Source: Pyrenula massariospora
Lineage: Eukaryota > Ascomycota > Eurotiomycetes > Pyrenulales > Pyrenulaceae
Assembly: GCA_021030905.1 (NCBI GenBank)
Contig: JAGFMI010000017.1
Coordinates: 558,001-622,000 of the forward strand
Direction of reading: 5' to 3'
DNA length: 64,000 bases
Position 1 is the first letter of the stretch, and each line of letters starts with the position of its first letter. The notes under the pieces were generated by a model. The model was given only the letters and a program-made list of their open reading frames with translations, ran no database searches and was not told the DNA's origin. Position numbers and translations under genes: made by a program. This document shows, piece by piece, positions 1-64,000 of the stretch.

Positions 1-2285
1 ATCTCCCCATGATGAGAGGCTCTCGGTCTCCCACCCGTGGTCGCTTCCCTCCTCAACCCGTCTTCGTAATTACGTTCTCCGCCCATTCCAAACCCCAAGT
101 TCTTCTCTTGGTAGTCATTCTCACCCCCGACACCGCCAATCCGGCTAACCGGAAACTCCCTGCTCGGCGTGTACTTCGGCGCAGGGCTGTCCGGCCGCGG
201 CGATGGTGCCCTCACGTGCCCGAGAGGGATATCGTCAAATCCACTCCGGTCGTCGACGTGGTAGATCCCACCGCGTGGAACACTCTGCGTGTGCGTGGTA
301 ATATGGTACGCATCTGTGGTCCCACCTTCGCCACGTGTCTTATCTCGCCCGAACCACAGGGTCAAGGCGCGGATGATGGCGATCAGAACGATGAGCAGAT
401 ACAGGCAGATGATGACGGTGGAAATGAGGGCCTCCTGGCGGATGCCCTTCTTGATGCCGTCTGCGAGGGAGTTGACGGTACTGGTGACCTCGTCGGTGGT
501 AGAGGATCCTGGGGAGGCGAGGAAGGAGGATGCAGAGCCAGACTTGGCTTTTGCGGAACCGGCGGTGCTGTCGTCTTTGTTATCGTCGGCCAGCGCGGCC
601 ATGGCACCCAGGCTGAAAGTGTCGTTCTGGAGCATGGGAAAGTCGATGTGCGCGTGGTCGCTGATCCAGGTAAGGCCCTTTTGGATGCCGACGATTTTGA
701 GGGTGATGAGACAGTTGAGGACTTCGGTGATGGGGTCGTAGAGGATGGTGCCGCCAAAAGTCTCGTTAAGGACGTGGGTCATCTCGTTCACAAAGGTGTT
801 GAGAGTGTCGTTGATGGCGCCAGTAGAGATGTTGACCCAACCAAGCATTTTGTCGTTAATGTCAAAGTTGGTCTGGTTGATGGCGTGGTTGGTGCCGACG
901 GCCCACTGTTCGCTGGCATTGTTGAGCGAGTTGACGACCTTGCCGGCGAAGTCGCCCACTTGATTAGTCAGGGCGGGGACTTCTTTTTGAACGCTCTTCA
1001 AGAGAATATATTGGCAGAAGCAGGAGAAGAGGCCAGCGAGTCCAAGTGATAGGAGGAAGAGGGCCGGGGTTGAAGTCGCGTAGGCGGTGACCCATCGGAT
1101 GAGAACTTGACGACGTGTGGATCCGACCTTAGAGGCAGCCTTAATGCCCGCAGTAGCCGTGTAGGGACGACTGACAATGTAGACAACATCCATCGGATCG
1201 TGAGCTTCGCTTCGAACGAGCTGTGCGCGTTCTTGCATCGTTCTCCATCGTTTGATTTCGCGCCAGGCCATGGGAATGCAGACCAGGATTGCGGCGATGC
1301 AGATAACGATGATAAATATTTGACGTAGCTTGTATGCGAGCTCGAGGATTTTGTCGAAGAAAGAATTGATGCTGTTGTCGTCGCTGCAGAAAGTCAATTT
1401 TTCCTTTTGGGGGACGGGAAATAGGCTGCGGTTGAACTCGTAAGTGTGCATGCTATCATTGACGAGGCCCTTGAGTTTCTCGAAAGGAAAGCGGATAGCA
1501 GTATTTGTAAGATTGTTGACCTGAGCGAAAGTAGGGATAGAGTTGTTAAGCTTGTCAAGGCCTTCGTTAAGGTTGCTGGGGAGAGCGAGATCATGTAAAG
1601 CAGTCATTTGCTTGTTGAGATCCAGTGAGGGAGGCTTGATGCTGTGTCCAGTGACGGCTGTGAGACCCGAGTTGAGTCCACCCAGGAACTTGTTCCAGTC
1701 ATTTTCAAAAGTGTTGACAACCTTGCCCATGTCATCCCCAATACCCTGGATGGTCTTGTTGAGAAATGACTCGGCGTCTTTGATGACTGAGAGGGCAACG
1801 TGCAAGCTTCCGCTTACAGCCAATGTGATCAGGCAGAGATAGGTTGATGTCATCATGTTGATCACAAAGACGACGAGTTCTTCAACACCGGTCATGGACA
1901 TGAGAGCCATTTCATGGAGACCATTAACGGCTTTCTCCACCCCAGTGGCGGTGAGCTCGTTCACGCCTTTGGACATGTAATGAGGCATCGACGCCATGGC
2001 ACTGCCCACACTCTCGACATCGGAGCAAGCAGAAAGAGCTTTGCTTCGAGCGGAACCGACATCATCTTTGAGACTGGCGATGGCGATGAGGGTTCGAGCA
2101 AGGACAAGTAAGAGGAGAATCGTCCAGCGATTAATCCAGATTTGGGAGAGGCGAGCCCGGAGGCCCAGATAGGGTGTAATGGTTGGGATGGTGGAGGGTA
2201 TAGGCCGCGATGGGTCGGCGGTGGAGTATTGATCTCTGGTATCGTGGTTTTGCGCAGCCAAGGGAGGTGAAGGCTGATTTGACAT
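1..2285 (-). CDS. PRM1: Plasma membrane fusion protein Prm1, 3' end cut by window edge
   Basis: One uninterrupted minus-strand frame runs from an ATG at 2285 to the window edge, about 761 codons with no stop seen. The N-terminus (MSNQPSPPLAAQ) is followed by a short cytosolic tail and a hydrophobic segment near residues 50-70 (NRWTILLLLVLARTLIAIAS). Further membrane segments lie near 315-335 (QIFIIVIAILAAILVCIP), 400-425 and 615-640, with long N-glycosylation-rich loops between them. This four-pass layout and order are those of fungal Prm1, which stabilises membrane fusion during mating and hyphal or germling fusion at the plasma membrane. The C-terminal tail is rich in Ser, Pro and Gly and charged. 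Family known, partner proteins unknown. No introns are needed. The large plus-strand ORF over the same region is an antisense shadow. Confidence 0.93.
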   Translation of the reverse strand, partial: MSNQPSPPLAAQNHDTRDQYSTADPSRPIPSTIPTITPYLGLRARLSQIWINRWTILLLLVLARTLIAIASLKDDVGSARSKALSACSDVESVGSAMASMPHYMSKGVNELTATGVEKAVNGLHEMALMSMTGVEELVVFVINMMTSTYLCLITLAVSGSLHVALSVIKDAESFLNKTIQGIGDDMGKVVNTFENDWNKFLGGLNSGLTAVTGHSIKPPSLDLNKQMTALHDLALPSNLNEGLDKLNNSIPTFAQVNNLTNTAIRFPFEKLKGLVNDSMHTYEFNRSLFPVPQKEKLTFCSDDNSINSFFDKILELAYKLRQIFIIVICIAAILVCIPMAWREIKRWRTMQERAQLVRSEAHDPMDVVYIVSRPYTATAGIKAASKVGSTRRQVLIRWVTAYATSTPALFLLSLGLAGLFSCFCQYILLKSVQKEVPALTNQVGDFAGKVVNSLNNASEQWAVGTNHAINQTNFDINDKMLGWVNISTGAINDTLNTFVNEMTHVLNETFGGTILYDPITEVLNCLITLKIVGIQKGLTWISDHAHIDFPMLQNDTFSLGAMAALADDNKDDSTAGSAKAKSGSASSFLASPGSSTTDEVTSTVNSLADGIKKGIRQEALISTVIICLYLLIVLIAIIRALTLWFGRDKTRGEGGTTDAYHITTHTQSVPRGGIYHVDDRSGFDDIPLGHVRAPSPRPDSPAPKYTPSREFPVSRIGGVGGENDYQEKNLGFGMGGERNYEDGLRREATTGGRPRASHHGE

Positions 2286-4464
2286 TGCGGTTGTCGAGGA
2301 CGGGAATATTCTATAGCGTCCGGCGCCGGAACTGTCAGCGAAACGTCTATGGTCTATGAAATCTGGATGATCGCAACCGATGCAGAAGGAAAGACAACAA
2401 AATGAAATTCGTTAAATGGCAGAAGGAAGAGAGTGAAATCTAGAACATGAAGGATGATTCGAGCCAAGTCAGCTGGAGTTAGGTATAGGGCCCCCCAGCT
2501 GATTGTGAAAGAAGTGAAGGGAACAAAGGTAGTCGACAATAAGCCATCGAAGACAATGAAGTGCCTCAAACGCGTGAATAGACCCGGCAAGTTCGACGCC
2601 CACAAAAAAAGCATTGTTCCATTCTTAGCTGCACCAATCGAGGGCGTGCAAGAGGGGAGCGTTGAAACGTACCCTTTGTCCCCGCGCAACGTCGAACCCA
2701 CCAACCACTCGGAACATTCCAAACATATCCATCGCTTTCAAAGGTCTTGACTTGTTTCAAACCGTGATGCTTCGACGTCGGTGGTTGATGGAATATTGAT
2801 TGGTGGCCGTGGAGTCAGGCTTGTCGAGTCGCGCGTTTGGGAGAGCCTCCGGTGGGCGGGTAAATCCCCAAGAAGCGCGGGCAGCCAACCAATCTTGAAG
2901 TTGAGAGTCAGTCGTTTCAGGTGAGCGTGAACGTCGCGAAAAGAAGGCCGGTCGCATCTTCTGGCCGATTCGAGTCCTTTGGCAACAGAAGTAATGTAAC
3001 TGCCTGTGGTCTCAACTTCAGTACGTTCGCGTTTCTTACGGCTACCTGCTGCGCGATGGAACTACCAGGCCTCCGATGGCCTCGGTCGCAAAGATGGAAC
3101 TTGGCCAGCGTCGGAAGAGAGAAATGTCGAGTCCATCGCGCAGCAGGCTGTCTAGTATCCGACAGCGTAAGGAGGCAAGGCGAACGCAATCGATTGACAG
3201 TGCCTGGGGAAAGAAAGGAAAGAAGATTGAGTCGCATCATCGCCCAACTTATCGTGGCTCTGTGGCGGTCGCAGTCCAGGATGCCGATGACGACCCACGC
3301 CCAGCCACGGGACCTTCCCTCCACCAGATTTTCATTCGCTGGTCACTCTCCCACTTCCTTGTTTCGCATCCTTTTGGATGGGCCGCTTGAGCTGAGCCAT
3401 ACCGTTTGGAGGTTGGTGCGACTCTAGCACACCCACCCAATCAAGCGTCTTTTTTTATCAGCCTTGTGCCTTGTCAACAAGACGCAGAGAGAGCGATGGG
3501 TTCGCCACGGAAACGATTCTTACTTTCCCAAATCTTTTGATAGCATCCATCAAAGATACGCTTGTCTCATGGCTATATTTATGGCTGTTGATCTCTAGGA
3601 GCAGTCATCTCTTTACGAAGAGAACGAGATAAATATCCTGCGCTCGCGAAGGCTCTCGATTTACGAATGGAAATTGAAGTAATATTTCTGAACCAAAGTA
3701 GCTAATGGTGAAGTTGAGATATCATAACACAACAAGAGACAAGTCTCCCTAGAGTGAATTGCCATGTCCATGCGCGTCTGATCCGAGCACTTTACTACTG
3801 ATTCCCTTGAGAATGCCCAGAAAGCAATTTTGAGGTGGAAGGCACTCCTTCATCTTCGCGTAAAGAAAAAACATTGAGTAACAGTACATCGCAGCATCGT
3901 AGCTATGCGCTTGATTTCCGTTGACCTACCGACTGAGAATTGGCATTAGGTAAATAGGATCGAGTGCTCGCACTCGTGGCTTTATACCGAGATAGATCCT
4001 GCGGCAAGAGAACTGGTATACAACCATGGCCTCTTTTCCATGCAAACGAGACTTAGCAACAGAAGCTCCGGGCCAACAAGTAATGCAAGCCCAGAAGTGA
4101 ATAAAGTGCACATTTGTTATCCCAATACTTCTGCTGTGTTCGGCGCGTTCTTCCACAATTCACTGGCGATAGAAGTTCTTTTTCAGCTCCAGAAGCTGCT
4201 CAGCATCGGTTCAAGGTCAGCAATCGCAGACGCTGATGGCTATCAAGATTTCATAGGCGACAGAGGGTAGTAGAGTACATCAGGGTGAGAAGGTTGAGGC
4301 AATGCCGCAAGTATTGCGTAGCCGATCATTTTCACGTCGAATACAGCCGAGCGAGGTAGTTCAAATCACTTGTAGTCATCGCCAGTCAAGCATATCATGT
4401 GTCACGCGGATAGGCACTGCAAAGTCCATGTCACGCAGCTAGTCGAGATCAAGAAAGGCAAAGG
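2286..4464. other. Intergenic spacer between PRM1 and the KH-domain gene
   Basis: This stretch of 2.2 kb holds the PRM1 promoter side and the 3' flank of the KH gene. It contains several short ORFs on both strands (the longest about 168 codons, near 2921-3427), but none has a recognisable domain, a consistent intron structure or a family resemblance I can name. No RNA gene or clear repeat was seen. Confidence 0.6.
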
Positions 4465-6149
4465 TCACGAAGTACCGGGAGCCCCAGGCTGCTCACCTGA
4501 AGCTGGGCCTCCCTGTTGCTGTTGTTGCATAGCTGCGTACCAAAGGGCGAGGTAATTCTGGTAGCCTCCATAGGCAGCATAAAGGTCTTCTCCACCGGGC
4601 GGTGCCTGAGGCGCTTGTCCCGGCGCTGGCTGCTGATCGTAGCTTGGCTGTGAGTATTGATTACCATACGACGAATTGTCACGGCGATCATCGGACTCTC
4701 CGCGGTTGCGAGATTCTACAACCTCAACTTTCTCCATGATGGCTTGTTTGGCCAACTCAATGGCATGTCTGGTTCCGACTAGGCCAATCTCACGTTCAAT
4801 GTCTCTGCCAGAAGCAGGTGACACGTTGATTTTGCATCCAGTATTGTTTTGCATTTCTTTTATAGACTCGCCTCCTTTGCCGATAATCATGCCAACGGCT
4901 TCCCCTGGCACCATGATCCTATCATTAGCTTTTTCTCCGGAGCCACTCTGTTGGTTATCTCGGCTTCTCCGAAGATCTTGGGATTTTGGTGCACCGTTTG
5001 TATCGCTGTCAACGACCTCCATGATGAGGTCTTTGGCACGCTGTTGCGCTTGTACCGAACCAATCAAGTTCACCGGTCGGAGTCCTTGGACACTCTTGTT
5101 CTCAGCAACAATATTGACGTGGCAACCACTACGTTCTTGAAGATCTCGAATCGTCTCTCCTCCACGTCCAATAATTAGACCTACGGTACGGTCCGGCACC
5201 ATGATCTGAACGGTGTTCTCCTCGTCTGTCGTATTCTGTTGCTGCTGTTGTTGATGGTGTTGCTGCTGTTGAGAAGATCTCTGGCCTCTGGAGCGGTCAT
5301 TCCCTCGGTTACCATTCTCATCGATTATGCGGAATATCTCGTTTTTCGCGTTTTGTCTGGCCTGGCGACTCCCGGAAATCCTACAGTGCCGGGTTGGCCC
5401 ACCACTTTCAGGTCCATCTGTGAACTGTACTCGGGCACCAGTGCTACTCTCAACTCGTCGTAGGTTTTCACCAGCTCTACCAATGATCAAGCCTACCAAG
5501 CTCTTTTCGATTGGAAGAATATCGACTTCCGCGTCACCCCTTCCTCTGCCGGCAGATTGCCTGTCGTCATGCATGGCGTACACGGGGGAAAATCTACCTC
5601 GGCCAGGAGGTGAAAGCGACCGGTCACGATGGTATCCACGATCGGACATCCCTCGACGCTCGTCACGATAAGGGTTATAGTTGTCACGAAAATTGTCGCG
5701 ACTCGGTCGGTGTGGCGACGGGGATCGAGAACGACGATAGGAATGCGGATCATCGTTTCGAGAGCGGGCTCGAAAATTGTCAGTGCTGCCATGCTGCAAC
5801 TGCGAAACGCATACCTCTGCTAGGATCATAAGAAACGCCTTTTTCAGCTGCGATTCCGCGAGCTTTTGCAATAGCATCAGTGATGCTGACTGAGCCTGAT
5901 TTTACCGGTTTAATCCCGCCAACATCAACAGTACCGGAATGAGTCGGAGGAGGTAAATTGTACGGAGCAGGGGGGGTTGGTGTAGCATAAGATGGAGGGT
6001 ACGCTGGCATTCCAGGAGGTTGGCCAGTTTGCGCAGGTGTACTGCTTTGATTTTGTGAAGCTAACACATATTAGCCGCGTTATCAAGATCAAGAGTTAAG
6101 ACCAACCCAGTGCCGCCAGTAGGCTAGATATATTTTGCGAATCCGCCAT
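4465..6149 (-). CDS. RNA-binding protein with three KH domains (FUBP-like)
   Basis: Proposed exons on the minus strand are 6149-6107, 6060-5815 and 5768-4465, with two 46-nt introns. Exon 1 encodes MADSQNISSLLAAL, and exon 2 a Pro-rich stretch ending near SYDPSR. Exon 3 begins with an Arg/Ser region and then has three KH domains, each with a G-x-x-G loop (LIIGRAGENL, LIIGRGGETI, MIIGKGGESI). A Gln tract follows the first KH domain. The C-terminus is rich in Pro, Gln, Gly and Tyr. Three tandem type-I KH domains with low-complexity ends resemble far-upstream-element-binding or K-homology splicing and mRNA regulators, so binding to single-stranded RNA or DNA in the nucleus or cytosol is expected. 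The second intron has a good CTGAC branch site but a GAG acceptor rather than YAG; it is needed to keep frame. The total is about 530 residues. Confidence 0.88.
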
Positions 6150-6924
6150 TGTTGGTTATGACCCGAGTAGTTGCACAAAACGTGAGATTTGCGCAGAGAT
6201 GCGACAATAAGTATGTAGAGCGCTTGCAGGTGCTGTGAGTTGGCGAGTGTAGTGACGTGTGATTTCCAGGATGATCAAGATTAGATTATCTTCACTGGTG
6301 AACTCCAGTTGTGATATTTTCTTTGTTGACTCGACACCAATCTGGAACGCTGGATGCGGAGGTCGAAGAATTGAATACACGCTATTCCGCTTTCGTTACA
6401 AGGTCACGTGGAGATCATTTACAAACATAGGTGGCCGCTGTTCGGTCTTAGCGTTTCGGGAAAACAGAGCTATCTGAACGCGAAAATAGTATTTATATTA
6501 AATCTGGAGGTCATGTTCTGGTCATGTGAAAGTAATCAGTGGGAGCATTCAAGCTTCGTGATCGGCTTATTGGACCGTATCCAGGTCCCGTTGACTACAA
6601 CCCCGTTTACAAGGTATTGGTTCCGGAAATGTGTCTGCCATAGGAAAATAATGTACATATCAAGACATGATAAAACCACTGTAATGAATTCCCTTCTTGA
6701 GGTTGTAGTACCTTTGTTTCAGCACATTGTAGGATTATCTATACACGCGAACACAATTCTCTGGCATTTGCCCAAGAAATAGCGTTACGAGAAGAAAGCT
6801 TCTGGTATATGCTCATTTGCGGGCCGGGGCATTCTGTTGACTTGTTTGATCTTGTGGTCGAAACGGCCGAGAGCTAGCACCTATTCTTCGGCTCCTGCAA
6901 CATGATCAGCTTATGATACTTGGT
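6150..6924. other. Intergenic spacer, no gene seen
   Basis: This is 775 bp between the 5' end of the KH gene and the 3' end of the thioredoxin-fold gene. A 124-codon plus-strand ORF (6408-6782) has no signal, domain or intron support and looks like chance. No RNA gene was seen. Confidence 0.55.
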
Positions 6925-7718
6925 CTAGACATGGCATACATACATGATCGTTCTGCTTAGGAAGGAGATGCCAATCATGAAAAGCCAGCTTGGTACAGCC
7001 GAGAATCCATAAAAGACATAGCCGATCGGCTTCAAGAGACCCAGTTGCGCAAGCGTTCCATCAATTGGATGGAATACTCCATCATACGCCGGGACCTCAT
7101 TGTACGCCTTTTCCGAGTGGATCTTGACAATATCTTGGACCTTGGTGTCGTTAGTCCTCAGTGGAATAATGTGTAATGCTGTTGCGGGCTTGGATTGATC
7201 TGCGGCTGGAATTGGTATCTGATAGTGCCATATAGAGGGGACTCCAGTTGACCAGATCGAGCACAATAGCGGCTGCTTATCGCAGTTGAGATATCCGAGG
7301 TTTGGGCTTGTTGGATCAACAGAGAGGAGTGCGACAGATTGCTACATGGGGAACGATTAGCTAAAACTAGGGCCTGATCTAACATAGGGTAACTTACGTT
7401 CCAGGCTTTCTCAACCATCCCACATTCACCAAAGCACGACTTATTGCCTCCAGATACCAAAATCATCCATTCCTCTGGTCCTTGACCAGATTGTGCGGAG
7501 GATGGACGAAGGAGGTTCTCCCAATTGTCAGCCGTGAACTTTGCGACCACCTTTTCCGCAACCTTCGAAGCGCCAGCGTCAATTGGAGCGGTTGCAGCCG
7601 CTGTCGGTATGTACGATTTTGCTTTATTGAACCATCCCTGCGCCTTGTCTCTTAACGGTTGTTGTTCTTGAGCGGCAGTAATGGCTGAGAGAAACGGTAG
7701 GATCCAAGAGACGTGCAT
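6925..7718 (-). CDS. ER-type thioredoxin-fold membrane protein, uncharacterised
   Basis: There are two exons on the minus strand, 7718-7398 and 7341-6925, with a 56-nt GTAAGT...TAG intron; the product is 245 residues. The N-terminus (MHVSWILPFLSAITAAQ) is a signal peptide. The middle (about residues 60-170) has the layout of a thioredoxin-like fold: a WENLL helix, the strand EWMILVSGG, then C-x3-C (CFGEC) where thioredoxins have CxxC, then a strand, Asp and an SIW-GVPSIWHY segment that includes the usual cis-Pro. A C-terminal hydrophobic stretch (PSWLFMIGISFLSRTIMYV) is a likely membrane anchor. A luminal ER location is inferred. Because the CxxC is altered, oxidoreductase activity is doubtful and a chaperone or structural role is possible. 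I do not recognise a named gene. Confidence 0.78.
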
Positions 7719-8260
7719 GGTGACGAAGTTGGAGAGCCGGATAGATTAGGGATTGCTCAGGTAGAGTCAGAATGCGTATGCGCCTGGACACTTGAGAATG
7801 ATTTCGAATACTTGACGGTAAGAATGGACGAAGAATAGACAAGAAGGAGAATCAAAAATAGAGGACAATGGGGTATATACAGGCAAGGCTAAAAAGGTGG
7901 TGATCCGACCGACCCTGAGGTAGGTGAGGTGATTGTTTGGCTGCGCGGAGACGGACCTGGCCGTGCCTGGAGCTTGAGATCTCGACGCCAAAATCCAGGT
8001 GGGTCGCCAGTAAGCGATCTGCCAAGATAGCAGATTTGCGGGCCGAGCTCACCCGCTTCGGGCCTCGAGGCGGTGCTGCTTTATACTCACCACTTCTCGC
8101 CTGAGCCGCACCCTGTACTCACCTTCTACTGCTGTTTAAATTAGACCGCGCTGGTTAGGGAGACGCTGGCCGGAGCTCGCGCGGTGCTTGGGTGAGTAGG
8201 GGTGAGTCTTACCCGCAGCCCGGGGGGGGGGGGTTCTTACCCCTGTTCTTCTTCCAGGCG
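7719..8260. other. 5' flank and GC-rich spacer with CTCACC repeats
   Basis: This is the promoter side of the thioredoxin-fold gene, followed by a GC-rich stretch (8040-8225) with repeated CTCACC/GGTGAG words and a run of ten G at about 8222-8231. The block around 8046 (CTCACCCGCTTCGGGC) resembles 10819-10834 (CTCACCCGTTTCGAGC), so related repeat material lies at both borders of the island. Confidence 0.5.
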
Positions 8261-8440
8261 ACCAACACATAAAATCTAGCGTCCCTATCCTGCAAGGCGC
8301 CATGGCACATTGGGGACTCGGGACCGATGGCAGCAGATGGAGATCCTGGGAGCCTAGTTGCTCCCAGGATCTGGCACTTTGCTTCCTGGAGCGGGGCCTT
8401 TTTTCCTGGGACCACAGTAGACGTTCCCAGGAGTAGTCAG
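8261..8440. repeat. Array of TCCYGGGA hairpin repeats
   Basis: Several copies of an imperfect palindromic unit (TCCTGGGA / TCCCAGGA) sit in 180 bp. The clearest is a perfect 13-bp inverted repeat with a 6-nt loop at 8341-8372. Related units occur near 8381, 8404 and 8424. A second array of the same type lies at 31884-31975, about 23 kb away and also beside an AT-rich tRNA island. This is a short dispersed repeat; its family and mobility are unknown. Confidence 0.65.
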
Positions 8441-8739
8441 GCTCGCCTAGCTCTTCCTATGATCGACCGATAACCAAAATCCACCATTTTCAAAACGCTT
8501 TAATTCAAAATATTAGGCATTAACTTATATAAAAAAATATATTTATTTTCAATATATTTACTATACTCAATTATCGTAAACGAAATGATATTTACAGCGA
8601 GTAACTTTGGAAATAAAAGATGTAGAGAATAAAGGCTTAAACTATTCAGATCTGCAAATTTCTTGCTATCATAAGCTAGAATGCTACGGATATTATAATC
8701 CTTTCTGAGACTTGCAACTCTTATGTTTTCCTTGTCCTT
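8441..8739. other. AT-rich block
   Basis: About 8500-8730 is strongly AT-rich (TATATAAAAAAATATATT-like runs) and sharply different from the GC-rich flank to its left. No gene is seen. Such blocks in ascomycetes often mark old RIP-mutated repeats; here that is an inference from composition only. Confidence 0.5.
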
Positions 8740-9690
8740 TTATTTGCTGAAAGGACGGCCCGGAAGCCGGCTTGATTCCTCCCAAGTCCTCCCAATCAAT
8801 ACATCGTATACCGCGTTCAACCACAAAACCACAGAGTCCCCAGTCTGATAAGGCATCCCATCAAAAGCTTCGTTCCATCTCGTCGTTCCTTTTACTCTTA
8901 TCACTACACGCGATGCGTCATCCCTAGAGCTGCTATCTAAAGCCCAGCAGTCTGCGTCAGGACCATCTGCAACGTAGCATTGAACAAATAGCGGCTGGTT
9001 TCGAACAAATTCCGCAATTGATTTGCGTATATTCAATGTTTGGCCGCAGACATAGATATATTGACATGAACGAGTAAAATGAACCTTTACTTCCTTGCCT
9101 TTCAGAAATTCATGCGATTCTTGTCGCGAGACTTTTTACTGCGAGTCTTTATACCGCGCCTCTAAGACTCCCACCAATATTCGCGTAGGAGAGGATCGTC
9201 TGAGTGACGTAACGCAATATATTCCTTTTGCCGCATTCGATAGAAATCTCGCAAGATAGGATTATCGGACTTGTACAGGTCCCCTAGAGCATTGCTTGCT
9301 GGACCAATCGATTGAAAACTTTTGGTCAGCGGCGACGCAACGTTCAGATGACAACCCGCGTGGGGACAAAGTGCCTCGTTCGGAAGGTATCGTGTCAATA
9401 ACGTCTTTGGAAGAGTTTGTAGGATGATAGCGCTCCACATTTCCAAACAATTCAATGTAAGTGGGTCAACTGTTCGCTTAGGATTAGACAGCATTACCCA
9501 TGTTGAACAGGCGTTGGGACCAAGCTGCTTCCACACATAGTAGTGAAGCGATGAGTGTCGTTGACGATACTCTAAGTCATCGTGGTGACCGATTCGGGTC
9601 CTTGTCTCTTGGCGGCATAAGACAACACATATGCGCCGGGAGCTCTCTTCGGGCTCATCCATCTCGCGCTGCTTTTCGCGCTGATTTTAG
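8740..9690 (-). pseudogene. GIY-YIG-type protein, 3' portion only
   Basis: Two minus-strand coding blocks are seen: 9662-9162 (extending in frame to about 9690) and 9036-8740, separated by about 125 bp that would need an intron. The first block contains TRIGHHDDLEYRQRHSSLHYYV, which matches the second half of a GIY-YIG nuclease core (the conserved Arg and His in R-I-x2-H, then Tyr/Arg and SLHYYVW), followed by a helical region with LNCLEMWSAIILQTL. The N-terminal GIY...YVGQ half is missing: upstream sequence runs at once into an AT-rich block with no start. The missing half is present on the other strand at 10.7 kb. The family is a fungal GIY-YIG-like group of unknown role. I treat this as a truncated or rearranged copy. 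Confidence 0.5.
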
Positions 9691-9714
9691 CGCCCAGCTT
9701 GTAGCTAACCCTGT

Positions 9715-10013
9715 TTAAAATTTCTTTTTTTTTATAAAAAAAATATCTATTTCACTTTTTAAAATCTGCGACCCCTTTTTAACGTGTATAACTAAATATT
9801 ATATTATATTTTCAATTTTTGCGGTTGACTGTTTGATAATATAAAATTATAAACTATAATAATACAAAAACAAAAATAAAATTAATTTACAAAATAAGAT
9901 TAATTAGCAAATTTACTAAGCGAAAAAAAAGTTCAAATTATATATTTCAAATTTAACGACCTAGAAAGATAGCTAGTTAGTTCAGTAAGAGTTTAGGGGG
10001 GCAAGTGCATATT
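9715..10013. other. AT-rich block beside tRNA-Arg
   Basis: Poly-T and A/T-rich sequence (about 9718-9960) separates the GIY-YIG 3' portion from the tRNA gene. No coding signal is seen. The abrupt composition change is where the GIY-YIG reading frame is lost. Confidence 0.55.
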
Positions 10014-10099
10014 CACTTCGATGGGACTCGAACCCACAATGTCCGCCAAGCAATTATTGAAAACCGGAAAGCGACGCCTTACCATTAGGCCACGAAGCC
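10014..10099 (-). tRNA. tRNA-Arg (anticodon CCG) with anticodon-loop intron
   Basis: Read on the minus strand, a box A (TGGCCTAATGG) and box B (GGTTCGAGTCC) are intact. The acceptor is GGCTTCG with CGAAGTG: five Watson-Crick pairs, one G-U, and a G-G mismatch at the 1:72 position. The D-arm GCC/GGC is normal. The anticodon loop is TT-CCG-G, followed by about 15 nt of intron (TTTTCAATAATTGCT) at the canonical 37/38 site. The anticodon stem contains two G-U pairs. The weak ends of two stems mean it may be a fading copy, but the promoter and fold are otherwise good. It has no D-loop insertion, unlike the other two tRNA genes here. Confidence 0.8.
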
Positions 10100-10226
10100 C
10101 GAATTAGACTGCATTTCATTTATGCAATATATGTTTATGTTAAAGCTGTAATCTAAAACACATTTAAGAAAACTACACCTTATTATCAGCGTTAACTAAA
10201 ATTAAAACGACGTGAGTAAGCTATAT

Positions 10227-10844
10227 ATGATGTTAAGCATTTTGGTTGTAATATCCATCTTGACCATTGCGGCCCTAGCGGAAAAAGCTATAGCGGATCA
10301 TAATAAACACGATGGCTTTAGTGAGTTAAAGAAGAAGGATCAATCGCGTCTTGATTACTGGAAAAGGAAAGCAGCCGCCAAACACCGTCGCTCGAAGATC
10401 TCGGATCTATGTAGAGCCTGGACTAGAAATTTCAATACATTCCCCTCAATTGACTCGAACTACGCTTATCCCAGTCTGTTTAAGGCTTTGGACTCTATAT
10501 TAGAGCAGATCGGGAAATATGATACAGAAAGATATGGCGAGTATTTACAGCGAGAAATTGATCTGCCTGGAATGTCGAAGTCTTTGCTTCGCAAACAGGC
10601 TTTAACAGCCTTTGAAAGCAGAATCTATAATCTGGACAGGTTAGGAATTTACATGTCTATAAAATCGAAGCACTAACATTCTTGATCCAGTCTAATCGCC
10701 ATCGGTGGAACGCCACCGGAGGGTACCGGAGTCTATCTTCATATTGTTTGGCCTGAAAATAGATCAGCTTTCTATCTATATGTTGGCCAAAGCCAAGACA
10801 CCACTTTTGTGCACCTAGCTCACCCGTTTCGAGCATCAGGGTAA
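10227..10844 (+). CDS. GIY-YIG-type protein, 5' portion, truncated
   Basis: Exons 10227-10639 and 10691-10844 are joined by a 51-nt intron (GTTAGG...CACTAACA...CCAG), giving 188 residues. The N-terminus is hydrophobic (MLSILVVISILTIAALA), followed by a basic helical region (KKKDQSRLDYWKRKAAAKHRR) and AFESRIYNLD. The second exon starts the GIY-YIG core: GTGVYLHIV then YLYVGQSQDTT. It stops about ten residues after YVGQ, before the catalytic Arg/His part. That later part is found on the opposite strand at 8.7-9.7 kb, with the tRNA-Arg gene between the two. The ATG at 10227 is used because upstream codons are GTG-type only. Probably a disrupted gene; function unknown. Confidence 0.5.
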
Positions 10845-11532
10845 TTCAACTCTATACCACAAAATCGCTCAGCAAAAGATGATCTCATACACCGGACATT
10901 TTCCCCATCTCCGCAATCTATTATTCTGGATATCTCTCTTGGATAGTTCATTTGAACAGCTATGCCAATTTTCGACATACAGACAACTGGACTCTTCGCC
11001 ATTGGGTGCGTCTAGGACCTTGGCCGTTACGTGCAGGGCTTCAGTCAGTGCCGGTAGAATGCAAGGCTTTGCAAATGTCGGGCGGATACGCTGACAATTA
11101 GATTCGAAAGACCAAAAATTTGTTTTCAACCGTGGAGAAATGGCTTCTCAGCCTCAATGCCATCCACTCCAGAAATGGTAGTAGGCCGCTGACTAGGCTC
11201 TGTCCGCCATCACGACCAGGAACCGTGGAGGCAGTTTTGACTTCAGGCTTTCTTCAGCAACGCGCTGCTCTGAAGTCATTGAGCGAAGCTTTAGAGAACA
11301 GTGGGAACTTGGTGTACAAGAACAAGCTGGTATTTCCAGGGACACGTAATCAGTGCCCCAAGCAAGATTGAATTAATTACGTGAACAGGAAGACCTCCGC
11401 TATCCAAATAGCGAAGAGCCGGACCCCGAGAGATGAAAAAACCCCATCAAAGCGAAATCACAGCCGCCTCCAAAGCCATGCAACCTCGACCAAAAAGTCA
11501 ATGAAAACCTAGTCAAACATTGAAGTGATCGC
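10845..11532. other. Spacer, no gene supported
   Basis: This 690-bp stretch follows the truncated GIY-YIG exon and lies 3' of the minus-strand gene at 11533. Short ORFs on both strands (for example 11120-11371) have no features I recognise. Confidence 0.5.
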
Positions 11533-12437
11533 TTAATTCACTCTTAGAGTCTCTTTGTAGAGACTATAGTGAGCATCAAGTGCTTTTTTGAACGAGTCGT
11601 CATCTAGACTCCCGCAATAGACGAACTTATAGTCGCCTTGCCAATTGATGTTCCACGAGCTCCGAAGAGCAATCCACGTACCCTCCTTCATCCGCTGGGT
11701 CTTGTCCATAAAAGCCACAAACGAGTCCGGCTCTTCATCATCTTCGGGCATCGAAGGACGCAGGCGACTGGACGATCGTGTGCGACGATATGATCCAGGA
11801 ATATGTTGCTCCGCTCTGAGCTTACCGTGCTCCTTCTCGAATCGGTGGTCGACCTTTTCATGATCACAATGCACAATTTTAAGACATGGCATGTTCGTCC
11901 GCGTAACACCAATAACTAAAAACGTGCCGAGATGGACATCTGTATTTGTTCGATGCCATATTCTGTATATTTCACCGGCTACAAATTCGTACTTGTTGTT
12001 GTCGCCATAGTGTTCTTCGAGGGGTTCGCATGGTTCTTCGATGGTCTTGTTCCCTTGGGAACGTAGCTCGATTTGAAACGTGACGGCTTCTTGCGCCAAC
12101 TTTTGCAGCTTTTCCTCAAGAGCCAGCATGTCTTCGCTCTGTTGACAAGGACCAGGACCATCGTCACGGGCTCCGATCACAGAAGTAGGTTCTGATTGAA
12201 CTGATCATAAACCAAGTTAGCTGGTAAGACTGATGTATAGGAGAGATCGTTCTGGTCACCATTTGATTCTCGTCTCTCGCTACGATCCTCCATGACTTTC
12301 CTTCTCCCTCTCGGATTCTCGGCGTTTTTCATGTTGGCTGGCGCATTAAATTGGCCGAGGGCCACGCGAGCATCGTCCCCAATTTCTTCAGCGTTGTGAA
12401 ACGGTCCAAAGGTGATATTCACACGGTCGTTCGTCAT
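11533..12437 (-). CDS. Uncharacterised fungal protein, possibly DUF6590-like
   Basis: Two exons on the minus strand, 12437-12260 and 12200-11533, are joined by a 59-nt intron (GTGACC...GCTAAC...ATCAG) that corrects the frame; the product is 281 residues. A variant acceptor 9 nt further in is also in frame. Residues about 70-105 form a coiled segment (MLALEEKLQKLAQEAVTFQ). The region from about 125 (FVAGEIYRIWHR...HLGTFLVIGVTRTNMPCLKIVHC) has the shape of a small fungal beta domain resembling DUF6590 (a motif ending in a Cys plus I/V strand); that match is tentative. A second strand-rich part (GTWIALRSSWNINWQGDYKFVYCGSL) is near 245. There is no signal peptide or membrane segment. Function unknown. 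Confidence 0.62.
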
Positions 12438-13306
12438 ACGGCCCTACTGTGGGATGGTCAAGCATGCGATGACCAGCTTAGTTCGCATATTTGGACGTTA
12501 GGGTATCCTAACTAGAACTGCAGGTAACATCTTGAAGATGTCGAGCCTCGCCATCTTGCGCTATTTTGCCTTGCGGTCGCGAGAAGCGGCTAGATCATCA
12601 ATTCTGCACACCTGGGTTGCAAGGCTGGCACATGGCCGGTCATGGGGATATGTAAGAGAATTGCGCCGGAACCAAGCCCCGCCACATTTGAGCCACTCGG
12701 ATGTTGAGAAGACGTTTCCTGTAATCTTCCCGATCGATTTGTCTTGCATGGCGGAAGAAGCCCCACGATGCTGCAGAGGATCGGTGGCAAGGCTTGTCGA
12801 AGGTGAGGAAATCATATTTCAAGTTGACTATCGCACTACCCAGGACAAAGTCTGTCATGCTATCTCCATTGCCTGAGCCATGCCATAATGGCAGAGCCGG
12901 TAGGTTCAGCCCTTGGCACCGTCGCATTGGCCTCATCATTCAATATGTGCATTGAGCTGATCGAGTACTTCGAGCTAAGCAAGAGTCATGGATGTTGCTA
13001 TCGGCTTGCTTATCTTAAATTTGCCTTGTTCGGGTCTTTCCTCGAGACTTAGGGCCAGAGGACCCATGTGACTGGGAAGGCTCAACTGAATGTGGGTCTT
13101 GAAGGACACAATTCGTGCGAAGGCAACGTTATCCAGAAAAGGCTGTTAGGCATCACTAATATCTTTGGTCATGCCGACACTCCCAAAGACAAATATAGCA
13201 TCGTACTCCGCAGATCTCGATCAATTGTTACTTTTTTCCGCGCGAGGCTGCGAGGCAGGAGTTCATGAACAACTACCGCGGGTTTTAAGACTCCAGCGTT
13301 CCACCA
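12438..13306. other. Spacer, no gene supported
   Basis: This is the 5' flank of the gene starting at 12437. A 114-codon plus ORF (12532-12876) overlaps minus ORFs of similar length and shows no domain. No repeat or RNA gene was recognised. Confidence 0.5.
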
Positions 13307-13313
13307 TATAAAT
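13307..13313 (+). promoter_or_regulatory. TATA-like box
   Basis: TATAAAT lies 134 bp before the ATG of the small ORF at 13447 and is followed by a C/T-rich leader. The spacing is close to that of the TATA box of the pectate lyase gene. Predicted from sequence only. Confidence 0.35.
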
Positions 13314-13446
13314 CATCCGCAACAAGCAGGAATTTGATGGTCGACTCGCCCATCCTGAATTCTTTGTAAACTCCCCCTGAATCTGTATCGTCTCGACTGT
13401 CCGCTCCGCCGAGCACCACTACAGCCATCTCGCTTCGTCTATTTCC

Positions 13447-13722
13447 ATGTTGTCCACCCTAGTCTATCCGATCCGTCAGATATGGGATGACAGAAACATG
13501 TCAGCATATTCCGCAGGCGATGAGAGAACTGTCACCGTTCCCAGAGCCACAACTTCAGATGGAACTGCAAATCAAAGTAGACGCCGAAGCTCTGCACAGC
13601 ATTCACCAAGCTCTGTTCGTCATCTCTCCCAAGCATTAGCAATCGTACCTTCTCGAACGGTTACCGCTCAAAACCGAGACTCCGAACGGCCTAGTGTGAC
13701 TTCTACATATCAAAACAACTAG
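13447..13722 (+). CDS. Possible small Ser/Thr-rich protein
   Basis: A 91-codon ORF starts at an ATG preceded by a pyrimidine-rich leader and a TATA-like box at 13307. The product is polar (rich in Ser, Thr, Arg and Gln) with no signal peptide, domain or Cys pattern. The promoter-like context is the only support, so it may be a lineage-specific small gene or chance. There are no introns in the proposed frame. Confidence 0.3.
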   Translation: MLSTLVYPIRQIWDDRNMSAYSAGDERTVTVPRATTSDGTANQSRRRSSAQHSPSSVRHLSQALAIVPSRTVTAQNRDSERPSVTSTYQNN

Positions 13723-14807
13723 TCATTGTCTTTTCCTTATCCACTTCCAGATTTTCAAATATTGTTGTCACCTAACTATGGTGAAAATTTCTCTAGAGAA
13801 ACCGCGACGTCTAGGGTATCCGGTGGAATATCGGCCAGTAACCGCGACTTAATAGGCCGCAGGGACAACGCACATCCCAGCCAATGGTCTTTTGGCGCGG
13901 GCAAGCTGGTAGTGACACATCGGCGAGTGACGGTGACGAGGGGCTTGAGGGAGGTGAGTCGAGGTTGAAAGCGGTCAAGGGACGGCGAGCGCCAGCGTGA
14001 GCTCGATGTACGTTTTTCGCCGCCAAGATGTCGACCACGGATTTCTATGCTAGCTCTTGGAAATAGAAGAGGTTCAAAGGTTTCAAGGAATAGTTGAACA
14101 GCATTTATAAATGTCTCTTCAGCGCATGCTCAAGCAAGTTATGAATTATTGAACTATCCAAGCCTAACTCTCCCTGTCACCAATAGTCTCATCAGCGCTA
14201 CAAAAGATAGCAACAATGCAAGAAAGATATTCAAGTGCTAGGATTTAGGCAATACGGTTTATCATAAGCTTAACTAGCCGACGGCCTCAGCAAATGCAGG
14301 AGAATGTAATGCCTTCAGACAACCGCGGTCTACCGGCTCAGCCCTGTCACCAAAGGCTTCAGGGCGAGCGCTGGAAGATCGTTTCACCGGTCCTGGATCG
14401 CTCTCAGATCTGTTGACGGGATGATTGACATTATGGTGATGCAAATGGCTCCTTAGGGCGTCAATACGTTCAGCGATCAACCGAAACACGCCTCTGGAGG
14501 TGGAACAGGATTGCTGAACACAGGTCTGTTGATGAAGAAAAAAACTGTAGAGGCGAGGGAAGATTTTTGGCTTTCAGATGCTTGGTGGCTGCCAAGACCA
14601 CCTTTACTAGCCGCTCTAGCTGTAGCGCAGTTTGCGGAGCGCGCTCCTCTAAGGCGACTAGGATTATTTTGATACGCATTTAAACTTAACAAGAGACCCA
14701 TCAGAGATATTGCTTGACTACCCACGTCCAAGCATGTTGCTTTTCCCTCTCACTAATTGAGAAAGAGTCAAGGTATTAGATCAGACCCCTCTGGGCATCC
14801 ATTCACA
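13723..14807. other. Spacer upstream of SNU66
   Basis: About 1.1 kb with only short ORFs in conflicting frames. It includes the promoter side of the splicing-factor gene. Nothing further was recognised. Confidence 0.5.
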
Positions 14808-16829
14808 ATGGCAGACGCTCTCTCCATCGAAGAAATTAACAAGATTCGCATCGCCGCTGGAGCGAAGCCTCTCCCAGTGGCAGAGAACGAACCCTCTGGT
14901 CCCACCTTCAAAGAACAATCATCCTCAGAAGACTCCGATGACGAGCCAGCCAGTACTCTTGCTACAAGGGAAGCCGCAGCGGGTGAAAATTGGCAGAAGC
15001 TACAAGATGAAGAAATCGCTAGGAAGCGCAGGGAAGAGACTGCAGTGAAGATTAAGAAGGCTCGAGATCAGGCGCAGAAAATCGCAAAACTACAAGGCAA
15101 GGGCCTTGGCGAAGAGTCAGATGAAGGCGAGCTTGATACGAAGGCGTGGCTAAAAAACCAAAAGAAAAGACAGAAACGGTTGGAGAGGGACCGCGCTCGG
15201 AAGACGGAAGAAGATCTTGCAGAGAGGGAACGGCTGTCACAAGTACAATATGGCGCCGAAGACTTAGCCGGCGTCAAAGTTGGCCACGAGGCTGCTGCAT
15301 TCGAAGATCTTGATGGAGAGCAAGTCCTTACGCTTAAAGACACGCTGATTGACGGGAACGAAGACGAGGAGGACGAGCTGGAAAATGCTAGCCTGCGGGA
15401 GCAGGAGAAATTGACGGAGAAGTTACAGTTGAAAAAGAGGAAGCCGGCCTATGACCCAAATGCTATAGACGAAGACGGCAATCGAAAGATCCTCTCACAG
15501 TATGACGAAGAAATTGAAGGAAAGAAGCGCAAAAGATTTACGCTTGGTGTTACGGGTGGAAACGTGGAGGATCGGGAAGCGAAACGACTAGAAGTTGGGG
15601 AACGTCTGCGATCTCAGCCTATCGCGCTTGATATTTTCAAGGAGACACCGCAATCAGACTACATGGACCTTTCTGAAGTCAAAATGAAGAAGCCAAAGAA
15701 GGGTAAGAAAAAATCTACAAGACGGAGGGCCGAGGAAGATGAAGATATTTTTCCTACAAATGGGGAAGTAAATGTCATCTCAAATGGAGCGGAAGCTATG
15801 GAGATTGATGGTCAAGTCACACAGCCACAGCGTACGTCAGAAAATGTATCTTTCGTTGACGACGATGATTTGCAGGCGTCACTGGCCGCCCACAGGCGGG
15901 CTACGCTCAAAAAACGGAAACGCCAGCGCCCAGAAGACATTGCTCGAGAGCTTAGGGAAGAAGCTTCTGCAAATCCAGGAGACATGGACATTGACAGAGA
16001 AAATGGCATAGAAGAAGAGGCCGGGCTCGTAATAGACGAGACTTCAGAGTTTGTCGCCAATTTACAGCGGCCTATGGCTCTAGAACAGAAAGCCTCGCGG
16101 CACTCGGTACAGCCCAGCGTGGAAGCTCCCGAGGACGACGATATTGAGATGAAAGCAGATGTACATGATGAAGGCATAGAACATATTGAAGAGACCAATG
16201 GGTCGAAGCGTGAAAATTCTGATGCAACGCCCGACGTCCCTGCTACTGGTATTGAGGATGAAGCTAGTGTCGGGCAAGGTTTAGGAGCTACACTTAAACT
16301 CTTACGAGAACGAGGTCTGATTGAGTCGAAAGATACCGGGGGGCGAGACTCAAGTGCAGTGCAACGCGAACGCAACGAGTTTCTCGCCGTCAAACGCCGC
16401 GTTGAGGAGGAGGCCGACACTTATGCTCGTCAACAGCGTGAGCGAGACCGTGCCTCTGGCCGTCTTGATCGGATGAGTATACGTGAGCGCGAGGAGTATG
16501 CACGCTCCCAGAACCAACAAAGAGACCTGCGCGTCCAGCGAGAGCTTGCTGCGCTGTTCGAGAAAGATTATAGACCGGACGTTCGGCTATCGTATGTTGA
16601 TGACCATGGACGACACATGAACCAAAAGGAGGCTTTCAAGGAGCTCAGTCATCAATTCCACGGTAAAGGTAGCGGAGCAGGCAAGACCGAGAAACGACTC
16701 AAGAAAATTGACGACGAGAAGCGGATGCAAGCAAAGAGCGTACTGGACAGCAGTGAACAATCGGGCTATGGCAACGTGCAAGGAACAATGACACGGCGGA
16801 ATCGACAGGCGGGTGTCAGGTTGGCATAG
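14808..16829 (+). CDS. SNU66: SART1/Snu66 family component of the U4/U6.U5 tri-snRNP
   Basis: A single exon encodes 673 residues from the ATG in context ACAATGGC. The N-terminus LSIEEINKIRIAAGAKPLPV (about residues 5-24) is a HIND-type element, the motif through which Snu66 binds the ubiquitin-like protein Hub1. Long charged coiled-coil stretches follow (about 60-150 and 195-260), then acidic and Lys-rich low complexity. The conserved SART1 C-terminus appears at GLGATLKLLRERGLIE (about residue 490) and at DRMSIREREEYARSQ, YRPDVRLSYVDDHGR and EAFKELSHQFHGKGSG. Family knowledge: SART1/Snu66 is part of the tri-snRNP and needed for pre-mRNA splicing in the nucleus. Length and motif order are normal, with no sign of damage. 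Confidence 0.93.
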   Translation: MADALSIEEINKIRIAAGAKPLPVAENEPSGPTFKEQSSSEDSDDEPASTLATREAAAGENWQKLQDEEIARKRREETAVKIKKARDQAQKIAKLQGKGLGEESDEGELDTKAWLKNQKKRQKRLERDRARKTEEDLAERERLSQVQYGAEDLAGVKVGHEAAAFEDLDGEQVLTLKDTLIDGNEDEEDELENASLREQEKLTEKLQLKKRKPAYDPNAIDEDGNRKILSQYDEEIEGKKRKRFTLGVTGGNVEDREAKRLEVGERLRSQPIALDIFKETPQSDYMDLSEVKMKKPKKGKKKSTRRRAEEDEDIFPTNGEVNVISNGAEAMEIDGQVTQPQRTSENVSFVDDDDLQASLAAHRRATLKKRKRQRPEDIARELREEASANPGDMDIDRENGIEEEAGLVIDETSEFVANLQRPMALEQKASRHSVQPSVEAPEDDDIEMKADVHDEGIEHIEETNGSKRENSDATPDVPATGIEDEASVGQGLGATLKLLRERGLIESKDTGGRDSSAVQRERNEFLAVKRRVEEEADTYARQQRERDRASGRLDRMSIREREEYARSQNQQRDLRVQRELAALFEKDYRPDVRLSYVDDHGRHMNQKEAFKELSHQFHGKGSGAGKTEKRLKKIDDEKRMQAKSVLDSSEQSGYGNVQGTMTRRNRQAGVRLA

Positions 16830-17638
16830 ATAGTCCACTTCAATGTATTGTAGATTCCAAGCGCTGTCTGTCTGCCATTATGCCCTCTCCAAAAGCTTCA
16901 AACAAGAGGCCCCAACCACAACTGCTGATCCAACAAGGAGGTCCTACCCTTGGTGTATTAGAGTGCGTAGGGCTCACGAGGTACGAAAGCAATAGAGAGT
17001 AGACCGTACATCTCCGAAGGTCCACTCTAAGAGAAGCGAACGCCTTGGATGATTCATTACGACCGTTTAGAGTCCAGCTACCTGTGTGAGCTTCGTGTAG
17101 CTGGAGGTTGGGCCGTACAAGGTTTCTTAAGGTGGGCGTGCTTGAACTGGGTGTTTGATCTGACGCAGTTGGAACGGCAAGGAGCCGCGCGGGCGGAAGC
17201 AAGCGAGGAAGCGAGCCAAGGTACAGGGGTGGAGATTAGGAGAAGATTTCCAAATTGTAAGGTTTGGGGTCTCCCGCAGATCCGCCTCTGCACTCGAGCT
17301 AGAAAAAGACGATTCTCGCGATTTCAAATGCTAGTGGCTTACAAGCTACGTAGACACTCGAGCCCAACCACCGCACTGCGAGAATGCTCCAGCGGTGTCC
17401 GAGATTTTAGGCCCTTCAAGTTCAATTGATCAGGCACTACAGATCGTCCATGGCCAACGCTCTCCCGACCCTCCCCCTTCGAAATCCTCGAGAAGAACAA
17501 CCTAGGTACAAGGCCTCCGTACAAGAAGGCAATTTTGAACGCGCGTTAGAATGATGCTTGGATTGGTTTGAGTAACCACACAGTGAAGAGTTGGGACAGG
17601 AGGGAAAGGGGACCGGTAGGAAAGTTCCAAAGGTCACA
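16830..17638. other. Spacer between SNU66 and the acidic-protein gene
   Basis: This 809-bp stretch holds the 3' flank of SNU66 and the promoter of the next gene. Overlapping short ORFs on both strands look like chance. No RNA gene is seen. Confidence 0.5.
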
Positions 17639-20600
17639 ATGCCTCCGTTTGCAAAGTTTCGCGGTCATCGGCGTAACGGGTCAAATCAAGGGTCACCTGT
17701 CCTGAACAGCCCAGAGAGCCCTCATCAGCCGTGGGAGAATGACTCGTCAATACCATCCCACCACTGGCGCATACCACTCGCCTCGCCTGAGAACGGACAG
17801 GAAAACTCAGAGCAAAATGCCTCTTCGACGATCTTCCGAGCCCCTCTCGAATCACCAGATAAAACATCGTTCGCAATCCACGACCGACCTCGAGCGATGT
17901 CTGGCTCGTCTGGCGGTGCTGTCGCGCCTAGACCATTTCCCTCTTCCCTGCCAAATACGAAAATCACTGGACAAGCATATGAATCAAGAGAACATACATT
18001 GTCAACGTCTGGCGAGCAATCACGTACTGGAGGGGAGCCAAGGTTTGCACCCAGACTCACCGCGTCACACGGTTTCGAAAAGGCACACTTGGAAGAAATG
18101 GAGCCAAGCAGGATTCATCCACCAGCACTACCAAAAGCAACCAAAACCAAGCTTAACCTCCTCAACCCGATGTCGCTCTTGGCAAGGAGAAGGTCTTCGC
18201 AGCAAGGAACCGATCATAAGGTGGACGGTGAAGATCTTCATGTGAACTCTTTAGCTGTTCCTGCCATACCTGAGGATTATGATCCGCGGATCCGAGGGAA
18301 GATTGTCCATGATTTCTCAAAGCCTCGACCACGAAAGAATTTCTTGGACGCTCAGACTAGTGCTCCCGGGTCGCACACCGCAAACCAGACTTTGAAAAAT
18401 AGACAGGTTGTAGGTCGTGCCAATCATGGAAGAAATCTCGAGGGAGGACTAGAGCGTAACATACGATCGCCGGAGCATGCTCCTATGTTTAAAGAACATT
18501 TCAACGACGACATAAAGGCTCTGAGACCGGAATCCACTGGTTACCTCCAGTCTCTGGCTATCACCTCTATCAGACATCCCGACCATGACCCGCCTCCCGT
18601 TCCTGCATTTGCTCGAAACCTGCCAACAAGGTTACCTGTGCAAGAAGAGAAACCGCTACCCGAACCACCCCAAAAACATCCACAAGAGCCAAATTTACCT
18701 TCAGCATCAAACCCAATCCGCCAAGCATCACAAGGGAGGAAGATCCCCTCCACTCCCCGGAAATCGCCGTCACCCGGCCCTCCCCTTTCGCAATCGGCGT
18801 TGCCCAAACACACAAAGAGCACCTCTTCGCGATTCAGCTTTCAACTTGGGGGAGGCGGTTCAGTTCAGGAAAAGCTTTTGGAGGAGAATTACAAGCTGAA
18901 GGAGGCTAACAGGAAGGCACACGCTCGCGAGAGCGTAGCCGAGGAGGACGAAGATGATTTCGCAAACTACGACTTTGATGACGATAATGGACTTGAGGAG
19001 CGCATTCCGGGCATCAATGCTGATGCTGGAGAAGATGAGGTGTTTGAAGAGCCTATCCCTGGCATTAACGCTGATGCTGAGGACGATGACTCTGTTGACG
19101 AAGCTCCTGGGCATGGTCTAGAATCATTCAATTTCACACCTTATGCCTTGTCAGCCGGTATGAGTCCTACAGCAACTGACGCAACTGGACAGACGTCACA
19201 AGCCACACCTCGAGATGAGCATGGACAGACCATTGGATTTGCTTTCTCGAAAACTTCTCCGCAGGCAACCAAGCCGGATTTTGGTAACCTTACAAACATA
19301 AGCAACACAAAGATGCTTGACGGGCTGGGTATCACGGCAGACACTGACCCACAACAGGCTGCAACAGATCATCTACAAAACCAGCTGAATGACGATGATA
19401 TCTATTTCGATGACGGATTTATCGCTGATGTCCAACCTGAAGATGGCGACGTTCCTTTCGATGAGACTATATTCGATGACGAGACAGGAAAGATTCAAGA
19501 CATTCCCGCCCAAAATGCTGCAAGACTAGCAGAGGCCATCCACTCACAGTCCAAACTAGGGGATCAGACCGCGCTTACTGCCAACAGAAATCCAGGGTCA
19601 CCGGGATTACCGTCGACAAATCAGACATCTGGCTTGACAGAAGGCAATCTCGAAGCCTTTCATAATGCTTTAGCTAACGCTGCTACCGCGGCAGCTGCCG
19701 AGGAAAGGAATGTTCACCAAGACAGCATTGATCAAGCCTCCGAAGAAGAATTCGACTCTGAAGCACGGTCAAATGTTCGCGACTCCGGGCCAGGTCTAAC
19801 TTCAGATGACAGCCAAATCAGCCCAAATGTAAACAGATCTACGATAGAAGATTTTGGCGATGACTACAATCTTGATGATGACATGGAAGACGACGCGATA
19901 ATTGCAGAAGCCAATGCAGAAGTCCTTGAGAACGACGATGAGGGCTTTTATGGTCAGGAATTCGGCTTCTATGCCCGTTCTCACAACAAGGGTAGCTCTG
20001 ATTCAGTCCATGGTGGCTTCTTTGGTCCAAGAGGTATGGACAACGTGCACAGAAGTCACAGTGCAAAGGCCAACTTCCAGGAGCCCAGCTTGACTCCAAT
20101 CACCGAGCGGAGCGAGTGGAGCCACCGTAACTCTTTAGCTTCGCTGCACGCGTTTGGAGTACCACAGTCTGCACAGTCACTACCAAGTCCAGCTCTAGCA
20201 AATCTGATCGAGATGGGAGCATTAGATGAAGACATGAGCCTTGATGCGCTTATGCGTCTACGTCGTGGTGCATGGGGAGGTAGCCAAACGAGTCTTCAAA
20301 GCGCAACAAGTCAGAACAGCTCTCCTGTGATGTCTCAGATGCCGTCTCACCCACTGTCAGCCGGTCACAACATCGATCCTGCGGCGGCTATGGGGAGCTC
20401 TGTATACAGTTTGACCGGCTCAGCTGGCATTCCTGAGTCTGAAGAAGATGACGATGGATATGATCTGCAGTACGCAGAGAGGACAATGACACAGAATACT
20501 CCGAAGCGAAATCGGTCGGAGATGGTACAGTCTCCAGATCAGCTCCAATCTGGACCATCGCCATTTTCACCACCAATAGACGCCGGCGGAAAAGGACATA

Positions 20601-20743
20601 GCAGACAGAGTAGCGGAGCGGAGAGTGTGAGTTACTCGAGGGATCCAGACGGGTCGGGTAGATGGATGCTGGAAAGGAGAAGAACAGGAGATGACGGAGA
20701 GGTAGAGGTCATCGGGCGCGAGTTTCTGTCAGGGGGCATATAG
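17639..20743 (+). CDS. Large acidic low-complexity protein, unknown function
   Basis: One exon encodes 1034 residues, starting at the ATG of MPPFAKFRGHRRN (upstream codons in frame are TTG-type). The N-terminal 400 residues are rich in Ser and Pro and basic. A short predicted coiled coil (EEKLLEENYKLKEANRK-like, about 415-435) follows. An internal duplication sits at about 452-490, where IPGINADA occurs twice within acidic runs. The middle region has repeated D/E clusters (NDDDIYFDDGFIAD, DYNLDDDMEDD). The C-terminal third has short conserved-looking blocks (ERSEWSHRNSLASLHAFG, ALMRLRRGAWGGSQTSLQSA) and ends VEVIGREFLSGGI. There is no membrane segment or known domain. It looks like a conserved filamentous-fungal protein that may be a phosphorylated scaffold, but I cannot assign a role. 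Confidence 0.8.
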   Translation: MPPFAKFRGHRRNGSNQGSPVLNSPESPHQPWENDSSIPSHHWRIPLASPENGQENSEQNASSTIFRAPLESPDKTSFAIHDRPRAMSGSSGGAVAPRPFPSSLPNTKITGQAYESREHTLSTSGEQSRTGGEPRFAPRLTASHGFEKAHLEEMEPSRIHPPALPKATKTKLNLLNPMSLLARRRSSQQGTDHKVDGEDLHVNSLAVPAIPEDYDPRIRGKIVHDFSKPRPRKNFLDAQTSAPGSHTANQTLKNRQVVGRANHGRNLEGGLERNIRSPEHAPMFKEHFNDDIKALRPESTGYLQSLAITSIRHPDHDPPPVPAFARNLPTRLPVQEEKPLPEPPQKHPQEPNLPSASNPIRQASQGRKIPSTPRKSPSPGPPLSQSALPKHTKSTSSRFSFQLGGGGSVQEKLLEENYKLKEANRKAHARESVAEEDEDDFANYDFDDDNGLEERIPGINADAGEDEVFEEPIPGINADAEDDDSVDEAPGHGLESFNFTPYALSAGMSPTATDATGQTSQATPRDEHGQTIGFAFSKTSPQATKPDFGNLTNISNTKMLDGLGITADTDPQQAATDHLQNQLNDDDIYFDDGFIADVQPEDGDVPFDETIFDDETGKIQDIPAQNAARLAEAIHSQSKLGDQTALTANRNPGSPGLPSTNQTSGLTEGNLEAFHNALANAATAAAAEERNVHQDSIDQASEEEFDSEARSNVRDSGPGLTSDDSQISPNVNRSTIEDFGDDYNLDDDMEDDAIIAEANAEVLENDDEGFYGQEFGFYARSHNKGSSDSVHGGFFGPRGMDNVHRSHSAKANFQEPSLTPITERSEWSHRNSLASLHAFGVPQSAQSLPSPALANLIEMGALDEDMSLDALMRLRRGAWGGSQTSLQSATSQNSSPVMSQMPSHPLSAGHNIDPAAAMGSSVYSLTGSAGIPESEEDDDGYDLQYAERTMTQNTPKRNRSEMVQSPDQLQSGPSPFSPPIDAGGKGHSRQSSGAESVSYSRDPDGSGRWMLERRRTGDDGEVEVIGREFLSGGI

Positions 20744-21105
20744 AGCACGGCAATACCGGCGGAACTGTGTGCATACTATTGTGATATATTTTGATATATT
20801 ATACTAATATTTATTCGAGGACATAGGCAAATGAAGTTTTGAGTATCAAAGTTGAAGCGGGGATTGGGGATGGTGCTCGTGCTTGTAGGGATGACGCTTG
20901 GACTGCGTGATTTTCAAATCGGGTAAAACCGCGCTCTCCGCGTTTGGGGCATCTGTACCGACCAACCCGAGCTTGTAGAGATCTAACGAACTCCTGACTC
21001 TTCGTCCGCATACCTGGGGATGCTCGTCCTTTCCACCAATTCTTCTTTCACCTCACACTCATTCCCTTATTCATTCCTCTAGTCGCCCGTAGCTAGAGTA
21101 TCAAT
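20744..21105. other. Short spacer and KGD1 promoter
   Basis: This 362-bp stretch between two plus-strand genes includes an AT-rich 3' flank (20780-20815) and a pyrimidine-rich leader (TTCTTTCACCTCACACTC) just before the KGD1 start. No further feature is seen. Confidence 0.5.
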
Positions 21106-24100
21106 ATGCTTCGAGCCGCTTTGCGAAACCCCAAAGGCGGGCTACTGGGCCGGCCCTGCCCCTGCAAACGCTCACTTTACACCTCTAATACCTCTGCACG
21201 CCTTGCTAAACGTGACTATGGACCTATCTCAGCTAGAAGACAGTTGGCGCTCGCCGTGCAACATACTCAGCGACGTTATTATGCGGTGTCTGCAGAAGAG
21301 ACGAGCAAAGGAGTGGTAGGTCTACAGCTTTGGATACTATGCAATCTTATGTATTAACCTTTTGCGACTTTCTAGGATCCCAACGACTCCTTTCTCCAAG
21401 GCAATACCGCCAATTACATCGATGAAATGTATATGGCGTGGAAAGAAAACCCATCAAATGTCCACATCTCATGGCAAGCCTACTTCAAGAATATGGAGGA
21501 TGGCAACATGCCCATATCACAAGCCTTCCAACCCCCGCCTACGCTCGTTCCAACTGCTGTCGGTGGTGTTCCTCAGCATATGCCCGGAGTCGGGATGGAG
21601 GTCGGACAGGGCACCGACGTAGCAAATCACTTGAAGGTCCAGCTGCTCGTCCGAGCATACCAGGCACGTGGTCACCATAAGGCAAAGACAGATCCATTGG
21701 GAATCAGAGGAGAAGCCGATGCATTTGGATATAGAAGACCCAAGGAGCTCGAGCTTGATCATTATCACTTCACCGAGAAAGACTTAGATCAAGAATTCAC
21801 GCTTGGGCCCGGAATCCTACCACGCTTTGCCTCCGAGAAAAGGAAAACAATGACGCTGAGAGAGATTGTCGCAGCTTGCGAGGCAACGTACTGTGGCTCC
21901 TATGGTGTCGAATATATACACATTCCAGACAGAGAACAGTGCGATTGGATCAGAAATAGAATAGAGATTCCTAGACCGTACAGATACACCGTAGATGACA
22001 AGCGGCGTATACTCGACCGGTTGATTTGGAGCTCTAGTTTCGAAGCCTTTTTGGCAACCAAATTTCCGAACGATAAGCGATTTGGTCTTGAAGGCTGTGA
22101 AACGTTGGTTCCTGGTATGAAAGCCTTGATTGATCGCAGCGTTGATTATGGGATCAAAGACATTGTGATTGGAATGCCTCATCGGGGGCGTCTAAATGTC
22201 CTTAGCAATGTCGTCCGCAAGCCCAATGAATCCATATTCAGCGAATTTGGCGGCTCTGCTGAGCCTTCCGATGAAGGATCTGGCGATGTCAAATACCACC
22301 TTGGCATGAATTTTGAACGACCGACGCCTTCCGGAAAACGTGTGCAGCTCTCACTAGTCGCCAACCCATCGCATTTAGAGGCGGAAGACCCTGTGGTTCT
22401 CGGAAAGACTCGGGCAATCCAACATTACAACAATGACGAAAAAAATTTCAACACTGCGATGGGAGTTCTCCTCCACGGTGATGCTGCATTTGCTGCCCAA
22501 GGAGTCGTTTACGAGACTATGGGTTTCCATGCTCTACCAGCGTTTTCCACTGGCGGTACCGTCCATATTGTGATAAACAACCAAATCGGGTTTACCACCG
22601 ATCCACGTTTTGCTCGCTCAACACCTTATTGCTCTGATATTGCCAAGTCTATTGACGCGCCGGTGTTCCATGTCAACGGTGACGATGTAGAAGCCGTCAA
22701 TTTTGTCTGCCAAATTGCCGCTGACTGGCGTGCTGAGTTCAAGAAGGACGTTGTCGTTGATATCGTCTGTTACCGAAAGCAAGGTCACAACGAAACTGAC
22801 CAGCCTTCATTCACCCAGCCATTGATGTATAAAAGGATTGGCGAGCAAGAGCCGCAACTAAACAAGTATGTCGACAAGCTACTCAAGGAGAACACATTCA
22901 CGAAAGAAGACATCGATGAACATAAGAAGTGGGTTTGGGACATGCTCAATGGTAGTTTTGACCGTGCCAAGGATTACCAGCCCACTGGCAAGGAATGGCT
23001 GACATCCGCATGGAATGGTTTTAAATCACCCAGAGAATTGGCCACCGAAGTCCTGCCTCATCACCCCACAGGCGTTCCAGCCGAGCAGCTAACATCGATA
23101 GCCGACAAAATTAGCAGCGCACCAGAGGGCTTTCATGTGCACCGAAATTTGAAACGAATCCTTGCCAATCGAAAGAAGACAGTAGATGAGGGCAAGAACA
23201 TTGATTTTCCTACAGCTGAAGCCCTCGCTTTCGGCACACTTTGTATAGAAGGCCATCATGTTCGCGTTTCGGGACAAGACGTGGAACGTGGAACATTTTC
23301 GCAACGGCACGCCGTCCTGCACGACCAAGAAAATGAAAATACATACACACCATTGTCACATCTGCAGCAAGGCCAGGGCAGCTTCGTTATCTCTAATTCG
23401 TCGCTTTCTGAATTTGGCGCTCTTGGTTTTGAATACGGGTATTCTCTATCATCGCCAAACGCGCTAGTGATGTGGGAGGCTCAGTTTGGTGATTTTGCCA
23501 ATAATGCACAATGTGTCGTTGATCAGTTCATCGCGTCGGGAGAAGTCAAATGGCTGCAGCGTTCTGGTCTTGTTTGCAACTTACCGCATGGATACGACGG
23601 ACAAGGTCCAGAGCATTCATCTGGTAGAATGGAACGGTATCTTCAATTGTGTAATGAGGAGCCAAGGATTTTCCCTTCTCCGGAGAAGCTCGACAGACAA
23701 CATCAGGACTGCAACATGCAGATTGCATATTTGACAAGCCCGGCGAATCTATTCCACATTCTTAGGAGACAAATGAATCGTCAATTCAGGAAGCGTAAGG
23801 TCCAGCTCCTCTGCTCTAACAACTTTACTGACAGAATTTAGCCCTAATTATATTCTTCTCAAAATCTCTCCTCCGTCATCCCATTGCACGCTCTAACTTG
23901 GAAGAATTCACCGGCGAATCACATTTCCAATGGATCATCCCCGACCCCGAACATGGCAAATCTATTGCCGAGCGTCAAGACATCAAGCGCGTCATTATGT
24001 GTACTGGGCAAGTCTATGCTTCGCTGTTCAAACATCGGCAAGAGAATAAGATTACCGACACCGCTCTCACCCGGATTGAGCAATTAAACCCCTTCCCGTG

Positions 24101-24380
24101 GGACCAACTTCGCGAAAATCTCGACTCCTACCCCAACGCCGAGACGATTGTCTGGTGTCAGGAAGAGCCCCTGAATGCCGGAGCGTGGAGTTTTGTGCAG
24201 CCAAGGATTGAGACTCTGTTGAACGCGACAGAGCATCATAATAGGAGACACGTTATGTATGCGGGGAGGAATCCGAGTGCAAGTGTGGCGACGGGGCTGA
24301 AGGCGACGCATGCGAAGGAGGAGTTGGATCTGCTGGAGGATGCATTCAAAGTGTTCCAAGACAAATTGAAAGGCGAGTGA
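21106..24380 (+). CDS. KGD1: 2-oxoglutarate dehydrogenase E1 component, mitochondrial
   Basis: Exons 21106-21315, 21376-23794 and 23842-24380 (introns of 60 and 47 nt) encode 1055 residues, the usual family length. An Arg-rich presequence (residues 1-60) indicates mitochondrial import. The E1 N-terminal helix [19 protein letters not shown] follows at about 73-91. The thiamine-diphosphate half includes [18 protein letters not shown] and [20 protein letters not shown] (about 438), with [11 protein letters not shown]. The transketolase-like pyrimidine-binding half contains [13 protein letters not shown] and [13 protein letters not shown], and the C-terminal domain has [18 protein letters not shown]. 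The enzyme decarboxylates 2-oxoglutarate and passes succinyl to the E2 lipoyl arm in the TCA cycle. The first intron falls just after the presequence, as often seen. All catalytic blocks look intact. Confidence 0.97.
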
Positions 24381-24755
24381 GCGGAAATTTGCGGCGTGTA
24401 TATAGTGAATAACAGCTGCTTTTAGGCGAAAGGCATTAGCATATGGGCGGTATGAGTTGTAAAAGCAAGTTTTCCCACCGGTTTAGTTGATATATGACAT
24501 CTTACAGAAGGCCCCAACGGCGCTACCAACTTTTTGTAGATCGCCAGGACGGTAGCGTCATGTTCTTAATCTGCTTGTCGCATGTTTTTACAAACTGACC
24601 TTGCAGAAAGGCGGTTGGTCGGCTCTTATCAATAAAAAGTTCCAGGAGCTAGCGTCACCTTTGAAGGGTCCCAAGCTAGCCATAGCACCCCTCGCCTCCT
24701 CAAAGTCATAAGGCGATGTTCCAAGGGAAAGCTGGGCTGGGAGATACCAAAAATT
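24381..24755. other. KGD1 3' flank
   Basis: This 375-bp stretch after the KGD1 stop shows no coding or RNA signal before the tRNA gene. Confidence 0.5.
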
Positions 24756-24892
24756 TGATCGCGTTCAGGATCGAACTGAAGACCTCCTGTGTATTCATGG
24801 AGTGTTAAACAGGTGTGATACTGGCGAGGAAGATGAGCGGGAGGATCAACGATGAGGAGCGAGGGGGCATACACCAACTACACCACGCGACC
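24756..24892 (-). tRNA. tRNA-Val (anticodon AAC) with two insertions
   Basis: On the minus strand the acceptor GGTCGCG pairs with CGCGATC (one G-U) and is followed by A73. Box A (TGGTGTAGTTGG) and box B (AGTTCGATCCT) are intact. The anticodon arm is CCTGT-TTAACA-(11-nt intron)-C-ACAGG, the intron being at the canonical 37/38 position. In addition, 52 nt (24821-24872) sit in the D-loop between the GGT and the TA that precedes the 3' D-stem (TCAC). Without that segment the D-arm reads GTGTAGTTGGTTATCAC, a perfect tRNA-Val consensus. All stems are otherwise well paired, which argues for a working gene rather than a relic. Confidence 0.82.
24821..24872 (-). other. GT...AG insertion in the tRNA-Val D-loop
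   Basis: These 52 nt start GTATGC and end CGCCAG, with a pyrimidine-rich interior and a GTTGATC that could serve as a branch site. Size and ends match mRNA introns in this window (46-60 nt, GT/AG). The segment lies just 3' of box A, so the internal promoter is not split. Splicing is an inference. Confidence 0.6.
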
Positions 24893-26478
24893 CAATCGGA
24901 GCTTGTTTACGGCTCGAAAAATTATATAAGCTTCTACAATTTCCATTTAATTCATGTTCTATCGATAAGACCCCCGTGAGCTCTAAATGTCTTCCGCCCT
25001 TGTCGCTGGGCTTCATCTGTCTTTGCATTCTAGATTCTAATTTGCATCCTTATTTGCAGACCAACGCTAGACTCGAGTTTCCCCACAAAAGTCTAGCTTA
25101 GCTACCAATCTTGAAATATTGACCATTTTTGTCGCGTACGCTTTTTCCTGCGCGGTCGTATCGCATGTAGGTCACCACGGATTACTTGTGTCTCACTGCT
25201 GTTCTCTCGCATGAGGTTTTACAATACCACATGTAATACTCGCTCTTCTCGAATAAATGTTATTTTCAAAGACCGTCGCCAAAATTACAACCGATTGTTC
25301 ATATTAGAAAAGGACAAGATCGCACGTCCATATGCAGCCACATCCCGATCATTGGAAGCAGCCAAGTCGAACGTTTTGGAAAGGCTTTTGTTAAGCTTTA
25401 ACGTCGCTGCAGGGACGAAACAGGACTCATTTGTGGATTTCTTCCACTCCATAATGTTCTGCAGGCTTTGAACTTATTCCACCAAGCAGTTGGACTTTGG
25501 CTGACCTGGCACTTCCGAAAGAAGAAATGGGTCTCTTCAGAAGGAGACTTTGAGACCGACACCTCGAGGAAGCTTGTAGCACTACTAGCTCGGAGAATAT
25601 CGCCTTCAGATCGCGTCATCATCATCCCCTTTACAACTAGTTCATGAGCCCACAGCTCTGTGATACTCTTCGCAGGCTTCAGATCCCCATTCCCAAAACC
25701 ATGATACTTGTTGCCTTTTCAATTAACTCGATTGCTCACATTCAACTTTGGACACCTCACATTTATTTAGTCTTAGGAAATGGCTCGCATCTTTTACCCT
25801 GGAGATTGGACGTTGGATTGTGGAGTCACAAGCCAGGAACGTTGAACACCGATCCGGCAATGCCTCACCCCCTGCAGAACATCGAGCGAAATACATTGAT
25901 CTATTCTTGGCATTCAGAATTATGGCAAAGTCCGCCCCGCAGTCCTCCACGGAAAATTCGTGTTTCGAAACAACACCCATGGCTGCCGGACATCTTGGCA
26001 TCAACCCGCCTTTCAATTCGCCATTATCCTCAACACCCTCGAGCTTTAGCCCATCACTGACCTAGAAGCAATACAACATCAAAGCAATCTTGACCTGTCC
26101 AGATGCAACAGGGACAATGTCCTGCAAGAAGTCATCTACCTGGTGGTTTTTCGGTGCAATCGAAATAGCGAGATTCCCCCGCAATCGGTTTCCCGCGCGG
26201 GTCCCAAAGCCAAGACTTTTATATGATCTCCGCCTACAAGATTTCCGGCCCCCTGCTCCACCTCGTTTCACTGCTCTCAGTGCCTCGCAAAGGCGACAGC
26301 TTGATGGCTTTGTTGTTGCTCCGATCGGAAATGATTGCTTTGTTTAAGTATGTTATGGTGTTTGCGGCCAAATGATAGGTGCAAATTGAAAGACCCGCCC
26401 TGAGGTCCTTACAGAGATTTTCCGGCTGACCAGAGTGAGTTTGCACGTGTTTTCCCCTATAGACGACTATCAGGCTCC
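24893..26478. other. Spacer upstream of pectate lyase
   Basis: About 1.6 kb with several overlapping ORFs of 70-140 codons on both strands (25644-26060 is the longest), none with a domain, signal peptide or convincing intron structure. It is probably regulatory and degenerate sequence. Confidence 0.5.
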
Positions 26479-26485
26479 TATAAAT
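26479..26485 (+). promoter_or_regulatory. TATA box of the pectate lyase gene
   Basis: TATAAAT lies in the context CTCCTATAAATCTTGC, 122 bp before the ATG. The strong TATA context fits a highly inducible secreted enzyme gene. A second ATTATAAATC lies 20 bp before the ATG, too close to act as the TATA box. Confidence 0.5.
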
Positions 26486-26606
26486 CTTGCTATTGTCTTC
26501 GTACGAACACATGCTCCAGCATTACCCAGAAAGCCTTTCACTTCAATCATCCATTCTTCTCCCCTTAATCGTTTTTCACGTCCATTATAAATCTTGACTT
26601 GAAGTC

Positions 26607-27985
26607 ATGAAGTTCTCTTCTCTCTTTAGCTTCGGCCTCTTGGCATACTCTGCTGTTGCAGCACCAACTCCCACTGAGGACGAGAAGCGTGCAAATATTG
26701 TCAAGAGGGCCACTATTACTGATGTGCCAACAACTGTGAGTATCTGGGTAGTGTCTGAAACGACAGCCAACTCACGGCAGTAGGGATACGCCACTCAGAA
26801 TGGCGGGACCACTGGAGGCAAGGGCGGCTCAGTCACGACCGTCTCGACGTATGCACAGTTTACGGCAGCTGCAGCTGCAGACGACACTGCCCGAGTCATT
26901 GTCGTCTCAGGAACCATCACCCAGACCGCAGACCAAGTCAGAGTGGGTGCTAACAAGAGTATCATCGGCAAGAACTCTTCTGCTAGTAAGTTGCACTTAG
27001 AACCGCTTACAATCACACTGCTAACGATTTCCCAGAACTCGTCGGGTTTGGTCTCTTGATCAAGAAGAAGAACGTGATTGTTCGGAACTTGACGATCCAG
27101 AAAGGTACGTCAACTGTTTTACACTCTCCTTGATTTCAATCATGAACGAACTCCTACTTCACGTGACCTCCTTGGCACTATCTCATCCTAACATACATTG
27201 GCAATTTGATCTCTACTGACGCCCTTTAGTTCTTGCTGACAACGGCGATGCAATTGGTCTGCAAACGAATGCAGCTACCAACATTTGGATTGACCACGTT
27301 GACCTTTCAAGTGACATGTCTCATGACAAAGACTACTATGATGGTCTTCTTGACATCACACACGCAGCGGTAATAGCTCTTTATTCTGGTTACCTTAGCA
27401 ATAGCTGATGACTCGATTACAGGACTTCGTAACCGTCAGCAATACCAAATTCCATGACCACTTCAAGGTCAGCCTTGTAGGTCATAGGTAAGATCAGCAT
27501 TCTCCAACCTCAAGCTTCAGATGCTGATATCCGACCCAGTGACAGCAATGCTGCCGAGGATACTGGCCACCTGCGTGTGACGTACGCTAATAACTATTTC
27601 CTCAATGTCAATTCCCGTGGTCCATCTCTCCGCTTTGGTACTGGGCATGTTTTCAACACCTACTGTGAGTATCTCACCATCCAAACCAGCGCATTCGCCA
27701 ATATTGGAATTTAACTAATAATCTATAGTTGAGAATATGTCCGACGCCATCAACACCCGCGACAATGCCCAGATGCTTGTCGAGTCCAACTATTTCACAG
27801 GTGTTGACAAGGGCCTCTACACAGTAGACACCGGCAAAGCTGTCCAACGTGACAACCAATTCAATGGCGCCGAGGCAGATGCTCCTACCGGCTCACTTAC
27901 CTCGGTTCCCTATAGCTATAGCTTACTTGGTAGCGGCAATCTGGCCAGCGTGAGGTCGAGCGCTGGTGCGACCTTGAGCTTCTAG
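26607..27985 (+). CDS. Secreted pectate lyase, polysaccharide lyase family 1
   Basis: Seven exons (26607-26735, 26784-26986, 27037-27104, 27230-27369, 27423-27487, 27540-27664, 27729-27985) encode 328 residues. The signal peptide is MKFSSLFSFGLLAYSAVAA, followed by a KR-containing pro-segment (DEKRANIVKR), a possible kexin-type cleavage site. The right-handed beta-helix core shows IWIDHVDLSSD, the Ca-binding Asp-rich stretch, DFVTVSNTKFHDHFKVSLVG, and the RxPxxR catalytic motif in NSRGPSLRFG (about residue 235). The enzyme cleaves polygalacturonate by beta-elimination outside the cell, in plant cell-wall breakdown. The introns (48, 50, 125, 53, 52 and 64 nt) each have good GT/AG ends and keep frame. 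Length is normal for the family. Confidence 0.95.
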
Positions 27986-28853
27986 ACGAGACATGCAGGT
28001 TACAACTGGGGTCATAGGACAGCTTTCAGGCGAAAGCTTCGTCGGGGACGAGATGCTTGGTGTTTGATAGTCGTAAACAGCTAGTTTTATGTTCAAAATC
28101 TCGAATAAGCATTACGATCATTGAGAGCAGCGGCTTTATCTTGTAAATTGGCGACTAGATACCATCCCGTAAAATCAAAAGCCGCATGTCTAACTAAAAA
28201 TGGCACTACAGCCACCGCATACGGCAGCCCAGTGTGTTTGCCGTGTAACAAACGCCCAGGCTTCCGGCAAGGGTGTGAGGTGGGCGCGCTAATTCCATTA
28301 GCGTGAAGGATCAGCCTGAGTATCTAACTGGAAATGGCATTACGGTTACGAAATAAGTGAAAATTCTGATGTCTGTCGTTTGACAAAAGCCCAGACTTCC
28401 GGCAGGGGTCCAAACGAGGAAAGGTGATGGCAAGAATGGTGGCCCTGAGTCTTGGAAGGTTAGCCGAGCTAAACTATCAACCTGCAAGTCAAAGAGTGTT
28501 TCCTAACCAGACATATTTCTGACTCTGGCGGCGGCATTTGACTCAGATGCATTGATCGGATGAGGTCAGATCTCTTGGCTCATTCTCATCTCTCAAATTC
28601 AATCCGACGCTACTTTCAGTTTACGCATACGGAGCAAATAAGAATCCCCCGTTGAAGCATTACTGTGAGAAGAACAACAACGTAAATTCCCAACCACTTA
28701 AGGGCGGAAATTTAAGCCTAAGCTCCCATTATCTTCTGTCCACTCCCCTTTGTCTTGGAACTCAATCAACCATCTTCATCCATCACGTACCTTAAAACCT
28801 ATCACAACGTCCGCCAAAAGACCAGAGTCACCCAGAAGAAAAAGAAAAAAAAT
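27986..28853. other. Spacer holding a diverged tandem repeat
   Basis: This is an 868-bp spacer between the pectate lyase and AP-3 sigma genes. Besides the two-copy repeat listed separately there is a GGCGGAAATTTAAG...CCTTTGTC region that looks like a promoter. No gene is seen. Confidence 0.5.
28189..28409. repeat. Two diverged direct copies, period about 134 bp
   Basis: Copy 1 at about 28189-28274 and copy 2 at about 28323-28409 share TCTAACT..AAATGGCA at the start and ACAAA.GCCCAG.CTTCCGGCA.GGGT at the end. Most differences between them are C/T or A/G transitions. It looks like a local duplication changed by transition-type mutation; family unknown. Confidence 0.6.
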
Positions 28854-29441
28854 ATGCTCAACGCCGTCCTCGTCTTCAACAACAGCGGCCAACCCCGCCT
28901 CACCAAATTCTACACCCAGCTCGACACCGCCACCCAGCAATCCCTCCTCTCCCAAATCTTCACCCTCGTCGCCGCCCGCCCCCCCTCCTCCTGCAACTTC
29001 CTCCCCCTCCCCCCGCTCCTCGCCCCCTCCTCCTCATCCCCCGCCGAAAAGGACAACGACACCCCCACCCAAATCACCTACCGCCACTACGCCACACTCT
29101 ATTTCATCCTGATCAGCACGGCAACGGAGAGCCCCCTCGCGCTGCTGGACTTCATCCAGGTGTTCGTCGAGGCGCTGGACAAGCTGTGGGGGAACGTGTG
29201 CGAGTTGGATCTGATCTTTGGGTTTGAGACGCTGCACGCGGTGCTGGGGGAGATGGTGGTGGGCGGGGTGGTGGTGGAGACGGGGTTGGAGAGGATTGTG
29301 AGGGGGGTGAGGGAGGGGGAGGGGAAGGGGAAGGGGAAGGGGAGGTTGAGGGCGGTGAATCAGAGTGAAGAGGGGGGGAGGGGGAGGGGGTTTGGGTGGA
29401 ATGCGATTGGTGGGGGGTTGGCGGGGGGGTGGGGACGGTGA
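28854..29441 (+). CDS. APS3: AP-3 adaptor complex sigma subunit
   Basis: One exon encodes 195 residues, starting MLNAVLVFNNSGQPRLTKFY, which is the hallmark N-terminus of sigma-3 adaptins. The longin-like fold continues with TYRHYATLYFILISTATESPLALLDFIQVFVEALDKLW, NVCELDLIFGFETLHAVLGEMV and GGVVVETGLERIV. A linker of about 25 residues (PPSSCNFLPLPPLLAPSSSS) is inserted after the second helix. The C-terminus is a Gly/Lys/Arg tail (GKGKGKGR) encoded by a G-run DNA tract. Family role: small subunit of the AP-3 coat that sorts cargo from Golgi or endosome to the vacuole. The ATG at 28854 is chosen because the upstream in-frame codons belong to an A-rich leader. Confidence 0.92.
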   Translation: MLNAVLVFNNSGQPRLTKFYTQLDTATQQSLLSQIFTLVAARPPSSCNFLPLPPLLAPSSSSPAEKDNDTPTQITYRHYATLYFILISTATESPLALLDFIQVFVEALDKLWGNVCELDLIFGFETLHAVLGEMVVGGVVVETGLERIVRGVREGEGKGKGKGRLRAVNQSEEGGRGRGFGWNAIGGGLAGGWGR

Positions 29442-31289
29442 GAGGGGGGATTGGGGTGGAGTGGATGTTGTTTGCGGTAGGCGTTTAGAGGATGCAATTA
29501 TGTTTGGTGCGGGGAGGTGGTGCCTGCTCACGAACTCCAAGAGATTTATGGTGGAGGAGGATCTGGGTTGGTGGAAAGCACGAACTCCCTCGCTCTTCCC
29601 GGCTTTCTCAACTCCCAAATACACCCAGCGTCCCCCAGATCCCGAAGCAATCGACTAAGCCCACCATCACAAATCTTCGTGTCCAGCCCACTCAGTCTCT
29701 ACCAGACCGCCACCTAAACTCTAAAACCCTCCTACTTCAACTTCTCACTCCTCTCACGGAATTCCCTCCAGAGACAAGCCCCCCGAATCCCCACAGCGTG
29801 CCAACCCCATCGCACCTCGCGCTGCGCCCTCGAAAATGACATCTCCAACCGCCTTCCTCCCGCATCAACCGCGCCCCTCCATCCCATGCCCGCCATCTAC
29901 CTCCAAAACGCACCCCCCCAACACAAGTAGGTACCTCCCACTCTCCCATCCCTCATCCCGTACGCCCCGCCTATCACATTCTCATCCCAACCAAAAAACC
30001 CGATCCTATCCTATGACCGTTGTATCCTCATCACTCTCAGAGCACACCGCCCGCCCACTTAAGTCTACGCTCTGGTCTGCCACTGCCACAACGCAACGGA
30101 ACGAGTCGCGCGCGATACCCTTCTTTTCCCCGCGCGCTGCAACTAGTAGTACTGTGGGCTGTGATTGCGGACTGGACTGGACTGAACTGCACTGGGCTCC
30201 GCGGGTTGGGGTGTTTTGGAGTGACGGGGCTTTTGGGGAGGGATGGGATGAAGGATGTTGCCCGGGGGGGCGGATTTTTTGTGTTGTGTTGTGTTTTTGG
30301 GAGAGGAGTGGGGGAGTGGGGGGGTGGGGAGTTTCCATTTTTTTCCTCGTCGATGGGAAGGGGAGGGGAGGTGCGGCATGCATGTTGGGAGATGGATGGG
30401 GTAGGGGCGAGAGGGGTTATAGAGGGAGTTGGAGGGAGTTGGGGCTAGGAGGGGGGTAATTATGGTGGAGATTGGCTTTGGGCTTGGGGGATGCTCGGGA
30501 AGGAACAGAACAGAGAAGTCGACGGGATATCATCGATGGATCGGCAATTGGCAGGATACGTCGCGGATAAGTGCAATTGCAAGTGCCAGTAGCAGAGGTG
30601 TAACTGCGCCGAGGGGGATGCTGTCACACAGATTCCCGTGGGTAACGACAAAAATGCCGACGATGGAGCGGTTGCGGATACCGTCGAAGACCACTCGACT
30701 CCCATCTAGACCGGGGCATTGGAGCTCTAGGTAACGAGATCGTACTATCTAGAACTATCCATGTTCATCTAATGTGGTTAGATATGTAGTAGGAGCGTCT
30801 GAATAGAGGATTATGCATGATCTGAGTTTGCTATGTTGCTGAGATACACAGATTTCTTCGATAGCTGTCTATCATAATGGGAAGAAGGGTTGTCAGGCGG
30901 TTGCTGTTACCCACCACGCTGTTGAAGTATGCATCAGGTGTCTGTGATAAGGAGGACAGTGTTCGGTTCAGGGACGTGCTGCGTTTCAAAGCAGAGCAGT
31001 CGTTGTCTGGAGTGTCGGTTACAATACCAAAGGTATTTGTAACCTTTTACTTAATTCTGTGACATAGACCTAGAGAAAATGAAGAAGGATATTTGCACTA
31101 CGAAAGCCAACGAACGTGTCGTATGTCTTAAAGGTGTCTGATTAAACATGATCGGAAGCTACATGTGTCCTTCCAATGATCCCAGCAAGTCATCTTCATC
31201 ATAGCTTACGAATCGTGAATTTCGACCTGTTAATAGTCGGGTAACCCAGTCATCCCGTAAAGATGGCTATACAGGTAGCTTTCCCTCGG
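29442..31289. other. GC-skewed low-complexity spacer
   Basis: The plus strand is C-rich at about 29590-30070 and G-rich at about 29160-29480 and 30200-30470, so all ORFs here (up to 207 codons) are Pro- or Gly-rich artefacts of composition. No domain or conserved start is found. After about 30500 the composition returns to normal, with no gene recognised. Confidence 0.55.
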
Positions 31290-31509
31290 AAGTTAATTAG
31301 AAAATTCATTGTTTAACTTTTTACTATAATTATTATTTTAGATTATCAAGTTTTCGTTTGTGACAGGCGAATTTAGTATTTATTTTTTTTAATATAGTCA
31401 AGCATATAAGCTACTAAGATACTTCTTTATATATTAAATTTGTATATAATGTGGACATAGATGAAAAATACTTATAGAAGTAATCTATAAAAATTAGGAT
31501 TTGTTTTAA
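31290..31509. other. AT-rich block beside tRNA-Pro
   Basis: Strongly A/T-rich sequence leads into the tRNA gene, and the AT-rich introns of that tRNA continue the composition. No coding signal is seen. Confidence 0.55.
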
Positions 31510-31676
31510 GGGTCTTACCGCGACTCGAACGCGGGGCCTCTCGCAATTTTTGTTACTTAGAATTCGCAAATTTTTGTAACTTAGAGTTCACCCTAAGCGA
31601 GAATCACTAGCACAAAATCAGCTTATATTTATTAATAATTGGATTAAATAACATACTACCACTAGACCATAAGACC
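31510..31676 (-). tRNA. tRNA-Pro (anticodon AGG) with two insertions
   Basis: On the minus strand the acceptor GGTCTTA pairs perfectly with TAAGACC, with C73. The T-arm CCGCG-TTCGAGT-CGCGG is perfect and includes box B. The anticodon arm is CTCGC-TTAGGG-(45 nt)-T-GCGAG, the 45-nt AT-rich intron being at canonical 37/38. A second segment of 50 nt (31607-31656) interrupts the D-loop right before the 3' D-stem. With it removed the sequence reads AGTGGTATGATTCTCGC, the standard tRNA-Pro D-arm. At 167 nt this is far longer than a normal tRNA gene. Fully paired stems suggest the gene is maintained. Confidence 0.82.
31607..31656 (-). other. GT...AG insertion in the tRNA-Pro D-loop
   Basis: These 50 nt start GTATGT and end GTGCTAG, with an AAGCTGATT branch-like element 13-20 nt before the end. 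It looks exactly like a short fungal spliceosomal intron. Apart from the ends it has no similarity to the insertion in tRNA-Val, which lies at the same D-loop place to within 2 nt. Confidence 0.62.
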
Positions 31677-31883
31677 TCTTTTTTCTCATTGAAGGGCTTA
31701 AAAATATTAGGAATGATTACCAAAGTTCCACGCAAATGTCCTCGCCTCTTCTCCATTTTCTCGGACCTTCTCCCGCCTAGCCACTTGCTTGAAACCGCGC
31801 GCCGGCAGAACAACAGCAAGCTCTGCTCCGTGTTCCACTCGATCTTCGAGAAGGACTCGCGCGGCTTCACTGGCACCGGTACT

Positions 31884-31975
31884 GATCCTGGGACCGTTGT
31901 GGCTCCCAGGAACAGCATTTTGGTTCCCGGGACCCTCACCTTGAGTCCTGGGGCTCATTCTGGTTCCCAGGAGCG
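31884..31975. repeat. Second array of TCCYGGGA hairpin repeats
   Basis: Five related units (TCCTGGGA, TCCCAGGA, TCCCGGGA, TCCTGGGG, TCCCAGGA) lie in 92 bp, with a hairpin at 31886-31911. They are the same family as the array at 8261-8440. The surrounding 31690-31990 is GC-richer than the tRNA island and contains no convincing gene. Confidence 0.6.
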
Positions 31976-32148
31976 CCCCAACTTAGCATTATCGATTGAT
32001 GCCCTGGCAAGTCACAAGGTATGGGGCCCGATTGCATCATATTCGCTTTCAACCCCGAGGCACCTATCCAAGCCAGCAAATCTCCATTCTCGGCAACCTG
32101 TCCAAGTACAAAATTCCCAAATTATCCTGGATTCCCGTCGAGAAAACA

Positions 32149-35100
32149 TCAAATACTAACAAACCAACTCCTCTCCCCCTCCCTCTTCTCCACCTGCGCC
32201 CTCTTCAAAATCGGATCCCCCGCACCACAACTCACCCTTATCCTCTCGGGCGTCGCCGGACTCCACAGCCTCAACACCTCCTCCTCCCCCCACTGCCTGC
32301 GCGCCGCCTTCAACGCATCCCTAATCGCAAAGAAGACCGAGCTGCCCATAAACAACGGCGGCTCCCCCACCCCCCTCGACCGCTGTATCGTCCTCAGATT
32401 CTTCCACTCAACATCCTTCAGCAAACTAACATTAAAAACCAGCGGCACATCGCGGAACCCGGGGATCTTATAAGCTCCAGGGCCCCTCGTGAAGATCTGC
32501 CCGCTGCTCCGCATCCAGAGCATTTCTTCGGTGGTGAACAGGCCCTGGCCCTGCAGGTAGGCGCCCTCGATCTGGCCGTAGTCGATGGCCGGGTTGATGC
32601 TGCGGCCGACGTCCATTTTGATGTCGGTGCGGAGGGGCGTCCAGTCGCCGGTGAGGGTGTCGATTTCGACCGAGGCGCATGCCACGCCCTGCGTGAAGTA
32701 GAAGAACATCTGGCCCGTGTTTTCGAGGGAAGGGTTAGAGGGGTTGGGGGCCCATGTGTAGCCGATCTAGGAGGGAGGGAGGTTAGGGGTTTGGGAAGAG
32801 ATGAAGGGAGAGGGGTTAGAAACTTACGTCAGGGGTTTTGTAGAAGCCGTTTGCGCTAAGGTTGACGCGGTCAAAGTACGCAGCGGTGGCGATTTGTTTC
32901 ATTGTTGCATCTTTGCCGAATTTTTCTCTGTACGGTTTTAGACGTTGGTTGAGCTGGTCGCAGGCGTTCCAGATGGCGTAGCCATTTAAATCGGAGCTCG
33001 CGCTCGCGGCGGTGCTTGATGTGTTTGCTACGGTGTTTGTGGCTGTCTCGCTGATGTGGACGTCCTTCATTGGCACTCCTAATGCTTCCGCGGCAATCAT
33101 TGTCATCTTCGTGTGTAGGCCTTGGCCCATTTCTGTACCGCCATGGGCGACGAGGACGGAGCCGTCGTGGTAGATGTGCACGAGTGCTCCAGCCTGGTTA
33201 AGAAATAGTGCTGTGAAGGATATCCCAAATTTAGTCGGAATTATCGAGATGCCGCGTTTCTTCCATTTGTGTGTTTTATTGAATTCTTCGATTTCCTTCT
33301 TCCTGATAATATAATCTGCCTCCTCGATGACTTGCCTCCACATCAACGGGACGTGCCAGTCCTGGATCTCTTGCTTGAAATGCGTCTTTTCGCCTGGTTT
33401 GTACATATTCAGCTCTCGAAATTTATCAACTGGCATTCCAATGCTATCAGAAATTTCCTCAACAATCGACTCCCCAATGAACATCCCCTGCGGCCCGCCG
33501 AAACCACGAAACGCCGTGTTGGAGACAGTATTTGTACGGCAGATGCGGCCTCGGACGTAGATATTTGGAATCTTGTAGCAACCATCAACGTGGGAGAGAG
33601 CTCTATCGACGACAGCCGCGGAAAGGTCTTGCGTCCAGCCACCATTGTTGAAGATATCTGCGTCCAAAGCGAGCAGCTTGCCGCTCTTGTCGACGGCGGC
33701 TTTCCAGCGACCAAGAAAGGGATGGCGTTGGCCAGAGGTCATGATATCCTCATCTCGATTGAGCATGCACCTGACAGGGCGTTTGAGCTTGTTTGCTGCA
33801 GCAGTACATATACCTGCAAGCTGGACAGAGCGCGTTTCTTTCCCGCCAAAGCCGCCGCCTAAACGCTTAACCCTAGCGACTACCTTGTTGCTTTGGACGC
33901 CAGCAACGGCGGCGCAGTAAGATTGTGTTTCTGTGGGGTTTTGTGTGCTGCTCCAAACCTCGAGCTCGCCGTCTTCAGGCTTGGGGATCACAACGCAGGC
34001 TTGGGTCTCGAGGTAAAAATGTTCTTGTCCGCCCATGCGGGCGACGCCGGAGAGAACATGTTCGGCCTCTTTGAAGGCTTGGTCTGGACTGCCATTGTGG
34101 ATGTATCGGTAGTGCTCAAAATAACTCTGTGCCTCGATGGCTTCTTCTATTGTCAAAATGGCTGGTAATTCTTCGTACTTTACGAGGACTGCTCGAGCGC
34201 CGGCCTCTGCTCGCTTAGCGGAATCGCCGACTATCATGCCAATTGGCTGTCCAGCCGTATGAACTTCGTCCTCAGCGAAGAAGACTTCGTCACAGTTTGG
34301 AGCACCCCACCAGTTTGCTTTTGGCGTGGCTGTATCATGGCGATCAACCCACGCTATTACGCCAGGCAGCTCAAGCGCAGGTGATGGATCGACTTCGAGA
34401 AGCTTTGCATGGGCTTTAGTAGACAACACAAGACATCCGTACAGTTCGTTCTTCTGCACAGGGATATCATCTGTGTATTGTGCCTCTCCTGTGCACTGTT
34501 TGAGAGCTGCAACATGTGGGTTCGCCTTGCCGAGAACTCGTTGTGAATATGCAAGGGATGCGTCGTGATCTTTTTTGCCCCCAGATATCTCTCGATCAAG
34601 TTCTTCAATCACATCCTGGTCAACGCGGCCTTGTTGCAGCGCCAATTTTGATAGCACGTCATGATAGAATCTGTAGAAAAAGCCAAATGCCAAGGATTTC
34701 CTGAACGTTGCCATTCCCCCAGGAACGCCAAAGCGGAGATCGAAGTCCTGTTCCAACGCATTCATGGTGCCCTCAAGAGTTTTGGGATCTGTGAATGTTT
34801 TTCCTTTGAGATAGCTCATCGCCCGTTTAGCCCCTACCGTGACTGGTGCCATGCCGCCATAGGCGAGATTCGCTTTCTCTACAGTATGCTTGTCGTCAAG
34901 AGAAACTTGTAGGCAGGCGTTGACAATAGCGATATCATCATCTTTCCGCTTTGCTTGCTTATATGTCCGAACGAATTCTCCTTCCTTTCTTGCAACCGGG
35001 ATCCTGATAGAAGCGATAATTGCATCCGGAGGCAGTGCCGTGACTCGGTAAGCCTTGAAGAAAGAATCCATCGGTATCTCAGTAGTCTTCTCAAAGGATT

Positions 35101-36322
35101 TTGCAACCAGCACTGAATTTGTAGCGACAAAGACAGGATTCAAATCCGAGATAGGAGAAGCTGTGGCCAAATTTCCAGCTGGTGTCCCGACATTTCTAAT
35201 CTGCCTGCCAGCAAAGTATCGGATGGCCTTCTTGATCGCCGTATAAGGCTGCCCTCTCACTTCTCCGTACCGCTCGACTGCATCATCGCAAATCCGTTCA
35301 AGGTCCGTTAAACTCACGTTTCCTCCAATCTCGAGATACTCATCGTGAAAAGAATACTGTCGAAGTTCCGCAATATCACCGACGTAGACTGAAGCAGAGT
35401 ATTGCATCGCCTTGAATTTGATTTCGATTTGCGTCTCTGTGCTGCCGCCAATGATCTTTGCAGAAGGGAATGTATGCTTGATCTGGAGTAATTGCTGTAA
35501 TGTCACAGGCCGATACCATTTTTTCCTTTTGTTCCCGAACGCTAAAGCATTGAGCTTGTGTTTCTTCAATGCCGGCGGGAATATCAGTTCTGTATCTTTG
35601 TCGTAATGAATAAATTTAGGAATTTCAAATTTTGTCTCCTCCCCGTTGACTCCATCGACCGGCCCGTTTTTCTGTCCGTTCATCCCACATCCTCCTTTGC
35701 CACCCTCCATACAACAACCTCTCCCCCCATTAGCAATCGACTTTCCACATGGCTTCCCCGCCCCAAAGCTCTGCGCCGCATCCAAAATCGGTCGATATCC
35801 CGTACACCGACACAAATTTCCGTCAAATGCTTCCTCCACCTCTTCTGCTTCCGGCTCTCCACCCTCACTATTTCTCAACAGCGCATACAAGCTCATCACA
35901 ATTCCCGGCGTACAGAACCCGCACTGACTCCCGCTCGCCATGGCGATCCGCTGCTGCGCCGCATGCGGCTTTTTCACATTCCCGATACCCTCCACAGTAA
36001 TCACATGTTTCCCATCGACACTAACAAGCGGGGCGAGACAGGCATTTACAGAGGCATGGTAGATTTTGGAAGTGGTAGGGTTAAATTGGGAGACGACGAC
36101 GGTGCATGCGCCGCAGCCGCCTTCAGCGCAGCCGAGTTTGGTACCCGTCAGGCCAATACTGCGGAGGTACTCGAGGAGGGTGACTTCAGGGTCGACGGTC
36201 TCGAGGGTGATGGGGGTACCGTTGAGGTAGAAGCGGAGGGTATCGGAGTAGTCTTGCGTGACAGAGGAGAGAGATTGAAGGGATTGTGAGGTGACGGCGG
36301 GCTCGACAATACTCGGCGCCAT
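32149..36322 (-). CDS. hxA: Xanthine dehydrogenase (purine hydroxylase I)
   Basis: Exons 36322-32828 and 32766-32149 (61-nt intron) encode 1370 residues, normal for the family. In order: N-terminal 2Fe-2S (GCAEGGCGACTVVV, about 63-76), second 2Fe-2S (QCGFCTPGIVMSLYAL and NLCRCTGYRPILDA), FAD domain (AKIIGGSTETQIEIK, FAGRQIRNVGTPAGNLATASPISDLNP), then the molybdopterin domains with VARVKRLGGGFGGKETR, TSGQRHPFLGRWK, NTAFRGFGGPQGMF, GGTEMGQGLHTKM and the active-site GVGEPPLFMGSS. The enzyme oxidises hypoxanthine and xanthine to urate in the cytosol, feeding purines into nitrogen supply. Paired GATA sites upstream suggest AreA-type nitrogen control. The symbol follows Aspergillus; an orthologous role is inferred. 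Confidence 0.96.
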
Positions 36323-36457
36323 GATATTTGGACAAGAGAGAAGGGAGAAGTTGAGAAGGCGAGATTAGAGAGTTTGAATGTTAAGAGGAGACATTAAGGA
36401 AAGACATGCAAAAGAGAGGAAAGGGAAAAAAAGAAGAGAAACGGTATGAGAATAGCT

Positions 36458-36471
36458 CTATCACGCTTATC
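36458..36471 (-). promoter_or_regulatory. Paired GATA sites upstream of xanthine dehydrogenase
   Basis: Read toward the gene, GATAAG and GATAG are separated by a few bases (TGATAAGCGTGATAG), 136-149 bp before the ATG at 36322. Closely spaced HGATAR sites are the known binding layout of AreA/NIT2 nitrogen regulators, which control purine-use genes in Aspergillus and Neurospora. Binding is inferred. Confidence 0.5.
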
Positions 36472-36600
36472 ACGGCTCCTGTGCAAAGAAAAATAAGCGA
36501 ACCTCTCAATGGATGGTGGAGTTGAGTAGGGAAGTCAGTGCCCCTCACGATGTCTGCCATTCCCATTCCGCGGTGGTGGCGCGGGGAAGCATTCGAGCCT

Positions 36601-36670
36601 GGGGCACAGAGGTCGTGGCCACCCTACCGGCTACTAATCGGCGTGAGGCCGTGGCCACGACCTCTGCCCC
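36601..36670. repeat. Inverted repeat, about 20-bp arms
   Basis: The left arm at 36601-36622 and right arm at 36651-36670 are complementary over AGAGGTCGTGGCCAC and the flanking GGGGC, with about 28 nt between. It lies between the divergent xanthine dehydrogenase and NACHT-TPR genes. It could form a strong hairpin; no target-site duplication is evident. Confidence 0.6.
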
Positions 36671-37276
36671 CCCAAGCCTCCACTCCTCGACCTCGACTTA
36701 GAGGCGGAATGCGGAGTCGCCCTCGCTGTGGCTGCTAGTCGGCGGGCTCCGAAGAACTCTCCACCCAAATATGTCCTCTGCTAGACTCTGGCAGACGGTC
36801 CCGAAAACTTCAATGCTGCCGTTTCCATCTTATCTGCTGTCTATCTTCAACTATCGACGACAAATCGCCACTGCCGCCTCCGTGGATGAGCAAGGCTTGC
36901 GCGGCGACTACTGACCAGTGCCGACGGCCCAGGTCAGGATGGCCGCACCTGTGGGACGAAAGCATCACAGCCTTGCGCATCGGTCTTTCGATAACACATA
37001 ATTGGACGCCAATCAGGGGCGAAGAAGAGCCTAGCGATGAAAACCTTCTCCAATTCGGGACTCGCGATAGAGCGACCTAGAATTTGCCGTCCCCAATCCA
37101 CGCCCAAGGCAACCAGGCTACCAGCCTTCCGCTGGCCTCATTCACGACCGTGTCAGAAGTGCTCTGCATTAGGATGACCAAAGAACACTGCCTGCTAGAG
37201 CCCGCTCTATCATAATCATGAACATCTTCGTACTTTGATACCCACGTTGGCTGAAGAACCAGGGTGCAGGTACAGC

Positions 37277-40200
37277 ATGTCTGACCACAATTCCAGGTAC
37301 AGTCTCCATGCGCGCAAAATATTGCTGTGCTAATACGCAGTAGCTCATTACAAGCGGAGGCTATCCAATCTGCCCGTAGTGCTTTCAAGCTTCTTCCTAC
37401 CGGGGAGGAAGCCTTTCAGCAATGTCTACAGCATCGGAACCCAGTCCAAGCCATAGTCGAAACCCTTTCAAATGAACAATCTTGGTTTACGAGGAAGAAG
37501 TCTACTCGCTTTCTACAATCTTTCCAACAATACACTCAGTGGCTACAGAATATTGCATCAGTCATTGATGTTGTTGTACAGACACAAGCAGGCATTGGCT
37601 GCCCACTCTGGGCGCCAATGAAATTCATTCTTCAGGTTGAAGTTTTCTTGAAGGAGATAGACATGCCCTAACTTGTCGCGTAAGGTTTCGAATTACCACG
37701 CGAAAGTGGTTGACGCCACGCTCAAAATGATCAGAACCGTGTCTGATGACCTACCGCGATTCGAGCTATACGAAAGACTCGGCTCCGATCCTTTGCTAAA
37801 AGCTTCTCTCTTGAGTGTTTTCGCGGAAATCGTGAGCTTCTGCGCAAGTGTGCTCAAATTCATTCGTCGTGGATTCATTGGTCTGCGTGACAACATCTAC
37901 TTGACTTCATCGCTAATCTTACCGACCTAGTCCGATTAACGAAGGTCGTCATATCCTCTATCACTAGTGACCTGAATGAAAATCTTATCCGCCTAAGAGA
38001 CCGGGCCAGAGTCGTGGATAGAACCGCTCTGGCGGTTGAATTGTCTAAAGCACGCCAATTTCGCGAACGTAAGCCAGCTGCGGTAGTAGCCAAGTCTAGA
38101 TTATGCTGATTCAAGAGCCAGAGCAAATGAAACAGTCTCAGCTCGATATTACAAAGTCTTTTAAATCATGGCTTGGCTTGTTTGATAACCGTGATCAATA
38201 CCATCGCCTCCTAGCCGCCAAAGTTGAAGGTACTACTAACTGGATCTGGACCCAAGCGTCCTTTCTTCAGTGGAAATGCTTATCGCAAACGAACCACTCA
38301 ACCAGGCTTCTTGGAATCGTTGGGAGACACGGCTGTGGAAAAAGCGTTCTCGCTGCCACAGTGTTCCATTCGCTTGACGAGCTACCCAATTGCTGCGCTC
38401 TTTTCTTTAGCTTTTCACGTATTGAAGCGGGACACCAAAATTTGGAGCACCTTGCCAAAGCCTTAATATTGCGAATTCTCGAAGCGTTACCCAGCGACGA
38501 GGCCACAAAGTTTATGCAAGACCTTATGCAAGGTGGGCAGCTTACGGCCTCCGAAATATGGAATATGGTGCATAAGGTACTTGAACTTATTACAGGAAAT
38601 GTTTTCCTCGTCATCGATGGAGTAGACGAATGTCAAGATGACAGCAGCAGCTTGGTTAATCAAGTTCTAGGGATCCTACAACGTCACAGCCGTGTCCGTG
38701 CTCTAATGATGGGCCGTCCTCAAAGTTTGAGCGGGATTGACAACGTCCTTCAGATTACTCCCGAAATGATCAGATCGGACATCGACATATTTTTGCGCAG
38801 AGAAATTGAGTGTGCAGACTGGGGAGATGTAGAACTGAAGAACTTAATCTTTAGCAACATATCAAATGGAGCAGATGGCATGTTTCTCTGGGCCGGCCTT
38901 ATGCTTGATGACTTACGAAGGGCGAACACCAAGTTTGAGGTACGCGAAAGGCTCCGCAAACTACCACGAGGACTTCAACAAACCTATAATCACCTCTTGA
39001 TGCAACTGACTAAAGACCTCGACGAGTTTGAGCTGGATCTAGCTCGAACAATTTTACATCTCATCACCGTGTCCTATCGGAGGCTGACCTTCGACGAGGT
39101 AAGCTACGCATGTGCTCTAAACTTGAGAGCGGAATCTGGCGGTTCCGCAAACTATCCCTTGACCGATTACCTTTTGCAACATCCTGCCAGGACGGTAGCA
39201 CGAGTTTGTAGAGGATTCATTGCCATCGACAATGATACGGTGGGATTGGTACACTTCTCTGCCATGGAATTTCTGACACGCCAAGAAACCACAGCGACTT
39301 TTAAGTCCGACTCATGCCTCAAATCCTTTGGAATTGATTCTGCCGAAGCGAATGGAAGATTTGCATCTCTATGCCTTGACTACTTGGAGGGGGTCAACTT
39401 TGGATTTCCTCTGGAAGGTGTCAAATCAGGCTGTGAATATACGGCGGAGCATCCATTCTTGGAATACGCGAGCATGTTCATGATTCACCACTTCAGCCAG
39501 TCTGGAAAATTCGATGGAACTACTACGGAGAGAATCTCGCACTTTATGCGTTCGTCGAAATGTATAGCTTGGCTCGAGCTGTATGCATGTTTCGTAATCT
39601 CCGAGAACTCGACAGGAGCAGAACTTGGACAAGTTGTATCGTTCGTAGTCTGGCTTCATGATAAGATGGGCTTTCAAAACCTCTCGGATTTACTTATTGA
39701 ACTTTTCACAACGCAGACAAGCTGGCAGAATCTCAGTATGTCGCCACTGAGTTCACGTGTTCCCCAGCAGCGAGTGGTTCAAGTCCTTTTGGGTGACGAT
39801 ACTTCTGAGCTTCCTGAAACCACTGAATTGACGGCCGTAACACCTGCGTATCCGAAGCATGAATGCCGACTCTCAATAGATCCAAAAGCGCTTTTGAACA
39901 CTCTCCAGCGAAGCAACAAGCTTTCCTCTCAATGGCATGTGCAATGCTTTCTTGCGGGTCTACAGTCTCTAGCCAAGCTAAGGCGAATAATTGATCCTCT
40001 TACACTTCTTTTTCAAATGATTGTGCGGAGTGCGTCAAAAATTTCCGCGTATCTTTTACTAGCCATTGGTCATTTCTACCGGATGGTCAACAAGGACGAC
40101 GAAGCTTTAGAGGTTTTCGAGGCCGCTCTGAGGAAAGTAAAAGATTATGATACTCCCTTGAGGCATTTGACTCAGCACAGCATATCTTTAGCACACATGG

Positions 40201-41396
40201 GTCTAGGTCAATACGATGTCTCTTTAGAATACGCTGAAGAGACATTAGCTGGAGTGGTGGAGTCATTTGGAGAGAATCATTTTCTTCATGCACTTATGCT
40301 ATTTTTCATCGGTGGATTGCACAAGCGTCTACATAACTATGAAGAAGCAGCCTCCTGCCTACGAAAAGCATACAAAGAACTCAAAGCCAACTCTAAATTT
40401 GGATTTCTCGAGCTTCCTAGCACATATTGTGCAAGTCAACTAGGAAGAGTTTATTACCGACAACAAAAATACGTTGAGATGCTTGCTTGGTTCAAGGTCG
40501 CTTACCAGCAGAGCACAAAGGCGTACGGAGATCAATATTTCGAGACCATTAAATTTTCATTCTGGGTTGGAGTCGCCCACTATTGGCTTCTTCAGGACGA
40601 TGATTCGTTGAAATACATCACAAGTGCATTTAATGGGAAAGACAATGATCGCGTGCCAAGTTGGGTGGGATGGGACTCCGCTGGATATATGAGAATGATT
40701 TATCAACGTCAAGGGGATCTCTCAAAAGCGCTAGAGTGGGCTTTAGAGTCCTCAAAGTTATTAGAGACGTTGGGAGAACTTCAGTCCGACGAATATGCAT
40801 GGTCATTGTGGCATGTTGCCAAGATGTATTACAAAAATTCCAAGTATGAGCTCGCGACTGAATGGTTTACAAAGTATGAGGAGATAAACACAACGCTTCA
40901 TGGCGTCGAGAATATGTACACTTACAGATCGATATCTTGGAAAGGGAGTTGCCAAATTCGAGCGAGGAAGTACGAAGATGGACTTGAGTGCCTGCAAAAA
41001 GCGCACAAAGGTCTGGTAAGAACACTAGGTCAATATGAGACTGAGACTCTCGACACCCTTAAAGATATCCTGAGGGTGTACAGTGAAATTGGATGTTCTC
41101 AAGGTGCGTTGGACTGGCTCCAGACCGCGTACAATACGACCACTCAAGGGCCTCAAACTGAGGCTGCAATGTCCTGTCTGCTGAAAGCAGCAGATGTTTA
41201 CGAGCTTTTTGGCCAACTACGACAGGGGCACATGGCTGCGAGCAAAAGTTATATCGGGTACGTTGATCTGTTTGGATCGGACCATGAAGACACGCAGCGG
41301 GCGAAGAGGCATTTTGATCGGATTTCTTGGAAGATCATTGATAATTGGGGAGAGATCGAATGTCGCGCCTTCTTGAACTTTTGTGAGAGACGTTGA
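37277..41396 (+). CDS. NLR-like protein: DUF7708-type N-terminus, NACHT, TPR-like repeats
   Basis: Proposed exons 37277-37296, 37341-37635, 37685-37880, 37931-38068 and 38116-41396 (introns of 44-50 nt, most with CTAA[CT]/CTGAT branch sites) encode 1309 residues. Residues about 15-190 (AFQQCLQHRNPVQ, FTRKKSTRFLQSFQQYTQWL, PLWAPMKFILQ) fit the DUF7708 helical domain that often starts fungal STAND proteins. The NACHT domain has a P-loop in LLGIVGRHGCGKSVLAATVF (about 290) and Walker B VFLVIDGVDEC, followed by winged-helix-type sequence. From about residue 830 onward, repeated Tyr/Ala/Leu helical pairs (DEALEVFEAALRKV, YEEAASCLRKAYKEL, YELATEWFTKYEEI, YEDGLECLQKAHKGL) are TPR-like. Family role: signal-responsive NTPase switch, likely in non-self recognition and regulated cell death. 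Exon 1 is very short and the least certain. Confidence 0.85.
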
Positions 41397-41742
41397 TCGA
41401 TCTGGTTTTTACGTGCGTTCAAGCGTGTATGATGACCAACGATATATGATGTTTTTAGCACGGAATACAGCTGTCATTGAATAACATATAGTCTACTTAC
41501 TTCAACAGGATGTCAGCAGGCAAATTGAACTTCCATACCCCTCTCTTTCACCCTCGCTTCCATGTACTGTACGGGGCAGCTTTGCTTACCTTCTACAAGC
41601 CATCATCTCCCCCACCCCCCGCCCAAGCCCGGCCAAGAAACAAGATACACTACAGAACAACACCATCATCCTACCACTCACTAAGACGACTCTCCCCACA
41701 GCGAATCCCTTCCGTCTACACACTCCGCATCTCACCCACCAC
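41397..41742. other. 3' flank of NACHT-TPR gene
   Basis: This 346-bp stretch between the gene end and the MITE-like element is C-rich in its second half. No gene is seen. Confidence 0.5.
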
Positions 41743-42070
41743 ATAACGTGAGCGGCCAAGAAATGCACCGGCCTAGAAATACACCCTCCCATAGAAATTT
41801 CGATGCCTCTTTACTATATCAAGTAAGGTGTGTTGTAAATATAATGAAAAGTAGTGCTTAGTTCATAAACGAGGTATTTCCGCTTACATATAAAGAACAA
41901 TCTGCTTCAAAAAGGCTGAGGATATAGAGGATAATTTAATCAATAAGCACTTCAAAGATCTTTTCAAAAGACATTGTTGTTATGAAGATGCAAGATGTAC
42001 AAATCTTACAGTATTGATCTATAAAGTGGTGCATTTCTAGGCTGGTGCATTTCTTGAGAGGCTACGTTAT
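41743..42070. mobile_element. MITE-like element with terminal inverted repeats
   Basis: This 328-bp element has ends that are inverted copies. Both begin ATAACGT; after 7 non-matching bases they share CAAGAAATGCACC, then GCCTAGAAAT and CACC (43 bp in all, with two single differences in the matching part). The motif AGAAATGCACC is repeated inside the right end, as expected of subterminal transposase-binding repeats. The interior is AT-rich and has no ORF. It lies between the convergent NACHT-TPR and lipase-NACHT genes. A target duplication is not clear (possibly a short AT/TA). Non-autonomous DNA transposon; superfamily not determined. Confidence 0.7.
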
Positions 42071-43534
42071 CCCAGCCCCAAGTGTATACGCATCCCCCTT
42101 CCCCTTCCCCGTCCCCTTCCCCTCCACCTCCCAACCAACCCCGCGCACCACACCCACCCACCCATCCAGCGAAACTAGCCCGTCCACCCACCAACCCTCA
42201 ACTCCAAACGGCACGAACCTACACAGACATATCACAGGAGTCCCTACTAAGTTTGACGATCCAATGGCCATTGCTTAGCAAGTGCCGCCCACGAGCTGTG
42301 GTTGGAGTTCATCCCCGGACGAGGCTGTAGGAGGGGTATGGGGCATGGATGGTATGGTTGGGTTCTATGATGAGTTGGATGACTGATGGATTGATTGTAG
42401 AGCTATCTGATTAGAATGAGAGAAGGAAGGACGGGAGGTGTAGGCGTGTTTTCCCTGTATGGGTGTGATCTTGCTTGGTATGTGGGATTGTCAGATGTTG
42501 GGGTTCGGGTTTATCCCGCTGGTGGGTTTTTGTATGGGTATGTATTTTCATTGGAGAGGGACTTGAGGTGACTCGGTCTGGTAATTCGTGTGCGGTGGGT
42601 TACGGTGGGCATGGGCGGGGGTACTCGGTTGAAATGGTCTACCATATGTATGATAGAGTGGGTTATGGTGGGGCGGATTTCATGGAGCGTCCTCAAGCGA
42701 GTTTTAGAAGACGGTTTACAAAATATTGGACAGAACTTCTATACATCCGTTTTTCATCTATCACAAGATCTTCAGATCCACCAGCTTCGACGTTTCTCCT
42801 CCGTTTCCGTTCTCTTCATTGGTTTCGGCACTTTCTCTGAGTCTTCTCTCCCTCCCCTTTCCCTCCAAACCTCACACTCCCTAAATCAGCGTATGCATCC
42901 TCACTCGAGTGTGTAAACTTGAGCCTCGCTAAAATATGTCACCTCCAGGTCTGCAGGCCGCCTCTGCTTACGGTGTTTACCTGCTGGTCCAGCACGTAGC
43001 CGTCCGTTGCGCCTTACGAGAGCGGCGTTTGGGTGTATCGTATGCGATTGTGGTGAAGTCGGGTTAAATTAGGACTTGACTCTCGAGGAGGGGAGAATAG
43101 GATTCTCTGCGCTGGAGGGACTTGCGGGGTCCCTTTTTGTTCATCTCGGTGGGATGAGGGGGGCCACGAACTTCTAGACTCTGTGGCTGCGCTGTTCTCC
43201 ATAGCAGTCAGGAGAAGGCGATAGTGAAGGTTTTTTTGGTCAATGTTTGACTGAGATCAAGGTGTGAAATGGAGAGCGGAGCACGGCGTTTTGGGTCCTG
43301 CCTCAAACCTGTTCGTGAATGTTATTCTTTTGCCAGACAGTTGGTTGGCTGTTGCTCTCTGGTGCAAGAAGGGTAGAGCATAGGTTCGCTTTTAAACGGA
43401 AAGCCCGATATGTAATTCATGATGCGGTGAGGTCTCGTCGTGGGGTTGGAATGACTTGGGGATATCGCCTTGAACTACGTAGATCCAACGGCGGGACGGA
43501 TAGGACACAGACTTTGTGTCAGATTGTTCGATTC
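42071..43534. other. Spacer between element and lipase-NACHT gene
   Basis: This 1.46-kb stretch starts with a C-run-rich tract (42085-42135, CCCCTTCCCC repeats; G4-prone on the minus strand). It contains short ORFs on both strands without domains. No RNA gene is seen. Confidence 0.5.
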
Positions 43535-46500
43535 CTATTCCGTAGTTTCTTTGAGCAGTGGAAATGACCTGATTAAATCTTTCAGGCACTGTGTTTTCCC
43601 CATTGCCCTGTTCTCCTGGTTTATGGTACAGTTAGAATCTTCTGAACGGCGAGTATTACTTTCATTTTCGTCTTCAGAATTTAAGAACTCGTTTTCGACT
43701 ATCTCATTATATAATCGATGTGTTACTTTGCCTCCATATCTAAGTAAGATAGAAGCACTTTGAAAATACTCTTCACTAACATCTTTGCCTTTCGGTCCTC
43801 GGCTGTACCACAGAGGGAGCACATCAAGAGGAGTTTCACCTCGGCCATTGAGCCCATTGACGTTTGCTCCGCGGTCAAGGAGGAGAGCGACAATCGCAGG
43901 ACACCGGAACGCCAAGTGCAGCGCTTTTGAAGTGTAACCAGCGTCGGCAATTTTGCGAGAGCAATGCCATTTGGGATAGCAATCGTAGATGTCGCTGTTA
44001 GGATCGCTCCCATAGTCGAGTAGCAGCTCTACCATGTCGCGAATATCATCCATATATGGCCCATATATCCCCGTCGGGTTGTACATGCGAAAAAGAGTTT
44101 GGAATGGTGTTAGATCTTCAAATGTCTCCTGGACATTAGCTCCATGCGATAACAAGATTTGAGTAACCTCTGCACAGCCTAAAGGTCTAGAATGGTGGAT
44201 GTTCTCGATAAGTGCATGCAATACCGGCAAGCCGCGATGTGAGGAAAACGCGTGATTGGTTTGAAGTTTCGCCGTTAGGTATATAGGCAAATCTAGAATA
44301 CCGGCAAACGAAAGTGAAGAATCAATTGGCCATTCTCTGGGATCATATCTCTTCGAACCATTAGCAGAGGATATATGTCGTTCCTGTGGAAAAAATGCGG
44401 AAAATTGAGGATTGCTTATGCTGTCTAGCATCTCCAATTGCGAGACTCCAGTTGACATTTCAGCATCGTGAAAAGAATGTACACTTAAACTGAACAAACT
44501 CAGAGCAATCTCTTGAGTCAGCCATTTTATGCGACTATGAAATCCTGCTTTTTTACCAGGAACCGTAGCCTTGATCAAGGCAAGACCAAATTTCGCAAAG
44601 AATGAATGCCCGTTTTCGGAACCGATAGGACTATGTGAAAGGTCCAGAAAACTTCTGAATCCCGGCTGAGACACAAAATCTTTGACAGTTTGATGCATCA
44701 GCTGTACGGCAGGGGCGGATTCCCGATATTTCATTATGTAGAGAGGATAACTTGGAGGGTCCCCAAGATCGTCCTCAGCCCGATCAGGTCGAGAAGTAAT
44801 TGTACAAGTGGATATCTCCACAAGCCCTCCGCAGCGGCTTCTAACACGTCGCTGAAGAGTGTCAACATCAGCAACAGATAACTCTTTACCCATTTGTCCA
44901 AGAGCCTGAATGCCGTGTTCAAGGTCTGGAGCAACTGCGCATTTAAGGATGTATGAGAATTCTTGTAGATTAAGGGGTCGGCGAGCCCGAACAAGGATCT
45001 CAAGCATCGCATAAGCTTCAAAATGATAGCCTTGTCCCTTCACTCTTTGTAATAGTGCTTCATAAAGATCTCCAAGCTCTTGTGGAAATGAAATGAGTAT
45101 GTCATACATTTCTTGGATTTCTGCGCCTGCAGTTCTAGCCTCTAGCAGATTCTGCAGCACCAGTCTGATCCACAGAAAGACGCCTTCAGCCCGTTCAAGA
45201 ATTCGAAAGATCAATTTTTGCACCGACTTTTTTTCGCTACCGTGTCTAGATTCGAGCCACGGTTTCATGGCCTCGTGCTCAAATACTGTGTCCCAGACGT
45301 ATTTTTGGATGTCCTGGGTGGTATAGTCCTCCATCCGGAAACCTGGACGGTTTTTGAAGCGGTCATTGAAGACATTCCATGGACGACTAGCACAACAGAT
45401 TCTCACTTTAGTCAGAGAAGTCGGTGATCGGTGTATTGACCTTTCAACGAACGTTGCAATCTTCTCGACAGGGCCATCAAATTCGTCCAGAGCATCCAAA
45501 AATAACGTAATATCCAGAGGTGTGACTTGCTGTTCCAAAATACTCTTCCATGTGCCATTCAGTTGGGTAAGAGACCACTCTTTGCCTCCGGTTCCTTTCA
45601 GATTGAGAGATCTTGACAGAAGTAACAAAGCCTTATCGCCAACGGCTGACAGTACTTGATGTAGAATGCTTTTAAGAAGACCTTCGAATGACTTTTGAAT
45701 TGCGGAGCCTCGTTGAAAGAAAAAAAACTTGGCAGTAACTGCTAGGTAAGGACGCGAGCCGATGGGACTATGATTTTTGAGCGCGCAGTAGTAACGATAT
45801 ACATGCTTCATGGCCGTAGATTTGCCTGACCCTGGCTTCCCGCTGATCCAAAAGATGGCTTCACCACATCGAAGCCAGTCTGCAAGACCTATATCCGCAT
45901 GTGAGAAATTCCAGTCAAAGGTTTCCTTGTGGGCTGTATCGACCTCTTGATAGCGGAAATTGGTCTCATCGGCATCAACGCTTTGTAAGAAAGACTCCAC
46001 TAAGAATCTGTCAATAGATCGCTGCAGAGTAGATACAGAGCTACATACAACTTGCTCGCTCCTGAGCCTGAGTGATTCCCTCTCGATTGACGTGAACAGG
46101 TTGGGAATTATCTCCTGTTTGCCCTTTATTCGAGTCTAACCGAATAGGGGACGAAGCAAAGTCCCTCCCTCCGGAACGCTCAAGCTGCTCAAGGTTGTCA
46201 ATCTTTCCATATAGAGCCTGGAGAAAGTATAAGATCGGTCCGAGATCATCATCGTTTTCGGAAAACTTGACAAGATTAGAGTGGTCTTTGTCCACCGGAT
46301 ACTGATCTTCTTCCTTGGTTCCACGCTGTATAGCAGAATCAGGATCCACTAGCACCTCAAAAGGTCCGTCTCGTTTCCATTGCCGATCGCTCGACACCTG
46401 TCCCGTATTGTAAGCAATTTGCCAGATCAATGAACGAGGCTTGCCAAACCTGAGGGATTTGAGATTTCTGGGTTTCGTAAACAGATACAATTTCGATGTT

Positions 46501-47438
46501 TCGGGGGAAGGCTATGCCATGAAACTGCTCCTCTAGCTCTGTGAGATACGGAGAGGCTTCACCAAGCGATTGAATAAGAGGCTGATTTGGCTGACCCTTA
46601 ACAATGGGAAGGAGGTGAGATACACGCATGCCTCTATTGGGCACGCCAAAGAAAATTGAACGTTTGATCTTTGACAAGAGGGTAGACTCAAGGGTAAGAG
46701 AATTAGCCATCTGGATCATTGACTGTTTTACGACAATGCCTCCTAGGCTGTGGGCTAGAAATATTATAGGTCTCGTGGAGTCCTCCGCTAGGCCGACCGA
46801 GCGTATTTTGTTAATGAATGAGAGCGAGATGTTTTGAATGGTCTGAAAGGATTCGCTCCGGAGCAAATGAGAGTCATACCCGTATGTCAGGACCCTCATG
46901 AGCGGATACCTCTTGGGAAGAGCATCGCGAAGCCACATAAAATCAGTGATGCGATCACGCGAGCTCCATGACCCAAAGGCGTGACCTGCGAGGCCTGAAA
47001 CCGCGATGCAACTGGCGAGATGGTGAATTTCTGACAATGAAGAGAAAGAGGAGAGGCTCCTTACTCTAACAGATGACGCTCTTGGTCTACTTCATTGAGA
47101 ACAGTAAAACCCCTAAAGTGGGTATCGATAATGATAGTATGAGACAAGCTAGTTTTGCTACTGGAGAAAGACCATTCCGGCCGCAGAGGATCTTTTGGAT
47201 TCCGCAGAACGATAGGTTGGTCTTCGAAGGTGACCGTGGCGACTTTGGTGGGAGGAGACTCGAAGGAATCAATGCTTGAAGCTAGCGATCGAACGGTGAT
47301 GGTCTTCTGATAGTCAAGGACGTACGACAAGAGACGGACCAGTTCATGAAACTGGGAGCAATGGGCGGGAATTTGGCGCACCCGAAAGGTCATCCTTGCC
47401 CGCTGCGTGTCGCCTTGCGAATCCCCGTCGGCACCCAT
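43535..47438 (-). CDS. NLR-like protein: lipase/esterase, NACHT, ankyrin repeats
   Basis: Minus-strand exons 47438-47065, 47011-46450, 46397-46049 and 45999-43535 (introns of 53, 52 and 49 nt, all frame-correcting) encode 1249 residues. Residues 1-125 carry a conserved fungal lead domain (MTFRVRQIPAHCS, VATVTFEDQP). The alpha/beta-hydrolase effector follows: GLAGHAFGSW, MWLRDALPKRYP, LTYGYDS, and the nucleophile elbow AHSLGG (about residue 215), as in SesB-type proteins. NACHT-type P-loop: FWISGKPGSGKSTAMKHVY (about 465), with Walker B ITLFLDALDEFDG. The C-terminal ankyrin region has LLSHGANVQ, LLDYGSDPN and LLLDRGANVNGLNGRGETPLDVL. Expected role: ligand sensing by the repeats triggers the lipase-type effector, in heterokaryon incompatibility or defence. 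The order is typical of fungal NLR architecture and the gene looks intact. Confidence 0.9.
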
Positions 47439-48198
47439 GATGGCACGTCTTAATGGTAACAGTTAATCGGGAAATTAAGCATACCTCTACAAAGATAAAA
47501 TGAGAGAACAGGAGAGCATGTTGAGCACAGGACAGGGAATTCGACATTTGGGTGGTACAGGGACTCGCTACAGCCCGTTTAGGCGGACATTTGGAGGTGT
47601 GGCTGCCATCCAAGGACGAGGCTGCCTGCGAGACTGACTAGGCGACGATCGAAGTCCCTCAACCAGCGAAGCCTCGCCGGTCCAGCGTGACGATGGTGAC
47701 CACATAGCAAAAAGCCCATTGAAGTGTCAAGATTTCACTACAAATGAGTCGGTCGAAACGTCGAGATGGGTTTTACACATAATCTACCGTCGTAGCGCTG
47801 GTGCGGCCACCCAACTTTTCTCCACCATTCTCGGCGGAGCACGGTTTGTACGGAATGCTATGCAGCAGGTGACTATGCCAACTCGATTTATGAGGAATCA
47901 GAATTGGAGAATCTGCGGATAACTGGATACCAAAAAGGCATGTAAACGTCCCGTTTCCCGCGCTATTCAGGCTGACCTTATCCTCCACGAGCACATTAGT
48001 GACGTGAGAAAATTTTACCTCATGACACAAGGGCTACGATTTCCATCATACACCTGCTTTCGAGGGAACTGAAGACATTTGTACATTTACACGCGCATTA
48101 TTTCTAAACCAGGAGCCAGGCAACGGCCAAGAAAGGGAACGATCATGCCAGAAATCGTGAATTTATCAGTACACTCAAGTTCCTAGAGGTATTTGTAT
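47439..48198. other. Spacer between lipase-NACHT and HET loci
   Basis: This is a 760-bp spacer. It contains a 52-bp sequence (47793-47844) that recurs upstream of the HET locus. No gene is seen. Confidence 0.5.
47793..47844. repeat. 52-bp repeat upstream of the lipase-NACHT gene
   Basis: It aligns without gaps to 50383-50434 at about 41 of 52 positions, and ten of the eleven differences are transitions. The shared core is CGGCC.CCCAACTT.TCTCC.CCATTC. It lies about 360 bp before the start of the lipase-NACHT gene. Confidence 0.6.
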
Positions 48199-50237
48199 TT
48201 AGATCAAAACAAACTTAGTCATCCCATCCACCAGCCCGCTCTCATCAGCCCACGCCTCACCATCCATAATCCCAGTGACAAAAGCCGGACCGATGAGCCG
48301 CCATTTTGTACCTGTCTGCCTCAAGACAACGGGCCAGTCAGCGCCTTGAAGCAAGACTACAGAGTCGCCAGCTACTACTGAATGGAAGCTTGTTCCGAGG
48401 GCCGTTCTACCGAGGAAATTGAGACGCGTCAACATCAGTGTCTTATCGCCTAGCTTTCCGGAGAACTGGTTGATCAGGTCAAGAATCCCCGGAGTGTGAT
48501 TCAAAACGCCACCGTCATATCGGATAGAGTTGGATAGCAAAGAAGCCATGATGATCGCACAATTTGTTAGCTCGGTGGTCCACTGTGATGCGGAACTCTC
48601 CTTAGCTGTTTTCCACTTCTCTACGGTTTCTTCTCCAAGGCTGAGGTCGTATTTCGTCTGTGGGTACTTTATAATGTCCAGCCAGATTTTGAAATTCTCA
48701 TGCGGTTCGGAATAGCTGTCTTGATTCAGAAGGTCAAGGAGTGTGTCTTCGGGATCTCCTTGACAGTAAGTTGTGTTGCTTCGCAACATATTGTGTAATT
48801 GGCAGAAGAACCTCGTTTTATCAATCTAAAGTAGAAGTGTCTCGACCTCTTCAAAAAGACCATTGAGGCTGTCGGTCGAAATAGGCAGCTCGCACTGTTC
48901 AAGGTGTGTTGGAAAGACTGCACTAACAGACCTTTTGTTCCTCCAAGCAAGCACGGTTCCAACAACTTTACCCTGGACGTGAAGTTCTCCGGGTTCCGGA
49001 TTCAGAGTCTTCGGTGACAATTTAGTAGTTTTAGAGCCGCCAGTAGCATCGCACGAAGGGGTGAATATTTTGATATTTCCATCAGACCAATCCGGTACCC
49101 AACTTGGAAAAGAAGTATTGCGGTGGCTATGACATGCGTCACCGAGAACTTTGAGCGTACCAGACCACGCAATCATAGCGACAGCAGCTTCTTCGTAGAC
49201 TCGAGAGATCGACTTTTCATAACATATTGCCGGCAGTCGAATGCCCAAGTCTGTATACAATGCGTGTATTCCGTAAATTTTATCTCTTGGCTCCGTTGCT
49301 TGGAGTTGGTTGATGTCCGAGAGACACGAAGAAAGGAAGACGACTCTCCGGTCTCGATCATCCTCCTCATCCTCCAAACTAAGATCAGGCTTAGAGAACG
49401 TCCCATCACGAAGATAATCTCGTATAACATTTCGGACGTCGATCCCAACATGACTCTTGTGTGCTTGCGGATCAAGCTGGTCGATGAACTCTTCAAACAC
49501 AAGGAAATGTGCCGCTGCAGAATAGATATTCCACGGAATAGTGGAATTGCCGCATACTACTTGGCAGTCCCGGGAATATGTCGCCTCTTGTACCGTCCAG
49601 ATTCGTGAATGCCAAGTATTACAAAATATATAGTTCAAAGCCGAAGAGCCAGACTTTAGATGCCCTTCTTCGCGAAGCTTTTCTGCGGTCATGTCAATTA
49701 ATGCTGTAGCTCTGAGTACTTGTGCATACCGTCGAACAACAAGGGCTTCTTCAATCCTCGCTGTGAAGGACATGTCCCAATTTGTTCCAGATGTACCATC
49801 AATTCACATGTAAAATCATTGCCTGGACCAAACCAACACAATGTACGGGTAGCCTTCCTGTATATTTCTCCCATGAGCGTCACCTGTACATTTCGCTCTT
49901 TAACACTTGATGCACCATTTTCCTGGTCTATGCAAATTGCATCAACCCACAACATACGAGTCTTATCTTTGAGTCGTAAATGTCGAAGCGCAGACTCGCA
50001 ATTTGAGGTTACTAAAAGTAGCTTGCCATCGCATAGGATGGGCTCGGTGCCGAACCGTGAGCCCCAACAGTACGAGACTGCTTCATAGCTAATATTGCTC
50101 TTTGGGATATCATCAAGGCCAATTTCAGTCAAGGTAGCTTCCAAGGCAGCCTGAAATTCCAGCGATGGGAGGAGTGCTAGAAGGCGGATTGAACGCGGAG
50201 ACGAAAGCCGACGGTGCTGGAATGCCGTGGCAGGCAT
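48199..50237 (-). pseudogene. HET-domain (heterokaryon incompatibility) locus, integrity uncertain
   Basis: Three coding blocks lie on the minus strand: 50237-49808, 49760-48826 and about 48825-48199. The first two are joined by a 47-nt GTGAAT...CACAG intron. The HET domain covers about residues 45-170: ISYEAVSYCWG, LRHLRLKDKTRMLWVDAICIDQEN, RNVQVTLMGEIYRKATRTLCWFG, then IWTVQEATYSRDCQVVCGN. The C-terminal part has the usual SFPSWVPDWS motif and a late conserved block (GRTALGTSFHSVVAGDSVVLLQGADWPVVLR). HET proteins trigger cell death when unlike hyphae fuse. The junction of the second and third blocks is unresolved: either an odd intron or about one interruption. I therefore mark it as a possible decayed gene; it may equally be intact. 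Confidence 0.6.
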
Positions 50238-50740
50238 TTTGGGTCATGGCTGACTCTCATTACTCGTGTGCTAGCTTCGGCTCAGCGTAGCTGATTTTCG
50301 TGATAAGACGTTAAATGGTTTGGTTCATCATCCTACCGAGCGTCCGATTTACTGGGCACTGACCCGGGCTAACCTGGTATTGTGGCGCCGATACGGCCGC
50401 CCAACTTCTCTCCGCCATTCCCAGGGGAGCATGGCTGGCTGATTCCTGAAAATATCCGACTTTCTTAACATTCTATCAAGGTATATAGTAGAAAGATGTT
50501 ATTGAATCTGATTTTGATCAGTGTTTGAATTCGTGTAATTAATGGTATTGTACAATGTTTGGCGACTAACTTTTGACTGCGAAACTTAAAAAAGTGTTCA
50601 TTTGCTTGCTTTATATTAACGACCCTCGGTGAAGCATACCACACAGGTCACAGACTCTACGTGACTATTCAAACACCCAAGACACTCTGACAATGATTCC
50701 CCCAGATTGACTGATCCTCATCCTATCCCGTCCACTATCT
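50238..50740. other. Spacer upstream of HET locus
   Basis: This 500-bp stretch contains the second copy of the 52-bp repeat. It is otherwise AT-leaning, with no coding signal. Confidence 0.5.
50383..50434. repeat. 52-bp repeat upstream of the HET locus
   Basis: This is a diverged direct copy of 47793-47844. It lies about 150 bp before the start codon of the HET locus, in the same orientation relative to the gene as the other copy is to the lipase-NACHT gene. Confidence 0.6.
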
Positions 50741-53700
50741 TCAAACCCACCGCCGACGATCCTCCCCATTCTCCTCTCCCCCATCCCCCCCTGTACTACC
50801 ACCTCTCCCCTTCACTCCCCACCAAACGCCCCTAAGCTTTTCGCTAAGTTTGCCTACCGGTGCCCCATCCTTGGACTCTCTCTCCCACCGCGACTCCACG
50901 CCGTCCACCCGCACGCTCATACCTCCCTTTTCCCCAACCCCTTCTTCCTTGCCCGCCACCGTCTCCTCTCCCGCTGCCATCCTACGTTCCATCCACGCGC
51001 GTAACCCCACCAAGGCCATAGCCCCGATCGTCATGCCCAGAGCCCCCGTCCCCAGACCGACGGAGATATGGAGTGGGATGAGGGCTTGGACGACGCAGAG
51101 CGAGACGGAGCGGAGGTCGATCCAGCCAGTGCTGAAATCTAGGAGGGATAGTTTGACGAGGAGGGATAGCATTATGCTGTTTACCAGTGGCAGGTTGAGT
51201 TTTGGGGGGTTGCGGAAGACACGAATGGGGTTGAGGAGGATGTGGAAGGTCTTGGGGTCCACGGAGGTGGCTTTGTGGGATGGTGAGGTGCGGCGGAGGT
51301 AGATTGCGACGGAGACTGGGGTGAGGAGGAGGGTTATGAAGCCGAGGATCTACATACCCGCTGTCAGAGCCGTCTTCATACAGGCATTTTCTTGATCAAA
51401 CTTCTGCAAATGGGAGGTTAGGAAAGACATAGACTTACGCCGTGAGCTGTACGAAAATGACGAGAATCGCCCATCCCGACTATGCCGAGGATCGATCCGA
51501 TGATGGCGGACGGGAGGAAGGCAAAGAGTAGGATTCTTTTTTGCCAGGTTGCGGTTTTATAGGGCGGGAGTGGCTTGCCTACGAGCTCGCTGATGCGCTG
51601 GATCGCTCCTAAGATGATGAAGGTGGGAAGGGCGAAGAAGAATGCCGTGATTACGAGAATGACTAGTTGAGAGGATAGAAGTTAAAGAACTGCGTGTGAA
51701 AAGGACATCGACAAGAAAGAGACTGGGCAACGTACTATGAAAGGCCGTAAGGACAGCAAAGCGGACAATGGGCTGCCCATTGACCTTGGCGACGGATGTG
51801 GGCTGGAAGCCAAACTCAAAATGGTTGCCATCTAGCTCTAGGAAGATAGGGTCCTTTGGGAGTAAAGCCGCTGTTGAATTCGACAGAGGTGCCGACGAGA
51901 GCTGTTTGAGAGATATTGTTTTGCTTTCGATAAGACCGAGGCCGATCGAAGTGAGTCCGCCGATACCGTCGCACTTCAATGTATTTACACCCTGCTGTAT
52001 CAAGAAGCTAAAGAAAGTTGAGTTGATGACCGGCGTTGCTGCTGCAGCAGAGGGCTGTACGGTGGTGTCGGCCCTGCTAACACTGTTACGCGATATAACT
52101 GACTGGGGTTAGCTATGGTCACAGATTAGGGAAAGATCCATCCCAGAAATGGATGCCACACCTTTTAGCGGCCAACCTAGATCTAAGTCTCGTCGGCCTA
52201 TTGTTGTGTTTGGGCCTGCAGTATCGGGACTGGCGACTGCTGGGCCGGCTGTACCAAGCTTATTTTTCACGAGCGCGGTCACAAGTAGGACGCCTTCATT
52301 GCCGAGTCCTTGCCCAAAAGCGACTGCACCACCGTTCACAGAGTCATCAAAAGATGCTCCAGTCCCAATAGTGCCTGCTGAAGGATGAGAAAGTGATTTC
52401 AACGAGAAGTTTCCACGGATCAAATTGTTTACACCACCCGCCATTGACGCAGCGCTAACCGCACCATCTATGAGACCTCTTGCAAGGCCCTCAGTGACCT
52501 TTGGTATCTTGATTTGAGACGTTGCATTCTTCGTGTTTATGTTGGCCATTAGCTTCTTCGCAGTCCCATTCGCAAGAAATTCTTGAGTGAAACCTTTTCC
52601 GAGTGCTTGTGAAACAAGTTGCACAGTTCCCGCAGTACCGGCATTTGAAGCATCCGATTGAGGAGCCCCGGTGTCACGTTGCAAGTTCAAGCCAACCGCC
52701 GCGCCTTGCCCGAGGCCTTGAGAGAGACCAAAGGCAGCTGGAGCAAGCATTTGACTGACAGCTACGCCTCCAAGCGCACCCGAGCTGGAGGTCGCAGACC
52801 CTATAAGTTGTTTCATGTTGATATTCCGGCTCAGTGACTGTGAAATGCCTAATCCGAAGTTACCTGCAATGTCTGTAATTCCAGATCCATTAGAGACAGT
52901 GAATTGGTCTTGTGAGAGCCCGAGTCCTGATGCTGTCCCATTGCCAAGTCCTTGGGCGAGTGAGAAAGTTGCTAGTCCAATCGGGAGATTGGAGGTTTGG
53001 TTCAAAGGTACAAGTGGTATGATTGTTGAGGCGAGGCCGTTCCCAAGATTTTGTGCGATTTCATTGATTCCTGATGAATTCTGTCCGTTTGCCGAGGCTA
53101 CGTTTCCTGCCACCGCTTTCGCGCGGTCTGGCGTTGTCAAATTGAGGCCACTGGCGGTACCCATACCCAACCCTATTCCAAGGAACAAAGCTGCGCCACC
53201 AGCGCCATTGAGCAACGAGTTTCCAAGACTACCTATAGCTCCAGATAAGAGACCGCCAAGGTCTCCTAAAGGATTACTGCTGTTCCCACCCGCTGATCCA
53301 CCACCAAGGAGACCCCCGAGCGCTCCAAGGGGGCCTGCTGCTGGGGCGCTGGGTGCTCCATCCGGGGATGTTGTCGCCGTGCTACTCTGCGACGGCGCCG
53401 CAGTTGTACCACCGCCCAGGAGACCTCCGAGGTCGCCTAATTGTCTCTTTGCCAATGACGGTGTATTCAGGATTTCTTTCGCTCCTCCTATATCTCTGGC
53501 ACGATGAATATGTGAATCCATTTCCGTGCTAACGCGCCAAAGGGTATCTGAGTTATAGCGAATTGCAAGATGCTTTGATAGGTCGGCTACAAGAAAATCT
53601 AGCGAGAGGATGGCGTTGTGAAGAGTCGTATCTTCAGAAGAACTCAACAAATCGCCATAAGGTGGGCTCTTTTGCGTAAGTCCACTTTGTGAGGTAAAGA

Positions 53701-53809
53701 TTTCGACAGACCAAAGCTGAGACAAAGCATTCTTCCAACCACAGAGAACGATAATAAAAGCACATAAAACGAATAAAACAGTCATATAGCTCTTATGGTA
53801 GGATGCCAT
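50741..53809 (-). CDS. Glycine-rich multipass membrane protein, cytochrome b561-like C-terminus
   Basis: Minus-strand exons 53809-52162, 52098-51736, 51662-51439 and 51349-50741 (introns of 63, 73 and 89 nt, each frame-correcting) encode 947 residues. The N-terminus has a signal anchor (YMTVLFVLCAFIIVLCGW), then an extracellular stretch and Gly/Leu-rich repeats. A degenerate unit G-L-G-x-G-x-A-x-G-L-x-L recurs (GLGMGTASGLNL, GLGNGTASGLGL, GLGQGAAVGLNL). After exon 2 come about five membrane helices (ILVITAFFFALPTFIILGAI, ILLFAFLPSAIIGSILGIVG, HGILGFITLLLTPVSVAIYL, two more) and a charged cytosolic tail. The His placement (SRHFRTAHG) recalls cytochrome b561 proteins, but heme binding is not proven. 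A cell-surface or plasma-membrane role is inferred. The upstream in-frame TTG start was rejected in favour of the ATG at 53809. Confidence 0.75.
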
Positions 53810-55085
53810 ATCGATCTTGTCGGCCTTGATAAGTAGGAGTAGCTGAAAAGCGCGAAGCGCTGCAAACAAAAAGCACAGCAGCCCTTGCGAGGGCTGCTTG
53901 TGACTTGGACGATGGCAAAACGCATCATGATATCCTCCATCGGCCAGTCACACAAAAAAAGGAGTTGTGATCAGTAAAGGCAGACAACAGGGAGCTCCTT
54001 GCATTTAGTTGACCAACCAAGCATCAGAGCTCTCCGCGCAGAGGTGCAGTAGAGCATGGACATTCACGATGAGACATTCTCTGTTTTGAGCCGAGCGGCT
54101 CCGGATCGGGAAAACGAAGTTATGCACAAGTTTTATGAAAATCAGCCGACAATTGTGAAATAGTGAGCTGTGCGACGAGCAATGTTTCTTGCTTGCCTTC
54201 TGGAAGCCTAGATGGAAACCGCAGTGGTGGTATGAGAATCCCTGCGAGAATCGAAACGGTCGAATCAATGCCGAAATGTGACAGGCGCCTGCCACAATCG
54301 GCTTTATTGCTGGCAGTATCCGGTCCAACCTTTGAACAAACGTGAGCAAACGACAGATATTTACCTTTTAATATTGACATGGCACATTGCTTCGCGCTGT
54401 AATGACCGATGCGTGAATTTGGTATTATCTAAATTGGCAAAATTTGCTGGCCTGGAAAGAAGTTAATACGGTTGTGAAATGGCATTTCCATCCTTGCCTT
54501 GCGCAACTCAGCGCTACTGTCTCGGGAATGCAAATTCTGAAGAATCATCCTGGCGCTGATCGCAAGATGCAGAACCAAGGCAATGGCTCCCTATTCGCCT
54601 ACATAGCTAAGGGGTTCACTAGATTTAGCACGAGAATCTTTCGTTTCATTTTGGTCCGGGGAAGTGTTTGGGGTGGAGGTTTTGTACTAACCGCATTCAG
54701 TTGTTTGGTTTGGTGCAGTTTCCATCCACTTTGCCAAGCAGGTAGACAGGGGATCGTTGATTCAACGGGTTGGGCGATACGAGTAGCCATGAGCGAAAGG
54801 CATCCAAAGAAGCTGTTCCACATAGTGATGAGGTCGCCGCTCGGTGAACTTGGAAGGCTGTGGCCCCATATTTTGGGAGTCCAACGCTCTTTTGGGAGGT
54901 TGGTCGTCTCTCACTGGCCCGAATCGGTAGTCTTGGCTCAATATCGGTCACGTGATATGTGATCAGAACTCGACTCGAAGACGTTGGGCTTCCATAAGAG
55001 CCTCGGACAGACCCAAATCCGTTTACAAACACGTACAGTGTCCTTTCAAACCAAGCTCAAATTCCCTGAAGTGCCTCCTGTCATG
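53810..55085. other. Spacer upstream of glycine-rich membrane protein gene
   Basis: This 1.28-kb stretch lies between that gene's start and the COQ3 stop. A short perfect hairpin sits at 53877-53898. A plus ORF (54444-54962) overlaps minus ORFs and has no domain; it is probably chance. Confidence 0.5.
53877..53898. repeat. Perfect 9-bp hairpin with TGCG loop
   Basis: AGCAGCCCT-TGCG-AGGGCTGCT lies 68 bp before the start codon of the glycine-rich membrane protein gene. In the transcript it could fold in the 5' leader. It is not followed by a T-run. Function unknown. Confidence 0.5.
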
Positions 55086-56129
55086 TCATTCCTGTAGCTT
55101 TCTCCTTACCCCGAAAAAGTAGTTCCCAAAGCTCTCACTCCCATCCACCCATTTCCACCCTAAGCCAGGCACGTATACGCATCCTCTGAGAAGCACGACT
55201 CCATTGTCCCAGCAGCCCTGCTTCCACAGCCAGTGCTGCAACTCCTCTGGTTTGATGTACTGATCCCAATTATGCGTGCCGCGTGGGACCAGCCCGATCA
55301 GCGGCGCCTCAGCAACTAGCTTTGTCGTCACATAGGAGATAGCAGATCGGGAGATAGTACTCCCTATTAACCAGCCTCCGGGTGCGAGATGCTCGCGTAA
55401 TTGTCGAAGGAACGCTGCAGGATCGGAGATATGCTCAAGGACTTCAAAGACAGATATTACGTTGAATTGAGGGTTTTGTGTAGCGGATGAAGCGTCCGTG
55501 CTCTCAGATTTAGGTGTTTCATCCCTGCTCAGAAATTGCTGCGAGTCAAGATCCTCTATCGAACAGCACCGATACTCTAACTTCTCTTCCATGTACAATA
55601 TTGGGTCTCCACGCATATGCTCTTTGGCAACCTCAATCAACTCTTCAGTGGGATCGATTGCCACCACCTTGTCAACTCCTGGTAAGCGAGCAGCGGACTC
55701 CGCAAAGATCCCAGCACCAGTGCCAACGTCAAGGATGCGGAGATTCTGAGGACTATTTCGTGCGGAAGAAAGGCATCGTTCGAGGAACTCGTGACGTAGC
55801 GGGTTCATAGCATGGAGGAGGCGGGAGGAACCATGCGGATCCCACCATGTTGACGCGAGGCGCGAGAAATGAGCTGTCTCCGCGGGAGAGACGGATGGAG
55901 GAGACTGGCGCGGCGAACTAGGTTCAACAGATTTTGAAGTCGTACTTGTCGTAAAGTGAGAAGCACTGGAACAAATGTGATGGGTAATTTGCGGACAAGG
56001 TCGGTAATTGGGAGTCTTGAGTGACACTGGAGGTTTGGGAAGCTGTAGTAGGGCGATTGAGCTTGGTTGGGCTAGCTGAGGGCGGAGAAGGGAAGAAAGT
56101 AAACGTATATTTTGGGCGTTTACGGTCAT
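55086..56129 (-). CDS. COQ3: Ubiquinone biosynthesis O-methyltransferase, mitochondrial
   Basis: A single exon encodes 347 residues. An N-terminal stretch rich in Ser, Arg and Leu (residues 1-75) acts as a mitochondrial presequence. The class I SAM-dependent methyltransferase fold follows: HFSRLASTWWDPHGSSRLLHAMNP is the Coq3/UbiG signature, then motif I LRILDVGTGAGIFAESAARLPG (about 130-151), DPTEELIEVAKEH, FNVISVFEVLEHISDPAAFL (post-II), and LAPGGWLIGSTISRS (motif III). Coq3 performs both O-methylations of the quinone ring on the matrix face of the inner membrane, in the CoQ synthome. The sequence NYFFGVRRK near the end is also typical. Length and motifs are complete, with no introns. Confidence 0.95.
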   Translation of the reverse strand: MTVNAQNIRLLSSLLRPQLAQPSSIALLQLPKPPVSLKTPNYRPCPQITHHICSSASHFTTSTTSKSVEPSSPRQSPPSVSPAETAHFSRLASTWWDPHGSSRLLHAMNPLRHEFLERCLSSARNSPQNLRILDVGTGAGIFAESAARLPGVDKVVAIDPTEELIEVAKEHMRGDPILYMEEKLEYRCCSIEDLDSQQFLSRDETPKSESTDASSATQNPQFNVISVFEVLEHISDPAAFLRQLREHLAPGGWLIGSTISRSAISYVTTKLVAEAPLIGLVPRGTHNWDQYIKPEELQHWLWKQGCWDNGVVLLRGCVYVPGLGWKWVDGSESFGNYFFGVRRKLQE

Positions 56130-56820
56130 CTCGAAACTCTATCATAGTCAGTCTCCAACAAACAATAAATTATCTGGTAGCTGGCTAGTCATCATGGTCT
56201 TCCGGGTATAAGAGCTCTGAAGGTTGTCCCAGGATACTGTCAAAGGGTTGCTATTCCCTAAAGAAATGCGGAGAGCTGGTTGATTTTGAGAGCTTCTCGG
56301 ATTTATCATAGGTCCGAGACAACATTTTCTAGGTTTGGCTTGATCACGACTGGGTTTTCTTCAAACCTCCACTCTTTTGAATATCTCCACTATGCGTGTA
56401 GGTACATACGGAATGACTCTAGCCAGGGACTATGGTTGAATTAGCAAACCCTCGAATGATGAAGTTTGTATATCCAAGCTGATCACTAAGCACCCCTTTT
56501 TCTGCCCTGACCTTTCTTTGAGGCTCCAACATAATGCGACTGCCCGATCTATTTGATCCTACAGATAATCATTGATCAATCCGGAGTTCCAGCTTCGACT
56601 CGTCTTTTCCTTGCGGAAGCGGATGGCAGGAAGAAATGCAAGTCATCCCCGTATGTGCAAATGAGATCACCTCGTTATGGAATAGGTAGGCCGAGAGCAG
56701 AGGAGATGGGATAAGAGACGCTTCTCATTATTATGCTAGAAGCCGTCAAAGCCGCCAACACTCCCGTGACAATGAGATTCATGCACTCGTACGCCAAAGG
56801 GCGCCCCACCGGAAACACAA
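56130..56820. other. Spacer between COQ3 and YPD1
   Basis: This 690-bp stretch holds the COQ3 promoter and the YPD1 3' flank. Two short ORFs that overlap the YPD1 end are shadows. Nothing else is seen. Confidence 0.5.
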
Positions 56821-57435
56821 TCAACCCTCGCCATAGAACCGCCTGAGTAAAGCAGAAACCTCCTCATACTCGGATTTGCATTCTTGCAGAGCCGCCTTGA
56901 TCCCATCGAGGCATTTTTTATCATCTGGCTCTTCGATTGTACCCGTCTCATCCTTGTTCGCGCCAAAATGTTGTATCTTCTCGCAGGCATCTTTAATCTT
57001 GATTAGGCCCAACGTGGCCGAGGAACCTTTGAGAAAATGACCCAGACTAGAAAGTTCTCGCAGATTGCTGGATTCTCTGGAGCACCGTTAGTATAGTGTG
57101 CTTGACGAGCACGGGCTGTCATACATCGCACTGTCCATATTGGCGAATGTCTCCTCGGCTTGAGTGAAGAATCCGTATACGATACCTCTAGAAAATTCTC
57201 GGTCATCGTCGTCCTCGTCCATCTCTAGCACCTGCTCGAATGTGGCTTGATCAACGTTGTCGCCGAAATCAAATTCATCACCCTAGAATGTCGTTAGATT
57301 CAAGCTTATCCTGATGCATCTCGCATTGCAATGGGAAGCTCTCTTGTCTCGAGCACGTGTATGAAGTATACCGGACCTCCTGAGATGCCCCATTCGGAGA
57401 CTTACAGCATCATCAATCACACCCGCTGGAGCCAT
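56821..57435 (-). CDS. YPD1: Histidine-containing phosphotransfer protein Ypd1
   Basis: Minus-strand exons 57435-57406, 57282-57125 and 57076-56821 (introns of 123 and 48 nt) encode 147 residues. The first exon gives MAPAGVIDDA, and the second FDFGDNVDQATFEQVLEMDEDDDDREFSRGIVYGFF. The third carries the HPt signature LSSLGHFLKGSSATLGLIKIKDACEKIQHFG, with the phospho-accepting His in LGHFLKGSS (about residue 72). The helices continue to SALLRRFYGEG. Ypd1 shuttles phosphate from hybrid sensor kinases to the response regulators Ssk1 and Skn7 in osmotic and oxidative stress signalling. The small four-helix size is normal. No single long ORF covers the gene, because the first two exons are short. 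Confidence 0.92.
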
Positions 57436-59643
57436 TGCAGGACAGAAAATAGAAAGTAGTCTGCTCTTTCTTAACGATTGCGGTTATCTGAAAAACGCCA
57501 CAAGCCTTTGACGAAGCGATAGGAACGGTGTCAGAGTTCGGTTGAGGTCCGCAAGAATTGACGAAATGAATGGGGATTAAAATTATTTTGTCCAGGAGAA
57601 ACGAACATAGGACTATAACCATATATCAGTCAGTATCTGAGTCCCTAGAATCAAGCGAAGAAAGCAGGCAGGGGTATGGGTGATCTCCACATCGGTCAGG
57701 AACATCTCCGGACAAATTCGTTCTTCGAACATCTGTGATATGAGAGGAGCAGAGAAGCCCATGGGGGCTTTATGAATGAGCGGAACGGGCCGAGATCAAC
57801 AACACTTCAGAGCCATGAAAACCAGAAGCTTACCTCCAAAGTAGGTTGCAGTTCCAATCGTGTACCTTGTCCCGTCCCGATAAGAATAATCTAAAGGAGG
57901 TAGAGAGGGTGATGGTCAGGATTCAAGCCCAAGATGAGGCTCAGCAAGGCGGCGTAGCGTGATGAAAACTGTCACATAAACGGCGAGCGCGTGGCAACGA
58001 CCGAAAACCACCGAGACGCCTTCCCCGTCGCAGGTGGCAGCAAATAGCAGGCGGAAGGTGTAGTACTGCAGGAGAGTTCTGACAACCGCCGCCGAGAATA
58101 TGCGCGAGATTACCCTCTTCGTAGCTGACAGGCCTAATTTGGTCAGCGCCGTGGGGAACTGACAAAAAGATTTGGACTGGGTTCTCGTGGAGCGTTCGCA
58201 GTGGTCGCCCTCGGGGGTGGGCAGGGCAGGGCAGGGTGGAACCGGACGAGGGGGACCGCGGGGCGGCCTGGTCGTGGGTAGGTTGCAGGAGACCTTTACT
58301 GAACAGTCGTAGTCAAGCGCATCCTCTCCATCGTGATCGCGCGACGACGGTTACGGAGGTTGTCACGCAATGCTGGAAGCTCATACGTCAGACAACCGGT
58401 CAGCTCTTCGACCCAAGCTACGCTAGCCCGCTTCGGGCGCCAGAGTGGAATGAGGTGTGTGTGGCAGCCGACATCCCAAGAAACCTTCGACTGCATTGCG
58501 GATTGCGAGTTTGGGAGAATAGGGCAGCAGAGGATACGGGCACCGCGAAGCAATTTCACCTACATGCCGCCCGACACATTAAGCTCAGACGTCGCCGCCG
58601 ACGTCATGCATGCATGCAGCGGGAGCGTCATATCCCTCAGTCGCGCTGACGGCTGGCCTTCAAAAGGCTCCAAAGTGGCCCTATCTTACACGGCGATCGA
58701 AAATCGCCGCGACATGCAGTCAAAAACATCCCCAGCGCCATCGCCGCTCAGTGCTACGCCGTAACGCTGAGGCCGGAGCCAATTACTCGAAAGGCCACAT
58801 CGAGCGGGCTCAACCCAGGCGTCCGTAGCGTTCCCAATGATGTCAATGCTGCAGTATGCCGCAGAGCCTTTAGCGCGTTAATGCAGCCATGCACGCACAT
58901 GCTATGGTACGACCGCCCGTCAGCCTACTGCTAGGAAGGCCTTTTTGGGTCCAGCCTCGCTTCAGCGGCCTATGAGATGTGCCTGAGAAATGAAAGGAAT
59001 TCGCCTGAGGTCTCTTCGGGATGTGTTCTGCGAAGTCCACAGGATGAGAGAGAATCAAAAGTACCTGAGCATTCAATCGATGACCATCCGATGTATGGAG
59101 AATCAGTATCTTTGGAAATTGCTTGCCTTTTGCGGTCTTTATGCTGCAGATTCGTAGACGCTATCGAAAATCTTCCCGCGGCCCCTTTTCGACCCCTGTG
59201 GTATGGCCATTTGCCTTCTACTATCCGCAAGTAAGCGTGCTTAAATAAGGAGCAGACTACATGGTGGGGCCGACAATCGAATATTAAAAGCTGTCGAACC
59301 TTCGGACGTTGAACAAGTACGATAATGGTATGTGGCTAAAATGACCCCTTTCCTAAAGCCGCCAAGATGCAACGGTCCGGACAAAATCGACATGTTCGTC
59401 AAACCCAAAAAACAGATCAGGAAGTTCCTGAGCCGCATGGCGTGGTGTCACCCAGTGTGGCTGGGATACAACCAGCAAAACGCCTCCTGCACGGTACTTT
59501 GTACATGATGTATTTGCTGCAATAGCACACTGATGACCTACCTGTCTCCATCTATCCCGAAAACTTCGTCGGGTGTCCCTTCCACTACGCCCCTCTTCCC
59601 CCCGCGGCGTCCTCTCTCGACCTGCTATCTGAGCTGACTGCAT
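57436..59643. other. Spacer between YPD1 and aspartate aminotransferase
   Basis: This 2.2-kb stretch has overlapping ORFs of 60-140 codons on both strands (58236-58764 is the densest) but no domain, signal peptide or consistent splicing. A 96-codon minus ORF (59353-59643) directly abuts the aminotransferase stop and is probably its 3' flank. No RNA gene is seen. Confidence 0.5.
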
Positions 59644-61081
59644 TCAACCGGTGATCTTGTAGATCGACTCGGCAAGTCTCTTGACGTTCGCACTGGTGAT
59701 GCCAGCCACGGAAATTCTGCCATCCTTAGTGGCGTACACGGAATGTTCCTTGGCTAGCGTCTCCATTTGCTCGGGCTTGAGGCCAGTGTAGGCGAACATT
59801 CCGATCTGAAGGGAACATATCAGCATTGGGAATCCCGAGGAGGAAGGACCGATAAGGGAATACCTGATTGGTGATGTGATCCCAGTTGTGCTTGCTCCCC
59901 AGGTCCTTTAGGTTCTGTTTCAAAAGCGCTCTCATCTCGATGATACGGTCTGCCATGCCCTTGACCTCATTAAGCCATTGTTTGTTCAGGGTAGGATCGT
60001 TCAGAATCTCAGACGCAATGCGGGCACCGTGGATGGGAGGATTGGAGTAAAGAGGTCGCACGAGGATCTTGATCTGCGAGTCGACGCGCTTCTTCTCCTC
60101 AGCTGAGTCACATACAACTGAGAAGGCCCCAACGCGCTCGCCATACAGACCCTATCTCAGTGATTAGTCTAGGTCAGTTGCAGAGTGAATCAGGAATACC
60201 ATGTTCTTTGCGAAACTTTGTGCGAGGACCAGACCGTGGCCTTGCTCGATAAAGTATCGGACAGCAAACGCATCCTTGTCAGTGTCACCGCTTGCAAATC
60301 CTTGATATGCCATGTCAAAGAAAGGATAATGTTCCTTCTCCTTGACTACCTGGCTGATCTGCTTCCACTGCTCTGGTGTTGGGTCAATTCCCGTCGGATT
60401 GTGTGCACATGCGTGCAGAAGTACAATCGACTTTGCTGGGGCGGCCTTGAGATCTGCGATCATACCATCAAAGTCGAGCCCAATGGTATCTTTGTTGTAG
60501 TATTTGTACTTCTCCACTTTCAGTCCAGAATCCTTGAAGACGGCATTATGATTCGCCCAGCTGGGCGTCGGGATGTAAATGGTCTTGCCATAGGGGTAGA
60601 ATCTCTCGAGAAAGGCACCTGCTATCCGAAGTGCGCCTGTACCGGAGATGGACTGAGTGATTGCAACACGGTCTTGCTTGACTGCAGCCGAATTCGGGCC
60701 ATAGGCGAGAAGAGCAGCAGCTTTGGTGAATGATGGCACGCCAGTAATACCCGCATACTCTTTATCAAGTTTCGATGAGATTACCTTGTCCTCGGCTGCG
60801 CGAACAGACGGTAAAACATAGGGTTTGCCCTTGTCATCTCCTATTCAACGGTCAGCAGCAGTAAGCTCAGGCTTGAAGTCGACTGTACGGTATGCGCCAA
60901 CGCCAAGATTTATTTTCTCCTTGAAACTGTCTGCCTTGAATGCTTCTGTAATGCCGAGGATAGCATCTGGGGGACCTTGAGGTACATCGGCCCATGTTGA
61001 GGCAGATCGAAGAGCAGCTAATCGGAGACAGCTTGGACGTGCTGTAGCTTGCTGTATGGCTGGTCGTAGTGTAGAGAGCAT
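59644..61081 (-). CDS. AAT1: Aspartate aminotransferase, mitochondrial
   Basis: Minus-strand exons 61081-60889, 60840-60200, 60151-59864 and 59805-59644 (introns of 48, 48 and 58 nt) encode 427 residues. A presequence ([28 protein letters not shown]) precedes the mature start [23 protein letters not shown]-fold landmarks: [43 protein letters not shown] (Asn and Asp side), [13 protein letters not shown] with the ring-stacking Asp and Tyr, and [16 protein letters not shown], where the Lys carries [17 protein letters not shown] and the C-terminal [15 protein letters not shown] complete the match. The enzyme exchanges amino groups between aspartate and 2-oxoglutarate, in the malate-aspartate shuttle. 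Intact. Confidence 0.96.
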
Positions 61082-61514
61082 ATTGTGATTGAACTAATTG
61101 AGTGATAATATTCTGAGATGATGATAGGAGGTTTCAGTAAATGCTAGGAAGCAAGTTCGAGTGGGTATGTGTGGGCTTAGTAAGTAAGGTAAGTAAATCA
61201 TTTGTTGAACTCCGCTCAAAGCTTTTCTCTGTTGAGTTTCTTCAAACTTTTTGGAGCTCGGACCACCACCATTGCACTCCCGCGGGACTCCCCGACCCAG
61301 AGTCTCCGCCAGGGTCATTGGAGGTATGCAGTTTTCTACGAAAGAACATTGCGACTAAACTACATCGATGAGGTCCTGAAATCTATTGTAGATGTCGTGG
61401 TCGCGATTAGACTTATTCGCCAATCCGCCGATTGACGATTACGTGGCATTCAGTGCATCAAGAAGTCAGCTCTAAGTAATGGACATACCACAGAAAACAC
61501 CTTCTCAAGTCTTA
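61082..61514. other. Spacer between aminotransferase start and PTH2 stop
   Basis: This 433-bp stretch serves as the aminotransferase promoter and PTH2 3' flank. No feature is recognised. Confidence 0.5.
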
Positions 61515-62264
61515 TTACAACAGTTTCAAGCCTCCCGTGACTTGGTCTACCACGCTCTTCGGTCCCAGAACGCCCAACACCGTTGCGCTTCCAGCCGCAA
61601 TCTGTGTCCTCCCAGCATCATGAATAATTCGAGCACACAGCCCTAAACTCATAGCTTGCGCTTGCAACATCTGTAGGTTATCTTCCGACTTTGCTTGTAC
61701 GGCAATCTTGGGTTGTCCACCTTGCTCCCACCGGCGTAGAAGAGATGTAGAAGGTGCGTGGTTGAGCAGGGATTTGTAGCAGGCGAGCGTAGCATGTGAA
61801 CATTGAGCAGCGATTTTACCTGGCAAGCAATCAGCGACGAGCCAGGTGAAAGGGACGATAACCGAGAGCTCAAGTATCGCATCAGACTTGGGAAAGGATA
61901 AGACTTCCATACCTTTGCCCATTCCCAGATCAGTTCGCACTGCCATGACAAGCTTGACTTCCTCCCTTGATCCCTCAAAAGCATTCAATTCCCCCAGCAC
62001 CTCCCTATCGCTATCACTGTCTTCATCTGACTGCGCAAGTCTGGCGGCGACAAGTTCCTCATCGCTCGAGTCTACATGCACATTTACATCGTAGCTATTC
62101 GGCCAGCTCTTCTTTTGTTTGCCTTCGTGCGATCCACCAGGGTTGCCGCTGCTGCCGAAGAGTCCAATACTAGAGCCTTGGCCAAGGAAGTAGCCGATAG
62201 TGCCGGAGACGATTGCGACAGCGATTGCGACAGCTGTTATCGACGGAGGAGCTCTGTCCGCCAT
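61515..62264 (-). CDS. PTH2: Peptidyl-tRNA hydrolase 2 with N-terminal anchor
   Basis: Minus-strand exons 62264-61913 and 61819-61515 encode 218 residues. The N-terminal hydrophobic segment ([19 protein letters not shown]) is a membrane anchor, as in Pth2 of fungi and animals (outer mitochondrial membrane). After an acidic linker, the PTH2 domain begins [33 protein letters not shown], followed by [51 protein letters not shown] and [14 protein letters not shown]. The enzyme cleaves peptidyl-tRNA released from stalled ribosomes. The 93-nt intron (61820-61912) splits GKGK; it has no stop codon and is a multiple of three, so the unspliced mRNA would also be read through. Confidence 0.94.
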   Translation of the reverse strand: [249 protein letters not shown]

Positions 62265-63745
62265 GGCTAAACCTGTAGAGGCTGGAAAGAAAAGTTGCGA
62301 GTTCTATATTTGCATTTTGACTCGTTTTGTTCTCATGACATGCACTTTAGAAAAGCGCGCAGGAGTGCCTTTGTGCTCTTCAGCTTAAATGAAGGTCCAG
62401 GAAAGAAATCTAAGATCTATCTGTGGAATCTGACGAGCCATATTGTTGACTCGGTCTCTGCCTTTGGACTTCTTGGCGCACTAACATCCTCACCGCCAAG
62501 GCCAGGCTAATATAAAGACTGCCGCGGTTTTAGCCGGAGGGGGCTGCTATTGTAATAAAATGAGTGATTGATTGTCTCATTAACTCCTGGGGGAGCAGAC
62601 TACCTATATAGCCATTCCGTAGGGGTGGCTGGGTTACCCCACTGTTAACAGCTGCCTCTCGATCCGAGGATCACAGACGGTTCTGTTTGCCCATCCACCT
62701 GGCTAAACGACCAATCTCTCTTACAAGCATACAGCCTCTGTATCCAGCCAAATCATATCATCCCTCAAATTCTCCCTCAATTTGGGGAAATGGTGGTGCT
62801 GGTCCTTGAACCAACTTCGCCGCACAGCAGGGACGACTGCACAATTTCCTTCAACTAAGATTGTGCCGCCTATTGTACGACGTTCTCACGGCGTCCTCAA
62901 ATCCAGCTGATGCCTTGACAGGCCCCGTCCTCGCTTCTCAATAGCCATCCCCACCTCGGGAAGTCTCCAGCCTTTTGCCGTCCATGTCTCACACTTCTAT
63001 AGGATAAGTTCCGACCGTTATGATCTCCTCTATGAGGGTGGCTTTGTTTAGCTTCTTCAATCATGATTAGATGATGTTCACCTCCGGTTCGTGCTCTGCT
63101 GCCTGACATTTTCCGGAGCATCTGCCCCTTTAGCTGGAATAACCATGGAGCTTGTTGCACCAGTAGGCTTTTCTAGGTCTTCACAGCGTTAGACGCAGTG
63201 GTAAATGGAAGGCGACGTTCAAGAAAGCGGAGCGTATGATTGCTCTAGCAACGAATCCAGTCTGTGGAAACAGTAGAGCTTTATTCCCTATTATGCCGTC
63301 AAAGCGCCATTCCAAACTTACGGGCGTCGAAACTTAGAAAGGATGTGAGACGGATGGCAGGAGCTTGTCCTTGAGGCTGGAATGAGCGGACGAGCAGTTG
63401 TTCTATGAGAAGCGCGTAGAGACCGGGGGAAGGGAGAGTTTGAATCTATTGCCATACAAACAATAAGTTTCCTTCAAATAGAAAGCAAGCCCTTGCTTCA
63501 ACTTCTGTTAGCGAAAATTTTAGTCTGTCGGAAGATTTACATTATTATTTATCTTTCGAGCTTACTTATAAGCCAGAGCCGTTCAGAAATTAGCCGATCA
63601 GCACTATATCAACTTTCAGCAAGATGACTTTTTGCCCTTTACGAACGGTGCATGAGTGATCTTGTCTCATGGAAGCACCCAGACATCTTCAATCACTCTC
63701 TCCTGCCCCCAAAAGAGGTATTCTCGGAATTATTCCATTTGGAAG
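62265..63745. other. Spacer upstream of PTH2
   Basis: This 1.48-kb stretch includes the PTH2 promoter and a 3' flank of the last partial gene. Short ORFs (62897-63160, 63652-63935) are domain-free or antisense to the partial gene. No RNA gene is seen. Confidence 0.5.
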
Positions 63746-64000
63746 TCAAGATATGGTCTCCTGCGCTTTCGCACCGGCTTCAAACTTCTGCCGTAGTCGC
63801 TCAAGCCATTCAAAGAGCGACTCTCCCTTCCCATTCACCGCCCCAATGGGACCGACAGCAAAGTCATGCTCCGCTACCTCAAGGAATTCATGCATAACAC
63901 AAATCTTTTTAAGCGGAGTTGACAGGGTAACGTAACTTTTCATGCACTTGCCACAGATGTCTATGTCAAGACACACCTTACAGACAAATCGGCTACCGAT
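63746..64000 (-). CDS. C-terminal part of a Cys/His-rich zinc-finger-type protein, 5' end outside window
   Basis: A minus-strand frame is open from the window edge to a TGA at 63746, 84 codons. It reads RFVCKVCLDIDICGKCMKSY, i.e. two C-x2-C pairs in a ZZ-like spacing, followed by a CVMHEFLEV segment and a helical, charged tail (FEWLERLRQKF). This Cys-pair plus C-x2-HEFL layout is found at the C-terminus of several fungal STAND/NLR-like and TPR proteins, which would make this a further member of the nearby immune-type group; that link is inferred from the tail only. Confidence 0.6.
   Translation of the reverse strand: MGSRFVCKVCLDIDICGKCMKSYVTLSTPLKKICVMHEFLEVAEHDFAVGPIGAVNGKGESLFEWLERLRQKFEAGAKAQETIS

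Follow-up and report, generated by a model that had tools for sequence, protein, structure and literature searches.

Why does a proline tRNA gene of Pyrenula massariospora carry, in addition to an ordinary anticodon-loop intron, a second interruption with intron-like ends inside its D-loop, and by what machinery might that sequence be removed? The gene, tRNA-Pro(AGG), lies on the minus strand at 31510–31676 of the 64-kb stretch of DNA that was analyzed (hereafter, the window), and its 72 nt of exon sequence, delimited by hand, are split by two introns into segments at 31676–31657, 31606–31591, and 31545–31510. All pairs of the acceptor stem (7/7) and T-stem (5/5, with G-U pairs counted) are intact. 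The ordinary intron of 45 nt, located by ARAGORN and from the sequence, occupies the anticodon loop (31546–31590, minus strand). The initial annotation had placed a 50-nt insert with the ends GTATGT...CTAG at exactly 31607–31656 in tRNA-Pro(AGG) and had claimed that its removal restores the standard Pro D-arm. The insert was confirmed at these positions in an otherwise intact gene: once it was removed, ARAGORN identified tRNA-Pro(agg) and placed a 45-nt intron at 36-37 (ARAGORN count), and a single cut position within 12 nt was valid. From its sequence we read this minus-strand insert as a spliceosomal-type intron, with GTATGT as the 5′ splice site, GCTGAT as a branch site 11 nt before the 3′ end, and a terminal CTAG. 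A T5 run located 16 nt downstream of the gene (31489–31493, minus strand) is a candidate Pol III terminator. The anticodon-loop intron contains a tandem duplication with imperfect copies (GAACTCTAAGTTACAAAAATTTGC / GAATTCTAAGTAACAAAAATTGC), in which the first bases of exon 3 (TGCGA) recur and could act as a decoy for the second splice site.

A second tRNA gene, tRNA-Val(AAC) (24756–24892, minus strand), was found to be interrupted within 2 nt of the same D-loop site, as had also been claimed. Its 74 nt of exon sequence (24892–24873, 24820–24803, and 24791–24756; limits again set by hand) are likewise separated by two introns, and its stems are fully paired (acceptor 7/7, T-stem 5/5, G-U counted). 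The D-loop insert of 52 nt (24821–24872, minus strand) begins with GTATGC and ends with CCAG, and we read it, too, as a spliceosomal-type intron; its candidate branch site, GCTCAT at 13 nt before the 3′ end (alternatively GTTGAT, at 25 nt), is weaker than that of the Pro insert. By hand reading, the anticodon loop holds an ordinary 11-nt intron (24792–24802, minus strand). ARAGORN reported an intron of the same length at a shifted position in the insert-free gene and, because of this different placement, labeled the gene Ile(aat). We assigned the Val(AAC) isotype by hand, with the cut after position 37 giving a TTAACAC loop and the anticodon AAC. The readings of both the Val and Pro genes also draw on comparison with the yeast tRNA-Val and tRNA-Pro sequences. 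A T5 run only 2 nt downstream of the Val gene (24749–24753, minus strand) is again a candidate Pol III terminator.

The limits of the inserts are unique. In each gene, one cut position within 12 nt yields the spliced product, and at that position both inserts possess GT...AG ends, starting with GTATG and finishing with YAG. Provided that the spliced product represents the ancestral tRNA, boundaries that do not slide in either gene mean that target-site duplications are absent. In standard tRNA numbering, we take the insertion sites to be 21/22 for Pro and 20/20a for Val, two nucleotides apart, and the A box presumably lies upstream of both inserts so that promoter recognition could survive. 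BLAST comparison of the Pro and Val inserts revealed similarity limited to the first five bases, GTATG (both end in AG), in agreement with the earlier observation that the two share no sequence beyond their ends; the GC content was 22% for Pro versus 62% for Val. A search of the 64-kb window for a second copy of either insert found none, with the best other match extending over 12 nt (E 0.13). That the inserts differ in sequence and in insertion site, by two nucleotides, indicates that each arose independently. Together with the unique boundaries and the intact acceptor and T stems, these differences support the part of the initial annotation that proposed recurrent insertion rather than chance damage.

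The tRNA content of the window was established by a pairing scan that required a T-arm and an acceptor stem, no more than ∼320 nt apart, and an A-box-like 5′ end. Three tRNA genes were found, all on the minus strand: Arg(CCG) (10099–10013), Val(AAC) (24892–24756), and Pro(AGG) (31676–31510), with a D-loop insert present in two of the three. A wider scan returned seven candidates, comprising the same three genes and four sequences that were discarded by eye as not tRNA. The Arg gene (minus strand), identified by Rfam (RF00005, 42.2 bits) and by ARAGORN, carries a 15-nt anticodon intron but lacks a D-loop insert, thus providing an internal comparison. It alone matched the Rfam tRNA model; the Pro and Val loci remained unmatched by that model even when searched singly at a loose threshold. 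The loose search gave one and three weak snoRNA matches at the two loci, all below the cut-offs, and Rfam over 20000–42000 gave five other sub-threshold matches; all were taken as chance. When the insert was left in the Pro gene, ARAGORN reported a false tRNA-Arg(tct), or Ile(aat) under other settings. With introns allowed, the program missed the interrupted Val gene, and under bacterial settings it found zero tRNA genes in the window, the Arg gene being among those missed. The failure of the Rfam tRNA model and ARAGORN on both interrupted genes implies that such introns could have been overlooked in fungal genomes already published. With RNAfold, the insert-free sequences did not fold into a complete cloverleaf, and folding was left out of the evidence. 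AT-rich, TATA-like stretches ∼22–36 nt upstream of each of the three tRNA genes may be a weak indication that the genes are intact.

To compare the inserts with mRNA introns of the same fungus, we assembled a reference set of 14 introns from joined open frames and sequence reading, 10 of which are in five Pfam-checked proteins. The joined-frame search provided 22 candidates, of which seven were used unchanged, one was used with another 3′ end, one was the Val insert itself, and 13 were omitted; six further introns from sequence reading completed the set, and four of the 14 were picked by eye only. This set is small (10–14 introns) and was partly picked by splice motifs, so the derived matrices lean toward consensus. 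Nine of the 10 introns in checked genes lie inside a Pfam match, the exception being the first pectate lyase intron (26736–26783). Joining extended the match to the MoCoBD_2 profile in xanthine dehydrogenase from positions 2–185 to 2–283 (of 283) and that of the HET protein from positions 1–106 to 1–146 (of 146), raised the aminotransferase Pfam match from 172.6 to 226.9 bits, gained the full C-terminal domain of 2-oxoglutarate dehydrogenase, and resulted in a single Pfam match spanning five junctions of pectate lyase. The pectate lyase gene (26736–27728, plus strand) was read with six introns in ∼1 kb, including one of 125 nt. One intron of the class I/II aminotransferase gene (60199–60152, minus strand) has the unusual 5′ splice site GTATTC, with a Pfam match that spans the join. 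A codon-bias intron finder was dropped after yielding 0 candidates under strict settings and 77 under loose settings, many of them implausible by eye, and was replaced by the joined frames and reading.

Scoring matrices covering both splice sites (5′ and 3′) and the branch site were derived from the 10 mRNA introns, and the insert boundaries to which they were applied came from tRNA structure, not from the scoring. The Pro insert scored 20.0 and the Val insert 15.7, compared to 11.8–20.2 for the mRNA introns themselves in leave-one-out scoring. Among equal-length segments of both strands, with the 14 introns and the inserts excluded, 0 of 125,950 scored as high as the Pro insert and 1 of 125,946 as high as the Val insert. 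Composition-matched shuffling of either insert reached the score in 0 of 100,000 trials (for Pro and for Val), and shuffles with GT and AG fixed did so in 15 of 50,000 (Pro) and 48 of 50,000 (Val) trials. The reverse complements scored −3.5 (Pro) and −12.1 (Val). Earlier matrices made from all 14 introns gave scores of 21.5 for Pro and 16.7 for Val, corresponding to fractions of 7.8e-6 and 2.0e-5 of 255,760 segments, and with these matrices the Pro score was reached by 0.04% and the Val score by 0.55% of 7,149 GT...AG pairs spaced 45–60 nt apart. A loose splice-motif scan of the window listed both inserts, but amid dozens of other sites; hence, a match to the loose motif is not in itself unusual. 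The insert lengths of 50 and 52 nt fall in the 47–64 nt range of nine of the 10 mRNA introns, the tenth being 125 nt. GCTGAT, the branch site of the Pro insert, occurs in three of the 14 mRNA introns, and one of the 14 has ACTCAC, a near parallel for the weaker Val branch site. Both inserts exhibit sequence features of a U2-type intron, namely GT...AG at the junctions that restore the tRNA, splice and branch sites typical of the species (the branch site being weaker in Val), and a species-typical length.

On the basis of these sequences, the D-loop inserts are probably U2-type spliceosomal introns that inserted independently into two Pol III tRNA genes and would be removed by the spliceosome. 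Entry most likely would have occurred by reverse splicing of an intron into the structural RNA followed by reverse transcription, a route that would explain insertion without target-site duplication, and the point of insertion would be just downstream of the A-box promoter. We infer the following order of events for a functional gene: after transcription by Pol III, the pre-tRNA would lose its D-loop intron to the spliceosome, giving a normal D-arm, and the anticodon intron would be taken out by the tRNA endonuclease and ligase. Two features complicate this interpretation. The 5′ exons of the Pro and Val genes are short, amounting to only 20 nt plus the leader, which counts against spliceosomal removal. 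In addition, the joined-frame search found that the Val insert links two open frames, 59 and 63 codons long, which offers the alternative that it belongs, as an intron, to an overlapping transcript made by Pol II. It is an evenly balanced question, judged from these two genes, whether spliceosomal introns have colonized tRNA genes across the genome in this lineage, favoring the D-loop behind the A box, such that some tRNAs would need the spliceosome to process the D-arm in addition to the endonuclease and ligase that act on the anticodon arm.

A rather unlikely explanation, which nevertheless has several observations in its favor, is that both genes are dead, with spliceosomal-type or other sequence having landed in spare copies of multi-copy tRNA genes that no longer yield functional tRNA. 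In fungi, tRNA genes of both isotypes, Pro(AGG) and Val(AAC), usually exist in several copies, so the two genes described here could be dispensable. The Pro gene adjoins an AT-rich patch (20% GC in the 200 nt downstream) where decay is plausible, and its anticodon intron contains the duplication described above. The base composition of the Pro gene also provides evidence against its death, since the exons are 58% GC versus 20–24% for the insert, the anticodon intron, and the downstream 200 nt (the upstream 200 nt are 51% GC), which is the pattern expected if exons are kept while introns drift. The Val gene lacks an exon/intron contrast that would indicate selection, with 51% GC in the exons, 62% in the insert, and 42% and 48% in the flanks. 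In both genes, however, the acceptor and T-stem pairs are intact and the anticodon intron has been kept. Furthermore, insertions in dead genes need not resemble introns, yet both of these inserts do.

We regard it as highly improbable that the inserts are ectopic tRNA introns of the kind found in Cyanidioschyzon merolae and archaea, which are cut by the tRNA splicing endonuclease. Introns of the D-arm do occur in a eukaryote, as excerpts of one report describe for C. merolae tRNA-Ile(UAU) (PMC9602550), and certain eukaryotic enzymes act at non-canonical positions, according to the relevant part of another (PMC4090602). Such cleavage would leave the mRNA-type splice and branch sites unexplained. 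Counts of pairs in the central helix of a bulge-helix-bulge motif at the D-loop junctions (2/4 for Pro and 1/4 for Val) had low discrimination, given that the canonical introns had 1/4 (Pro), 1/4 (Val), and 3/4 (Arg). The inserts are situated in the D-loop rather than at 37/38, the canonical position of eukaryotic tRNA introns; one ordinary 37/38 intron is present in each gene, and the D-loop inserts differ from it in both position and sequence type. The likeness to C. merolae, in which an extra D-arm intron and an anticodon-loop intron are described in one nuclear tRNA gene, is limited by position, as that D-arm intron is at 12/13 and the inserts described here are in the 3′ half of the D-loop (excerpts of PMC9602550). 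The D-arm introns of C. merolae and archaea are endonuclease substrates (part of PMC4090602), and the excerpted account of the C. merolae intron makes no mention of a GT-AG consensus. The archaeal and red-algal comparison offered in the initial annotation fits less well, as the inserts match mRNA introns at both splice sites (5′ and 3′), at the branch site, and in length; judging from these signals, it should be replaced by a comparison to ectopic spliceosomal introns. There is also very little chance that a transposable or introner-like element targeting tRNA genes was responsible: Dada transposons target tRNA and snRNA genes (passages of PMC3706591) and two insertions at nearly one site suggest targeting, but the 6–7 bp target-site duplications that Dada elements produce, or any others, are absent from both genes, no second insert copy is present in the 64-kb window, and the inserts are alike only in GTATG.

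Spliceosomal introns are generally associated with transcripts of Pol II, the rare exceptions being those in U6, U2, and rRNA. The U2 snRNA gene of Rhodotorula hasegawae reportedly has an mRNA-type intron, and Bhattacharya et al. in 2000 are said to have described spliceosomal introns in ascomycete rDNA. If the D-loop inserts are indeed spliceosomal introns, tRNA genes would constitute a further non-mRNA host class, a new link would make translation reliant on the spliceosome, and intron gain would be cleanly recorded in these genes, since tRNA conservation pins the insertion site to the base. The resemblance to the fungal snRNA genes (U6 and U2) consists of an mRNA-type intron within a short structural RNA; unlike those cases, in which the host is a spliceosomal RNA, the host here is a tRNA, whose gene has its promoter inside the transcribed region and also contains a second intron that is handled by another enzyme. 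The U6 RNA of S. pombe is a Pol III transcript from which the spliceosome removes an mRNA-type intron (excerpts of PMC8917221). Lichen rDNA contains spliceosomal introns, and yeast splices a spliceosomal intron out of Pol I rRNA, according to the available portion of one study (PMC8527467). The ectopic rDNA introns of lichen-forming and other ascomycetes resemble the inserts, as we read them, in being spliceosomal introns located outside mRNA genes (the same portion of PMC8527467), but their host is a Pol I rRNA and that of the inserts a Pol III tRNA. A spliceosomal intron in a tRNA gene was not found among the literature matches listed, which were mostly open-access papers; a direct phrase search led to the lichen rDNA study.

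Sequence patterns of the interrupted genes were also compared to other contigs. The pattern of the Pro gene with its insert had 0 matches in viral and prokaryote contigs, a result that is uninformative since the uninterrupted Pro control pattern also had 0 in both, and a looser Pro pattern had 0 in viral contigs. The Val pattern matched four viral contigs, all of which were dropped, as none was a tRNA by eye. Elsewhere, the window contains HET and NACHT-type genes, which, with the sRNA family Afu_309 described next, point to a filamentous ascomycete. Rfam additionally detected a full-length match (96.4 bits) to Afu_309, an Aspergillus fumigatus sRNA family, at 14241–14544 on the minus strand, and this match is located just upstream of a gene of the SART-1 family (splicing factor) on the opposite strand.
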